From positions 62,001-126,000 of the forward strand of contig JAKSYS010000042.1 in assembly GCA_022925895.1 (NCBI GenBank): DNA of 64,000 bases, in the 5' to 3' direction. Made by a program: the position numbers and the translations under genes. Of the stretch, positions 1-64,000 are shown in pieces; positions within the stretch are counted from its first letter, which is position 1; every line of letters begins with the position of its first letter. This DNA comes from Fragilaria crotonensis. Its lineage: Eukaryota; Bacillariophyta; Fragilariophyceae; Fragilariales; Fragilariaceae. The notes below the pieces were generated by a model. That model searched no databases. It had not been told where the DNA came from and saw only the letters and a program-made list of their open reading frames with translations.

Positions 1-1440
1 TCCTACAAGAAATGCTGAGCTTAACGCCCAATTCATATCTGTCGGATTGAGTTACGAGGAGGCAGATATGTTCAATACTAATTGACGATGATTTGAAATC
101 TGAGAGTTTTGGGAATCGCTTTACAAAAACTCGAATATATGCTTAATCAGAGAAATCGCTAGAAAAGCGTTTTCGGTTTCAGTCAGTTGACCAAACGAAA
201 GCCTAAAGCTGCCTTTCGTGAAGCGGAAGCGGATTCACACAGTAAATCCTTCCCAAACATTTTCTGCGAAAATCGATGCCAAGCTGATAGGAGTTGATAT
301 CACATTAGCAAATTTCTGCTTCAATCAGCGACTTGAACCTGGTATTACGTTGAACCAAGAAACTGGTGCTGTTTCACGCCCACAGTACCAGGTACCTTAA
401 AATGAGAAGGGATATGAACTGCATGAGACAGGAAAGTTATTGACAAGCAGAACACCGAAAGCTTGTAATCAATCTTTTCAGAAATCATTCCTTCTCCGTA
501 CAAGGAGGTACTATGTTCTATGTGGATACCAATACAAACCATCATTTCAGGAGAAGAAGTATCTTAGTTAGCCTAGGTTTCATATGTTGCCCTGAGATGA
601 GACATGTTTGACACCAGAATCTCCTCTTTTCATCTGTCTCAGCAACCACAGTCTTGATTTCAGATTTATTTCTGAGAGTGTGACGAGGCTTTTGAACACT
701 CAGTATTTTTTCTTTAGAGTCGTCAATTCTTGTTAATTTTGAGTTAGCGTTTTCTATTTATAAGACGACTATTTAACAAAGTATTAAGGGAAGCCTTGCA
801 ACAAGCGGGTTGATGACATGTGCATGTTGTTGCCATTTTGAATTGACAAGAGTATTATTTGTCGATTTGAGAATGAATGGGGTCGGCGTGGTCTCAAGCA
901 TATCATTAATCTCCAATGCATCTATTTTAGAATTTGGAGTTCGACCATGTCGTTATGGCATTTATTTGATCGTTGGATACTTTGAAAACATTCTTGTAGT
1001 GAATTGCATATAAATTCCAACCACGAGCCATGAGTAATTGATTTGCATCTCTTTAACCATATATCACAGCAGACTTATGACCATAATGGGCGCTTGTTTT
1101 GTTCGAAATCCGAAGACATGGATGTGCTTCATTCAGGCCATTCGCCCATCGATCACAGAAATTCGTTGAGTTTCTCCACATAAAACCCATTTATGGTTCG
1201 TCCATGGTAATTTTTTCTAAAAATTTCCTTTCGACCCACCATTATTGAGTCTACTTCTTGTTGCGGATCGTGGCATTATATTCGAATTGAGTTCCTTTAT
1301 AAAATGCATTCTATCGTGGGTCGTTATTTATTATTTGATATGAATTCCTGGATAAAAGATAGAAGACATTCTTCTTAACACACTGTCGAATTTCGCTGAT
1401 TTGGCTACGCCGAGCAGTCTCAATTGAAGACTTTCTTGTG
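1..1440. other. No recognisable gene
   Basis: AT-rich sequence without a convincing reading frame; the short open frames lack ATG starts or any recognisable motif. Vaguely repeated phrases around 900-1370 suggest old, diverged repeats, but no period can be fixed by eye. Confidence 0.5.
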
Positions 1441-1443
1441 ATC

Positions 1444-1690
1444 ACCCTTCCAAACAACCTTTCGCTCGAACTTCGTTGGCGGCCAATCCTTTAAAGAATA
1501 TGAAACTCTACGACGCCAAACTATCGACTTTCGATGGCTTGTACTCCCCATAGAAATACGAGACCCTTCCGAACTACCTTTCGCTCGAACTTCGTTGGCG
1601 GCCAGTCCTTAAAAGAATATGAAACTCTACGACGCCAAACTATCTCATTTCGCTGGCTTGTACTCCCCATAGAAATACGACACCCTTCGG
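1444..1690. repeat. 119-bp tandem repeat, two copies plus start of a third
   Basis: The string ACCCTTCC starts at 1444 and 1563, and a shortened form (ACCCTTCGG) starts at 1682, giving a period of exactly 119 bp. The two full units differ at only a few positions. The unit is not a multiple of three, and the open frames across it are simply the repeat read through, so I do not call a gene. Confidence 0.85.
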
Positions 1691-1869
1691 TACCAGTTCG
1701 CATGTTCAAAATTCAAACTGTCGAGGCCAAATAAGAGGTACGCAGGGTACAATTTTCGACTCCTTCAGGGATTCAGGGTACATCTCGGGTAGAATATGGA
1801 ACTTAACCGCCACTGCGAAGCACACCCCGAACACAAACCAAAGACCGTAATATAAATGTAAGGGTTTGA

Positions 1870-2400
1870 TACATCATATTGGGGGAGGGGCGGTTAGATG
1901 ATGTTGTCATCTAACTGATACATCACATGGGGGGAAGGGCGGTTAGATGATGTCGTCATCGAACAAGTCTCACAATTATATTTCACAACCCACATCAAAA
2001 TTGGGGGGGGGGGCGGCCAGATGATGATAGCATCGAACACGTCTAACAATTATATTTCACAACCCCACTTGCAACAGGATTATGGGGGCGGCTAGATGAT
2101 GTTTCACGAACAAGTCTTACAATTATATTTCACAACCCACATCAAAGTGGGGGGGGGGCGGCCAGATGATGATAGCATCGAACAAGTCTCACAATTACAT
2201 CTCACAACCCCACTTGCAACAGGATTATGGGGGCGGTTAGATGATGTTACTTTTTTAGATTCCCACCCCATAATGTCACTATGGACAGTGCAAATGTTCA
2301 GTAAATGGGGGCGGTTAGATGATGTTACTTTTTAGATTCCCACCCCATAATGTCACTATGGACAGTGCAAATAAATGTTCAGTAGCGTTTTGTCATCGAA
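1870..2400. repeat. G-run minisatellite with alternating ~73-bp monomers
   Basis: Blocks carrying GGCGGTTAGATGATG or GGCGGCCAGATGATG recur. The shared GAACAAGTCT-like word falls at about 1961, 2035, 2108 and 2180, so monomers are 72-74 bp and alternate in two types, giving a ~146-bp higher-order unit. One type has uninterrupted G runs of 9-11 (about 2002-2012 and 2150-2159). A further ~78-bp duplication spans about 2229-2385. No coding role is visible. Confidence 0.8.
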
Positions 2401-2590
2401 CAAGTGTCACGATTATGTTTCACAACCCATTATTGCACACAGCTGTACCAATACATACCAGTGCCATTGTTCAGTAAAATTTTGTCATGGAGCAACTTTC
2501 AAAATTATGAAATTTCACAACCCCACTGCACCAGAAATGCTCCATCTTAATGACAAAGAAGCAGTCAAGCACCTGTAGCAAATTTGGACT

Positions 2591-2897
2591 TGCAAAAAGG
2601 AACAAGAAGCCGGATAGGAAGAAGCAAACCGTCTTAAAAACAAGAAACAGTATAAGATTACAATAGCATCTTGGGTCATGCCTGGCTTGTTGCATTGTCT
2701 CAGGGGCACACCAGCTCAACCAACAACAAAGAAGGTATAATGCAAAAAGGAACAAGAAGCCGGATAGGAAGAAGCAAACCGTCTTGCAACCAAAACAAGA
2801 AACAGAAGTATAAGATTACAATAGCATCTTGGGTCATGCCTGGCTTGTTGCATTGTCTCAGGGGCACACCAGCTCAACCAACAACAAAGAAGGTATA
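2591..2897. repeat. 150-bp tandem repeat, two copies
   Basis: TGCAAAAAGGAACAAGAAGC starts at 2591 and 2741. The two units are nearly identical apart from a few inserted bases. They lie just beyond the 3' end of the broken minus-strand gene that follows and may be its decayed 3' flank. Confidence 0.85.
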
Positions 2898-2899
2898 AA

Positions 2900-4216
2900 G
2901 GTCCAGCGCACAGCAATGGTAACCCACTTTTCCATATAATTATCGAGGAGCAACAAACCAAACGCTTCATCACTTTTAGTTACAAGTTTTCCACCACGCC
3001 CATCTCCGGCTTTTGACACCAACGTGGTCTTCTTTGCATTTCTCCATTGCCTTGCCCCGCATACATTCCAAGAACCTGTCAAAGAACCAGAAGAATGCAT
3101 TCTTCTCTCTTTCTGTTGTTGCTCTGAGCTTACAGAATTCGCCAATACTGTAAAACTCTTCTCCGTTGTTTGAACTCGGCGATTGCTTTCCTTGCAAGTG
3201 CCCCACCTGTTTGTTCACACGAACTCCTCTTTGTATTCAATGCATGATTAAAACAACTTTCGTACAGCATTTGAAAACTTACATGCTTGTGAGGCTCCAC
3301 TTTTTCATGATTCATCACCAACTGGAATGCTTTTTGGAACATTGCGTCGTTATTTATGAACTTGATTCGGCGGAATACATCTGATTTGACAAATTGATTA
3401 ACACAATCTGCCACATGCTTCTCTTGTTTCTGAATTGATTCAGCCTTTGACAAGCCACGAACCGAAATGCCAACATCAATAATCTGACGAGACGGCAACA
3501 TGACATTAGGATTTGCATTGTTTGGAGGATCCACTGCACCTTGCTGGGAACTGCGGTTCAACTCCCTACGATGAGCCTCAGCCCTCATTGCTGCGGCTTC
3601 TGCCTCGTCCTCCATTTCCCTTCAATACCCATTGTATCTCTGTCGACGTCCCCTGCTATCATCCTCATCTGATGAAGTTGACGACCAGCCATGCTTTTCC
3701 TTATTTTCAGCCGTTATTGTTGGCGAGTTCTGCCCCCTTCGTCATCACTTGATTCGTCCTGCACAGCATCCTCACCATACACCTCCTCTTCATCATCCTC
3801 CTTGCTTGTCATCGTTCTCCTCGTCAACATACTCCTCTGATTCGGATGTGCTTTCAATGTCATCGAGTATCAACTTCTGTACCACCAATTTTCTTGGTTT
3901 AATTGGCTTTCTTCTTACCAGCACCAGCAACACGTTTCTTTGTTCTTGGTGGTCACACTGTCGACAGCATTGGATTCGTCACCATCAGGTTTGCCCTTGT
4001 CATCATCCGCTGGATCATTTGTTGTTTTTGTACGCTTATGATTTGCAGCAGCAGCACTTTCATTTACCTTCTTTTGTTTGTTATTTGTCATTTTTGTAGT
4101 CTTTGATCCTCCGCCTTTTGTTACAGGCTGTAGTTGTGCAGCTCCGCCTTTACGGTTCGTGCCTGCTTGTTACGTGGTGATGTCCGAGAAGCTGCTTTGG
4201 CTGCTCCTCTGGCCAT
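2900..4216 (-). pseudogene. Broken acidic/basic protein gene of unknown function
   Basis: The minus strand from an ATG at 4216 reads as one protein only if several frame changes are allowed. It starts basic (MARGAAKAASRTSPRNK), continues through Lys-rich and Asp/Glu-rich low-complexity stretches (about 4100-3640), then a clean 161-codon block (3615-3130) with a folded-looking Phe/Lys-rich segment, and ends in two other frames near EKNAFFWFFDRF and SDEAFGLLLLDNYMEKW. The last motif resembles one I associate with multicopy, probably transposon-linked protein families in diatoms; this is memory-based and not a family assignment. At least five single-base frame changes separate the blocks. It could be a decayed transposon accessory gene or a real gene hurt by assembly indels. 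Confidence 0.45.
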
Positions 4217-5200
4217 GATGCATGTATCTTTAACAAGCAAGTGTGAAAAAGAAAGTGTGAGAAAGGCAACAATTTGAAGGATCCACATATTACGCCATGC
4301 TTTTGAATCAGATAGGGTTTTTGAATGAGAAGCAGTTCGCCATGTATGTTTAATTTATACCATGACATGATTGAATCATGATTTTTACAGTACAAAATCA
4401 ACATACATGCTTATGTTGTCTCATGTGTTGTGTTTGAATGCAGGTTGATAGTCAGTACAGCTGAGTTTTCCGTTACTACGTAAGTCGTACGTTGAGTTTA
4501 GTCATATCTATTGTTGACATTCCTGCAGTTGTGCCGTAGCATTGCATAGTATATACATATCTTAGCGTGTATTTTTACCACTACTTGTTTTACTTAGGTA
4601 CAATATTATGTTCTATATTCACAACTATTAATGGTAATTCATACTACTTCAGAGTTTGTATCGACCAAAAATTAGATTTACATAGAGAGTTCTGGTAGTT
4701 ATATAAGAATCATAAAAATTGATTTCCAATTGCTACGTACCATATGTAGTAGAAACTGCGCTCCATTTTTTAGCCTGTTCCATGAAAGCAATATAGCATA
4801 CATGTACATAGTTAATATATCTATTATAAAAGTAATATATGTATACATATATGCGTCATGTGTTTATACACCACATATACAAGCATTTCCTAAGTATTTT
4901 GAGTTCCTGTACTCAAGTCCCAGGTGCGGAGTCACCCTTTTTGCATAGAAACAATGTAATCCCTTTTCGTGTGTTATGTGTTTGTGGTGTCATGTATGAC
5001 ACCACAAACAATTGCACGATTGCTTCTCAGAAGCAATTGTGCATTCGTTTGTTTCGCGATTGTCACCATTGCTGTCGGATCAGGAAGAGTTGCCACTAAG
5101 TTGTCGAAGACGCGCTCGCATTGCCACCAGTGGTGGTCGTTGCGAGGAACTGAACTGACATCGTGCGGCCTTTACTTGCCAGAAAGCAAGAGAGGGCCCG
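4217..5200. other. AT-rich spacer without a gene
   Basis: Composition is strongly AT-rich from about 4450 to 4900, with runs of TATATGTATAC type. No reading frame is supported. The right end holds two adjacent hairpins, listed separately. Confidence 0.6.
4979..5042. repeat. Two back-to-back hairpins
   Basis: 4979-4993 and 4996-5010 are perfect reverse complements (15-bp stem, 2-nt loop GT; arm TGTTTGTGGTGTCAT). Immediately after, about 5014-5042 forms a second near-perfect palindrome centred on TTCTCAGAA with one mismatched position. They sit 160 bp upstream of the ATG at 5201. Confidence 0.8.
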
Positions 5201-7245
5201 ATGTCGCATAATCGACGTGGTGGTGATAGGGTCGCGGGCGTGGAAAATAAGACTTCCCCATGCAAGACGTCGGTGCTAAATTTGGGGAAGACACCGCAAG
5301 TGCCAGGATTGCATGATGTGGACGAGAAGAAGGACGCAAATAAACAACTGCCAGCAAAGCGCAACGAGAGGGAGAGTCTCCTGACAAGAAATAGGAGGAT
5401 TATGAGGCTGTTGTCGATGGCAGTTATTCCTGAGGAGAGGAGTGCTTTCAGGCGACGGTTCCGGCAGGCAAGCAAGGATGAAAAGAAGCATGTGAAATCA
5501 GAACAAAGCAATCTGTGCCACGTTATGATGAGTTGGATCGCCAAAGCCTTTCAATGTGAGCCGTTCCAGCTACGACGGGCGGGCGACATGTTCCCCGAGG
5601 CACGGATTGAATCGGAGTTCCTTAACAAATTTTATATTATGGATGTCATTCTGAACCGGGCGCCTTCATCAGCAGCAGTGACGGGGGTGCAGGCTCCATC
5701 TGATCACAGGAAACAACCTGTTGTTGACTGTGACGTGGTCCGACCACTTCGATTGTACCAGCCGGACGACGCTCTACCTGAGAAGGATTATTGTTATAGG
5801 GCTGCTATCCTTTTCTTACCCCAGTGTGGCGTGTTCTACTGTCATAGGGAGCGTCGTAGGGGAGATGCTGGTGTGCCGGGCTCGTTCATAGCCCATGACA
5901 TGAGCTGGCTACGCCTGCAACGTGAGCTGACATGTGGTGGTCGTGAGGTGTCTTACACGTTTGGCAGCGACAGCTTTGTGAAGCGTTTATACTGAGCGTA
6001 CGGGCCATCGTGTCTATCGTGATGAGCATGACTTCAGCTCTGGTTGGCACTTCCTTGATGAGAATCACCGCGTGTCGGCGTGGAGGATTTCCACTGGGAG
6101 AACGCACCATTCCCAGCAGAACCGAGTCATCTACAGGGCTGTTCAATGCCACGATGTGGATGGTCCCAAGTTGGCGCCTGATTTATTACAGGGCTACAAC
6201 AACTTTGGCACCTGCCCTTGCGACTATCTGGCTGCCGAGTACCAACAGCGGCTTTCTTCTTCTTCCAGTGCTAGGAAAGATGGACGGCACTATGTTGCCG
6301 GGTATCTTCACTACCAGCTGCCTGATTCTTGTTGGATCATCGATCCCGTGGACAACCACTTTGTTGATGTGATGGTTGATGTCGACACGGTTGGTAACGG
6401 GACAAGGAATCGCCAGTCTGTTGTCATGATCCGGAATGTCACTAAGATCAACACTGACAATGACCACATCGGATTGCTTGAGCGTATCACGTCGCACAAC
6501 GCGGAGCTTCGGAAGGTGGAGGGTAAGGGACATGCATGCAATAAATGTGAGGATCTTGGGACGATGCATGCCATCGGAACAAGAATACCACTTGGAGGGG
6601 TGGGCACGCCGGCTCCGTACTCTGCAAACGGGAAGGTTCCGGGGGATGCCCTTCGTGATTTAGTTGTTGACTTGGCGAGCCTTGGGAGTCGCTGCTTCCC
6701 GACGGTGTACTCGCTCCGTTGTTAGGGACGTGGAGGGGGACTCCGGCATGCTTCCAGTTGTGCCAATGGGCGGTGAGGCTCTCACTGATACCGAAGATGC
6801 TGACGAGGCGATGGATGGGCATGATGTGGAGCTTGATGACGACGAATCAATTGTCCATGAGAAGGCTCGGGCAAAAGTTGAGCGTTGCCGAAGGGTCGGG
6901 TACACCATCGACATGAGTATCAACCTCGGGAACGCGTCGCACTTCGATGTGCATGACGCGTCCCCAGGCTACAGTGTGTGGACTGAGGAGGTGCCTGGCC
7001 GTGGTGCCAACTTTTTTTTTGTCCTTCCAAATGTATATGGAACAAAACCTGATGGGCGGAGCACCTTCAGTGGCATGGCGGTGAGGCTTGGCCATGGCGT
7101 GGCCATCAGCTGGAATGGCCGCGTGATCCGTCATTGTACATCCGTTTCAAATTGTACGGATGCCTGTGTCCACCAGCAGCAGACATACTCAATGCATCTC
7201 TCAAGCAAACCAAGATACCAAGGCATTCTATTCTGGCATATATGA
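5201..7245 (+). pseudogene. Broken multicopy-type gene; C-terminus like a 2OG-Fe(II) oxygenase
   Basis: Three frames join into one protein of roughly 680 residues: 5201-5995, then about 6000-6720, then about 6690-7245. The first join needs removal of a single T just before the TGA at 5995. The N-terminal part is basic and unrecognised; the middle has a CDYLAAEYQQRL-type segment and CNKCEDLG; an acidic linker follows. The last part contains SHFDVHDASPGYSVW, FFFVLPNVYG and then LGHGVAISWNGRVIRHCTS. That arrangement (H-x-D, then a distal His in RHC) fits the double-stranded beta-helix of 2-oxoglutarate/Fe(II) oxygenases, including those carried by some eukaryotic transposons. The fold call is inference; the frame breaks are seen. 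The surroundings (MULE and YR relics) favour a mobile or multicopy origin. Confidence 0.5.
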
Positions 7246-7759
7246 TTGGAAGACGTAGTGCTAGGTTTGCAGCACTGTTTTGCAACATCCATAAAGTCAC
7301 GACAAGTCACCTTACTCTTGTTGGTGCAAACTGAATTTGTCTTATTGACATTGCATTTTTGTTGTTGTTGTCTTCTGGTCAGGTTGTGGGTTGATGCACA
7401 TCACAACATTGCCTTCACCAGCAGCATTAACAAAAATCTTGAGAAGGTCCATCATCATCACATTCATCTTCACCTGTAAGGTGTAGTCTACTGGTGCTGA
7501 CCAAATAATAACACATCAACAAGTTCCTGGTGACAGACCATGATGAAAGGAAAGTGGTGCAATCTGGGTTTGGGGAGGATGTTAAGAGTGGCTGGACATG
7601 GAAGTTTGTAATCAACAAGCTCAAGCCTGAGCATTCATAAGGAGAGCACTATGCGACGACTCTCCGCTCCGTCTCTCACTTCTTTTGTCCAATACATGGC
7701 AGTAGTACTCTAAAGATTTTGTTTGTTCCTCACAGAACTTGAATCCTCGCTTTGACAGC
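7246..7759. other. Spacer between two broken genes
   Basis: Short frames only. It may contain more of the minus-strand transposase relic that follows, but I cannot recognise it here. Confidence 0.4.
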
Positions 7760-8871
7760 TAACCAAGCATAGCCACCATTCAAGGGTTTCATCGAATTTT
7801 GTAGCTCCTTGCTGCGGAGTGTTGTATGTTCTGGTCATGGAAACTTGCTCTCTTATTGGAGAGCTCCTGCATGCAAAGGATGGTGTCCTTTATCTAGGTT
7901 GCAGGATCATCCCAGCCACTCCAAGCAATTCAAGCAACGTAAGAGGAGTGATTTGCCTAGCAATTGACAATCCAAGACGTCCTTCATTACAGGGTGTTGT
8001 ATGGATAGAGTAGCAAGCAAATTGTTTCCTTAGGCTACAGCATGAACTACCTGGTGGAAGCAATTAAGGAGACTATGGTCTCCATGCAACATTCCACAAG
8101 TATCAAAATCTCCAACAATATTGCCTTGTACGCTTCCAATGAGTAAAACTCAAGCACCAAGGCTCTCAGCAATCCACCATAATGGTTCCATCTGCTGACT
8201 TTAATTGTTTATAGCACGTACCACATTCTGGAGACAAAAGACAGCATCAAGCAGAGTGCATGAGTCTAGAATGGCAAGGGAGGTGAGCAGAGCATCACTA
8301 CTAGTCCATAACCAAAGACTGCATGAATGTCATCTAGCCTTTTGCTTGAGTGAAACGAACTACAGAAATGTATGGGTAACAAACATGGTTGAGCTGCCAT
8401 ATCATAACATCTAATGCAATTGGTGTGGCACAGGTGTCCCAGTCAAACATAATTGCGCCTGTTTGCCAGCAAATTCCCACCATTGTATCATTCTCATCAC
8501 ATTGAATGTCAAAAAGAAAAGATGGATCCTCTTGGTGCAATTGGCAAAGGAAGTGAACCATCACGCACATAGCTAGTACTTCCAGGATCAGAGCGTGCCT
8601 ATTTCAACACAATCATAGGCAATTTCCTGTGCAATAGACAGATACTCCAGAGGCAGATTTTCACAAGGACTGAGAATGAACTCGCATCTCCCTCTGAGGC
8701 TGTTCTCTCTGAAAGGAGATCAAAGTCTCCATTCATGAGCTTCAAGTTGATCTTGGTTTTCATGTTATGGATAAATTGGCTGGAAACATTGAAATCTTTT
8801 GGCAACATATTGCAAAACAAGCCTCTCATCCACCGCTCATGCAGCCACACCCATATTGTGTGCAGCACCAT
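7760..8871 (-). pseudogene. MULE-like transposase relic
   Basis: The minus strand carries fragments in the order expected for MULE/FAR1-type transposases. Near 8871-8700 is an N-terminal phrase like PKDFNVSSQFIHNMKTKI. At 8570-8334 comes LFDIQCDENDTMVGICW followed by a stretch ending QLNHVCYPYI, matching the region around the first catalytic Asp (the 'W...F.D.TY' block). Further down, about 8300-8220, is SDALLTSLAILDSCTL, where the family has the second catalytic Asp region. Between these are stop codons and frame changes, so it is dead. No terminal inverted repeats or target duplication could be identified. Family assignment rests on motif order remembered from diatom and plant MULEs. Confidence 0.45.
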
Positions 8872-8874
8872 GCA

Positions 8875-9460
8875 TAGTGTTTGATCTTGGGTTTTTATTT
8901 CCTCGTTTGCCCCGGCAAATACCTTGGGCGCACCTGCCCCACCTGCACTGTTTCAACTCTGCGACGTCCCATTTTGGGTGGGATTGCGCGCCCTTGCCAC
9001 GGCTACTTGTTGCGATGCCGAGGACTTGCTGGCTGCCACCTTTGTCACACTCACCTTTACTCAACAGATGCAAAATGGAGTGCGCAATGAAATGATCGGC
9101 CATGGCTGCTCAGGACACCCCGACATTTTCCCTGTGCTTGCGTTAGCCTCGCGAGTCATAATGCTCTGTGCCCAGGGTGCCTCACCCGAGCGAGACCACT
9201 CTCAATGGCGTCCGCACCCATCCGGGCGCCCCCTTTCCATACCTCACATTGGCTTCCCTTACCACACATATCCGCGCCGCGCTCCACCTGCACCCAGATC
9301 CTACCTACACTCTTGCAGATGTTTCCATTTGCTCCACTCAGGCTGGGGGCATGGCTCATTCCTGTGTGCTGGCGTCGACAGCAATCACATCCGCTTTGTT
9401 GGCAGTTGGCGGTCCGATGAGATGGTTCGATTCATGTTCAGGCACAGCCTGTCATGACCG
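8875..9460 (+). pseudogene. Tyrosine recombinase relic (YR retroelement), plus strand
   Basis: Two frames alternate. 8924-9180 contains FVTLTFTQQMQNGVRNEMIG, the beta-hairpin region after the first catalytic Arg. 9168-9330 continues in another frame with RAALHLHPDPTYTLADVS. 9330-9457 returns to the first frame with CAGVDSNHIRFVGSWRSDEM, the box that precedes the nucleophilic Tyr in YR enzymes of diatom elements (normally GRWRSDxxxxY; here GSWRSDEMVRFM, so Gly-Arg-Trp is Gly-Ser-Trp and the expected Tyr is Phe). Both changes mean it is inactive as read. It is followed directly by the B-A-B repeat block, the arrangement seen at the 3' end of split-direct-repeat elements. Confidence 0.6.
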
Positions 9461-9565
9461 GCCTCCCTGCTGCAATGCTTCAAGGCGGCACCATTCTCAT
9501 CACTCCCCCATATCCGCTAAACTCCCCACCCGCCTTCCGCCTCCCAATCTTTCCTGTCATGGCTC

Positions 9566-9678
9566 TATATTTGGAAGTCAAGCTAGTATTCATGTGAGAC
9601 TGATGTTCTATCTTTGGGTTCTACTAGCCCTAGTAATCCACTCTCTCTCTCTTCCTCCATTACATTCCTTTGTACTGT
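9566..9678 (+). repeat. Direct repeat B, first copy
   Basis: From TATAT, with AGCTAGTATTCATGTGAGAC, through a CT-rich run to ATTCCTTTGTAC. It matches 9880-9991 at most positions (the words GCTAGTATGCATGTGAGAC, CTAGCCCTAGTAATC and ATTCCTTTG are shared or nearly shared). Confidence 0.75.
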
Positions 9679-9710
9679 CTTGCGCAGGCGGTGTGTGGGA
9701 ATTTAGCTAT

Positions 9711-9832
9711 CTAGGTTTGGTTCTTGGAGCCGTCATCTTTGTTGGATTCCGAATCCAATCAATGTTAGACTCCTCCTTAGGATGTTGCTGTCCGCTTGTC
9801 CGTCCACTTGTCCTCTGTTCTTGCACATCCCA
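9711..9832 (+). repeat. Direct repeat A, internal copy
   Basis: CTAGGTTTGG..., with TTGTTGGATTCCGAATCCAA, to GCACATCCCA. It is about 90% identical to 13753-13871 and lies between the two B copies. Confidence 0.8.
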
Positions 9833-9879
9833 CGGAGCTAACTCCTAGTCCTGTTATTGTTCACTCCAGGCACCTTCCC

Positions 9880-9991
9880 TATATGGGAGTCTAGCTAGTA
9901 TGCATGTGAGACCGATGTTCTGGCATCAGGATCTAGCCCTAGTAATCTTCTCTCTCTCTTCCTCTGTTGCATTCCTTTGCTTGTACAGTTT
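9880..9991 (+). repeat. Direct repeat B, second copy
   Basis: Second copy of the 9566-9678 repeat, with GCTAGTATGCATGTGAGACC and the same CT-rich run. With the A repeat in between it gives the order B1-A2-B2. Confidence 0.75.
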
Positions 9992-9999
9992 TGTACGCC

Positions 10000-11364
10000 C
10001 ATTTTCTTCTTGGTTTATGTCTGACCAACTGTGACCATCTTGGGATTCATTGTCATCTCTGTCGCAACCTCTGGTGTGTTTTGATGTAGTGCATGAAAGC
10101 AAGAGTCCCTTTCCAACTGCTGATCAGCTTTATTGTTTCCACTAGCACGCCTGCTTTGAACTATGGCGGCAATGGCCGCCTTCAATCTGAGCTAGGGGGT
10201 GCCCAGCTTGTTTAGTGGGAAGCCAAGTTGGTCCTTGCCATACAGTACTGGTGCTGGCCTCACTTGCATTGAGGCGTGATCTCTGACATAGATGCAGGGT
10301 GCTTCTCCCACACTAGATTGATGGGCCTCCCCATGGCGTTTCCCCATTTTGTTCCACCCTTGACATACCCCAAAACTCTGGCCACTACGTTTGCTACTAA
10401 TGCCCTGACCGGGCGGAGCGGATCGTGGTCCTCGGAGGACTCCATCCTATACTGGCTTGCTTATGGTCATCCCTCTGTCACTATTCTTCTGGGTCCTGCA
10501 TGTAATCAACACTGTGTCCGCGTTTGATAATTCTGCTGCCTCTCTGCTCCTTAATGTGCATCCCTGCCATCTGAACTCAACGTCTTCCACTCCTCTTCCC
10601 TTGGACAGTAGCACGTCCTCACCACAAGCTCCCTCGCACTGCGAAAAAGAAGGCTGTCACAATGAGTTGTCCCGTCGCCTCCTGTAGCTCCGTCCTTATC
10701 ATCCTCGAGGCAATCAAGACTACGGCTGCTGGAACTGCCTGCTGCTGGAGCGTCTCAGGGTCTTCAATCGCATACCCCTTCAGCTGAGCGGCCAAACGGG
10801 TTTGAGTCGTCCACGAGTGTCATGCATGGGGCTCCCATGTTTGTGAACCTGAAGGGCCTGTGCCACACTGTCAATGGCGGCACGAACTGTGCCTGCTTGC
10901 CATCCAGAGCAAGCTCTCATAACTCGATCGGTGGTCCCGGGAATCGACCAGCCTTCTCGCACAGCCGCGGCTGTGAAGCAAGAGAACAGCGCAAGTTGTT
11001 CACCGCGGTCCGGCCTTTGAGGTATGGTCATGTCGGTACCCAATTGCTTCGAGGAACCCCAAGTATCTCTCCCAGCTGACACTTTGCTGGGAGCGGGTTC
11101 CGTTGGTACTAACTGCTGTGTTTTGGGCGGCAGCCGCAGCAGCTCTCCAAGAACACAAGTGATGACCGTCGGAGGCAATGGGATGATCTGGAATGACTGC
11201 GGGACGATGTGAGATGAGGATCGATCAGAAATCATCAAGGACAAAGAACAGTCGTCGAGCTGGAAATCCGGGAAGAGGGCGTTGGCCAGCACAGGGTTCT
11301 GTACCCTATGTGCACTAAAGCTAAAAATTGGGTCTTTTTCAATCACGGGAATTCGTGATTTCAT
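10000..11364 (-). pseudogene. Tyrosine recombinase relic, minus strand
   Basis: Reading the minus strand downward from 11364: an N-terminal part (11364-10780) with GWQAGTVRAAIDSVAQAL and MHDTRGR; then, after a frame change near 10790, LAAQLKGYAIEDPETLQQQA and LIVTAFFFAVRGS (about 10790-10630), which is the block just before the catalytic domain in diatom YR enzymes (usually AFFFAMRSCEY). At about 10600-10500 follow TLRSREAAELSNADTV and RTQKNSDRGMTIS, the beta-hairpin block, then VRALVANVVARVLGYVKG at 10445-10260. The region that should hold the His-x-x-Arg and Tyr boxes (10250-10000) is too decayed to read. The order and spacing support the call; several stops and frame changes show it is dead. 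Orientation is opposite to the YR relic at 8.9-9.5 kb. Confidence 0.55.
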
Positions 11365-12299
11365 TCCAGGATGACTTTTTAGAATAATAACGACACGAAA
11401 ATGTCTGGTAATGTTATTTTTTGGTTATTACTCTTACAATTTCAATGATTGATACACAGGTCTGTGCAGTCTTTTAGGATACAAATGAGCATGGAAATGG
11501 ATTCAAAAATATTTGAAACAAAAACATGTATACACCTGTATAAAGTATATACAATTATCAAAACATATAGTTGGTTATTCAAATAAATCATTCTAATTAA
11601 ATATGCAACAATAATTTGTAGATAGACAAACATATCAAAGTATACATATGTATGAGAAATGTGGGAACACAATTTTTAGGAGTATATACAATATTTTATG
11701 TACAAAATTGTTCTTTTTGAACGCAATACTTATTCATTAACAAATAAGTATAAAAATTCAAAACATGCACCTATGTATCATTCAAAATACAACAGGATTT
11801 ATGCATAGGAAATCTTTAAAGCCTGTGATGATGTCAACAAATGGACGTTTATACTTGAGTATTGTTAAGTGATGTTGGGTAGAATGCCACAAAAGAAGAT
11901 TTTAATTAGATGATTAAATCTGCTTGTTTGTCTGCATTGTCAAGTGAGGAATGTCTAGCTACTTGTCTTTGGACGCTTCAAAGTATCTCTCATTTTTAAT
12001 GCACACTGGAGACTTTAAGCTTTTCAGGGATATCTTTTCTACGTAAACTTAATACCAAGCTGAGCTGTGGAGTTTTGTCGGATTTTCCTGCCAATTCAAA
12101 TTCAAAACAATACTTTTAATCAGAAGGTTGTTTGTCAACCTTGATGACTGAGGACCGTATTTTTGTCTCAGGGACATTTTATGGTATCCTTGTCCATTTT
12201 ACTTAAGGGTTTTTTAATATTGGAATTTGTGAAGGATTCCCTCAGAATGGTTGTGTCACAATTCCTATTAATTTTTTAATGCATAATGGAGACTTTAAG
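11365..12299. other. AT-rich spacer with a 30-bp direct repeat
   Basis: Much more AT-rich than both flanks and without a supported frame. A ~30-bp word (GGAGACTTTAAGCTT in its core) occurs at about 12001 and 12281, exactly 280 bp apart; the second copy sits where the sequence changes back to GC-rich. Confidence 0.5.
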
Positions 12300-13719
12300 C
12301 TTCTCTGGGGATTTCATCTCGGCCACAGAGTTCTCAGCCCTTCCCCGGGAACCAGTGGGCGTAGTAGTGGGCAATCCTGTGCTCCACAAGGAAGGAAGCC
12401 ATGGTGTGTGCAATGGCCAGGTGAAGGGGGTCCTCGTCGCCGAAACTGGACTGAGCGATCCACCACCCCGCTGGCGATGAGCTGTCTCCTTGACAAAGCA
12501 TCACCTTGTCGGCTCACCACAACCGGCCCACTTGATGCTCAATCCAACCCCCACCAGGGCTGCGAGGAAGAACTCAAGCAAATCTTGCATTCTCCCAACA
12601 AGATCTTGACCAAAGCAGAAGCGCCACGCGATGCCGCCCTGCATGCAGTATCCTCCCATGCATCGTTGGATGCGTTACTTTGGCTCCAACCACACAGTCG
12701 TTGTTCCCTCCGGTCCTAGTGCGGACGACAGTCGTGTTGCTTGGCTGAGAAGTAAGATAGTACTTCGTCAAGTGGACATCTCTTGCCCAGGCATCGGCAC
12801 GCGGTTTCATGGCCAGGCTGACATGGGCTCCGGCAACAACCCCAAGGCCTTGGGCTCGGGTCCTCTTCGTCGCTAGGTTCCACAACCAGGCCGCGACGTA
12901 CGATGCGCGGTTGGCGAGCAGTGACGAGGATGGGTCTTCGCCTGCTGGCTCGGCGCGTGCGTTTATGGCTGCGATTGCAGCCAGACAAAGTGTGGTGGCG
13001 TCAATTGTGTATGCATCCATCAAGGCGACGACAAGAAAGCCCGGTAGGGGAAGGACAAGGTTTGGGATTTTTACCACGGACATCTGGACAAGCACTTCCT
13101 CCACAACACCCCTGTCGACCTCGCGTTTGTCACAATGTCATCGTCGTCCTCATCGCTCAGCTCAAGAATGTATCTGCAATCGGCCTTGGTGTTCCGTTTA
13201 CCACGCTTTTGCCTGCTCGAGGATCGAGTGCTGGTGGCAGAGGCGTCATCCCTCTTTGCTATACCTGGTGGCTTCTTAGCCGTTGCCTCGTCAGCCGCCA
13301 GGATCGGGATCAGATCAGTGGGTTGCATCCAGTTCATCATTGTTGTCCATTCTATGGTGGCGCCGGTCTGGCAGGCATACGTGCCAGTCCGGTTGATGGT
13401 CATTTAAGCTGCCATACTACCGCCTGCTCCTCCCATGAGGGGGGCCCAGCAGAGGTCACCACCGGCATAGACCAGGTCATCTGGCATGCTGTCGACATGA
13501 ATGTTGTGGATGACGCGAACCCACCCGTCATGGAGCGCTACAAGATGTCCAATCTTCGGGGGACAGAAGCAGGGGAAACCGTGTACTGAAGTCAGGTCGC
13601 GGGTGTACAAGGATGCAAACAAACGAGCTGAATCGTCCCGATGCGTCTTGGAAAATCGTGGTGGCCCAGCATGACTTAGTGAAGGTGATAGGGGAGGTCA
13701 TCGAGGACATGGATGTCAT
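12300..13719 (-). pseudogene. Broken minus-strand ORFs of unknown function
   Basis: A series of minus-strand frames joins end to end: 13719-13404 (with VHGFPCFCPPKIGHLVALHD and HVDSMPDDLVYAGGDL), 13403-13071 (basic and then acidic, with ILELSDEDDDD), 13104-12574 and 12520-12314. A single TAA separates the first two blocks. The composition (long open frames, GC-rich) is unlike the AT-rich spacer next to it. I do not recognise the protein. Its position upstream (in minus-strand sense) of the minus-strand YR relic would suit the first ORF of the same element, but this is inference. Confidence 0.35.
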
Positions 13720-13752
13720 CTGCAGGCTTCCTAGACAGCCAATTTTAACTTT

Positions 13753-13871
13753 CTAGGTTGGGTTGGAGCCGTCGCCTTTGTTGGATTCCGAATCCAATCA
13801 ATGTGAGACTCCTCCTTACGACGTTGCTGTCCGCTTGTCCGTCCAGTCGTCCTCTGTTCTCGCACATCCCA
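13753..13871 (+). repeat. Direct repeat A, isolated copy
   Basis: About 90% identical to 9711-9832, same orientation, sharing TTGTTGGATTCCGAATCCAA and CTGTCCGCTTGTCCGTCCA. It is not flanked by B repeats, so it may be the 5' terminal copy of a lost element or a recombination remnant. Confidence 0.75.
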
Positions 13872-13933
13872 GTAATCCACACTAATTACACTTCCACACT
13901 GCTACCATACGTATTACTGTAAGCGTTGTATTG

Positions 13934-13978
13934 CATGAAGCGTGAAGCGTGAAGCGTGAAGCATGAAGCATGAAGCAT
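13934..13978. repeat. 7-bp microsatellite
   Basis: Six or so units of (A/G)TGAAGC in a row, about 125 bp upstream of the ATG at 14102. Confidence 0.9.
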
Positions 13979-14101
13979 TCCCCACGATCTCATCGTTCAT
14001 GGCGAATGGTACACAGCAAGGAGCGACTGTAGCGACCGTATTCCACTCTATTAACAGAACCAACTCCAAGTATTTTACGCATTTAATAGGATCAGAACAA
14101 A

Positions 14102-14722
14102 ATGACTTTGTCTGCAACCCAAATGGAGCTTCTTGAACAGTTGAAGACCAACATGAGCGAAGGATTGACCCGCGAGGAAGCATCTGCGCGCAGGCAAGAC
14201 GACGAAACGTTCAACACTATCGATCCCCCGATCAAGTGTCCTGCATGGATTTGTTGTCTCCTGCCTTGCATTAAGTCCATTCCAAGTATGAAAAAGTTCA
14301 GAGAAATCCAACCGGAGGACGCTGAGATCTTGCGAGAGTCGAAATGGACACGATACGATGCTGCGAGTTTAGTTCGTGGAGATATAATCAAGGTGATGGA
14401 GGGTGACATCGTCCCCGCGGATTGCGTATTGCTAACTTTGCTTGAAGGCGAAATCCTGGTTGATATGCGAATTATTACCGGGGAGGATAGCCCCAGATCC
14501 ATCGTAGAGCTCGAAAACAAACCTTCACCTCGCCTGTACTACGGTGGGAGGGTTCTTCAGGGGTCTGCGGTTGCTGTTGTTGTTTCGATTGGCCCTAATA
14601 CGTTACTGGCTTCTTTGATTCGGCAGAAGAATTTCCCTCCAAAGCAAAACGTTTTGAATGAGGAGGGCGACGACGAGGAGGCTGGCATCTCGCTACTTTC
14701 TCGGGATACGAGGTTAATCTAG
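14102..14722 (+). CDS. Stand-alone P-type ATPase actuator-domain protein
   Basis: 206 residues from an ATG at 14102. Residues about 20-40 (GLTREEASARR) resemble the N-terminal cation-ATPase motif. Residues about 85-175 match the E1-E2 ATPase actuator domain: LVRGDIIKVMEGDIVPADCV, then IITGED where the phosphatase loop normally reads TGES, then YYGGRVLQGSAVAVVVS. The protein stops soon after; there is no phosphorylation motif (DKTGT), no nucleotide-binding domain and no transport membrane core. A Cys-rich hydrophobic patch (CPAWICCLLPCI, residues ~47-58) sits where the first membrane helices would begin and could anchor it. The resemblance is closest to the type III (H+-ATPase) group. Downstream sequence does not continue the ATPase. 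It may be a truncated copy or a regulatory fragment; the frame is uninterrupted. The neighbour on the other strand ends 80 bp away. Confidence 0.7.
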   Translation: MTLSATQMELLEQLKTNMSEGLTREEASARRQDDETFNTIDPPIKCPAWICCLLPCIKSIPSMKKFREIQPEDAEILRESKWTRYDAASLVRGDIIKVMEGDIVPADCVLLTLLEGEILVDMRIITGEDSPRSIVELENKPSPRLYYGGRVLQGSAVAVVVSIGPNTLLASLIRQKNFPPKQNVLNEEGDDEEAGISLLSRDTRLI

Positions 14723-14802
14723 GACCTCTTGTTATCCATTTAAGCCATCCAATAATAGCATGCACTATGATTAAGGTGGGTGGCGATACGGACAAATAAA
14801 CT

Positions 14803-15753
14803 TTAGGCTGGAGTTCGCGCCTGCGAACTCCATGGATCGTCTCGTTCCGAATACTCTGGTATTGCCTTGTGCAGGGTAAACGACAGAATGATAAGCCAAG
14901 CAGGGAGTAGAATGAGGGTGTTGACCACAGTCACCGCGATTGCCACCGTAGAGAAAGATTGCCATTCATCCAGGCGAAGGACATCAGCGCTGAAGTCAAT
15001 GAACGTAAGGAACGCGATGAACAATCCCAATCTGGCCCACCACATAGGGAGCTTTCTGTTCTCCTTCAATTGCGTTCCAACACTGAAGTACAAAAGGATA
15101 AGGATACAAAACAAGGCAATCCACTCAAAGGCATCGATCCACAAAATCAAACCTGGTGAATTAATGGGTTGTCAGAGATAAATAATGAGAACATAGGGGA
15201 CAACACCACCAACGGAATAGCATAACTTACCTTCAGTAATGATGAAAGTAACTTCCAATGCTCTCCATCCAATCTCATCCGCATACCCCTGACTTAAATC
15301 ATCAGGAAGCCAGTAGTCGAGATTGAAAGATGTCGATATCCAGTTTGCGCAGGTCCAAGAGCCGAACACAAGAAGTCTGCTTATCAACTCGGAGAAGCAC
15401 CCAGCGAGGGCGAAAGTTGCGATGGCAGCGTGAACGCCAATTTTTCTCTTCCCCGCTCGCGACAACGCCCATGCGAGCTGAACGATTGGAACAGCCAGGA
15501 AGAACCAAGCGAACGCGTTGAATATGTTTGCACTTTGAAAAAGCGGGGCTATGCTTCGACGATGGTCCCACTCTTGCTGCAAGTAGGTGGGGCTTAAGGC
15601 TTTCCAATCTTCCAAACTGAAGAAACTGCGGTTCTTATCCAAGGCAACAATGGCAATGCCAAGGCTGTTGCTGATAACGAAACAGAGGGCAGCCAAAAGG
15701 CAGGAAACGTCCACCATGTTCAGATTCAACAAGCAGGACTCACGTTGGAACAA
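14803..15753 (-). CDS. Multi-pass membrane protein, two exons
   Basis: Exon 1 is 15753-15231, the intron 15230-15153 (78 nt, GTAAGT...CACCAG), exon 2 15152-14803. The spliced product is 290 residues and the frame is kept (phase 1). Hydrophobic segments suitable for membrane helices occur near residues 15-37, 77-97, 107-125, and in exon 2 in three or four further stretches (IALFCILILLYF, LGLFIAFLTFI, FSTVAIAVTVVNTLILLPAW). I do not recognise the family. Start at 15753 is the first in-frame ATG; an internal ATG follows at residue 13. It faces the actuator-domain gene tail to tail. Confidence 0.7.
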
Positions 15754-16334
15754 TGAATCAACGCTCCATGCCGGTAGTAGACTATGCCAGACGCACAGTC
15801 ATCAATCATATCCTCCTCTCACATGTACTGGAGGAATCCAAGTAATATGATCTGTAGTACCGTACATACCATGTAAGCATACGCATAGACCTGGTACTGT
15901 ACGTGCATATAGGAGTATGATAACTGGTAACAGCATACAGTATGACATAGTATGACATATGCCATATGCCCATACGACATATGTCATATGTACTGTATAT
16001 ACCCTGTACTACCGTACAGTACAGTATAAATTATACATGAACGGCTCTACCAGTAGTAACTGTACAGTACCGTTGGAGCGATTACCACCTTCATATGGCC
16101 GCCAGGTATATATGTTGTGCACATACAGTACGAGTATGTGTGAATCACACTCGATAGGTCATACCCCCGGTAAACTCACCCTCCAACCTCCAACCACTTC
16201 CGAGTTCCGAGTTTAGTCCACAACTACTACCGTAGTACTACTAATCCATGTACACAAAAAACATCAGTGTTCGACAATCGACAATCGCACACACATTAGG
16301 AATCACAGCATAAACACATTCCAGTCGAGAAGAA
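15754..16334. other. Spacer rich in short palindromes
   Basis: Region between two diverging genes. CATATG and GTAC words are dense (about 15900-16060), including several overlapping palindromes. No reading frame is supported. Confidence 0.6.
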
Positions 16335-17122
16335 ATGCCATCAAACCTGGTCGAGGAGACCATGGCAGTCCTATCTGCGGCCATCGGAGGGGCCCGATAT
16401 GGCGTTAAAATCCGCATGCCGCACGCTCTAATTATGACACTAATCTTCCGACACGACCTGTCGTCGTCAGAGAAGATCGCGACCATCTTGAAGCTAACCA
16501 GAAACCACGCACTCAGTTTGGCGACCTTTTGCAGCTATCTACAAGGTACAGCATAAAGTTGCTTCTCTTCCATGCGCAAGTGCGAGTTCATGATTACGAT
16601 TATCTCACGAGGATTTTTTGTTAGACAATTCTTGCTCTTTTGAAGTCTTGCTCCAAATCCCTGCATTCATCCGCCAGAGGCAAGGGGATAATGAGCTGGA
16701 TTGGAAAAACAGCTGCTGAAGCTTTTGGTAAGCTTGGAAAACATAATGAGGCATCTTGCAAGGTGCTTTACCTCACATTTATCGTAGTTGGATCAGGGCG
16801 CCGGTTGGACAGCAAGCCTGGATTTCCTGAGCGAAGCCATCATGCACTGATTGCCGGGGCAATCGGTGGATACTTTGTGGGGCCGCTACGACAAAATAAA
16901 TGTCCAAATCAATCTCTATCTTTTCAGTCGAGTCGTCATTGCCCTGGGGAAAAATATGGGTGGAATGTCGAGGCGTCGACAGACCGGTATGCTTGGTTTT
17001 CCGCTGTTGTATGGGGAATAGTAATGTTCCTCTTTGAAGACGAGCCAGACTCACTTCACTCCTCATTGAAAATGAGCATGGACGAAATTTATCGCTACAA
17101 TTTGCCGGCGAGTACGTTATGA
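16335..17122 (+). CDS. PXMP4: PXMP4 (PMP24)-like peroxisomal membrane protein
   Basis: Exon 1 from ATG 16335 to 16545, intron 16546-16624 (GTACAG...TTAG), exon 2 16625-17122. Exon 1 has GGARYGVKIRMPHALIMTLI, the conserved start of PXMP4, a Tim17/22/23-superfamily protein of the peroxisomal membrane. Exon 2 has HHALIAGAIGGYF, then in another frame WGRYDKINVQINLYLFSRVV, then back to FSAVVWGIVMFLFED and the C-terminal 'SLxxSM..IY' pattern. Three single-base frame changes are needed: near 16530 (T run), at 16877-16880 and near 16980. Each interrupts an otherwise well-conserved block, so assembly indels are more likely than decay. Convergent with the E2 gene (231 bp between stops). Confidence 0.75.
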
Positions 17123-17353
17123 CGCGCAGCATGTTATTAACAAATCTTAGGGTATTGTTCCTAGAGCGATCGTTACGTCCCCAGCATCGTTTCACTTCGT
17201 CAGGCACTGTGATTGCTGAACAGTTCGACTTCATCACGTCCCTTCGCCTCGTCGTCCGAGACGAAACACAGCAGCTGACGAATCCTGTACTCTTGTTCAT
17301 ATAGTGGTCAAATATATCACGGCTGACCATGCAGAACTTATTCGCGAGGCGCA

Positions 17354-18492
17354 TCAATTCATGTTCAAAACTAGAAACAACGTCAGAAGTATCAGGATCG
17401 CGAGCCGAGGAGGACTTTTGAAAATCTCAACCGCCACCCTTGTCATCTGTACCGCCAAAGAACCATCGCTGCTCAGGCGCTCTGCAAGCTGAGCAGAATC
17501 CGTTGCACGTATCGCTGCCAATTGTACCGCGATGTCAACATCGTCCTCGTCATTCTTTCGAGTATGCGAAGTTGACTCTCTTGAATTAGGCGATGAGTTT
17601 GCGGGTCCTGAGAATATTCCCTGGTTCCTCATCGCTTTGTGACTTAATTTTCCGGCAGCCCACGAACGACTTGCGCTGGCTAACTTCCTTCGTTCGGACG
17701 GCGATGCCGTCATTCCCCCAATTTCGTTGGCTTGTGTCAGCATGTGAAGTCTCAACGCGTCAATCAGAGACAGCACAGTCCATTTCGGTGTCCATGACTC
17801 GGGTGATAGTTCGATGCACTCAGGCAAATGTCGTGACCAGGGATAAAACGTCCAGACGGGGTCAAAAGTTGCACGCGAGGCGGTGAGCCAGGATAATCCT
17901 TCGGCAGCAAGACACGACCGTGGTAGATGCCTCCATCATATTCCGAATTCGGCGTTCCCATGACTGAGAAGTGCCATCTCAATAGATTGCTTCCGTATGG
18001 TCCAATTCGTACGTACGAGTATTCGGCATTCGCGTCTCCCTCGTCAGCGATATCTTTCATTCTGATCCAGTCGTAAGCAATCCCCAACTTGACCGCGTCT
18101 TTCCACTCTCGCTTGATCCTTCTCAGAGTTGCCGCCTCTTGTCCGCCGAGTGAACTTTTATTCGAATGTTTCGTTTGTTCTTTGCTCGGTTGCGCAGCGT
18201 CATTCGAAATCGAACCTTTCCTCCTGAACGTCGACGACGATTTCGTTTTTCTTCGTTTGGCAGTTCCTTTTTCTCCCGCGTGATTAGCCTCTTTCTGTTT
18301 TCTTTTCCTCACCTTCTTTGTTGGCACCGTCGAGGTTTTATTCAGAAAAATGTGCGTGTTGTTATCGTTCGTAGTCACTGTGGGAAAAGTGACAGTTTTC
18401 ACCGTTGAAGCCGGTGTTGCCGCCACTTTGGTTTGACCGAATGACAGCAGGAGTAGGACAACGATCAGTGGCGCGCTCTTGCTCTTGACCAT
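17354..18492 (-). CDS. UBE2J-like ubiquitin-conjugating enzyme with signal peptide
   Basis: From ATG 18492. Residues 1-26 form a hydrophobic signal peptide or anchor (LIVVLLLLSF). Residues ~55-115 are a Lys/Arg-rich linker. The UBC fold starts near residue 120 and has LLRWHFSVMGTPNSEYDGGI, YPGSPPRV, GRFIPGHDICLS with catalytic Cys223. TPN instead of HPN is the mark of the UBE2J/Ubc6 group, which serves ER-associated degradation. The frame breaks at HPSHGH near 17805, where one extra C would continue HPESWTPKW in the frame that runs to 17354. The C-terminus ends in a hydrophobic tail (LAILILLTLFLVL), as in tail-anchored Ubc6. An N-terminal signal peptide is not usual for Ubc6 and would suit an enzyme sent to another compartment, such as the periplastidal space; that is inference. 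Confidence 0.75.
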
Positions 18493-19220
18493 CTTTGCAG
18501 ATAATAGATAAACTCTTCCACAAGCTATGCTGATAGAAACTCGATAGCTCGGCGGCTCATTTCATGGACACGCGTCGATCAGTGCGCAAAGTTGTTGTCG
18601 GAAAATGATGCATCATTGAAAGGGCGTCATGCGGTTTTTTGGTTCATCGGAGTTTCGAAGTTTCGAGGGTTACAGCGGCACATAACCAATTAAATTTGGG
18701 TTGAACGGCGCAGCTGCGCAGCTACTATAGTACCAGGTACCGGTAGACTAACCTTGAATCATTGGACAATGTCATACAGTACTCCGTACCGGTAACAGGT
18801 ACTCTGTACTCCGTATGCAATTGTATGATATGCTGAATAGTACTCCAGTATGCAGTATGCATTATGATATACTCTAGGGAACGGTAGAGAGGAGTACTTG
18901 TATCATAGACCTGGTACTTGGAGTAAACTTCGATCCTGTCCCGTGCTCCATAACACCATATCTCGAAGACTCGATGTCCTCGTCCGTATGCACACACATG
19001 TGCCGATGTGCCTATATCTATAAATTGGATACACCAGAAGAGAATAAACGACGACAACAGATATCAAGTGTAAACTGCAGTTACCTTACACTCAAAGTAA
19101 TACAGTATACAAGATACAAGGTAGTCTTCTTTGTACTGCGCTCGTTCTTGTCCACACCAGGTTTTTTAAAAATGAAACGTTGGTTGAAGAACAATGCAAT
19201 TCCAGAGATTTCGAGCACAG
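18493..19220. other. Spacer with GTAC-rich palindromes
   Basis: Between the E2 gene start and the methyltransferase gene end. 18720-18930 is dense in TACCAGGTACC, AGTACTC and similar words. No supported gene. Confidence 0.6.
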
Positions 19221-20074
19221 CTAACTCGACATACCTACCAGTACTAGCCCATCAGAGTTGACCTTCTTTCTTCCTTCGCAAAAGCAAGATAGCAGCCCCG
19301 CATCGTGCATCAATGAAATAGCTTCCAGGTGTTTTGGTGCTGTTTTTGGCAAATCCATTGGCCGGACAGTCTCCATCAATCGTAGTGAATATTTAGATGC
19401 TGCTTCCGTAATGTAATTCTCCATTTCCGCAGTTGAAGCTATTTTGCTCATTCCAGGAAGCGAGGCTCTCGGGATGTGTGATAGCATGAACATACCATCT
19501 ATCGAAAGGCATGCAGATACTGTGCTCAGTAGCGGTATCACGACGCTCACGTCATAGACAACATCAGTGCCTATAATTGTATCGAACATCCTGCCGGAGC
19601 TGAATTCGCCATCGCTCCAGTCTAGACACCGAACGGTTATTCGGTCGTCACACTTAGTATTGATATCACAGTTCCAGCGGCAAAGATCCAATGCAGTTGG
19701 GTCTGCGTCTGTGAGAACAAGCCCTTGGGTGTGCATTTGGCTTGCTGGGATAGTACAAACAGAGCGATGCCGCCAAATCCCGTTCCACTTCCAAGTTCCA
19801 TTACTCGCCGGTTTTGAAATAATGATCTTTTGAAACTTGGAAAGGCCTGAGCAAAAAAAGCTCCCATCCAGATTCGGTGACCCGTTGCGTCATGTGCGCC
19901 ATTGTATAAATTGATCATGTCGAAAGGTGTCAATGCCTTCACGCATCTCAGTCGGATCGACTGGCCATCGGGCAATTCGAGGACTTCTAAGGCATGTTCG
20001 GCAAAACCGTTGAGAGAAAAATCTTTAATGTGACTTGACCAATCTTCCTCCACCACGGGATCATCAACAATCAT
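19221..20074 (-). CDS. METTL21-like class I SAM methyltransferase
   Basis: From ATG 20074 to TAG 19221. The first frame (20074-~19735) holds the N-terminal part with HRIWMGAFFAQAF and the SAM-binding motif I MELGSGTGFGGIALFVL. The second frame (~19735-19221) continues with GLVLTDADPTALDLCRWN (motif II region) and FDTIIGTDVVYDVSVVIPLL (the acidic post-II block with DVVYD in the place of the family's D-V-V-Y). One missing A in an AAA run near 19738 would join them into about 285 residues. The family methylates Lys (METTL21) or related protein residues in cytosol or nucleus; the substrate cannot be inferred. It is tandem with the pseudouridine synthase gene upstream on the same strand. Confidence 0.75.
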
Positions 20075-20623
20075 TGTACGCTAGTAGTCTCTGTCTCTTG
20101 AAGCTTGAATGCGTCGATAAGCGGACAGATGGTATCAACGTATCAACGTGCTATCAACTGTTCGCTTTGGTCAATGGTCTACTGTCTACACCCCTACCCC
20201 TGTACGCTTGGACTACAGTACTGTACGATCGTTGTTGCGCCAGTGCGCCTCTATGCATAGCGGGTGTCTTCGGCGTACTCAGTACTTGTACCCTGGTACA
20301 AGTTACAAGTACTGGATACCAATACCCTCTTCAATTCCTGAATACTGTAGTACTGTACGAGGTACCTGGTACTTGTACTGGAGCAATAACTATTACGGTA
20401 GAGAGTACTTCACCTCGTGCACGCTCTGACTGAAAGAGTTTTTTTAAGATCGGTTCTCCAAAAGAAAACTACCAGGTACACTTGAACTAACATTGAATGA
20501 AGATGAAGTCAATTGCATACTCGTATAATGGCCTCACCTTGTCCTCGGTACAAGCATAGCAACAAGGACCAAGCACAAGAGTACCGTACTCTAAGAACTG
20601 CCGTCAGTAACCTTCTGCGACAA
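20075..20623. other. Spacer with GTAC-rich palindromes
   Basis: About 550 bp between two minus-strand genes. 20190-20400 has many words such as TACTGTACG, GGTACCTGGTAC and TTGTACTGG. The open frames across it are by-products of this composition. Confidence 0.6.
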
Positions 20624-21563
20624 CTACCTGTTCTCTGGTATCCAATCCGTGCAAAGAACCATATTTGAGGTTCGAACTCTATCATGAAGATAGATGGAAT
20701 CCACCTCCGCCTTAGTAAGAGGCCTCCACTGACCTTGGGGAAGGTCCTCAAGCAGAACAGGGCCTACCTTACTCTCTCAAGGTGATAACATGAAAGCCTA
20801 ATAACTCCCGTAACATTCTCCGAATCTGATGCTTCCGTCCTTCCTTGAGGATGATCCTTAGCTTTTCTCGCGCTCTATCCACTTTGCCTGCAATGGTTTC
20901 AACGGACGTGTTTCCCAAACAAAAATTTGCCACCTCTTGTCAAGACTTTGAGGTCGTGGGATGGCGCAGGTAGCGACGTCATTCCCTTTTCCGTTCGACT
21001 CTGGAGATATGTTGCGCTCTTTCCACCGACACAATATATTCCTTCTCGATTTTCCCAGAGGCAGATACTAGCTTTTTAGCCAAAACTCCAGACTTGCTGA
21101 AGATGAGCAAGCCTGTGCTGTGAAGATCCAATCTACCAGCGGCAACAAATCCTCTATTGTCGAAGAACCGCTGATAACCTTTTGAAACACGAAGGCAATT
21201 CTCTTCGGTGATAAGCTTGATTGCAGGTAAGTGGCCATCCTCCGGCTGACCGGAAACATAACCAAGTGGTTTGTTCAATACAATGGCCGATACCTCATAT
21301 TTCCTGTCATCATGGTCCACAATAGTGATATCCGTCTCCTTGAAGTCGACCTTCTGTCCTAAAAGGGCGACTTCTCCCTTGACCATCACTCTTCCGGAAA
21401 CAAGCAACTGATCGGCTTCTCTTCGACTGGACAAGTCTAGTTCGCTCATACGTTTCGATAGTCGAACGAGATGTTGTTCAAACCCTGTTGCAAGATATCT
21501 CTGTTGCCTGAATGAGGAGGACGACGCACTATACAGCCATAGTCTCCGTGATGATGACCACAT
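20624..21563 (-). CDS. RsuA/RluB-type pseudouridine synthase, organelle-like
   Basis: From ATG 21563. Residues 1-25 are Ser/Arg-rich without acids (SSSRRLWLYSASSSS), suited to a mitochondrial or plastid presequence. Residues ~32-65 are an S4 RNA-binding domain (RLSKRMSELDLSSRREADQL). The catalytic block is AIVLNKPLGYVSG followed by GFVAAGRLDLHSTGLLIFS, with Asp of GRLD as nucleophile. The continuous frame ends at 20979, but coding similarity goes on: KLRIILKEGRKHQIRRMLRE and LLGFHVITL (about 20890-20785), then LLEDLPQGQWRPLTKAEVDS in a further frame to a TAG at 20624. Joining these needs three or four single-base changes. The enzyme makes pseudouridine in rRNA. I read it as one intact gene with assembly indels or a recent pseudogene. 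Confidence 0.7.
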
Positions 21564-22277
21564 GTTGCACGAACGCAGTCAAGTTCTAGACTTCTAGTAG
21601 GTTCTTACTCTACAGGTAGTGGTTTGCTGCGATGGCATGATGTGCGGTCTTGTCAGTCGTCACTTCTCATCACTTCTCACTTCCTCCATCGAATCGAATG
21701 GCCAGTATGCCAGTATCGTGTCATAACAACCGCGCTGCATGCATACGCATCCATACTGTAGTATCATCCTACGTAGCTGAGCGAACCTCAAATTGTGCTC
21801 CATGTCCGGCAATTGACAGTTGGAAACCGGATCGAAGAGAATAAAATTTCTTTCCGAACCGCTTCCATTCGTAAGTCTAAACCGTTTTCAAACCGTATGT
21901 TCATAGGTATCCCCTTACTGATTATGTCCCAATACTGAAAGGTTTGCATGCGTAAGATTCCACATACAAATCGCCACGTCATTAATGATTTGCATACTTA
22001 TGTTCAAAAGCTAGAAAAAGATGACGTCTCTGCCTCAGTGGATTTTGATTGGTGAGAGGGCGTTATAAGCGCGTTTATTCTTAAATTCGCTATTCTCACA
22101 CATTCCTGTCAACGTGGTGAGATATTCTCCTGATGAGTTGTCATCCGCCGTGTTCATCGTTGCATTCGTAATTCGTAGCCGCTTCGATATTCGTCATCGC
22201 AAGTTGTGTCATATTGTAGTTTGTAGTACCTGGTACCTTGTCGACAATTATCGAGCATTGCAGTCACAAAATAGATC
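21564..22277. other. Divergent promoter region
   Basis: 714 bp between two genes that point away from each other. No supported frame. A TAGTACCTGGTACC palindrome lies about 50 bp upstream of the ATG at 22278. Confidence 0.6.
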
Positions 22278-23433
22278 ATGAATATTTCTAAAGCAGCCTT
22301 ACTCGTGAGCCTAGCCTCTACAGCCCATGGCTTTGTTGCTCCCACCGGAAACGCTTTCGCTTTCACACGTTCCGGGAGACATGATGTTAAAATAAGCATG
22401 GCCGCAACTCCGGAGGACGAAATCGCCGCATTACGAGCAGCAGCAGCAAGAGCTAGAGAAGAAGCAGATATTCTCTGCTGCGCTGGGAAAGAAACCTGCT
22501 GCCTCGACTGCGGCAACTGTCAAGGCGTCAATGTCCATTGATGACGCCTTGGCGAAAACATCCGGGATCAACTTTGAAGGCGGCGACGCAGTCTCCCAGA
22601 CCATGTTGCTAGACGAGCTCACTACCGGTGGCGATTTCGCTCTCTGGAAATCAGCTGCGAAAGACCAGTCACTCCGAACGTTTCCAGTTTCGCTGAAATT
22701 TCTGGAGAGTCGAACTGCCGGAAAGGTCAACGGAGACTCACTTGGCCTTACGGGAGAGGGTGAGGTTGGCCTGGAAGACTTTAAGTATGCTACTCTTGGG
22801 GTAACTGTCGCCTGCTCAGTAATTGGCGTCGCTGCACTGGCCTTCCTTCCAGAGAATGTTGGTGCTGCGGTCTGCTACTTGGTTGCACTCATTCCTATTG
22901 GTTTCTTGGCCGTCGGATCTACTGCTCCTGCTGCGATCGCAAATGTTATTGTTGCTGCAAGGGGGAAATCTGACGACGACGATCAGCGACTGGAACGTAT
23001 ATGCCGCCACGAAAGTGCACATTTTCTATGTGGTTACCTTTGTGGACTTCCAGTGAAGCAATATGCAGTGTTGGACAGTGGTGTCCCTTGTGTTGAATTT
23101 CACGCGTCATCTGAAGGCGATGTCACGAGTCGTGAATTCTCACCTGAAGAAGTTGCCACTCTCTCCGTGGTTGCCATGTCGGGTTCGGTGGGAGAAATTA
23201 TCGAGTTTGGATCCGCGAAGGGTGGCGAAAATGACCTCATCGGATTGGAGGCTGTTTTTCGTCGTAGCAAGGAGTTTATTGGAGCTCAAAAACAACAAGA
23301 CTTGACTCGATGGGGTGCCTTGACGGCGTTCCAGCTCTTGACGAAGAACAAGGAAAAATACGACGCATTAGTCGAGGCCTTTCGGGACAAGAAGTCTGTG
23401 TCCGAATGTGTCGCTCTCTTGGAATCAAGATGA
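22278..23433 (+). CDS. Plastid M41-like zinc protease without AAA domain
   Basis: From ATG 22278. Residues 1-18 are a signal peptide ending STAHG, followed by FVAPTGN: a Phe directly after the cleavage site, as in diatom plastid presequences. The frame changes once near 22470 and continues to 23433. The mature part has a Gly/Ala-rich region, two membrane helices (about 22785-22850 and 22860-22930), a (D/E)-rich loop, then RICRHESAHFLCGYL with HESAH at 23008-23022, the zinc-binding HExxH of FtsH-type M41 peptidases. There is no Walker A or B, so no ATPase. Plants have comparable ATPase-less FtsH-related proteins. HExxH is intact, so it may be active; the third zinc ligand is not certain. Convergent with the RING gene (72 bp). 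Confidence 0.7.
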
Positions 23434-23505
23434 ACAATGGTGGCGTTAATATATTACATAGAAACGGATTTTCAAAAGCGCCCTACAGTGTCGGTGATAA
23501 TCCAT

Positions 23506-24664
23506 TTATATACTTTGCACGTCAGCGATAGCTTTGCGGCAAGCGCGAGCCCGCGTTTTCAATACCTCGGCTGTGCAGGAATCCGCATTGACCACGATTT
23601 GAAAAGTGCAATTTCGATCACTATCGTACATGCTCGCGATGAGTTCGCTCAGATCAGCCGCACACCCTTCAAAAGCCTCACCGCAAACGTGCGTTACTAC
23701 ATCTCCTTTCTGTAAACCAAGTTTTCCTGCTTGCCCCTTGACAGAACCGATTTTGACCCGGGCCTGGGGTGGCAAATGTGTGCTCTCCGCTTCTCCCAAG
23801 ATGTTGTCGACCCCACACGGTTTGGCTTTTGTTTCCCCACATAAACTCGAGTGAACGCGTCCGCAATGCTACCGTCCCATTGATCATCATGAAACGTGAT
23901 GACCTTCTTGGAGTTGGGGAACGCGGTGAGTACGAAATACTTCGGCATCCTCGCGGGAAGCGGATATCGTTTTCGAAAGAGTTCCATTTTTTCGATGTGC
24001 TTCCTTTCCTCGGCCCACGATCTTTGGGAGGCATTCTTGGGAGCCATCCCTTTAATCATGAGCTGCTGAATACCATTCAGGATCTGAGCGCCAGAAGCAA
24101 GGCTCTCGGGATTCCCCGAAACAAATAGATCTTGCACGTATCGACGCTCGTCATCGGACATGGCAGATTCGACGCCTTGGAACAACGTGGTGTCAATGAA
24201 TGCCTTTTCTACCACTGGAGCCGTTGCGTCATCATCTTCATGCTCGTACGAAAGCGGAGCAGGTAAATCATCAGTATTTCCGTGGTCAGCATGAAACTGA
24301 ATTAATCTTGCTTCAGCGTTTTGAACATCCTTTGCATACAGAGTAATGTAATCATGTTTCATTCTAAGCTCAGTAGCGTTCAGTTCCGAGTCATCGATAT
24401 CGCGAAACTTTTCCGCAGTTTTGGCCTTGCGCAACATGACCGTATCTGTGATTGTGCGGCTCAAGTTCCCCTCGACACTGAGGACATTGAAGCGAAACTT
24501 TGACATGGCGGTTGCCGTCGGATGCCATCTGATAATCGTCTTTCGAGGAAGATATGAGGTGCTCAACACAAGACAGACAGAAGTTGTACCCACAGGCCGA
24601 AGGGCACAAAAGAGGATACATTACATCGGCCTCACTCATGCCATCTAAGCAAATGGGACATCGG
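23506..24664 (-). CDS. RING-finger protein with C-terminal PDZ-like domain
   Basis: The frame upstream of 24664 has a TGA within about 60 bp, and CCTTGCAG just before 24664 is a likely splice acceptor, so the first exon is further upstream and not located. The exon opens with RCPICLDG, then PLLCPSACGYNFCLSC and CPQCRG: a RING-type zinc site (C-x2-C, C-x3-C-x4-C-x2-C, C-x2-C) with Cys where His is usual. A single extra G near 24462 shifts the frame to the 23697-24593 block, a mostly helical, charged middle (about 230 residues, with KDVQNAEARL and SDDERRYVQDLF). The last part (23799-23506, third frame) has KIGSVKGQAGKLGLQKGDVV, a PDZ-like carboxylate-binding loop region. RING suggests E3 ubiquitin ligase function; PDZ would choose the partner. 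Both are domain inferences. Confidence 0.6.
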
Positions 24665-25312
24665 CTGCAAGGGTGTGTTCGGCGGTTAGGTCGTGTAATA
24701 CATGTGGTATGTCATGTGACGTACGGTCATTCAACGTCTGGAGTACAAGAAGCAATTATCCAATCATCATTTGTCAACAGAAACTGAAAAATCAGCCACA
24801 TCATTGTACAATAGTCGTAAGTTTCAGCTTACCGTCATTCGAGCGCATCATCGTTGCTGCGTTTGTCTTCTGTCAGATTACGAGATGCTGTATCATACGT
24901 AGTTTCAGGTTTTCCGAAATTGATTCACAAGATGCAAAATTGGGTCAGGTCCGAGTATAGGACAAGACACAAGGGGATGAGTATGAGGTGATTGTACCAG
25001 GTAGAGTACAGTACCAGGTATGTACCACAACACCAATACACGTACAGTACCTGGTACAAGTATGCATACAGATTTAAGAATTTTTGGCACGACCACGATA
25101 CATACCTGGTACAGTACTACTTGCTGGTAGTAGTAGAGTATTCTGAGTACGATGTACGATGATGGACATGACCATACGGAGCACACTGGTATGCATACAA
25201 TTCGTGTCTATGCAGAAGTCGTACGATGTATTGTACTACACTACATCTACGACTGGTATCGTACTTGTGCCCCGTACTGCGTACTGACAAACTCGCAAGC
25301 GCCGGTATCCAT
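24665..25312. other. Spacer with GTAC-rich palindromes
   Basis: Contains the presumed first exon of the RING gene, which I cannot define, then (about 24980-25300) very dense GTAC words such as GTACCAGGTA and TACCTGGTAC. Confidence 0.5.
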
Positions 25313-25684
25313 ACTACCGTATTTCTCGGTATTTTGTACCCCTTGGATTCATGTACCCACCACCCCAAAATTATGTATTTTTTTCGAACCACTCGACTCC
25401 AAAATGAATGTCAATATTTGATCCTTTGGTAGGAAAATCCTGGCATTTCACTGAAACGTCAGGTCATTTGAATTCCACACGTTGAAAGCCACCTATGAAT
25501 GTATAACTCTAATCATCAGAGGACGAGTTTAAATCTTCATTTTCCATTATTTGAGTTGTCAGCCCGATGTCCATTTTTCACGGATTCCCTTTACCCGTCG
25601 GACATTTTTGATGAACTTGTGGTGGGATTTTTGCACCCATCGGTGTACATTTGGGGGGTACAAAATACCGAGAAATACGGTAGT
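25313..25684. repeat. 372-bp element with perfect 30-bp inverted repeats
   Basis: 25313-25342 and 25655-25684 are exact reverse complements over 30 bp (left end begins ACTACCGTATTTCTCGG). Similarity weakens inward. The interior has no supported frame. Size and structure suit a MITE, but no clear target duplication is visible. Confidence 0.75.
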
Positions 25685-25703
25685 CGTATTCATCATACAT
25701 CAT

Positions 25704-26370
25704 CAGGCCACTTTAATAGTGGCCGACGCCACTATTACCACTATTAAGCTAATAGTGGCGCCGTCAGAAAGTTAATAGTGGCTAATAGTGGTCACGTGCC
25801 AGTGTACGCCAGAAACACTACTACAGTAGGAGCCACAGGTACAAGTAGTACTAGTCTACAGTAGGAATACGCTGGATTGAAGCGTTGTAAACTGCTTGGA
25901 ATGCAGTAGAATGCAGAATGCCATCCACCAAAAGAAAGTCTATAAGACCAGTTCAGCAATCATTCTTCACTTTACTTCAGAGAAGTCACTCTCAACAATT
26001 GATGTCCCTGGAAAACAATGCAGTGGCTAAGAAGCCTCCACTCAAAGTCTTCACATCATGACTGAAATGTAAACAGAATTGATGTGAAACTGAAACTACT
26101 GACTGTGCTGTCTGTGCATCCACTTGCTCACATACTGTGAGGCCATATGCAATGGCATGGCCTTCATTGAACAGTGTCTTCTGCTCTTGTTCGGAGTCAT
26201 GATCAATGAAGTGTGTGCTATGTACTAGTACTGTACTAGTAAAGTTAAGGTGTGCAAATGCGCCGTAGTATGGATTCTACGTAAAAACTCGTTAATAGTG
26301 GCGCCACCAGAAAGGTTAATAGTGGCTAATAGTGGTTTTTCCCAGAAAATGCCACTATTAAAGTGGCCTG
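25704..26370. mobile_element. hAT-type MITE, 667 bp
   Basis: The ends are perfect 20-bp inverted repeats: CAGGCCACTTTAATAGTGGC at 25704-25723 and its reverse complement at 26351-26370. They are flanked on both sides by the same 8 bp, TACATCAT (25696-25703 and 26371-26378). An 8-bp target duplication and ends starting CAG are hallmarks of the hAT superfamily. Near both ends the word AATAGTGGC or its complement is repeated several times, as in the subterminal transposase-binding repeats of hAT elements. There is no long frame inside, so the element is non-autonomous and depends on a transposase elsewhere. The perfect ends and target duplication indicate recent insertion. Confidence 0.88.
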
Positions 26371-26563
26371 TACATCATACATCATACGGGCTACCCAGAC
26401 AGCAAACTGCGGACACAAACACGATGCTGCTCCACATGACTAAACGCTACTAGTAGTACCAGGTTCACCCCCGTTCCATTGCCTAGCTATGCATTACCGT
26501 AAGACCCAGGTACTTTAACATTCCGAAGCGCTGCGCAGACTACCGGTAGTCATTGTCGGAAAC

Positions 26564-27517
26564 ATGACAAGTGACAAACGAGGATTCACGTTCGATTTTG
26601 CGCTGGACGTTGGTGCCATCCCGGTACCGGCGGTCGGAACAAACCTGCTCAGCATTGCCCGGGATGAAAGAGGACGGAGTGACTTTGAGTTTTTGAAGGA
26701 CATTTCAGCGTTGATGAAGGAAGTGTCATCGCAGACTCTTGATTCAACGATTGCCGTCCAGCTGTCTGATGTCCAGTCGTTGGTGAAGGTGCTAAACCCA
26801 GCGACAAGCGACGAAATGATAGTCGACGAAATAGAGAGAGAAGGAACTGATATCATTCCTGGTAGGTACGAAGGAGGTCTCAAGATTTGGGAGTGTAGTT
26901 TAGATCTTTGCCGATACATCTGGAGCCAGAGAGATTGTATGAAAGTAGGCTACGCACTAGAGATTGGTTGTGGGCATGGATTGCCAGGATGTTTATTACT
27001 TCGACTTGGTATTCAAAGTGGTTCACCTACCAAGGTATTGTTTGCCGATTTGAATGATTTTGTCCTTACGGGTGTTACCATACCCAACGTTATCTTGAAC
27101 ACAAAAGGCTTTCCGCTGGACCACGTTGCAAACTCAGTCGTGTTGGGTGCCGGCGACTGGCTGGAAATGTCACGGCGCCTCGCACAAGGTAACCATGAGA
27201 TCCCGCAGCTTCCTAGCGGTGGTCGCTTTCATCTGGTACTTGCAGCAGAAACAACGTACACGACTGAATCATCGGAGGATACTGCCACTCTGCTTGCTAA
27301 GCATGTAGCGATAGATGGCATGGGGCTCGTCGCAACCAAACGCTACTACTTTGGTTGCGGTGGAGGATCAGATGCGTTGAGAGATTCTTTATCCGCCCAG
27401 CAAGTGATAATCGAAGGAAGATCATACATACTTCAAGCGAGTACAGTAGAGGTGTTCGATTGTGGATCTGGTAATATTCGGGAGCTTCTAAAAGTGGTAC
27501 TTCAAGTGGTGCCTTAG
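26564..27517 (+). CDS. METTL18: METTL18-like protein-histidine methyltransferase
   Basis: 317 residues from ATG 26564, uninterrupted. Residues 102-115 (YEGGLKIWECSLDL) are the hallmark of METTL18/yeast Hpm1, followed by the SAM motif ALEIGCGHGLPG (131-142), then FADLNDFVLTGVTIPNVILN with an acidic residue for the ribose, and FHLVLAAETTYT, the family's post-II block. In animals and yeast the enzyme methylates a His of ribosomal protein L3 in the 60S subunit. N-terminal ~95 residues are charged and not conserved. Length is close to the family norm. The 3' untranslated region is followed within 240 bp by the YR retrotransposon. No intron. Confidence 0.85.
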   Translation: MTSDKRGFTFDFALDVGAIPVPAVGTNLLSIARDERGRSDFEFLKDISALMKEVSSQTLDSTIAVQLSDVQSLVKVLNPATSDEMIVDEIEREGTDIIPGRYEGGLKIWECSLDLCRYIWSQRDCMKVGYALEIGCGHGLPGCLLLRLGIQSGSPTKVLFADLNDFVLTGVTIPNVILNTKGFPLDHVANSVVLGAGDWLEMSRRLAQGNHEIPQLPSGGRFHLVLAAETTYTTESSEDTATLLAKHVAIDGMGLVATKRYYFGCGGGSDALRDSLSAQQVIIEGRSYILQASTVEVFDCGSGNIRELLKVVLQVVP

Positions 27518-27755
27518 TTCTCACAAATCCTCTCTGACGATGCTGTGTGACTGTGTGACTGATGAACGAACCTGGGCATCCAAAATACCTGGGTACAATA
27601 CTAGGACTAGTTATATACAAGTACAAGTACCTGGTAACATGAATGCTGCCAGGTACAGTACCTTCCAGGGTCGCAAATTTCGGTAGACTACCCGGTATGC
27701 GTATTCGTTGTGAAATGTGAAGAGATCTCTGGATTGAGCATCACTCCCTTCGCCC

Positions 27756-28043
27756 TTACATGGTCTGGTATGAGAGCACGGTACTGTGCCTCCAGCGCTA
27801 CTAAACCAGGATCACGACAGTAGCCCAATTACATGGACGCAACGGTCGGGACTATCGGCTATTTGCATGAATACAATTCGTACCGGATAAGGAGACAACC
27901 GGAGTCACGGTTGAACGGAACCCAAACGTGAAATCGCCGATCTAAGCTGGAGTGGAAACTTTGCACATCGATCCATCAACTTGAATCGACAGTGCCTTTC
28001 CAACCCAGCTTCTAAGTCAATAGCGTACTAATCGTTTAAATTT
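27756..28043 (+). repeat. Split direct repeat A1
   Basis: From TTACATGGTCTGGTATGAGA to GCGTACTAATCGTTTAAATT(T). Matches A2 with small indels (for example ACACATCG there, ACATCG here). It ends 6 bp before the Gag ATG, so the 5' leader is almost entirely repeat A. Confidence 0.9.
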
Positions 28044-28048
28044 ATTCA

Positions 28049-29815
28049 ATGGCTCCCATTGTCAGCTTCGCAGGGGATAACCCTGCACCTACCAAGTGGA
28101 CGGACTTTTACGCCCGAAATCGGACCGATAGGGGCCCGTTCCAGACTCTTTTCGAAACGAACTTTGCAGCAATGGCAAGGAGGACAGAAAGCCACCTCAG
28201 CAACGTCACCAAACTAACCGAGACTATCACAGGGAGTGACTACGGAAATATGCTGATGGTCCCCGGGAGGAGAGGAACAATGCAGATCCTCCACCATGGC
28301 TTTGCATGCAACACGGAGGACGGGTTCGTACTCGCGTTCGCGCACGGAAACCTCGGGGACACCACCTCGTTCAAGACGGTCAATCGAGACGACATGGTCG
28401 CACCAGCAGCATTGGAACCCGTGGAGCTGGGAGATGATGGTCCAGCCCGAGCGTGGAGAGTCCCGCGACTGGATAACATGATGGCCGCCGAATCACCAGA
28501 AGAATTTACGAACCTCGAGGCCGCCGACAACACAATATTGACGCGAATCCCTAACCACTGCCTAATCACAGCCAGCACTTTCGAAGAAGTCGGAGGAGCA
28601 AAAGTGGTGTCGGCCAAGGATCTGGCGTTCAAAATCATAGAAGCCTTTCAGGCCGCGGCGGCAGACGACGATGAGATCAGTATTGAACGCGAAGCCGAAG
28701 CGGAGGGCCTGGAGGACACATTGGCATTCTTGTGGGCGTCCGAACAAGGGATCCTGGCGGAGGTCCGATTGGAAGACGTTCCCGAGAACACCATGATGAA
28801 CCATCTGATCAGGGGAGTTAGGGGAGAATCATAACTGGAACAACAAACCTCCGAGGGCGAAACCCAAGACCCGACAACGCCTGGGGAGGGTAGTGCCAGC
28901 ATGCAGATGATGGCGGCGTCATCCCAGAGCATGGTTGCCCTTCTCAGTCGGTTCCACGAGGGAACGGAAGAAGACCGCAGAAAGAAGGAATCCGAGAAAT
29001 CCATCCTCAAGACGATGGGACCGACGCAGAGAGGTTTGTTCACATCACTCTGCACCCGGCGGATGAACGTCGAGCCAGCTATGACAGAGTTCATGCGGAA
29101 CCTCACCACGAGCACAACGCCCCAAAAGGCACTCAACCTGATCCAGTCAGAGACGCGGGACTGGGAAGGGACTTTCTCAGTAGGAGGATTTCACCGAATG
29201 CTCTCGAACGGATTCCTATCGCAGGACCCCAATCGCGCAAACCCCGGCGGGTTCACCATCTTCATGTTTCACCCCAAAACGGTGGATCTCGGCACAAAAG
29301 GAGGGAAAGGTGGAAACGAACTTCTCCGAGAGTACCTTGGAATGGAGGTCGACGAAGCAACCCTGGAATTCTACATGAGGCAAGGGTTCTATACCCCAAA
29401 CACTCCGCATGACCTTCGAGTACAACTCCAAACGGCGCACGACACGCTCGAACTCCTAACGTGCGATGGGACCATTGCGGGAAAGGGACTCGCCTACGTG
29501 CTGGATGCGAGCCGCTGGGCGCGGATGACAACCATCCTGAACGACCGTTTCAAGTCAGAAAAAGATTTCGGAGCAAAGTTCTGCTACTCACTGGACCGGA
29601 ACCTTCAGACCTTCTTCAACAAGGTCACACGTTGGGACGACATCGCCGCCGACGGTCAATCCCGGTACCTTGTTAACAAAGCCGAGGAACTAATTGAGCG
29701 CCTCGAAGACGGTCAAGGTCTCAATGTCGTCCTCCCCGCAGCGCTGAGTCACCCAACGCCATCAGCCGACAAACCAAACGAGTCGCGGTGGGGATCGGAA
29801 CGCCAGAGAAAGTGA
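28049..29815 (+). CDS. Gag-like ORF of the YR retrotransposon, one in-frame stop
   Basis: From ATG 28049. The frame stays the same to 29815 except for one TAA at 28832-28834, so the 261- and 304-codon parts belong together. The N-terminal part is of mixed charge (with SKTVN-, PVELGDDGPARAW-like stretches); the C-terminal part (28901 on) has GPTQRGLFTSLCTRRMNVEP, DWEGTFSVGGFHRML and a folded-looking alpha-rich region, as expected for a capsid-forming ORF1. No database family comes to mind. The stop could be read through, be a mutation, or be a base error. The frame ends in TGA at 29813 and coding continues in the -1 frame. Confidence 0.65.
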
Positions 29816-30165
29816 CAAAGAAGAAGAAAACGGCGACGGCGACCGCCAACCACACCGAATCTTCGAACTCGTCCGTCAACCACCCTAACAAGGAGCCCGT
29901 GACAGACTGGACCCTGCCCTCTGGAGTGGACTTTCTCGACCTGTTCGGCACCAAAATGCCAGGCCTCAAAGGGTGGCCAGTACTCCTGGACACCCGAATC
30001 CCCAAGCGACTCAACAAAGCCCAGAGGGCTCCCATGTGCGTGCGCTTCCAGTCGACGGGCGTATGCCAACAAGGCTGCTCCCTCGCCCACATCACATCCA
30101 GCGCCATGTCCGAGACCGCTCGAGCGACGGCCACCGCTCGTTTTAAGGCCGTGTACGGCGCCTGA
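29788..30165 (+). CDS. Zinc-finger end of Gag, -1 frame
   Basis: The frame has no upstream ATG of its own (the apparent first codon is GTG), so it is probably reached from the Gag frame by a -1 shift at the AGAAAGTGA just before 29815, or the two are one frame with an indel in the A run. It starts with a Lys-rich stretch (EKVTKKKKTATATAN) and ends with CVRFQSTGVCQQGCSLAH, a C-x8-C-x3-C-x3-H cluster able to bind zinc and RNA, as in other Gag proteins. It stops at TGA 30163-30165. Confidence 0.6.
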   Translation: MGIGTPEKVTKKKKTATATANHTESSNSSVNHPNKEPVTDWTLPSGVDFLDLFGTKMPGLKGWPVLLDTRIPKRLNKAQRAPMCVRFQSTGVCQQGCSLAHITSSAMSETARATATARFKAVYGA

Positions 30166-30276
30166 AGGCGTCGGCCATCGGCGTCCGCCCCCTTCACGAC
30201 TGATGGCCCCACCTTCTCACGCCGACCACCCTCGCCGCCCACCCCCACCCCCCGCTCCCTCAGGACAGATCATTCA

Positions 30277-31242
30277 ATGGCTCGAAGGGAACAAGGGATG
30301 GGGGAAGGAAAACGAGAACGAGGAATGAAGGGAGGGGGACGACACGGCCCAGATCCCAGTACGGAATCCGCCAGGAAACAACAGGAAGGGAGGCGTCACG
30401 ACCCACACTCCAGTACGGAGGTGAGGGAACGTAAAGTTGGGAGGACTAGTATGGGAACTCCTACGACATGGGGAGGAGCGAACAGCCTGACAGATTCCGG
30501 TACGGAAACTATTATGACGTCGGGAACCGGACCAGCCAGTAAGGCAACGCTAAGTCCGGCAAGGGCCAGTACGGCCCTACGCGCTCCATCGACCACCCAG
30601 GGCCAGTACGGTCTCAACGACACCACGGAATCAGCAGGATTAGCCTCGACGAGCCGGGACTCGTCACACACGAGGCCAGGTCCGAGGAAAGTCGTGCCCG
30701 GGGGACACACCGACCCGGAAGGCCGGAACACAACACAAGAGGACCTCCCCCGACCGACCACGACTATGAACGTCGGTCGGGGGGAACCCGAAGGCATAAC
30801 CGGAAACCGGGTGACAACAGCTGCTAGCGCCACCCCTCCTGTGGGGGCGGGGAGGGACCGCCACCAGGAGGACCCGACCTCGGAGGGCAGGTTCAGAGCC
30901 GACGCATTGGAGGCCCGGCGCGCCCGACTGAGGTACGAAGCGTTACTGGAGTCAACCGACGCCACCGGGGGGGACCCGCGGATGTCGCGGGGTGAATCCC
31001 CCCAGCCGGTAGGGGGCAGTAGCCGGATCGAGAGGGTGAGCGCCGCGGAACTGGTAAGGTCCCTCCTGGGTGTGTCGGCACCCAGCACAGCACGACGGCC
31101 CAGCGCAAACGGCCTATACCCTGGAAAGCCAGGCAGTGGCAAACACCCCGGCGTGTGCCCCTCTCGAGGCGACGAACGTAATGCCAAACGACTCAAGGAG
31201 GCCAACGAATCGGACCGGGAAACAATAGGTGAGTCCCCGTGA
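30277..31242 (+). CDS. Low-complexity ORF between Gag and Pol
   Basis: 321 residues from ATG 30277, rich in Arg, Gly, Thr, Ser and Pro, without recognisable domain. It may be a basic nucleic-acid-binding linker. At DNA level the word (C/G)AGTACGG recurs about every 60-120 bp (for example near 30357, 30412, 30569, 30604), which could be a structural or binding repeat. The stop TGA (31240-31242) shares its last base with the ATG of Pol (TGATG), an arrangement used for stop-restart translation. A 389-codon open frame on the opposite strand is taken as a by-product of the GC-rich composition. Confidence 0.5.
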   Translation: MARREQGMGEGKRERGMKGGGRHGPDPSTESARKQQEGRRHDPHSSTEVRERKVGRTSMGTPTTWGGANSLTDSGTETIMTSGTGPASKATLSPARASTALRAPSTTQGQYGLNDTTESAGLASTSRDSSHTRPGPRKVVPGGHTDPEGRNTTQEDLPRPTTTMNVGRGEPEGITGNRVTTAASATPPVGAGRDRHQEDPTSEGRFRADALEARRARLRYEALLESTDATGGDPRMSRGESPQPVGGSSRIERVSAAELVRSLLGVSAPSTARRPSANGLYPGKPGSGKHPGVCPSRGDERNAKRLKEANESDRETIGESP

Positions 31243-33345
31243 TGTTCGCCAGCGAGAAAGCCACCTCCCGGGATGCATCTCTGTTCTTCCCAACTCCAGT
31301 CGTGGGTCCCTGCGACGATTTCGAGCCACCGGACTGGTTCCTGGCGGCGATCAAGAAAATATGCGCTGATCCTCGATAGCGCCAACGAAGCCCCCAGTCC
31401 GGTTCGAGCTCTCAGAAGAGGCTTCCGAACACAACGCAAGTGTGCTGAGAGCGCTGGACTTTGACTTGGGAAGGTTGATCCGGGACAACAGCTCCTCCAC
31501 GCTTGGGTTCGGGTCGGAGTTCCGCCCGGTGGGACAGCTCGGACCCTGATTGGAAGGCACCCCACTTCCCTCGACTTGCGAGCCTCCTAAGCGAAGGGAT
31601 GCACTACGTATTTGTCAGGGACTTAAGCTCCGAAGAAAAGAGAGAAGAGGTGGCAGCCATGCTTGCCCGGGAAACCACAAGTCAGCGCAGCTGGAACGGA
31701 GCGAGTGAGAGAACTCAGCCAAGGACGTCGCCCACGGATTTACAATACCTCTGCCCATCTCGGTGGTCACGTTGATCCCAGGAGCAATGGTGCAACCGCT
31801 AGGGTTGGTCCAACAATGGTCTATCGACCACGACGGCGAGCGGAAGATCAAGTATAGGTTAACGCAGGACCTGAGCTTCTCCACCAATCGAACCCGAGAG
31901 CCGACCTCGATCAACGCGCGGGTCAACATGTCGGCGTACGTGGAGATGGTGTACGGGTGGTGCTTCCCGCGGATAGTCCACTTCATTGTGTCCCTGCGGT
32001 CCCAGAACCCGACCTTGCTGATTCTTATCAGCAAGTACGATTACAGTGATGCGTATAGGCGAATAGCCCACAGCGCAGAGGCGGCGACCCAAACCATCGC
32101 AATCAACGGAGAAACTGCCTTCCTTTCTCTTCGTCTCACCTTCGGTGGATCACCAAACCCACCAACCTGGTGCATGTTCTCGGAGTTGGTGACCGACCTG
32201 GCGAACGAGATAGGGCAGTGCGATGACTGGAACCCTGACGAAGTCCGGAGCCCAGCACAGCCACGGACGCCGGAACCCCGACGCCTATCGGCAGACATCC
32301 CCATCGTACAAGCCCGGAGAATGGCAGTGAGCATCCCACCAACCAAGGCAGGAGGAAGGGTGGACGGATTCATTGACGACTTGATCAATGTATTCCTGGA
32401 CACCCCCGAGAACTGCCGAAGACAACCCAACATTGTCCCTTGGCGATGCACTCACCAGTCGCCCACACGCGGCGACACTGAGGAGCCTATCCCACGCAGA
32501 CCGATCCTCTCCATCCCAAAGCTCATAGCGGAGGGCCGGCCGGAGGAAATCCAGATAGTCCTAGGGTGGAGGATCAATACCGGCTTCTGGAGATATCCTC
32601 CCGGACGACAAGTACCTCGCCTGGTCGGGAGACCTCAGGCGTCTTCGTGCGTCGAAGCAGTGCCCCGCGAAAGAGCTCGAGACCCTGGTAGGTAGGCTGA
32701 ACCACACAGCTTACATCATACCGAACGCTCGCCACTTCATGAGCAGGATTCGAGCAGGACTCGAGTCAGGACCGAGGGGGAAGGGCAGGGGCGGGAGGAA
32801 AGTCGGGACCGAAGCCCTGTCAGACCTCCTGCTGTGGGAAGGGTTCCTCACCCACGCCAACAAGGGCGTATCCATGAACCTCCTGACCACCCGGGAGCCG
32901 GACAAACTCTGCTGGTCCGATGCCTGTCCATACGGCCTCGGAGGGTACAGCCTGTCTGGAAGGGCCTGGCGATTACGGATCCCGAGTTCGAGCCCAATCT
33001 TCGGGCACAAGGGAATCAACAACCTTCTCGAGTTCATCGGAATGGCCATAAACATCTGGCTTGCCTGTCTCGAATCGGAGGGAGGCGAGCATTGCATCTT
33101 GGCAATCGGCGACAACACATCAGCAATAGGATGGCTCCACTACTCATCCCGATTGGACACGAGAGGGGACGACCAGAGCGCCCACTTGCTAGTCGCGAGG
33201 AAGATAGCGACTCTGTTGATCAACTTTCGGTGCTGTCTGGCTTCACAGCATCTGAAAGGCGATCTCAACATTGTAGCCGACCTGCTCTCCTTCGCCGGGG
33301 AAGCCTTGAGGGGGAAGAGACATCCAATAGCCGCAGACATGCCAG
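31242..33345 (+). CDS. Pol, reverse transcriptase and RNase H part
   Basis: Starts at ATG 31242 (MFASEKATSRD). A TAG at ~31378 and frame changes near 31390, 31545, 31690 and 32590 break the reading, but the domains are clear in order. 31390-31550: FELSEEASEHN, FGSEFRPVGQL. 31560-31680: FPRLASLLSEGMHYVF. 31763-32420: KYRLTQDLSF, ISKYDYSDAYRRIAHSAEAA (first catalytic Asp block), FLSLRLTFGGSPNPPTWC and GFIDDLINVF (FIDD in place of YxDD, about 32366-32395). 32600-32735: connection with VGRLNHTAYIIPNARHFMSR. 32739-33300: RNase H with WSDACPYGLGGYS, NNLLEFIGMAINIW, IGDNTSAIGWL and HLKGDLNIVADLLS. The family copies its RNA and removes the template strand. As read, it is not translatable in one piece. 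Confidence 0.8.
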
Positions 33346-34695
33346 CAAACGACGAGCTAACAATTCGATTTCTTGCCTCGTACCCATCACAGGTACCGGC
33401 GAACTTCGTCATCTCCCAACTGCCGGAAGAGATGCTATCCTGGACTACGCAAGTGCTGCGAATCGCAGAGTCATCTTTGACGCAAGGCAAGAGGGCAGCA
33501 ACGAATCCTTCGACAGGACGTGGAGAAGGTGGAAAGGTTACTGCCATCACGTCGGGTACGATGCTGACCCCGGCCTCGCTCTGTTATCCGACAACGAAAG
33601 GAGTCTCTTCATCAGGGCCTTCCTCGACTTCTACCGACAAGCAACTTGGGACGCAGGGGGCAGACCTACGGGCAATCGTCGCGAACCAGTGGTCGCAAGT
33701 ACTCTGCGCAAAACCACAAGCAACCTGGCTACGGCGTTTCGGATCAATTTCGGGAGCAGCCCCCTGCACCTCAAGGGATCTCCGAACTTGCAACCCTTCG
33801 TCCGAGCCTGGCTGAAGGCCTGTGACAACGTCGACCCTCCAAAAAGGAAGCAAAAGGCCGTGACCCCTCAACTGTTACGAGCGATGTATGAGCAGGCGGG
33901 GGCAGGGACGGAGTCCGGGAAGGACACCCGTGAGGCAGTCATTGCCGAGGTCGCGATCGCAGCTTATTTTTCGCAATGAGGGCATGCGAAATAGCGAAGA
34001 CAGAAACACCAGGACGAACGAAGGCCGTCAGACTCCGAGGAGTAATCTTCCGAGACGCGGCACACCGAGAGATACCCCACTCCTCGTCAAACGAGCTCCG
34101 AGGAGCAAGGAGGGTAACAGTGACCTTCGAAAATCAGAAAAATGGTCTCAAGATGGATAGGAGAACCCAGGAGCGAACAGGAGACAGCATCATGTGCCCC
34201 GTTCTGCGATTAGCCTCCCTTGTTCGGAGGATCCTGGATAGAGTGCCGAATTCAGGACCGGACACGCCGATCAGTTCGGCACAGCAGATGACCGGCACTA
34301 CGGCGGAAATCACAAGCGGCGAACTCCGATGGAGTCTGAGATCAACGTGTCTGAAAGGAGGAGGAGCCGGAACCTTCGGATACGGGCCTGGCGAGATAGG
34401 AACAAGGTCAATACGATCGGGAGCCGCCATGGGATTGTTCTTGATGAACCACCCGGTGGCAAAGATCATGATATTGGGTCGATGGTCGTCGGATGCTTTC
34501 CTCGATTACATTCGACCCCAAGTCCTGGAATGGACAAACCAGTTGAGCCGAGACATGATACACAATGACTCCTTCTTCGACGCAACGGACTCACGGAGGA
34601 CAAGCTCGGGTGACCCTCGAACGAGATCAAAAGGGGGCACGGTGCTCGCGAACGGATCGAGAAAGAAAGCTCATCGGATGCACTTGCACCACTAA
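33346..34695 (+). CDS. Pol, tyrosine recombinase part
   Basis: Two frames. 33400-33979: FDRTWRRWKGYCHHVGYDAD (core-binding domain), ALLSDNERSLFIRAFLDFYR, KQKAVTPQLLRAMYEQAG, ending AIAAYF. One T missing in a T run at 33970 would continue in the second frame with AMRACEIAKTETPGRTKAVR, RVTVTFENQKNGLKMDR, TRSIRSGAAMGLFLMN and LGRWSSDAFLDYIRPQ. The catalytic Arg box, the second Arg (SIRSGAAM), the Trp of GRW and the nucleophilic Tyr (DYI) are present; the His that normally stands two before SLR/SIR (GxHSLR) is Arg here (GTRSIR). The enzyme inserts the circular DNA copy. The C-terminal ~45 residues are basic. The stop at 34695 is 40 bp before repeat B1. Confidence 0.8.
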
Positions 34696-34734
34696 TGGAG
34701 GTTGACAGCTCTGAGCAAAGAGATAGTTCAATGG

Positions 34735-34943
34735 CTGGACCATCCAACCTCCGGGGAGTTGGAGCTGGAGTTACTGCCGAGGAACTCACCTCGCCAAGCC
34801 AACGTCAGCATACGACCAACTTATACTAGCCAGTACCAGTAAATTATTTGCCGTGCCCGACACTACGGAAGTACTTGGGCAACCCAAACGGGAACAAGAG
34901 AGAAGACAGACTGGTTTCGAAGTGGCGCAGCGAACAACTTCGT
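34735..34943 (+). repeat. Split direct repeat B1
   Basis: From CTGGACCATCCAACCTCCGG to AACAACTTCGT. Matches B2 (35252-35462) except for a few single-base differences, mostly in base-run length. Confidence 0.9.
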
Positions 34944-35237
34944 TACATGGTCTGGTATGAGAGCACGGTACTGTGCCTCCAGCGCTACTAAACCAGGATC
35001 ACGACAGTAGCCCAATTACATGGACGCAACGGTCGGGACTATCGGCTATTTGCATGAATACAATTCGTACCGGATAAGGAGACAACCGGAGTCACGCCGG
35101 TTGAACGGAACCCAAACGTGAAATCGCCGATCTAAGCTGGAGTGGGAAACTTTGCACACATCGATCCATCAACTTGAATCGATTGTGCCCTTTCCAACCC
35201 AGCTTCTAAGTCAATAGCGTACTAATCGTTTAAATTT
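34943..35237 (+). repeat. Split direct repeat A2
   Basis: Directly follows B1 and matches A1 at the left end of the element. The B1/A2 joint (CTTCGT|TACATGG) shows where the two circle ends meet. Confidence 0.9.
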
Positions 35238-35251
35238 CCCCAAGCCCACCC

Positions 35252-35462
35252 CTGGACCATCCAACCTCCGGGGAGTTGGAGCTGGAGTTACTGCCGAGGG
35301 AACTCACCTCGGCCAAGCCAACGTCAGCATACGACCAACTTATACTAGCCAGTACCAGTAAATTAGTTGCCGTGCCCGACACTACGGAAGTACTTGGGCA
35401 ACCCAAACGGGAACAAGAGAGAAGACAGAATGGTTTCGAAGTGGCGCAGCGAACAACTTCGT
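35252..35462 (+). repeat. Split direct repeat B2, right end of the element
   Basis: Second B copy; ends at AACTTCGT, after which the sequence diverges from the B1/A2 joint (here CTTGATAT). Confidence 0.9.
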
Positions 35463-35861
35463 CTTGATATACGATTCCGCTGAATTACTGGGTACCTGGT
35501 ACTTGTATGTTGTATGTACCTGGCAGCTGGCAGTATGTATGCGTACTGGTACTACTATCATACGTGCTCACATAGCGCATAGTACAGTACTAGTAGCCTG
35601 TACCTGGTAGTACTGGGGACAGCGGACTCAGGACTCCAGTACGTCGTACCTTGTACAGTACACGTATCCTGTGACTTCATACCGTAGTGCATTAGTACGT
35701 AATTCGAAGCGCCAGCAGCAGTCCGTGAATTCCTGATGCCAAATCTTGACGTCGTTTTTCAGGTGAGACGGGGAGATATCTGAGATCTGAGGGTGGCCTC
35801 ATAAGTTGTCGTCCGTCATCATTGGCCATCATCGACGAAATCGGTCGAAATTAAACAAACC
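35463..35861. other. Spacer with GTAC-rich palindromes
   Basis: 35490-35690 holds GGTACCTGGTACTTG and many related words. No supported frame. It is the 5' flank of the gene at 35862. Confidence 0.6.
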
Positions 35862-36806
35862 ATGAACCGCGTCGCCTTTTTCTCCTTGCTGATCGCAACA
35901 ATTGTGTTGTGTGTTTGTGGTCGAAAAGATCGCAATGTTCCACATGGCCATTTCGGGATCCTCAAGGCCCACGCACCTGGTCCTTTTGAAGTGGAACTAC
36001 AAGCATCAGATGAACAAGTTCTTAGCGCCGGAAAATCCGTCATGAAGCAAGTAATGCCTAAGCCGGGAGAAACGGATTCGGCTGGAGGAGTTTCTGCGTT
36101 CAAGACATTGAAGCCCCAAGGGAAGCCGTTTGGAACCAAATATTGGGAATGGATGAGTATGAAAAGAAGGTTGCCAAGGTCCTAGAGTGCAAGAACTACG
36201 AAGTTAGGAAGAATGAGAATGGAAGCATCACGATAAAGACACGCCAAAAGCTAGGGGTCTTGCCAGGATACTCAGTGAGTACTTCACGTCGCTTGCTATT
36301 GGGTTTATATCTCATGCAAACTATTGCCAATCACTCATCGCGTATCACACCTCTTCTCGCAGTATGAGAACTACTACGATCACACCTATGAACCAGAAAA
36401 GACTCTCTTACATGGCGCCTTGATTACGAGAAGAAATCTGATTTCGATGACGTCGCTGGTCATTGGCATGTGGAAGATCACCCAACGAAACCGGTGAGTG
36501 CGAAATATGTGTGATTTCCGCAGCGATAACGCCCCATGATGTTTCTTACGGTGCACACAGGGATGTACAGAGTCTTCTACGCTTGTGATATTAAGCTAAG
36601 CAGTCCTGTCCCCGGTCCTGTCTTGAATTTCATTAGCAAGTCCGCCTTGAAACAAGCGACTGCCTGGGTTAGAAGGAGAGCGAATGGATCCTACTGCCAC
36701 CATCCCTTCAGAGTATGCGGCTAGCGGCGCTGTTGCTAGCACACCGGAGCCTCAGCCTGCAGGACGTTTCGGTGGTTTCGCCAACAGAGTTAACAAACGC
36801 AGATAG
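35862..36806 (+). CDS. SRPBCC/START-like lipid-binding domain protein
   Basis: From ATG 35862; residues 1-20 are a signal peptide (FFSLLIATIVLCVCG). Exon 1 to 36274, intron 36275-36362 (GTGAGT...CGCAG), exon 2 to about 36491, intron about 36492-36560 (GTGAGT...CACAG), exon 3 to TAG 36804. The domain begins (frame 2) at FCVQDIEAP and VWNQILGMDEYEKKVAKVL, continues with GSITIKTRQKLGVLPGYS, YENYYDHTYEPEK, SDFDDVAGHWHVEDHPTKP and ends VFYACDIKLSSPVPGPVLN and SKSALKQATAWV. The pattern (VWxxL..., long beta-strands, final amphipathic helix) fits the SRPBCC fold, which binds lipids or other hydrophobic ligands. Single-base frame changes occur near 36095, 36400, 36565 and 36670. Tail-to-tail with the kinase gene, 32 bp apart. 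Confidence 0.65.
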
Positions 36807-36838
36807 GTTGGCCTTAATCGTTTCATATAATAACGATT

Positions 36839-38134
36839 TTAGAAGCTAAATGGACCGAAGCCACTTGTTAGGAAGAAGGGATGTAGCAGAACTTGCGTGA
36901 GGGTCGGCCGCTTCTTTGGGTCCTGTTGAAGGCAAGCTCTGATCAGATCTCTCATTTTATCGTCTGGTACATCACTAGTATCAGCTGTGAAGTTTGGATC
37001 TCTGAGAACTTTCGTTATCTCAGACGGGTTCTTTCCCTTGAAGTAAGTTTTCCCCGTCGACATCTCGTAAAGTAGCATCCCTAAGGACCAGATATCATAG
37101 CTGTATTCGAGAACGAAATACGGGCCGTCTCCCGCCAAAAACGCATCAGCGAACTCGGGCGGACATGCTTCGGGGCTGTAATCCACAGGATTTTCACGGA
37201 GCGCCATAGCAGACTCCAGGTCGATTCCTTTGATTTCTAGGGCTTTAACGTCCGTCACGACGAAGTTCTCAGCCTTCATATCTGTCCACACTAGATTCGA
37301 GGAATGCAGGGCTTGCAAGCATTGCACAGCGGCTACGGCACATTCTCGTAATACCTTCCTTGCAACGGTCCATTCTGTTCAATAAATGTCTTGAGATCCA
37401 TGATGCCTCGTTCCATAATAATCGCAGATTGTTTGACGAACCCTTGCTGTCTCCGCTCGTCCGTAAAATTGAAGGAACTTAACAAATCGCCCTCGGTTGA
37501 GCCCCGATGTCGCTTTTCGTAGTTCTTGATTCTCGCCGCAATGCTTCGACATTTGCGGAAATCTTCGCACATAGAGGCTCGCCGACCGGCAAACCGTTTC
37601 CATCGTTCTGGTAGCAAGTGAAGATCGTGGCTTTACCAGACGTACTCCTTCTGGGCCTCCCGCCAGAAGGTAGTTACCATTTCCCACTAAAAGGCCCGTG
37701 AGTTTATATTCTGCTTTGGCCTTGGCGAGCGCCTGTTTGAGAGACTTTTCGTCAATTTGAGGTGCGGCGACGTTCGGAGCGACTTTCCCGTTGGCCTTGA
37801 GCTGCAAGACAGAAGGATTTCCTAATTTGTATTTGGATCCCGACGTCGTTTCGACGATTTTTTTTGACATGGCTTCTTCTGGGTTTTCCAAGGGGCTTGT
37901 TTTGATAATATCACCGTCTGCGAGCACTGGGTGGTTACTAACCCTGCCCACGAGTTCTCCGGACTTGAGAATCTTCCAATCATCAATGATGGGCTGCATT
38001 CGGAGGGTCGAGCTAGCTGGAATTGCGTGCTTCCGTGCTCTTTGACTTCCAAGCGAGGAATGGAAAGCTGCAGTTCCATGGAGAATCGAGAAGGCTATCA
38101 CTGTCACACTCAAGAAGGACAACATCGTTCTCAT
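36839..38134 (-). CDS. Plastid-targeted protein kinase with degenerate HRD and DFG
   Basis: From ATG 38134: signal peptide MLSFLSVTVIAFSILHGTAA followed by FHSSLGSQ, the plastid-presequence Phe. About 37900-37640 is a linker with a Gly-rich stretch (LLVGNGNYLLAGGPEG). Frame changes near 37640, 37560 and 37345 interrupt the N-lobe; IIMERGIMDLKTFIEQNG follows as hinge. The C-lobe (37327-36839) is clean: LVWTDMKAENFVV has Asp, Lys and Asn of the catalytic loop but Trp-Thr instead of His-Arg; GIDLESA has Asp-Leu-Glu where DFG is expected; SPEACPPEFAD, YDIWSLGMLLYEM and QDPKKRPTLTQVLLHPFF are normal. It may be a weak kinase or a pseudokinase regulating plastid proteins. Confidence 0.7.
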
Positions 38135-38998
38135 CGAGAAAAGCTCACCACTTTTTCGTTTCAACAATGGACGTACTGGATGTTGTGTGTATACTGCATA
38201 CAGATATACAGATGAATGCGGCCGACCGATCCGCTCGGGTGGAGGTGCCTCGGATTTTGGAATGTTGAACACGTCAGCCTAACTGAAGTTCCCTGTTTAC
38301 GCCAAAATTCCTTGCAAATGAGGGCGATTGTTTCTTTTTTGGAGTTCTCTATGCTCATACAATGTACAGGAATTTGAGGAGTGGCGATTAGGGACCATGC
38401 AAGCACCTACTCGTTCTACAGTAGTACAGTATTTTACCGAAGGCAATAGCAGTACAGTCCCGCTTACGGTGTACAGGTGATTATGCATGTTTAGCACTGA
38501 AAATTAGTACCGGGGTAGTGGTACTGCAGTACAAGTAGTACTGTAGAAGCATCAATATCACCAATACTGCCATACTCGCTGTTTTAAAATCCATATGTAC
38601 TACAACTACATACAACGTGTACTGTACGGAAAATGCAGCATTCTAATACAGTAAGTATTCCAGTACTTGTGCTCCAGTACCAGGTAACGTGAGAAGGGAG
38701 CTGTACTCCACTATGTATACTGAGTGTGACACTTGTACTCCAGCACAGTGTATGAGCCTGATCGCCTTGTGCACTACCGTTACCAATATTCATAGTCGTA
38801 GTCCACAGTCGAATCAAATTTCCAAATTGCCACGTAACAATTCCTCGGATGCGCGGCGGTCATTTGTACTGGCGTACAATGTACAGTACAGTTCACTCCG
38901 AGTATGTTTAGATGCGTATTCCGGCGTGGCTGTTCATGAAAGACTCTTCTCACTTCTGAAACAAATCCACCAGTCTGCTGTCATTTCCTGGATCGACC
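38135..38998. other. Divergent promoter region with GTAC palindromes
   Basis: About 860 bp between two genes that diverge. Dense GTACTGTAC/GTACCAGGTA words at 38400-38700 and 38870-38900. No supported gene. Confidence 0.6.
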
Positions 38999-40175
38999 AT
39001 GATATCGTCCTATCGCTTATTGTACCTCCTGTCAGCTCTTGCGTTGGCGCAAGCCGCCGATTTCTACAAGCTGCTCGGTATCTCGAGAGATGCTACACTG
39101 AAGAGATCAGCGAAGGCATACCGACAAAAATCCCTCGAATTTCATCCAGACAAGAACAAGGAAGAAGGTGCTGCCGAGAAGTTTGGTGAGATTGCCCGTG
39201 CCTATGAAGTCCTCAGTGACGAAGAGAAGAAGAGCATCTACGACCAGCATGGAGAGGAAGGTGTGAAGCAACATGAAAGCGGACGTGGTGGTGGAGGTGG
39301 ATTTGGTGCCGAGGATTTCTTCTCACAATTTGGATTTAACTTCGGCGGGGGAGGAAGACGTCAACAACAAGAGAGGCAAACCCCGGATGTCGAAGTTCCA
39401 CTCTACGTTACAATGAAACAGCTGTATCTGGGGGATGTTATTGAAGTCGAGTACATTCGCGAGGTACTTTGCGTAAATTGGCAAGAATGTATGACAGCAA
39501 GTCAAGAATGTCAGGGTCCAGGAATTCGCGTTAGACTTCAACAATTAGCTCCTGGTTTTGTGCAGCAAGTTCAACAGCATGACGAACGCTGCGTTGCACC
39601 AGGAAAGATGTGGCGCCCTAACTGTTCGGCATGTCCTACAAAGACAGTAACCGAGAAGATTGATTTGACAATTGATCTTTCTGCAGGAATGCGACCAGGT
39701 GAAACGATTACATTCGAGGGCGTTGCGGATGAAAAGCCTGGTTTCACAGCTGGAAGTCTTCACTTCAAACTTATCGAGCAGGATGATCCCATTTTCCACC
39801 GAGATCGCGATGACCTCTACAAGACTGTAGAAATTCCCTTGGTAGATGCTTTGGTAAGATGCAATCTCCGATGCGAACATCGCCTATTCGGCTTCTTTCT
39901 CTCATTTCTCACGTTCCCTATTTCGACAGACTGGCTTCTCTTTGACCTTAACTCACCTGGATGGCCATTCATTTTCCATCAATGTTAATGAAGTGACTGA
40001 GTGCGATCACGTCATGCGTGTCCCGGGCAAGGGTATGCCTCGTCGCAACGGTCGTGGCTTCGGAGACTTGTACTTGACCTTTGAAGTTGACTTCCCAGAT
40101 AAACTCTCGGATTCTCAAAAGAAAGCTATCAAAGAGATTCTATCGCAAGGTGATGATGGAAAGGAAGAGCTGTAG
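38999..40175 (+). CDS. DNAJB11: ER-lumenal DnaJ protein, ERdj3/DNAJB11-like
   Basis: Exon 1 38999-39853, intron 39854-39929 (76 nt, GTAAGA...GACAG), exon 2 39930-40175; 366 residues. Signal peptide 1-19 (LLYLLSALALAQA). J domain 20-85 with HPD at 49-51, then a Gly/Phe-rich linker (~95-120). The substrate-binding part has four or more Cys (CVNWQECM, CQGPG, CVAPG, CSACP), as in ERdj3, in place of a full DnaJ zinc finger. The C-terminal domain contains LTIDLSAGMRPGETITFEGV and VMRVPGKGMPRRNGRGFGDL. The last residues are KEEL, a KDEL-like retrieval signal. It presents unfolded clients to BiP and stimulates its ATPase. Intact. The next gene ends 14 bp away on the other strand. Confidence 0.92.
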
Positions 40176-40189
40176 ACAGGATAAGTCGG

Positions 40190-40699
40190 TTAGCAAATTA
40201 GCGTGACTGCATCGGTGTTGCTATGCCATTGTTTCTGTTGCTTCGCCATCCATTGACGCATAGCAGTTTCGACGTCGCCATTGTTTCTTTCGATCGCTTT
40301 AAGAGCAGCTACGAATCCTAGGTTGGGAGATGCAGTTGGTGACGCCTGTCTAATGACTGCCATTGCATCCTGCAAGGTGGTGCAATGTCGGCGAGAAATT
40401 AACCATGCAGCGCAAACTGCAGCAGACCTAGACACACCGCGGGCACAGTGCACTAGGATGGGCCTCGAATTGTCCATAATCTTGAGAATCTGGATCAAAT
40501 TACTGCATAGAAAGGTAGAGGAGGACTTGTCTCGGAGAAACCAGTTAATCTGTCTGGGATTATCTTGCATCAAGCGCTTCGAAAGACGAAGCAACCTTTC
40601 TTCTGTCAGCAAGGAAATAACGGTGAAGCTACAGGGTAGGTCTTGGAGGGAGAGGATGTTCCCCATCCAGATGTTCTCCCCAACGTGAACGGGTTTCAT
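40190..40699 (-). CDS. Dual-specificity protein phosphatase
   Basis: 169 residues from ATG 40699; a GTG upstream is not used. The active site is VHCARGVSRSAAVC (C-x5-R with catalytic Cys at residue 85), preceded by NSRPIL; the N-terminal KPVHVGENIWMGNILSL is the usual start of small DUSPs. WFLRDKSSSTF is the region of the general acid. Downstream helices (AWLISRRHCTTLQDAMAVIRQASP, split here as AWLISRRHC and TLQDAMAVIRQASP) are typical. The length (~170) matches atypical small DUSPs such as DUSP3/DUSP22. It removes phosphate from Tyr or Ser/Thr of proteins. Intact and without intron. Confidence 0.88.
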   Translation of the reverse strand: MKPVHVGENIWMGNILSLQDLPCSFTVISLLTEERLLRLSKRLMQDNPRQINWFLRDKSSSTFLCSNLIQILKIMDNSRPILVHCARGVSRSAAVCAAWLISRRHCTTLQDAMAVIRQASPTASPNLGFVAALKAIERNNGDVETAMRQWMAKQQKQWHSNTDAVTLIC

Positions 40700-41293
40700 G
40701 GTGCTGATCACAAATTCAGTTGGAATGCATATACAGGAATGATGCGGGTATTTTGTCGGAAATCATCTCTAATCGTATGACAGCATAGAGGTATTCCAGT
40801 ACAAGTACCTCGTACCCATGGGTTCTGGAATATGTTGTACTCATATGCATACAAGTAGTACCAGTACTGTGAACTCAGTGTAGTATTAGGTTCACCATAT
40901 TCTACGGAGAGTACCAGTAGTGCGAGTCAGTCGTCAGTCAGTCTGTTTCCGGCTTCCGAACAACTGGACTATCGTGTATCGTATCACTCCTACATTACTG
41001 TCTAGCGCTAAGTAGCACAGCGATGACGAAATTTAGTATCAAGAGACTTCTGACAGCAACGACATAACTATGACGCTCCTTTAGAGGGAAGGACTTGTTG
41101 CTAGGAAATCGTGTTCTCCCCAATGTGACCTGGGATCATGCTGATCAAAAATCACACAATAAGCGCAAGAACACCGAGCTGCCCCCCTCAATCAGAGTAG
41201 GTTTGGCCGCGACCTTGCGACGAACGCCAGTCCAAAAGTGCACTTATGATTAACACTTCGACAGCGCAGTCGCCGGCAACTAATCAATCCAGA
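40700..41293. other. Spacer without gene
   Basis: Some GTAC words (about 40795-40920). A short frame around 41100 repeats the motif of the DUSP start region (CGTGTTCTCCCCAATGTGACC), possibly a decayed fragment of that gene's 5' end. Confidence 0.5.
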
Positions 41294-42295
41294 TCAAGTC
41301 AGATGGTACAATGAGTCGTTCTTCACGTTTGAGGTTTCCACTTTGTACACTCCAGTAAATGGCGCAGCCAAATCGTAGCAAACAACAGCAAGGGACGTGA
41401 AGGAACCCACCAAGATGGACCACAAGAGTCGCACAGGGATGCTCTGCAACACGTCGAGTGCTTGATCAGTAGCAATCAAGAAGGAAGCGCAAATGCACAG
41501 TGCCAAAGTGGCAAGTGTACAATAGTGCATTACAGGAAAGTGCTTCTTGACTATGCATAAGTGGCTTCGACGAGCTTCAGCGATTGTCAACAACGTGCTG
41601 TGAACTTGAAGTACAATTGGGGAGGATCGATTATTCCGCATCATTTTGTGAACATCAAAAAGCAGAGAGTCAATTAAGGATCCAAGGCCTGGAGATTCCA
41701 ACGAGGCAATGGATTCTTGAAATAAGCCCTTCAACAATTCGTGCACCTGATATGAAATTTTCCTTGCTTGGGAAGGGAACAAATGTTGGATAAGCAATTG
41801 CAGCAGGATGGCTTCGTGAATTTGTTTGGAAAAGGAATCGTGCATTTCCGTTTGACGGCTGTGTAAGGTTGAAACCGTAGTGGATACAAGGGCGGCAAAG
41901 AGGAGGGATATGGATGTAATGACGGGACCATTCACAACTTGCGTCACAACTTGGGCCTGAAGATCTACTTCGGCAGTCGTTACGGGTAGCCACGTTTCCG
42001 TGACTTGAGATAGCCAAAGAATTGTCGTATGAACGATGTGCGCGATTTGACGAAAGTAGTAAAAAGAAACGAAGGTCGTGATGGGTGGGACCAAGTAAAT
42101 AATGCCTTGACGAATCGATATCATGTTGTTGGTATCGTAGTGCTCTGATCTGAGGTCTGTCGGTCTATGCGCCTTTTTGTTTGAGATGCCATGTTGCAGA
42201 ATGGATGTCGTTTGATAGGCAATACTGCCAGCAGTTACTTGATCCAACTGAAGTAGCACGAGAAATGCGAAACGGCAGTACCAATAAGTCCTCAT
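41294..42295 (-). CDS. DUF4239 / bestrophin-like membrane protein
   Basis: The frame is open from an ATG at 42400, but the ATG at 42295 fits better: it gives a signal peptide (YWYCRFAFLVLLQLD) and 333 residues. Hydrophobic segments lie near residues 60-80, 125-145 and two at the C-terminus (YCTLATLALCICASFLIA, LLWSILVGSFTSLAVVCYD). Between are a helical region and IAEARRSHLCIVKKHFPVMHY, which recalls the conserved arm of DUF4239 proteins; the final pair of helices followed by LAAPFTG is also typical. Function unknown. The gene is intact. 100 bp upstream of the ATG begins the threefold tandem duplication, so its upstream region is duplicated without the coding part. Confidence 0.6.
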   Translation of the reverse strand: MRTYWYCRFAFLVLLQLDQVTAGSIAYQTTSILQHGISNKKAHRPTDLRSEHYDTNNMISIRQGIIYLVPPITTFVSFYYFRQIAHIVHTTILWLSQVTETWLPVTTAEVDLQAQVVTQVVNGPVITSISLLFAALVSTTVSTLHSRQTEMHDSFSKQIHEAILLQLLIQHLFPSQARKISYQVHELLKGLFQESIASLESPGLGSLIDSLLFDVHKMMRNNRSSPIVLQVHSTLLTIAEARRSHLCIVKKHFPVMHYCTLATLALCICASFLIATDQALDVLQSIPVRLLWSILVGSFTSLAVVCYDLAAPFTGVYKVETSNVKNDSLYHLT

Positions 42296-42396
42296 TCTGT
42301 GTTCACAGAGTGATCTGACGGAATATTTAATTGACCCTGTGTCGCCAGTCCCCGCGTCCCCGCTCGCTGGTGTTTGAATCTTGCATCGGTACATGT

Positions 42397-45300
42397 ACAT
42401 TTCCGGTGTTTTGCAACCGAAGTAGTATTTTCAACTCCCTCCGGTATGTGTATACGACAGGGACCTGTAGAACTTGCAGGTACTGTGACAAAAACGCAGT
42501 GCGGAACATCAGGATCTTTTGCAACCCAGTTGCACGTAGGGTTGCAAAATTTCTACGAGAGAACGGCGTAGGTTTGCAACCCAATCCGTGTTTTTTGCAA
42601 CTCGAATTAGTCAATCACAGCAGTACCAGGTACAGTAGCAAAGTAAGGTGCATTAGTAACCCTGATTTTCACGAGTTCTCAGATACCGGGTACTCTAGCC
42701 AAGTACTACCGCACTCCACTACTCCACTACTCCAGTGCTCCGGTCCGCTCACTACTCCTGTACAGTCAACCAGCAAAGGAAGAACAAGCATATAAACATG
42801 GTGTCTGGATTAGAATTCTTTTGCCTTAAAGGCACACTTGTTGACAGTTTTCTTTAAGGTTGAACAAATAGATAGATGATGGGTATGCTATGCAGCTATT
42901 GTGATGGAAAATCATGAAGATGATATGATTTGTCAAGTCTTCATTCTTGAGTTTTTCCTTAACATGGCATCAGGACAGTTGAGTCACTCAAATTGAGTCC
43001 AATTTACAAAATCAAGTGGGTATGACTTTTTGCATGTTACACATTCATGTCAAATGTATGTGTTGTTATGAGTCTGCTGTTGTGGAAGTGGTTCTTGAGT
43101 CCTCAGAAAGGAACACATTCAAATTGCTGGTGATCTGAACAACAGGAATATCTTGGAGTTTGTGGTGAAACTCATGCTTTTGCAACTGACACTGGTTCAA
43201 TTAAATTAGTAGCCAGTGCTGGTAGTTCTTGGAATGTGCCATAGGATAAAAATGAGTTGTCAACAAAATTTATTTTCAAAAGTGATTGTGACTGTGACCA
43301 TGCCTGTTGAGTTGTTTTTTGCTGGTGATGTTAGACTTGGCAAAACGTATGTAGTGGATCCTCACACCTTCACTAGCTTGCTGGAACATCAGTCTGACTA
43401 CTTTAACACTGTGATTTCATTTACTTGTTGTTACAGTAGTCAGCATTTAAACTACAAAGATAAAATTTCGCGAGCAGGAAAATCCCAATTTAATGTGTTC
43501 TAACTTGTGAACGGTCACTCCTCACCAAAAACAAGCTACTAGTACAGTAACACCATGTGTTTTAGGGTGTACTACAATATGCTGGGTAGTCACTACATAA
43601 ATCTTCCTGAATGAATACAATCAAATCACCAATTTCTCAATCTGTCCAGGTACTGTGGTAGTTTGATTTGTCCAGATACTCTGTCCATGCTTGTACTGCT
43701 GGAGTTCTTGAGTAATAAAGTACTGTACTCCAAATAATTTTCTTATCCTACATTCAGCTCTGACTGTCACAACACCACCTCAGGAGTACTAGCTAACTAC
43801 TTCCAATTTCCAGTTCAACCCTCCTGTATGACCTTTTGCATAAAATTGTCAACAATGACTGAACCTGGCTGTCACATACGTTAGTCTTGTGGAAATCATG
43901 ATTTTCAAGCTTCAATGCTGTATTTATACAGACTTTTGTCTGTCCCTGCTTCTTAACAGAGAGAACAACAAGGTACACAACACCCTCTTTTCTATGTAGT
44001 GGAACCATGAACCAGCATCACTAGAGCCAGCTCACAAGAAGGGTTGTTTCAAGGGTCTCTGCTATCTTGTGGACAGTACTATGGATCAGCTTCTCTCACA
44101 CAGAAGCTAATCAAGAGATTAGTGGAGGGTGGGCCATATGACCATGTAGGAAACCCTCACCAGAAATGTTATGTACTTGTGGCTGGTGGGTGTGATTGAT
44201 TCTGGTATCAGATGTGTGAACACTGGTTCTTGAGAGTGGTGCAAGTGGGAGGAAGACTCAAACACAAAGACTTGAAGGGGTGTGATGCTGCTTGTAATGC
44301 ATCTGTTATTGATGCCATGGTACAATGAGCCAATTCTTTTGTGCTTTGTGCCTTGGAGCTTGGTACTTGCCAAGACCTCAAGTACTTCTGTTGATGCAGC
44401 CAGTCTTACTGTGGTGGGAATTTAAAGATAGTAGATAAGCCATGACCGTAGCTCTAGAATATATGCTGCTGGTGTTGCTTTGAAAACCAAGAATGGAAGA
44501 CCAGGATAAACTTCCTGGCATGCACAACTCTACTGAGAGATCCAAAAAGGCATACATGTCTTTTGAGAAATGAAGACTACATTGTGTAAGATCTACACCA
44601 AGGAAAGTAATCTGGGGTCAGGCTGTTATGATTATGTTTGCAGTGTAATTTACTTAGTAGATTATCATTTTTGAAAGACTTACTGGTTCTTATCTTTGAT
44701 TGATTTATGACTTATAATGGAGTGTTGACAAACAACAAATAAGCTCACAATCCTACAGAGAAACAAACAAAGAAAAAGCAGAGTATAAATAATACTGTAT
44801 TACCAGGTACTTGAGTACCTGGTACTGTTTTATTGCATTTGCGTTCAGTATAGTTATCCTGGTACATACTACTGTACCACGACAATAAAGTCAACATGCC
44901 GGTAGGTCTGTAGTTTTCATATAACGTGATGTATGGTACACAACTACAGCAAACGTGTAGAGCAAGAGATGTGTAGCGATGTACTACGTACACGGAGTAC
45001 CGAGTACCAAGTACCAAGACAGCAGGTGTTATTCAGGAAGCAAGAGGTCTAATTTTTCGATATTCTCCTTCAGTACGGTAAATGTGCGCTCGGTGTGATG
45101 CATAAGGAATTGATCCAGTAGCGTGGACTTGGTACATCTGGCTACGTTTTGTACGATTAATACTAGGCCTACGGGGTTGCACAACCGGTTGCAAAAATGG
45201 GTACGGGCACATTTCCGGTGTTTTGCAACCGAAGTAGTATTTTCAACTCCCTCCGGTATGTATACGACAGGGACCTGTAGAACTTGCAGGTACTGTGACA

Positions 45301-48300
45301 AAACGCAGTGCGGAACATCAGGATCTTTTGCAACCCAGTTGCACGTAGGGTTGCAAAATTTCTACGAGAGAACGGCGTAGGTTTGCAACCCAATCCGTGT
45401 TTTTGCAACTCGAATTAGTCAATCACAGCAGTACCAGGTACAGTACCAAAGTAAGGGTGCATTGGGGTAACCCTGATTTTCACGAGTTCTCAGATACCGG
45501 TACTCTAGCTACTACTACCGCACTCTCCACTACTCCACTACTCCAGTGCTCCGGTCCGTCCTCACTACTCCTGTACAGCGTCAACCAGCAAAGGAAGAAC
45601 AAGCATATAAACATGGTGTCTGGATTAGAATTCTTTTGCCTTAAAGGCACACTTGTTGACAGTTTTCTTTAAGGTTGAACAAATAGATAGATGATGGGTA
45701 TGCTATGCAGCTATTGTGATGGAAAATCATGAAGATGATATGATTTGTCAAGTCTTCATTCTTTGAGTTTTTCCTTAACATGGCATCAGGACAGGTGAGT
45801 CACTCAAATTGAGTCCAATTTACAAAATCAAGTGGGTATGACTTTTTGCATGTTACACATTCATGTCAAATGTATGTGTTGTTATGAGTCTGCTGTTGTG
45901 GAAGTGGTTCTTGAGTCCTCAGAAAGGAACACATTCAAATTGCTGGTGATCTGAACAACAGGAATATCTTGGAGTTTGTGGTGAAACTCATGCTTTTGCA
46001 ACTGACACTGGTTCAATTAAATTAGTAGCCAGTGCTGGTAGTTCTTTGGAATGTGCCATAGGATAAAAAATGAGTTGTCAACAAAATTTATTTTTCAAAA
46101 GTGACTGTGACTGTGACCATGCCTGTTGAGTTGTTTTTGCTGGTGATGTTAGACTTGGCAAAACGTATGTAGTGGATCCTCACACCTTCACTAGCTTGCT
46201 GGAACATCAGTCTGACTACTTTAACACTGTGATTTCATTTACTTGTTGTTACAGTAGTCAGCAATTAAACTACAAAGATAAAATTCTCGAAGCAGGAAAA
46301 ATCCCGAATTTAATGTGTTCTAACTTGTGAACGGTCACTCCTCACCAAAAACAAGCTACTAGTACAGTAACACCATGTGTTTTAGGGTGTACTACAATAT
46401 GCTGGGTAGTCACTACATAAATCTTCCTGAATGAATACAATCAAATCACCAATTTCTCAATCTGTCCAGGTACTGTGGTAGTTTGATTTGTCCAGATACT
46501 CTGTCAATGCTTGTACTGCTGGAGTTCTTGGAGTAATAGAGTACTGTACTCCAAATAATTTTCTTATCCTACATTCAGCTCTGACTGTCACAACACCACC
46601 TCAGGAGTACTAGCTAACTACTTCCAATTTCCAGTTCAACCCTCCTGTATGACCTTTTGCATAAAATTGTCAACAATGACTGAACCTGGCTGTCACATAC
46701 GTTAGTCTTGTGGAAATCATGATTTTCAAGCTTCAATGCTGTATTTATACAGACTTTGTCTGTCCCCTGCTTCTTAACAGAGAGAACAACAAGGTACACA
46801 ACACCCTCTTTTTCTATGTAGTGGAACCATGAACCAGCATCACTAGAGCCAGCTCACAAGAAGGGTTGTTTCAAGGGTCTCTGCTATCTTGTGGACAGTA
46901 CTATGGATCAGCTTCACACAGAAGCTAATCAAGAGATTAGTGGAGGGTGGGCCATATGACCATGTAGGAAACCCTCACCAGAAATGTTATGTACTTGTGG
47001 CTGGTGGGTGTGATTGATTCTGGTATCAGATGTGTGAACACTGGTTCTTGAGAGTGGTGCAAGTGGGAGGAAGACTCAAACACAAAGACTTGAAGGGGTG
47101 TGATGCTGCTTGTAATGCATCTGTTATTGATGCCATGGTACAATGAGCCAATTCTTTTTGTGCATTTGTGCCTTGGAGCTTGGTACTTGCCAAGACCTCA
47201 AGTACTTCTGTTGATGCAGCCAGTCTTACTGTGGTGGGAATTTAAAGATAGTAGATAAGCCATGACCGTAGCTCTAGAATATATGCTGCTGGTGTTGCTT
47301 TGAAAAACCAAGAATGGAAGACCAGGATAAACTTCCTGGCATGCACAACTCTACTGAGAGATCCAAAAAGGCATACATGTCTTTTGAGAAATGAAGACTA
47401 CATTGTGTAAGATCTACACCAAGGAAAGTAATCTGGGGTCAGGCTGTTATGATTATGTTTGCAGTGTAATTTACTTAGATTATCATTTTTGAAAGACTTA
47501 CTGGTTCTTATCTTTGATTGATTTATGACTTATAATGGAGTGTTGACAAACAACAAATAAGCTCACAATCCTACAGAGAAACAAACAAAGAAAAGCAGAG
47601 TATAAATAATACTGTATTACCAGGTACTTGAGTACCTGGTACTGTTTTATTGCATTTGCGTTCAGTATAGTTATCCTGGTACATACTACTGTACCACGAC
47701 AATAAAGTCAACATGCCGGTAGGTCTGTAGTTTTCATATAACGTGATGTATGGTACACAACTACAGCAAACGTGTAGAGCAAGAGATGTGTAGCGATGTA
47801 CTACGTACACGGAGTACCGAGTACCAAGTACCAAGACAGCAGGTGTTATTCAGGAAGCAAGAGGTCTAATTTTTCGATATTCTCCTTCAGTACGGTAAAT
47901 GTGCGCTCGGTGTGATGCATACTCTAGGAATTGATCCAGTAGCGTGGACTTGGTACATCTGGCTACGTTTTGTACGATTAATACTAGGCCTACGGGGTTG
48001 CACAACCGGTTGCAAAAAAAATGGGTACGGGCACATTTCCGGTGTTTTGCAACCGAAGTAGTATTTTCAACTCCCTCCGGTATGTGTATACGACAGGGAC
48101 CTGTAGAACTTGCAGGTACTGTGACAAAACGCAGTGCGGAACATCAGGATCTTTGCAACCCAGTTGCACGTAGGGTTGCAAAATTTCTACGAGAACGGCG
48201 TAGGTTTGCAACCCAATCCGTGTTTTTGCAACTCGAATTAGTCAATCACAGCAGTACCAGGTACAGTACCAAAGTAAGGGTGCATTGGGGTAACCCTGAT

Positions 48301-50850
48301 TTTCACGAGTTCTCAGATACCGGTACTCTAGCCAAGTACTACCGTACTCCACTACTCCACTACTCCAGTGCTCCGGTCCGTCCTCACTACTCCTGTACAG
48401 CGTCAACCAGCAAAGGAAGAACAAGCATATAAACATGGTGTCTGGATTAGAATTCTTTTGCCTTAAAGGCACACTTGTTGACAGTTTTCTTTAAGGTTGA
48501 ACAAATAGATAGATGATGGGTATGCTATGCAGCTATTGTGATGGAAAATCATGAAGATGATATGATTTGTCAAGTCTTCATTCTTTGAGTTTTTCCTTAA
48601 CATGGCATCAGGACAGTTGAGTCACTCAAATTGAGTCCAATTTACAAAATCAAGTGGGTATGACTTTTTTGCATGTTACACATTCATGTCAAATGTATGT
48701 GTTGTTATGAGTCTGCTGTTGTGGAAGTGGTTCTTGAGTCCTCAGAAAGGAACACATTCAAATTGCTGGTGATCTGAACAACAGGAATATCTTGGAGTTT
48801 GTGGTGAAACTCATGCTTTTTGCAACTGACACTGGTTCAATTAAATTAGTAGCCAGTGCTGGTAGTTCTTTGGAATGTGCCATAGGATAAAAAATGAGTT
48901 GTCAACAAAATTTATTTTTCAAAAGTGATTGTGACTGTGACCATGCCTGTTGAGTTGTTTTTTGCTGGTGATGTTAGACTTGGCAAAACGTATGTAGTGG
49001 ATCCTCACACCTTCACTAGCTTGCTGGAACATCAGTCTGACTACTTTAACACTGTGATTTCATTTACTTGTTGTTACAGTAGTCAGCATTTAAACTACAA
49101 AGATAAAATTCTCGAGCAGGAAAAATCCCGAATTTAATGTGTTCTAACTTGTGAACGGTCACTCCTCACCAAAAACAAGCTACTAGTACAGTAACACCAT
49201 GTGTTTTAGGGTGTACTACAATATGCTGAGTCACTACATAAATCTTCCTGAATGAATACAATCAAATCACCAATTTCTCAATCTGTCCAGGTACTGTGGT
49301 AGTTTGATTTGTCCAGATACTCTGTCCATGCTTGTACTGCTGGAGTTCTTGGAGTAATAAAGTACTGTACTCCAAATAATTTTCTTATCCTACATTCAGC
49401 TCTGACTGTCACAACACCACCTCAGGAGTACTAGCTAACTACTTCCAATTTCCAGTTCAACCTCCTGTATGACCTTTTGCATAAAATTGTCAACAATGAC
49501 TGAACCTGGCTGTCACATACGTTAGTCTTGTGGAAATCATGATTTTCAAGCTTCAATGCTGTATTTATACAGACTTTTGTCTGTCCCCCTGTTTAACAGA
49601 GAGAACAACAAGGTACACAACACCCTCTTTTTCTATGTAGTGGAACCATGAACCAGCATCACTAGAGCCAGCTCACAAGAAGGGTTGTTTCAAGGGTCTC
49701 TACTATCTTGTGGACAGTACTATGGATCAGCTTCTCTCACACAGAAGCTAATCAAGAGATTAGTGGAGGGTGGGCCATATGACCATGTAGGAAACCTCAC
49801 CAGAAATGTGTTATGTACTTGTGGCTGGTGGGTGTGATTGATTCTGGTATCAGATGTGTGAACACTGGTTCTGAGAGTGGTGCAAGTGGGAGGAAGACTC
49901 AAACACAAAGACTTGAAGGGGTGTGATGCTGTTGTAATGCATCTGTTATTGATGCCATGGTACAATGAGCTAATTTTTTGTGCGTTTGTGCCTTGGAGCT
50001 TGGTAATTGCAAGACCTCAAGTACTTCTGTTGATGCAGCCAGTCTTACTGTGGTGGAATTTAAAGATAGTAGATAAGCCATGACCGTAGCTCTAGAATAT
50101 ATGCTGCTGGTGTTGCTTTGAAAAACCAAGAATGGAAGACCAGGATAAACTTCCTGGCATGCACAACTCTACTGAGAGATCCAAAAGGCATACATGTCTT
50201 TTGAGAAATGAACTACATTGTGTAAGATCTACACCAAGGAAAGTAATCTGGGGTCAGGCTGTTATGATTATGTTTGCAGTGTAATTTACTTAGATTATCA
50301 TTTTGAAAGACTTACTGGTTCTTATCTTTGATTGATTTATGACTTATAATGGAGTGTTGACAAACAACAAATAAGCTCACAATCCTACAGAGAAACAAAC
50401 AAAGAAAAAGCAGAGTATAAATAATACTGTATTACCAGGTACTCGAGTACCTGGTACTGTTTATTGCATTTGCGTTCAGTATAGTTATCCTGGTACATAC
50501 TACTACTGTACCACGACAATAAAGTCAACATGCCGGTAGGTCTGTAGTTTTCATATAACGTGATGTATGGTACACAACTACAGCAGACGTGTAGAGCATG
50601 AGATGTGTAGCGATGTACTACGTACACAGTACCGAGTACCAAGTACCAAGACAGCAGGTGTTATTCAGGAAGCAAGAGGTCTAATTTTCGATATTCTCCT
50701 TCAGTACGGTAAATGTGCGCTCGGTGTGATGCATACTCTAGGAATTGATCCAGTAGCGTGGACTTGGTACATCTGGCTACGTTTTGTTTTGATTAATACT
50801 AGGCCTACGGGGTTGCTGCAACCGGTTGCAAAAAAATGGGTACGGGCACA
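42397..50850. repeat. Threefold tandem duplication of a ~2.8-kb segment
   Basis: Copies at 42397-45208 (2812 bp), 45209-48032 (2824 bp) and 48033-50847 (2815 bp), head to tail. The joints read GGGC-ACA-TTTCC; the outer left flank reads ATGT-ACA-TTTCC and the outer right flank GGGC-ACA-GTACG. So the duplication has 3 bp of microhomology (ACA) at its breakpoint. The copies are nearly identical and differ mostly in base-run length, with scattered substitutions (for example GAGTACC/CGAGTACC in the palindrome). Short open frames occur on both strands (such as the one at 43216) but none is long, has a recognisable motif or is intact in all three copies. The unit may contain a long-dead transposon. 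Confidence 0.93.
44801..44824. repeat. GTAC palindrome in tandem copy 1
   Basis: 11-bp arms TACCAGGTACT / AGTACCTGGTA around TG. The same site is at 47618-47641 in copy 2 and 50433-50456 in copy 3, where the centre is CG and the palindrome becomes perfect over 24 bp. Confidence 0.9.
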
Positions 50851-51542
50851 GTACGTAGTGCACGCTACCATGAAGTAATAGTCTACGGTGGTACTGCATA
50901 TAGTAGTAATGATACAACTGTGGCCTACATAAGAGGACTGGAGTACAAGTACAAAATTTGCGCAATTGATTTAATGTATCCATATATATAACAATCAGCT
51001 AGAAGCAGTATGACAGTGTACTGGCACTCTAACCTAAGCTCTAAAAGGTACACAGTCTCACTCTTGGATTAGTATCTTTATGATGTCCTTTATTGCACAT
51101 TTTCCTATTTTGTACGACCGATTTTACTCAGCTCATCAGACCCAACCGCTCTGGGATGGGCAATGACAACGCCATGCTACCCATCATTCCATGATTTGTA
51201 GAATGTCCGTGGGAGACTCTGCATATTCTCAAATCATGTGGTGTGTTCTACGTTCCGGATGCCTTGTTGGTAAGCCTTGAACTGCCCTCGTCTTCCATTG
51301 AACTCGAACATAATATATGGATCATGTAGCCTGAAGAGTATCCGGTGGTCTCCGCATCCCGATACATCTGCCTGTCAAACGAAACGAGACAACCTCGACT
51401 AGACCCAAGGGGCGCCTTGACCCATGTCCATACCATCATGCTGGATGAATTCTATACGGACTACTGTGAGTCACTTCTGAACACCAGCAGGACATACATT
51501 TCTATAATCCGGTGATTAATATGTCCTGGCACAACCGATATC
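50851..51542. other. Spacer left of the copia relic
   Basis: No supported frame. It should contain the left LTR and primer-binding site of the copia element if these survive, but I cannot define them. Confidence 0.4.
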
Positions 51543-54175
51543 ATGCCTAATTCAACCACGGTTGAACGGATCAACGGACCACCAGCCATCCGAAAGGTTT
51601 TGGATCAACAACCGTTGGTGGTGGTTTCTCATCATTACTCTTTTGTTAAGACCACTCCGGTCAACATGAAGAATGCAGCAATGCGAGCAGTCATGACCCG
51701 CATTGGTTTTGTCGAGGCTGCCGCCCAAGCCTCCTCATTGGAAGAACAGGGCCTGGACACATTTGAGGAAATCAAACTGCATGGTGATGATGAAATTGCA
51801 GCCTCATCAAGGTGATCTGCCGCCCTGAGGAGGGGGTCAATCCCAGCCCCATTGGGAGGCCATGAATCAGGCTGAAAGCCATCTCAAACTTGTACTTGCC
51901 TTTTATCTACAACACCAAGCTCGGAATAGCAAGATGGCCAACGCCCCAGATGTAACCTTACATGCAATCGGAGAAGTTCGTGAACTCCATGAGTTCGAGG
52001 CTACATACAAGAAGCCAGAGGATCTCCCATCTGTCAACGCCAGGATGGGCCAAGGACAATTGAGGCAATTGACAAATACCTTTGGTGAGTACTGGGGGAA
52101 CGTAAAATCTCACTCGCCTACGTCATCCGCACGCCAGACAACCAAGATTGGCCCGCCAACGCCGTATAAATTTCGGAACTCAAGGCAGGTGGAAAGCGAG
52201 ATGCAATCGAAGATTGCTAGCTACTACACCGAGGAACAAGAATGAGTTTGCTGCCAAGCAACTCAAACGCGGTCTCAAACCTGCCGCCAAGGATGGTAAG
52301 GTCCACCAGGGTGGTGGAAATAAAGTTAAGGGCAGCTGAGGTCATTAAGAATCTCTGGAAGGCAATGAATTGCCACGACTCTCAATTGGCAAAGCAAACG
52401 AGTGACACAGGAGTCAATGACAATCAAACGGTTGTCTCCACCAACTCTGCCTTTGAGGAGGAATCAGCACCTGCAGAGAAGGCAAAAGTTGTTACAAAAC
52501 GCAGAAATGCCGCCCTCACTCGCCAGAAGAAGGTCAACCTAAATGACCTTATGGGGACTAGCAATGCGGTCTGGCAATCACTATGTTCAATGGACACCTC
52601 GGTCTCTATGGTCCTTAACAAAAGTATAACCGATTTGGACTCGCACGCCGACCAGTGTGCCGAAGGAAGCAATGCTCTGATTGTACACGATAACGACCGA
52701 CCAGTGGTCAACGTAAAGTGCCACAACCCCGATGGTCCCATCTATAAAGACATGCAAATAGTCACCGGTGCTTTAGCATACAATGACTCAGTGGCTGGTA
52801 AGACTGTCACTTAGTAGCTTGTCAGCAATCAGGCAATCTACCTTCCCAGCATGATCAGCTACAACCTGCTTCTGACATTCCGATTTGGTTGAATGACGGT
52901 ATTGTAGACACAACTGCCCTCATTTCTTCTTAAGTGACCATATTACCAAACTGACACACTCGATTGTAATTCCCTTGACAGCACCGCTCAAACTTATGTT
53001 ATACCACTTTCACTGAATGGCGTATTATCTTCTTTCCAACACGCAAACCTACTGTTGCGGAGTACGAATCACTACCGCACTTTTCCCTAACAAGCGACAA
53101 GCTGACATATGATCCGTACGATGTCTCATTTGCCCAGCAAGAGGAGACAAAATGAAATACATGTCGCACAGGGGACCGTACAGGCGCTCCGCCTCCATCG
53201 CACCGCCTTTGCACTGTCTCCAACATGTCTTCAACCGTTAACATGATGGCCTGCCCCTGTCATTTTGACAAACTATGCCGACTCTTGATATCTTTTCCGT
53301 CTCTGGCATGGTAAGCACCACGTTGGCAGGAACATGCCTTCTCCCGGTAAACAATTTGAGGCTCGTACATGACTGGCACTTAACCTTGGCATCAACCTCC
53401 AAACTGCCAAACGAATGATCAACGACGACTCAGCGTGGAGTTCGATTTGTCCGACATTCATCCTTGTCGTGGCGCGTCATTACAAACGATAGGCAGCACC
53501 GATATAAGCAACTACCCATAAACTGCTTCACCGACATCATTGAGATTAACACAGCCTCGCCCCACAATAACAAGTATGCCCAAATCTTGGCGACTCCGGA
53601 CGGCTGGTGCCGAGCGTTCCTTATGCCAAAGAAGTCCTCGCGCACAAAGGACTATCTCAACTTGTCCATAGGGAAGGCACCTTGAACACCATCATCATGG
53701 ACGGCGCACGGGAACAGACCATGCTGGGTTTGTTTTGGAAGAAGTATTGAGAAGTTGGTGTTTGAGTACGACAAACGGAACCGCACACACCGTGGGCGAA
53801 TGCCGCAGAAGCCGCAATCCGTGAACTAAAGAAAGGCATCGGTTGGAAAATGGTTAGCTAGGCTGCACCTAAGCGCCTCTAGGATGATTGCATTGAATGC
53901 GAGGCGTACGTCAGATCTCATATGGCACACAACATCTATCGAGTGACTTGATGGGCAAGTGCCAGAGACCGTCGTCAGTGGTGAAACTGCCGATACATCA
54001 CCTTTTTGTTGTTGAATTGGTACAAGTGGGCATTGTTCCGTGACATGTCTGTCACTTACCCAGATGACATCATGGTAGTAGGCCGCGACTTTGACCCTGC
54101 CATTGATATTGGCCCTGCAATGACTCGCAAGATATTGAAGGAAAATGGGCAAGTCGTACAAAAACCTCAGATCTA
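51543..54175 (+). pseudogene. Copia gag, protease and integrase part
   Basis: 51543-51815: Gag start with MTRIGFVEAAAQA and LDTFEEIKLHGDDE. 51862-52240: second Gag piece with KPEDLPSVNARMG. 52242-52814: protease with ITDLDSHADQCAEGSNALIV (Asp-Ser-His where many retroelements have Asp-Ser-Gly; His is also seen in CoDi types) and IVTGALAYNDSVAG. About 52820-53400: spacer and start of integrase, heavily shifted. 53464-54175: integrase core with QLPINCFTDIIEINTASPHN (first Asp), LATPDGWCRAFLMPKKSSR, IMDGAREQTM (second Asp), TPWANAAEAAIRELKKGIGW (catalytic Glu) and DIGPAMTRKILKENGQVV. More than ten stops or frame changes make it non-functional. Confidence 0.8.
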
Positions 54176-54216
54176 ATTTCACGTGCTGCCTCTTCTTTCA
54201 TGATGTAAAGGTCAAC

Positions 54217-54573
54217 TCACACGACCAGATACGATCCGAAGGGCACCATGTCCAGTAACCTTGCTTTCCCAACTTGTTTCTTCTTACCGTACGGGTGCAA
54301 AATATGACCGTATACTAGATCAAACTCCCGATATAGCTTTTTCTTTTGCTCTTCTCGCTTTTCCTTAATATTGGCCCATTCACTATTAACCAATTCCAAG
54401 TGACCCAAAGTGGCCGACGCATAGTATGTTTGTGTTCCTCTTGTAATAGTAACCCTTGGACTCTGGGCTCTAGGTGGTTTCTGCTTTGCATAGGCAGACC
54501 TAGCGTAATGCAGACTGTATCTCCCTCCGTCCGATATTATTCTGGTTGCCGCGTCTCGGCCGTAATTCTTCAT
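54217..54573 (-). CDS. Hypothetical ORF near the LINE 3' end
   Basis: 118 codons from an ATG at 54573, with a charged middle (EKREEQKKKLYREF). I do not recognise it. It lies beyond the last recognised LINE motif, in the same orientation, and may be an accessory or chance frame. Confidence 0.25.
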   Translation of the reverse strand: MKNYGRDAATRIISDGGRYSLHYARSAYAKQKPPRAQSPRVTITRGTQTYYASATLGHLELVNSEWANIKEKREEQKKKLYREFDLVYGHILHPYGKKKQVGKARLLDMVPFGSYLVV

Positions 54574-54639
54574 TCCTCAAACTTCCATAGTTTCATCCAT
54601 TCCTTCCAGATCGCGCATATCAGTTTAACTTGAAAACAT

Positions 54640-57525
54640 TGACCACTCCACCAATCTTGAGTACCTTGATGGGAACGCAACCTTGCATAACAATCATCTT
54701 GCAATCTACTCCATTCAACACTAAATCGGCCATTGATAAGCAAGTTGTTGCCATCCGATCAAATTCTGTTGACTGATTGCTACTTAAACATTGTTATGAA
54801 ATGGAATTGGTGAAATGTGAAACACATTCTGTTCTGTGGATACTACCATTCAATTGCTCATTGTCTGGTTCCGCAGATTCCAAAATAGTGAGGGTTTGGT
54901 GTCCTACCATTTGGCATGATGGAACTCAATTATAAGTAGAAACTGTTGCTCCATTTCAGGCAACTAGTTGCTGACCTTTCAATATATGGTCTCATGTCTC
55001 GATACCTGCCAAGCATCCTGGACATGTTTGCCTACCGCTGTCGAATTTGTTTAGTCTTTCCAATGTAGGGAGGCACTTGTGTGGGTGCTATCATGGTAAT
55101 ATGTATGCATTTTTTGTTCATGGCATTCATTGCTTGACCGTGGGCTTGCCAATTGATTCTACTATACTACATAATCGCCTCGGTATTCCCGTACTTCTCC
55201 CCAGTACATTCTTGCAATGGTATTGTTGTAGCCCGATGACGAATATCTTGCACGTACTTTGAAGTCTTCGTGCCTTCCGGATACACTCATTACTTGGCGA
55301 CGTCAATGCGAATGGGTGGGCACTTCTGAATTCCGGTTGATATCTTCAGCAAGTTTGTCGGCATCAATGTTGAGCTGCACTCTTTGACTGAGTCTGTTGT
55401 ATGCCTTTTGCATGTCTCAGTGACCTTTGACATATACTAGTTTCACAAAGGCAGTTGCATGTGGGCACCATTACGTATTTCAACGAGTTGATCCCACTCC
55501 GGTATTAAAGGTCAAGTGGTACCTGCCTATTTGGGAGTGTTGCTGGGACTGATGCTGCCGGTCCTTTGTTCTCCTGTCCGAAGATAGTGTCTAGCATACT
55601 TTGGCTATCCGTCCCAATGGTACCATGCCACTCCTCTTAACCAAATTAGTCTATTCAGATATTCGTATCAAGAACCTTAAAATGAACAACATGCTGCTGC
55701 ACTCAGCGCAATAAGTGTCCGTTACTTGGCATCTCGAAGGTCCCATTCCCATTCTTGATGTGCGTTCTCCTTGTGACATTCTAATAAACCATCCAAATGA
55801 GCCGTTGGCGGTTCCAAGCTTCTCAGAACCATCGCTTCCGGCTTCGAACCCTTGATGTAGTTCCAGACATGCCGCACAAGGATCGACAAAGAGTTCTGAA
55901 TGTCGCAATATATCAACCTCCCATGCATCAAGTTGTCGGAGAAAGTCTTCGAAAGTAGCTGCAGTTGGTTGTTTTAGTGGGGTGATTCTTTGTGAATGAC
56001 AAATTATCCTCCATTGTTGATCACCTTCTGGCGCTCGGATTTCCACTGGGATTGCTTTTCGCGGTATCTTGTTGCTCGCTTTGATGATATAAATATTTCG
56101 TTCAGCATGTATTTGTTTTGCTTTGTTGAACGTTCTGCGTTTTATATATTCACCGTCCGACCTTCTGACATAGTATAGTCTGGATCAATGCACATAAGCA
56201 AATTGGGATATTCAACTTTCATCATTGTATACTAACCACGATCCCAAAGGCTGGATCAGATTGCCGTCGGTTTAACTCCATAATTTGTTCGCTCTTTTCC
56301 ATACTTTCCTCATTGCTATTGATGGTGCCTTGTCTTGATACACATTCATCCATCTTGTACAATTAACTAGCTACGAAACAATAATTCTTGACCCATATGT
56401 TTGGTCTGATCTAACTGATTGCCGTGTGTCATCAATAGATCGGAGAAAGTGAGTTCTCCCACAAATGGCTGACAGTAATTGAGTCTCTTGATTTCATTTT
56501 GGTTGAATTTCCTTGACAATAGCATCCAATGCATTATGATTTCATCTTAATGTCATTATAAGAGTGCCACTCCTGTCTGATCCAGGTGCAAGCTAGTATC
56601 AATAAATGCCAAGTATTCTTGCAGTGAACGCAGCCATTAAGACTCGAGATGTGGGAGATACTCCTGAACATATTCCAAGAGCGGCTTTGAGGTGCCGATT
56701 CTATATTGGGCCCACCCAACAACGTATCTGAGTAATTTTCCATCTGTTGTTGTCATCCGCCAGTGTCTCATAAAGAGTTGAATTTGCCCAATGCCTTGTT
56801 GATCGTATAATCTCCTGAAGTTGGCTCCTCCATATTCTAACGCACCATAAATGATTGTTGGTTTGGTGTTGCAATTATAGCCGCATTTGCAATGATAATG
56901 GACATCGCTTTCCGCTGGATATTCTTTGCCAGCCAGTTGAGCCTCCGTGCGATACAAGTTTGCCAGAGGATGGCCAATAGCCAAACTTGGTAGATAGCAT
57001 GCATAGTAATACAGCATCCATGCCTCTTCTGGCTGGTGTTAGACAACATAGATGCAAAAATTGACTGACATGCTGCTCTTTGACTTCAACTGTCAATATT
57101 GCACTTGTTGTGTCCCAGCTGGATCATTATAATGCCCCAGGTCTTATGCGCTGTGTATGGATTTAGTAGGTAATCTAGTCCTGAGGATCTTCCTGATACG
57201 GGATCTTTGACAATTAATCCTGATGAGTCGGTGACGAGCATTGGTGCTCCTGTCATGCATAGCCACGTCATGACATGGCTGATATGAGCACTTTGATAAT
57301 TCCAATGCCCTCCTGTAAGTCCAAATCATTCTGCCCATAGCTGCGCGTTGTTTTTCAACTCTGCAATTATCCTCTGTCATGTGATTTCTGATTCATGTTG
57401 ATCAAGCAAATTGGTTTGACCATTTGAGTCGTCGACAAAACCAACCATCCCAAGTTTCACATTTTCAGATTGGCTTGGATTGGTGTATGTTGCTTTGCTG
57501 CTTTTCATCATGACAATTGTATAGA
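54640..57525 (-). pseudogene. LINE-like retrotransposon relic (RT end and RNase H)
   Basis: Minus strand, read downward. 57525-57385: GMVGFVDDSNGQTN, with VDD in the place of the RT active site (F/YxDD). 57380-57090: RALELSKCSYQ and WLCMTGAPMLV. 57017-56637: AKNIQRKAMSIIIANA-type block (other frame), YGALEYGGANFRRLYDQQGI, LFMRHWRMTTTDGKLLRYVV. About 56530-56230: RLNYCQPFVGELTF and WKRANKLW (frames shifted). 56046-55651: RNase H start, with EVDILRHSELFVDP, FEAGSDGSEKLG (first catalytic Asp) and CAECSSMLFILRFLIR. 55450-55300 resembles the H-x-K-G-H block. About 55050-54960: CPGC. This order is that of RNase H-bearing LINE-type elements common in diatoms. The 5' part (endonuclease, first half of RT) is missing, as in 5'-truncated LINE insertions. 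Confidence 0.6.
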
Positions 57526-57534
57526 ATGCGGATG

Positions 57535-58870
57535 ACGGCGATGGTGAAGAGCCTTTAGCCCTAGACGCCGATGACGAAGTCGACGTGGATACGTACGACC
57601 AGTACGTGGGGACACAAGTCCCATTTCCCATTAGGACAAGATGCTCACAGTAGAGTCCGCGGTTGCAAACAATTGGCAGATGGAAAACTAACTGGTGGGA
57701 GTTAACGTGAACGCAATACTTGATTCACGAGCAAACATATGAGGTCGAGTTAAGAACATGATCACCCAGAGTAATGCATGCTTCATGTGTGACACTGAGG
57801 ATTCACCAATTCATCTTGCTGGAAGACATTGTCAGACATGGAAAGGATGACCCAGCACTAGAAAATGCTGATGTGATGTATGTTCAGCATGGATCCAATT
57901 GTCAGCACATGCGCGGCAAGACCACGAGGAAGGGCTGGAAGCTTTCTTGCGTGGAATGGAAAGATGGCGGTACGACGTCCTTCTTGGAACGGCTCGCCGA
58001 CATTAAAGAGTCAAATCCCGTTGAGGTGGCCGAGTATGCCATGCCCATGGGATAGACGGTGAACCAGCTTTTCCGTGGTCGGTACCGTATACGTTGCATC
58101 GACGTAATTGGATTCTTATCGCTGCTGTAAATGCGCATTGCTATAAGTGCTCACATAAGTATTGCATTGAAATGCCAAACATGTTAGAGGAGGCCTGCCT
58201 TCTTACTAGGATCGATAGTGAAAATGGTAAGACATTATGGCATGATGCAATCCGAAAGGAAATGGCAAACATAAAGGTTGCGTTTGAGGTACTCCAAGAT
58301 TGAACTCTTCCACCACCAACAACCTTCCAAGGAATCAGCAGGTGCCGCCTTGTATTTGATATCAGCCAAGATGGAAGATTTCCAGTGAAAGGCAAGGCTG
58401 ATTGCAGGTGGACACATGACTGAGTCACCACCAACATACGTGACAAACGCTAGTGTTGTTTCAAGGAAGTCTGTCCGAATTGCCTTACTACTCACCGTTC
58501 TGAATGATTTAGAGGTCAAGAAGACTGCCAATATTGAGAACACATACTTCACGGCTCCTGTTCGAGAGAAGCTTTGGTGCAGGCTTGGACCAAATTTGGG
58601 CGATATGCCGGCAACAAGATGGCACTAATTGTCTGCACTGTGTATGGTTTGAAGTCCACAGGTGCCTCCTTTAGGAACCACTTGGCGGACTGCATGCAAC
58701 ACTCGGGTTGGTCATCCTGCATTGCTGATGCAGACGTGTTGATGAAACTCGAGATTTTGGGTGAAGATGGGTATATGTTTTCTGCCTATTGTGTGCTTTA
58801 TGTTGATGACATCCTAATGGTTCATCATAACAGTATTGGTGCCTCGAATGAAATCGTCCATTTCAATAAC
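57535..58870 (+). pseudogene. Copia linker and reverse transcriptase part
   Basis: 57535-57660: DADDEVDVDTYDQYVGTQV, the acidic linker and chromodomain-like start after integrase. 57774-58055: ALENADVMYVQHGSN and VEWKDGGT...LERLADIKESNPVEVAEYA. 58094-58303: RIDSENGKTLWHDAIRKEMA. 58416-58628: NASVVSRKSVRIALLLTVLN and NIENTYFTAPVREKLW. 58574-58921: YGLKSTGASFRNHLADCM and AYCVLYVDDILMVHH with the YVDD active site. Several stops and frame changes. After about 58870 the similarity ends. Confidence 0.8.
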
Positions 58871-58920
58871 TTTTTTCTAGTTCAATGTGCTCCTGATATC
58901 GCACGTTTTCTTCCTTTTTA

Positions 58921-59177
58921 GGACCGCTTTTACTCACAAGAATCGTGTACGCTACTGTTACCTGGTACAAGTACGAGTACCACCACGCAGCACTCCTATC
59001 ATAATGCGTGTTTGTCAATCAGACGTTTGGCGACGATCAAACATAGGTTCTCGCTCAGACGAAACGTTGAGTTGCAGCTAGCCCAGTGGCATGACGACAA
59101 TGATGACAACTTTGTAATTCTGATCCCGTCGCCCTCTTGCATCTCCAATAGAGGCACTCAAATTCACTGAAAAAGAA
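58921..59177. promoter_or_regulatory. 5' flank of TRAPPC11
   Basis: About 260 bp between the copia relic and the ATG at 59178. It holds one GTAC palindrome cluster (ACCTGGTACAAGTACGAGTA). No clear promoter element can be named; listed because the promoter must be here unless it extends into the relic. Confidence 0.35.
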
Positions 59178-62100
59178 ATGGATTCCTATCCCGGTGATCT
59201 CTTGACTGGAGTATTTCCTCTTGTATTTGCCGTTGATGCGATCCTTCCAACAACGAGTTCACCGTCTGGTGAAGGTGCAGCAGGTGAGCCTCCCCTTATT
59301 CCACGGACATCGTCCACGCGTAGTCTCTTTGATCGTTTTCTTGATGCAATGGCGTCGTATCTTAGTGATGATAGCGACGGTAGCTTAGCGCCGAAGGTAC
59401 CGTCCCGTCGCTCTGGAACTGATACATTCGCGTCTCTATTGCGCGGAGATGATATGTTTGGCGGTGGAGAGGAAGACTCTTCAGACGACGAGGACGAATC
59501 CATAGACTCTAATGCCGGTCGCCGTTTTCGTGGTCTCGGATCTCCTTCTCTCGTAGTGCCCGGAATTAATAACGCCCGAGGAATAAAAAGCACGGCGCCT
59601 CGGTCTCAGTCGACGGCGTTCGCCAGGAGCCTGAAACTTGATGGTTTCTTTGATCGTGCTCGCATTCTCTCCATCTCCAACCGGCATGGGTTTCCACCTA
59701 GCAAAGATTCGACAGGCCAGATGAATCGCACCCTCAAGCTCAGTCAAGCGCGTTCCGCCTTGGCCATGAATCCCACGGATGCCAACGCCCTACGCCTCAA
59801 GAGAGTGGTTGACACTCATCCCATAGACGGCATTTTAAATGCGGGATGGCTTGAAAAGCATGCTGCAGCACTTCCTTCAGTATTGCTGATAGTGACTACG
59901 TTTCAAATTCTTGACAAGATGGCTCAAGATGAGCAAGACGCGCACTTGGTGGAAACGTTGGAACACCTTCGAGAATCGCTGGCTGCGAAGCGAGCGTGTT
60001 CAATCCGCCTTGTTTGTCTTGCAGATACACCAGACCAACCAACGACGCCTGCCAAGGTGGATGAATGGATTTCGAGGATGAAAAAAGAGTGTGATTTGAC
60101 AACGGCAGATGTCACAATGCTGCAGATTTCTCATGACTTGGAAACTGCGTCCCTGAATTCCCAGAATAGCACTTCCGTCATTGGTCCAATGCAAAAACTT
60201 CACAGAGAAATCCGGGACGCCAGTTGGTCTTACTATCAATCTCTAAATCGTCGCGTCAAGCTCAAACTGAATCTTCTGGCTCATGATAGCCAACCGATGC
60301 TCGTGCCTTTGGCTGTGCGCTACTGCTTTAAGATCGGTGTATTTTACGAGTTCCTTCTCGTCCATACCAAGGCCTTGAAGTACTTTTACAAGGCCTATCG
60401 ACTCCTCCAGACATACTATCTTCATTTGTTGGGAAAGTCGACTCCGTGGAACCCGGTCGCAGCTTCGTCTGTTCCAGCAATCGTCAATCCCCAATCGGAC
60501 GAAAGTGGTGGAATCGAACTAGCTCTGGGAATCAATCAATACGGAGCGAACGACGAAGGCGGCGTCAGTTCGGGAGTGGAAGTTGCTTTGGCGGATGATT
60601 CCTACGATGACGATGATGACTTGGATGACGAGAGCGACCGACTACAAGGAACTCAGCCAAAGATCGCTACCACAGTTCCGCTGGATATTCGCAAGGTTTT
60701 TACAGAAATCAACGCTCCCTTTGACATGGCCAACCAGTGTAGAAAAATTGCCGACTGGCTCAACTTCAAGCTTCTACAGGCTGGGCTGCAGTCGTCCTCC
60801 TTTTCCGACTCAGACCAAGGAATTCTCGCCGCATCCTCGCAGTGGCGACGGCATTGCCAAGTCTTCCTTAAGCACGACGATGTGAATGATCCTGCTTGGA
60901 GCTACTGGGCCTACGCATCGCATCAGCGTCTAGTGATGTCGCAGTTGGTGGAGCGTTTCCCTCCTCGCAAATTGACCTCCTTGTCAGGATTTGTGAGGGA
61001 TGAGGTATTGATGCAGTGCAGCGCATGGCGAAACTATATGGCGGCTGCCGAAGCCAGTCTCCGAGTTGGTGTTGAAGTTCGTAAAGCTGTAGTAGACGCT
61101 GATGCGCTCTCGACAGCACCGTTGCCGAAGGCAAATCTTCGCGGTCGCTTTATTGGGTCGATGGATAGCGAAGGACTTGCTCCGCTGCTACAAGACGAAG
61201 CGAAGAGATCACACAGGTGAGTTTGTTTGTGAGGTAGAAGTGCTTGATGTTCGATCTATCTCACAGCTTTTCCGAAGAAATCGCGTTGGATATGCTCACT
61301 CGAGCTGTCACTCGCTTCGAGAAGGAACTGGAGAAGTCTGAGATAGATGACGACAACGGCGATGGTTTCCGTTCCATCCAAAACTCATCGCACAGAGCTG
61401 GAGCAAGAATCTACTACCTTTTTGGCGGTGTTCTTCTGGGCAAGAAAGAGTACAAGGAAGCCATCGTCTTTCTTGAGAAAGCGGTCAAGTATTCGAAAGG
61501 GTGGGAGGGGTTGGAGCTTGTTATTCGAAGAATGTTGATTGAGTGCTACGAAAGGCACCTTCCATCGCAGACCACTACAACAGACGAGCAAACCTCCATA
61601 ATTGCATCCATGATATTGGACTCTTACTTCAACTCTCAAATGTCGTCTCGAAACTTGCGACGGGCCTTGGATAGCTTCTCGTCCCTCAGTGGAGGTGGGA
61701 TGATGAAATGGCACCGTGATTGCATTGATGAATCCAGCACATCGCTGCCATTCTCCTTTGGAGTGACCTTTCCTCGATCAACACATGCGACCGCTGGTGA
61801 CGAAGCAACTGCAAGTGTGATGATCAAGTCCAATCTCGATTATGCTGTTCACATCAACTCAGTCACATTGCTCAGCATGGCTGGAGACATTCAAATCCCC
61901 TCCGACTCTCTTTTGAGCGCAGAAAATGCGAGCGAGGGGGTCCATGGTGGTATAATCATTCAAGCAAATGCATCCATCATTCTCTCCACTCAAATCGAGG
62001 TTCCAAAGAACCTGGATAGTATCGCGACTGATGAAGGTGGCAACGGCGGAGAAACTCAAGGTACAGCTGGGAAAGGATCATTCGCGACGCTCGCTAAGCC

Positions 62101-64000
62101 GAGAACAGCTGGATTGACTTCTGGAGGTAAGTTGATGTTTTGTAGACAACGCGCTCAAGGTAGTGCTTGGTCTTACGAAATCCTCCTGTAGGCGGAGCAA
62201 GGCTGATATCAGAGAATATGTTTCAGAAAGGCCCTCAAGACCGAAATGCGCAATGGAGTGTACGTTTCTTGGGTGGAAAACCTTTGCGTTGTGACGGCAT
62301 TCGTCTCGTTTTCTATCCAGTTCATGTCGAGAAGGTTGCTGCGACTGGTGGAACGTCCAAGGTAAACGTCATCGAGCTCACAATCGAGAAGAAGAGGCCT
62401 AGCACTACAGCTGTCTTCAAGCGAACTCCATTCGAGGAAGATAACTATTTGTCGTCGGCTTGGTCCAGGCCTGACCACCTTCCACTTTGCAGAGGCCCGC
62501 GTTGTCTGCGCGTTCTTGGGCCAATGCCCGAAATGACCATCAGCAATTTGACAGAGGAACTTTCAGGGGGCAAGGCAATGGAGGGGACGGTCAATCGCGT
62601 TTTGCTGAAGCTTCAAGCCGGGCCTAATGAGTTATGTGAGAACATCAGATTCCAGGTGAGCTGCTCCAGCATGCTGCTATCTCCCGATGGGATCACGACA
62701 CACCTAAACGCGGAGCGATCAGGCAATAATGAAGGAAAACATGTAAGCAATTCTACTCATTTGAGGACTCCGGTGTTGGTTTGCCAAGGCGAGGCTGTCA
62801 CGAATCAGGTTAACGGTGACGGTCGGCACTGTTTACCTAGAGGTTGGAGATTGGTTGATACGGATTGTGGGACACCGACGACGGCGCAGCCTTCATTGGC
62901 CAATTTGAAGCCTGGAGAAGAGACATATGTTTACTTCGATGTCTATCGTCCGCATCGAATGCTGGGCCCGTTAGATGACGATTTCAGTCCATCTCAGACT
63001 TCTGATGGTCTGGGTGAATGTAACGCCCTTTGCCAAACTGACTTTGATATCTGCATATTCTACACGCAAGCAAGACCCAAGGCGCAGCGGCACCAAGGGC
63101 GGAGGAGACGAAAACCAACTCCCGACAGTGTTGCCTCAGAGGAGAGGTCCTTGAATGACTCAGACGTCGTGACCCTAGCACACACGATATCAATGACATG
63201 GGCCTCGCCTTTGCTGGCGGAATTCAGCTACATCCACGATGCTCAGAACGCTCCACCAGCTGGAAGTCGACATCGTTCCAATAATGTAACGCCCAGTGAA
63301 GAAGCCACCACCCCTGCGGTTGAACTCGCACTTGTCGACGGTGAGCGCGTTACCACACGTTGCTCCCTCTGGGCGAATGGTATGCCAAGTGCCATCGGCG
63401 TAGATGTCTCAAGAGTTTGGTTCGAGGTAAGTGCATTTCTTCCTAAACGTACCACGAGATTTGCTGAATCTAAAACGATTATCGACAGGCATCAGCGAAA
63501 GGTCCATGTGATTTCCGCTTGATTGGACCACGTATCGAATCGTTGTCCCTCTTTGAAGCTTCAGAAAACGATGTCTGTCGCCTTCTAGGCAATGGGAAGA
63601 AGATGGGTGTGTTGCTCACGGTTGACTGTTACGTTCGGGATGAGCACAAGCAAAACGCCGTGTCAACAAACATGGGCGTCCTATGCGTAGACTGGGCGCC
63701 AAAACCTCTGTCAGTACTACCTGCTGCTCAGGCCATAGCAAGCATTCAGTATCACGGTCCCTTGCCACTGAATGAAAAGTCGACGATGATGTTTCGTGGT
63801 CCTGCGTGTTACGTTGAATGTGCCCCCTTTGAGACGTCGGTAGCCGTCTATCCTTCCGCTCCTCTGGTCGGATCGCCCTTCGAAGTTGTCTTTTCCATTG
63901 TGAACAAAACATTTGTTCATCAACAGGTCTCAGTGTCGCTTCAGGACCCTGGGAATGTGGACGTTCTAGTTGCCGGATATGTGAACGGGGAATTGCAGCT
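59178..64000 (+). CDS. TRAPPC11: TRAPPC11-like trafficking subunit, 5' part
   Basis: Exon 1 59178-61216, intron 61217-61266 (50 nt), exon 2 61267-62126, intron 62127-62191, exon 3 62192-63426, intron 63427-63488 (62 nt), exon 4 from 63489 past the window end. All joints keep the frame. Residues ~1-150 have a Ser/Asp-rich insert. Residues ~315-430 match the Foie-gras domain: HREIRDASWSYYQSLNRRVK, RYCFKIGVFYEFLLVHTKAL, KYFYKAYRLLQTYY. A later part of exon 1 has ADWLNFKLLQAG and WRRHCQVFLKHD, also family-like. Exon 2 has YYLFGGVLLGKKEYKEAIVF (TPR-like). Exon 4 has FEVVFSIVNKTFVHQQVSVS, the Gryzun-type beta-domain. TRAPPC11 is part of the TRAPP III/II complexes, which tether vesicles between ER and Golgi. 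Intact as far as seen. Confidence 0.88.

Follow-up and report, generated by a model that had tools for sequence, protein, structure and literature searches.

A degenerate tyrosine recombinase retrotransposon, probably Ngaro-like, in the diatom Fragilaria crotonensis and the inverted repeat at its B end

Ngaro elements have been described in Cafeteria burkhardae (PMC8547959), Ectocarpus (PMC12477816) and fungi (PMC3783388). As given there, they are arranged as A1-[ORFs]-B1A2B2, carry Gag, reverse transcriptase/RNase H (RT/RH) and tyrosine recombinase (YR) as three ORFs and have no methyltransferase, and in all of this they resemble the family described here. Three ORFs are also given for the Cafeteria Ngaros (PMC8547959), and in DIRS-1 ORF2 and ORF3 overlap (PMC5633606). 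Circular cDNA has been reported for DIRS-1, and its replication scheme is called experimentally not fully proven (PMC5633606). What is held about the way YR retrotransposons recombine into genomes comes for the most part from models.

The window analysed here, a 64,000-nucleotide stretch of the genome of the diatom Fragilaria crotonensis, contains a YR retrotransposon with split direct repeats in the order A1-[ORFs]-B1-A2-B2 (27756-35461, forward strand). It is very likely that this is a degenerate YR element (DIRS order, Ngaro-like) and that the inverted repeat at its B end is real, a judgement that leaves the mechanism aside. What goes beyond the ordinary is a small putative hairpin at the joining end; in other respects the element is of a broadly known kind, an unexceptional representative of its order from hosts that have been sampled little.

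Repeats and coding frames

The A1 repeat (27756-28043) forms the left end of the element, starts with TTACATGG and was aligned with A2 (34943-35237) over 288 bases, of which 286 are identical, with four gap openings (7 nt). B1 (aligned part 34735-34943) and B2 (35252-35462) share 207 of 209 aligned bases, with two one-base gaps. B1 and A2 adjoin directly, and one base, T34943, is common to both. Because the joint in relatives is exactly CTTCG followed by TTACATGG, and right flanks begin with other bases, this shared T looks like chance; the element was therefore taken to extend from 27756 to 35461, with B1 at 34735-34942 and B2, the right end, at 35252-35461, ending in CTTCG. A C-rich spacer of 14 nt (35238-35251) separates A2 from B2, and is the same or similar in the listed relatives of clades 1 and 2 and in L083. 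The repeats align over their length, and these alignments, together with YR frame homology, bear out the original prediction of a YR retrotransposon with this repeat order and young repeats. The predicted similarity of about 97% holds if indels are counted; by substitutions alone the A pair is 99.3% and the B pair 99.0% identical.

The proposed search of the same genome recovered relatives with the same repeat order, plus a copy at the same site. In L039 the layout is the same and both repeat pairs are 100% identical; in L069, from a distant clade, the order is again the same (B pair 100%, A pair 99.1% identical). Among the 33 3' ends inspected, 29 have the B1-A2-B2 order; the elements are interrelated, belong to a single genome and include the same insertion twice in three cases (window/L041, L072/L075, L080/L082). 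The other four ends (L073, L084, L087, L089) have no B pair. A1 is also present in the window, L039, L041 and L069. L045 was omitted, being the same copy as L039, and the repeat-pair search gave no usable pair in L036, L051, L052 and L055 and none in L040, L042 and L044.

The Gag region (28049-30165) was recognised from the ORF list and by eye against the 698-aa open Gag frame of L039. It is broken by an in-frame stop at 28832-28834 and a frame change into pieces at 28049-28831, 28835-29812 and 29698-30162, the last of which holds a CCCH-like knuckle; a knuckle was found by pattern in L039 Gag also. The low-complexity stretch that follows (30166-31242) had been taken for a separate ORF in a special three-ORF layout, which L039 does not support: there the corresponding stretch makes up the N-terminal portion of ORF2 (1271 aa), the RT/RH frame. 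The third frame of L039, the YR, overlaps Pol and begins 66 nt after the last RNase H motif, giving the usual layout of Gag, RT-RH and overlapping YR.

The RT region (31709-32692, frame partly shifted) contains KYDYSDAYRRI, LRLTFGGSPNPPTW and FIDD, which we take to be motifs A, B and C, and the RNase H region (32565 to approximately 33400) contains SDACPYGLGGY, LLEF, GDNTSAIGW and ADLLS, presumably the RNase H motifs. The YR region (33362-34692) lies in two frames, 33362-33973 and 33829-34692, with RSIR where HxxR is expected and a putative catalytic tyrosine within SSDAFLDYIR. All Pol domains had been described as readable; RT, RNase H and YR can indeed be read, but only piecewise, with RT/RH and YR each split between frames.

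The YR was identified through PF00589, which matches two clade 2 proteins more weakly than its curated cut-off (E 2.5e-4 and 6.2e-4), and through homology, clade 1 YRs, which carry RxxR, being linked to their clade 2 counterparts by alignments with 33-35% identity and E values of 4e-44 or lower. The YR of L069 matches a PHROG integrase (E 1.4e-4). The clade 1 YR of L039 has no match in Pfam or PHROGs, and a YR profile searched against the PDB gave chance matches, mainly fluorescent proteins (best E 0.16), and no supporting one. RT/RH was recognised by invariant motifs only, and the RT is too divergent for Pfam or PDB: it had no significant match to Pfam (including RVT_1), to the PDB in a profile search or to PHROGs. 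Nor did hhalign join it to other RTs of this genome, which were classed by eye as Gypsy-like (six), odd (three) and LINE-like (one). An AlphaFold model of just the RT piece from the window gave no support for a fold (pLDDT 32), and two scans of viral contigs found no relatives.

An LTR retrotransposon with rearranged ends would likewise have Gag and RT/RH ahead of its terminal repeats, and is scarcely credible here. Split direct repeats in two clades and the B1-A2-B2 order in most 3' ends take the place of one direct LTR pair, a YR frame is present, target duplication is absent, and Pfam scans of the frames found no DDE integrase, a weak point as the same scans miss the RT.

The window copy is broken at several sites, and a second contig (C278), probably allelic, carries the same insertion. 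There is about an even chance that the broken frames are mostly assembly or sequencing errors and not decay. An alignment of 8461 columns with the C278 copy has 53 gap openings as compared with 15 mismatches, and in a second alignment there were 33 mismatches and 51 gaps, of which 35 fall in homopolymers; both speak for errors. An independent insertion (L042 on C338), aligned over 7157 columns, is less lopsided, with 35 gap openings to 37 mismatches, and the adjoining host frame (26519-27517) is open, both of which speak for decay.

Junctions and insertion sites

Comparison of junctions confirmed that no target duplication accompanies the window insertion. Junctions are also sharp and free of duplication in relatives, and the B/A joint is constant within families. 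Flank comparison by eye, on the left and on the right, revealed no consistent core common to junction and target: at least three bases were shared in one of 17 left flanks (C155) and one of 25 right flanks (C87). In the DIRS1 model, by contrast, a 3-bp circle junction recombines with an identical genomic 3-mer (PMC3266345, PMC5633606). The first base of the right flank at 25 sites (L076 dropped) was A in 15, T in seven, C in two and G in one, an apparent preference for A that was tested post hoc and set aside (binomial p 0.0004, with an A frequency of 0.264 in the rest of the window). The flanks of the window insertion matched only C372 and C278, and a search for empty sites with three joined flank pairs gave no contiguous match across a joint.

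From published PAT, Ngaro and DIRS models, the element RNA would be reverse transcribed, with the internal B1A2 joint as the template for rebuilding the ends; a circle with one B/A joint would form, and the YR would recombine this joint into the genome.

The inverted repeat at the B end

The B repeat ends in an inverted repeat located exactly at the B1/A2 joint and at the right end of the element. In B1 (34918-34942) the arms are CGAAGT (34918-34923) and ACTTCG (34937-34942), with 13 nt between them; in B2 (35437-35461) the same arms lie at 35437-35442 and 35456-35461. A joint-anchored stem, 5-8 bp long with one G.T pair tolerated, was found in 28 of these 29 related elements and in 16 of 17 distinct 34-nt B ends, compared with 119 of 4147 interior positions (2.9%); for these counts the joint was moved back 1-5 bases in nine elements where identity overran the stem, and in L076 it was placed at the stem. 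The lone exception is the B1 copy of L079; at B2 this element has GGAATTTATTTCG, as do related elements. If only Watson-Crick pairs are counted, a perfect stem at the joint is missing from the six elements of clade 3 (L076-L080, L082). The mirror control, a hairpin anchored at the A start, gave none in 21 distinct A starts.

Families differ in stem letters yet keep the stem, i.e., the arms covary between lineages. Among eight distinct arm pairs, 93.8% of cells are paired (80.9% in shuffles) and the covariation score is 0.399 (0.165 in shuffles, at most 0.098 when slid), values reached by none of 500 shuffles; the left arms were located by complement search, and the counts therefore favour pairing. 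Arm pairs changed on both sides (three, compared with 1.7 in shuffles; 48/500 reach) and further pair types (five, compared with 4.3; 196/500 reach) do not go beyond shuffles. The left arm is preceded by a conserved TTTCGA in clade 1 and a conserved ACTCG in clades 2 and 3.

These observations suggest that the inverted repeat may act as a hairpin marking a recombination or priming site. The putative hairpin, in single-stranded DNA or RNA, would mark the point of recombination; less likely, it would prime or end reverse transcription at that place. Typical YR core sites are inverted repeats around the crossover, and it is conceivable, though somewhat doubtful, that the B-end repeat, which adjoins the joint, is such an ordinary double-stranded site, with two YR protomers bound to both arms of the circle joint and no folding of the strand. 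However, the arms are separated by 2-20 nt across families and by 10-20 nt within clade 1 alone, and the junction falls beyond the arms instead of in the interval that they enclose; a double-stranded binding site of fixed spacing fits worse than a hairpin.

That the hairpin works in RNA, as a structure at the 3' end or close to it serving RT priming, template switching or 3'-end formation, is rather unlikely. RNA ending at B2 would have the stem as its last bases, and one stem type includes a G.U pair, but an identical hairpin is also internal, at B1, and RNA folding of three single ends showed no excess stability over shuffles (z 0.59, 1.46 and 0.12), the predicted fold of the L069 end differing from the joint hairpin. 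If the repeat were an RNA signal, it would show where reverse transcription starts or switches.

Located at the joint, this covarying structure is a concrete candidate site for the insertion step and a possible clue to insertion. The literature surveyed, including passages of PMC6681497, PMC8547959, PMC3783388, PMC5633606 and PMC11172284, did not describe a terminal hairpin for YR retrotransposons; the words hairpin and palindrom are absent from PMC8547959 and PMC3783388.

Comparison with known systems

By the published structural key the element is probably Ngaro-like and not PAT, the internal split direct repeats lying behind the YR and no methyltransferase having been found. Pfam gave no methyltransferase at E<=1, a scan that is weak alone as it also misses the RT, and [DNS]PP[YFW], presumably a methyltransferase motif, is absent from eight frames of L039, L044 and L069. 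PAT-like elements share split direct repeats and a zinc-knuckle-like Gag motif with those described here, but are expected to have a methyltransferase, and in the nematode form, Pat1, the internal repeats lie between methyltransferase and YR (PMC4157794). DIRS1-like elements also have a YR, overlapping ORFs and, in the model, a circular intermediate, but their terminal repeats are inverted (PMC3266345, PMC5633606), whereas those here are split and direct. No inverted-repeat pair of at least 20 nt was found in window positions 26500-37000, and none of at least 24 nt in L040, L042, L043 or L044. From the Cafeteria Ngaros the present elements differ in two respects: the Cafeteria RT matches PF00078 and the RT here no Pfam model, and the Cafeteria YR has HxxR where clade 1 YRs have RxxR (PMC8547959).

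A further comparison, by analogy only, is with the integron attC site, at which a YR acts on a folded single strand and one strand is exchanged (PMC3053210); attC belongs to an unrelated bacterial element, and folding at the B end is presumed. By this analogy, the B-end hairpin, folded in a single strand of cDNA or of the circle, would be cut at its base by the YR, and one strand would be joined to a target for which no shared core is required. This is an unlikely reading; under it the recombinases of clade 1, in which Arg replaces the usual His, would represent a specialised type. If true, it would explain the sharp junctions and the absence of target duplication and target homology, and a folded recombination site would be a mechanistic link between eukaryotic retrotransposons and integrons.

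Repeat architecture, copies and genomic site

The original prediction of a YR retrotransposon unit with the order A1-ORFs-B1-A2-B2 was borne out, as both repeat pairs align. A1 (27756-28043) pairs with A2 (34943-35237), with 286 of 288 aligned bases identical and 7 gap positions, and B1 (34735-34943) pairs with B2 (35252-35462), with 207 of 209 aligned bases identical and 2 gap positions. B1 passes into A2 without a gap, 14 bases lie between A2 and B2, and the order is that of split direct repeats. The A2-B2 spacer (35238-35251) is C-rich (ccccaagcccaccc; ttcccacccacc...) in clade 1 (to which the window element belongs), in clade 2 and in locus L083, despite differing flanking repeats; in a third clade, CCATGC-(T/A)CT-GCATGG precedes B2 in its place.

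The genome (62.1 Mb in 881 contigs, with the window in C372) contains at least 127 RT and at least 101 YR matches, pieces included. Two A repeats were found on one strand in eleven contigs, 6.9-7.7 kb apart in nine and 13.5-13.7 kb apart in two. No empty site was found for the three insertions searched. The window insertion recurs on C278 with the same flanks, colinear on both sides apart from larger indels, the simplest explanation being that C278 carries the other haplotype. An alignment of the two copies (8461 columns) contains 15 mismatches against 53 gap openings; with small indels so predominant, some of the frame breaks in the window element may be assembly errors. C338 has a third copy from an independent insertion, with 98.8% identity.

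A host lysine-methyltransferase-like frame (26519-27517; PF10294, E 4e-6) lies about 240 bases before the window element; about 1.4 kb past the element there is a frame for a protein kinase, on the opposite strand (36839-37378; PF00069, E 9e-23). Elsewhere in the genome, the silicon transporter PF03842 has 19 matches (best E 4e-193), on which ground the host is taken as a diatom; three such domains are fused in one frame of 1456 aa (C97:29749-33762) and two in one of 1008 aa (C771:21664-24330).

Coding frames and classification

The frames between the repeats of the window element are broken. Open frames were found in a relative, L039 (C542), in which both repeat pairs are 100% identical. Its ORF1 is Gag-like (698 aa, with a CCCH-like knuckle), and its ORF2 (1271 aa) has a low-complexity stretch at the N terminus, after which come RT and RNase H. 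ORF3, the YR frame (6245-7582), is 446 aa from stop to stop and overlaps ORF2 by 622 nt. A special three-ORF layout with a separate low-complexity ORF had been proposed; that ORF (window 30166-31242) is the counterpart of the N-terminal part of ORF2 in L039, so the arrangement is the previously described Gag / RT-RH / YR. As the first ATG of the YR frame falls at residue 145 in L039, and at 125 and 228 in the clade 2 elements L044 and L069, the N-terminal part of the YR lacks its own ATG start; a frameshift from ORF2, for example, would be one conceivable route of expression.

Clade 2 shares about 35-38% RT and 33-35% YR identity with clade 1, and carries Gag and Pol in a single long frame (1604 aa in L044; the equivalent in L069 is broken by one stop). 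L069 has the repeat order of the window element, with an A of 111 bases and a B of 177 bases; the 8.5 kb searched at the L044 locus yielded no repeat pair. The clade 2 YRs match Pfam PF00589 (E 2.5e-4 and 6.2e-4, both below the curated cut-off), and that of L069 also matches a PHROG integrase (E 1.4e-4). The clade 1 YR by itself had no match in the Pfam or PHROG libraries and is supported via homology to the clade 2 YR. A pattern search of the element loci gave clade 1 YR ends of eight sequence types, that of the window element included, all with RSxR; HSLR occupies its position in L044 and L069. RT and RNase H, which had no match in any library searched, were recognised through invariant motifs in a 12-sequence alignment.

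No methyltransferase was detected by Pfam, and the [DNS]PP[YFW] motif, taken here to mark that domain, was absent from the element frames scanned. The YR frame of L039 begins 66 nt after the last RNase H motif. Because of these features, the structural key separating Ngaro from PAT, as set out in the relevant portion of PMC4157794, points to Ngaro, a filing on structure alone. DIRS/Ngaro elements are already on record in stramenopiles: excerpts of the literature list 15 Ngaro and 5 PAT-like families in Ectocarpus (PMC12477816) and, in a review, DIRS/Ngaro-like elements in marine stramenopiles (PMC3145265). In one paper on a diatom genome, Gypsy/DIRS1 appears as a combined class (PMC8613185), and a limited search of partial texts found no detailed description of diatom YR retrotransposons.

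Further YR matches (29-31% identity) lie at C548:117719, C186:14805, C196:40214, C735:17739 and C9:86211, contigs with no RT among the matches listed (best 122 of 203 candidates); they may be Cryptons or belong to some other group of YR elements. Three loci (L064, L065 and L066; frames of 1225, 1515 and 1520 aa) form an RT-like family with the motifs LTNYDATACYDRI and GFVDDC and weak similarity to RVT_1. Between about 8.9 and 91 kb, C880 has 14 RVT_1 matches, several of which lie in long frames without a stop (655, 743, 755, 786 and 1177 aa); the contig may be an organelle genome with many RTs encoded in introns.

An inverted repeat at the B end

The joint between B1 and A2 is constant inside each family (for example, CTTCG followed by TTACATGG), and the flanks vary. 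The right flank of one third-clade element (L078, C87) opens with TGGCA, the same five bases that start the A repeat; none of the other sites among the 25 shows this.

Immediately 5' of the joint lies an inverted repeat. The stem is CGAAGT-13-ACTTCG in the window family, CGAAG-12/15-CTTCG in L049 and L050, CGACG-16-CGTCG in L043 and L088, CGACGC-10/20-GCGTCG in L053 and L085, and CGACG-19-CGTCG in L086. Clade 2 has CGAAGT-2-ACTTCG, CGAAGGC-3-GCCTTCG and CGAAGC-2-GCTTCG, clade 3 has CGGAAT-2-ATTTCG with one G.T, and L083 has GGCCTATC-3-GATAGGCC. A stem of 5-8 bp ending exactly at the joint, with one G.T allowed, was present in 28 of 29 elements, which are related to one another, corresponding to 16 of 17 distinct 34-nt B ends. 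Three pairs among the 29 (window/L041, L072/L075 and L080/L082) have a common flank, and each pair probably represents a single insertion. The same test was positive at 119 of 4147 interior positions (2.9%) and, as a mirror control, at none of 21 distinct A starts. When G.T pairs were disallowed, 61 of 3857 interior positions were positive (1.6%), and the six clade 3 elements had no perfect stem at the joint.

A conserved motif precedes the left arm (TTTCGA in clade 1, ACTCG in clades 2 and 3), and changes in the arms can therefore be compared at homologous places. Across eight distinct arm pairs (omitting L083, whose stem sequence is unrelated), 3 of 6 base pairs were altered on both sides and 93.8% of cells pair, counts inflated by the location of the arms through complementarity; slid versions of the arms pair in 30-50% of cells. 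The percentage paired, the cells changed on both sides and the covariation score were each reached by none of 500 shuffles. Two other counts did not exceed the shuffles: 48 of 500 reached the observed number of doubly changed pairs, and 196 of 500 that of further pair types. Minimum-energy RNA folds of three B ends were no more stable than shuffles.

A possible role at the joint

The placement exactly at the joint, the compensated changes and the free loop length argue for reading the inverted repeat as a hairpin connected with the joint. The main alternative is that the hairpin has a role in reverse transcription. The usual double-stranded YR site has a fixed arm distance and a junction between the arms; at the B end, in contrast, arm spacing varies and the junction is found outside the arms, at the outer stem base. 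By eye, at least 3 bases are common to flank and joint at 1 of 17 left flanks and 1 of 25 right flanks, and no consistent 3-bp core is common to target and joint, whereas the model for DIRS1-like elements, in the part of PMC3266345 that describes it, has a 3-bp core. Integron integrases are YRs that, according to an excerpt of PMC3053210, take a folded single strand as substrate, with one strand being exchanged. The boldest reading, which is only an analogy, is that the B-end hairpin might be a folded single-strand recombination site like that of integrons.
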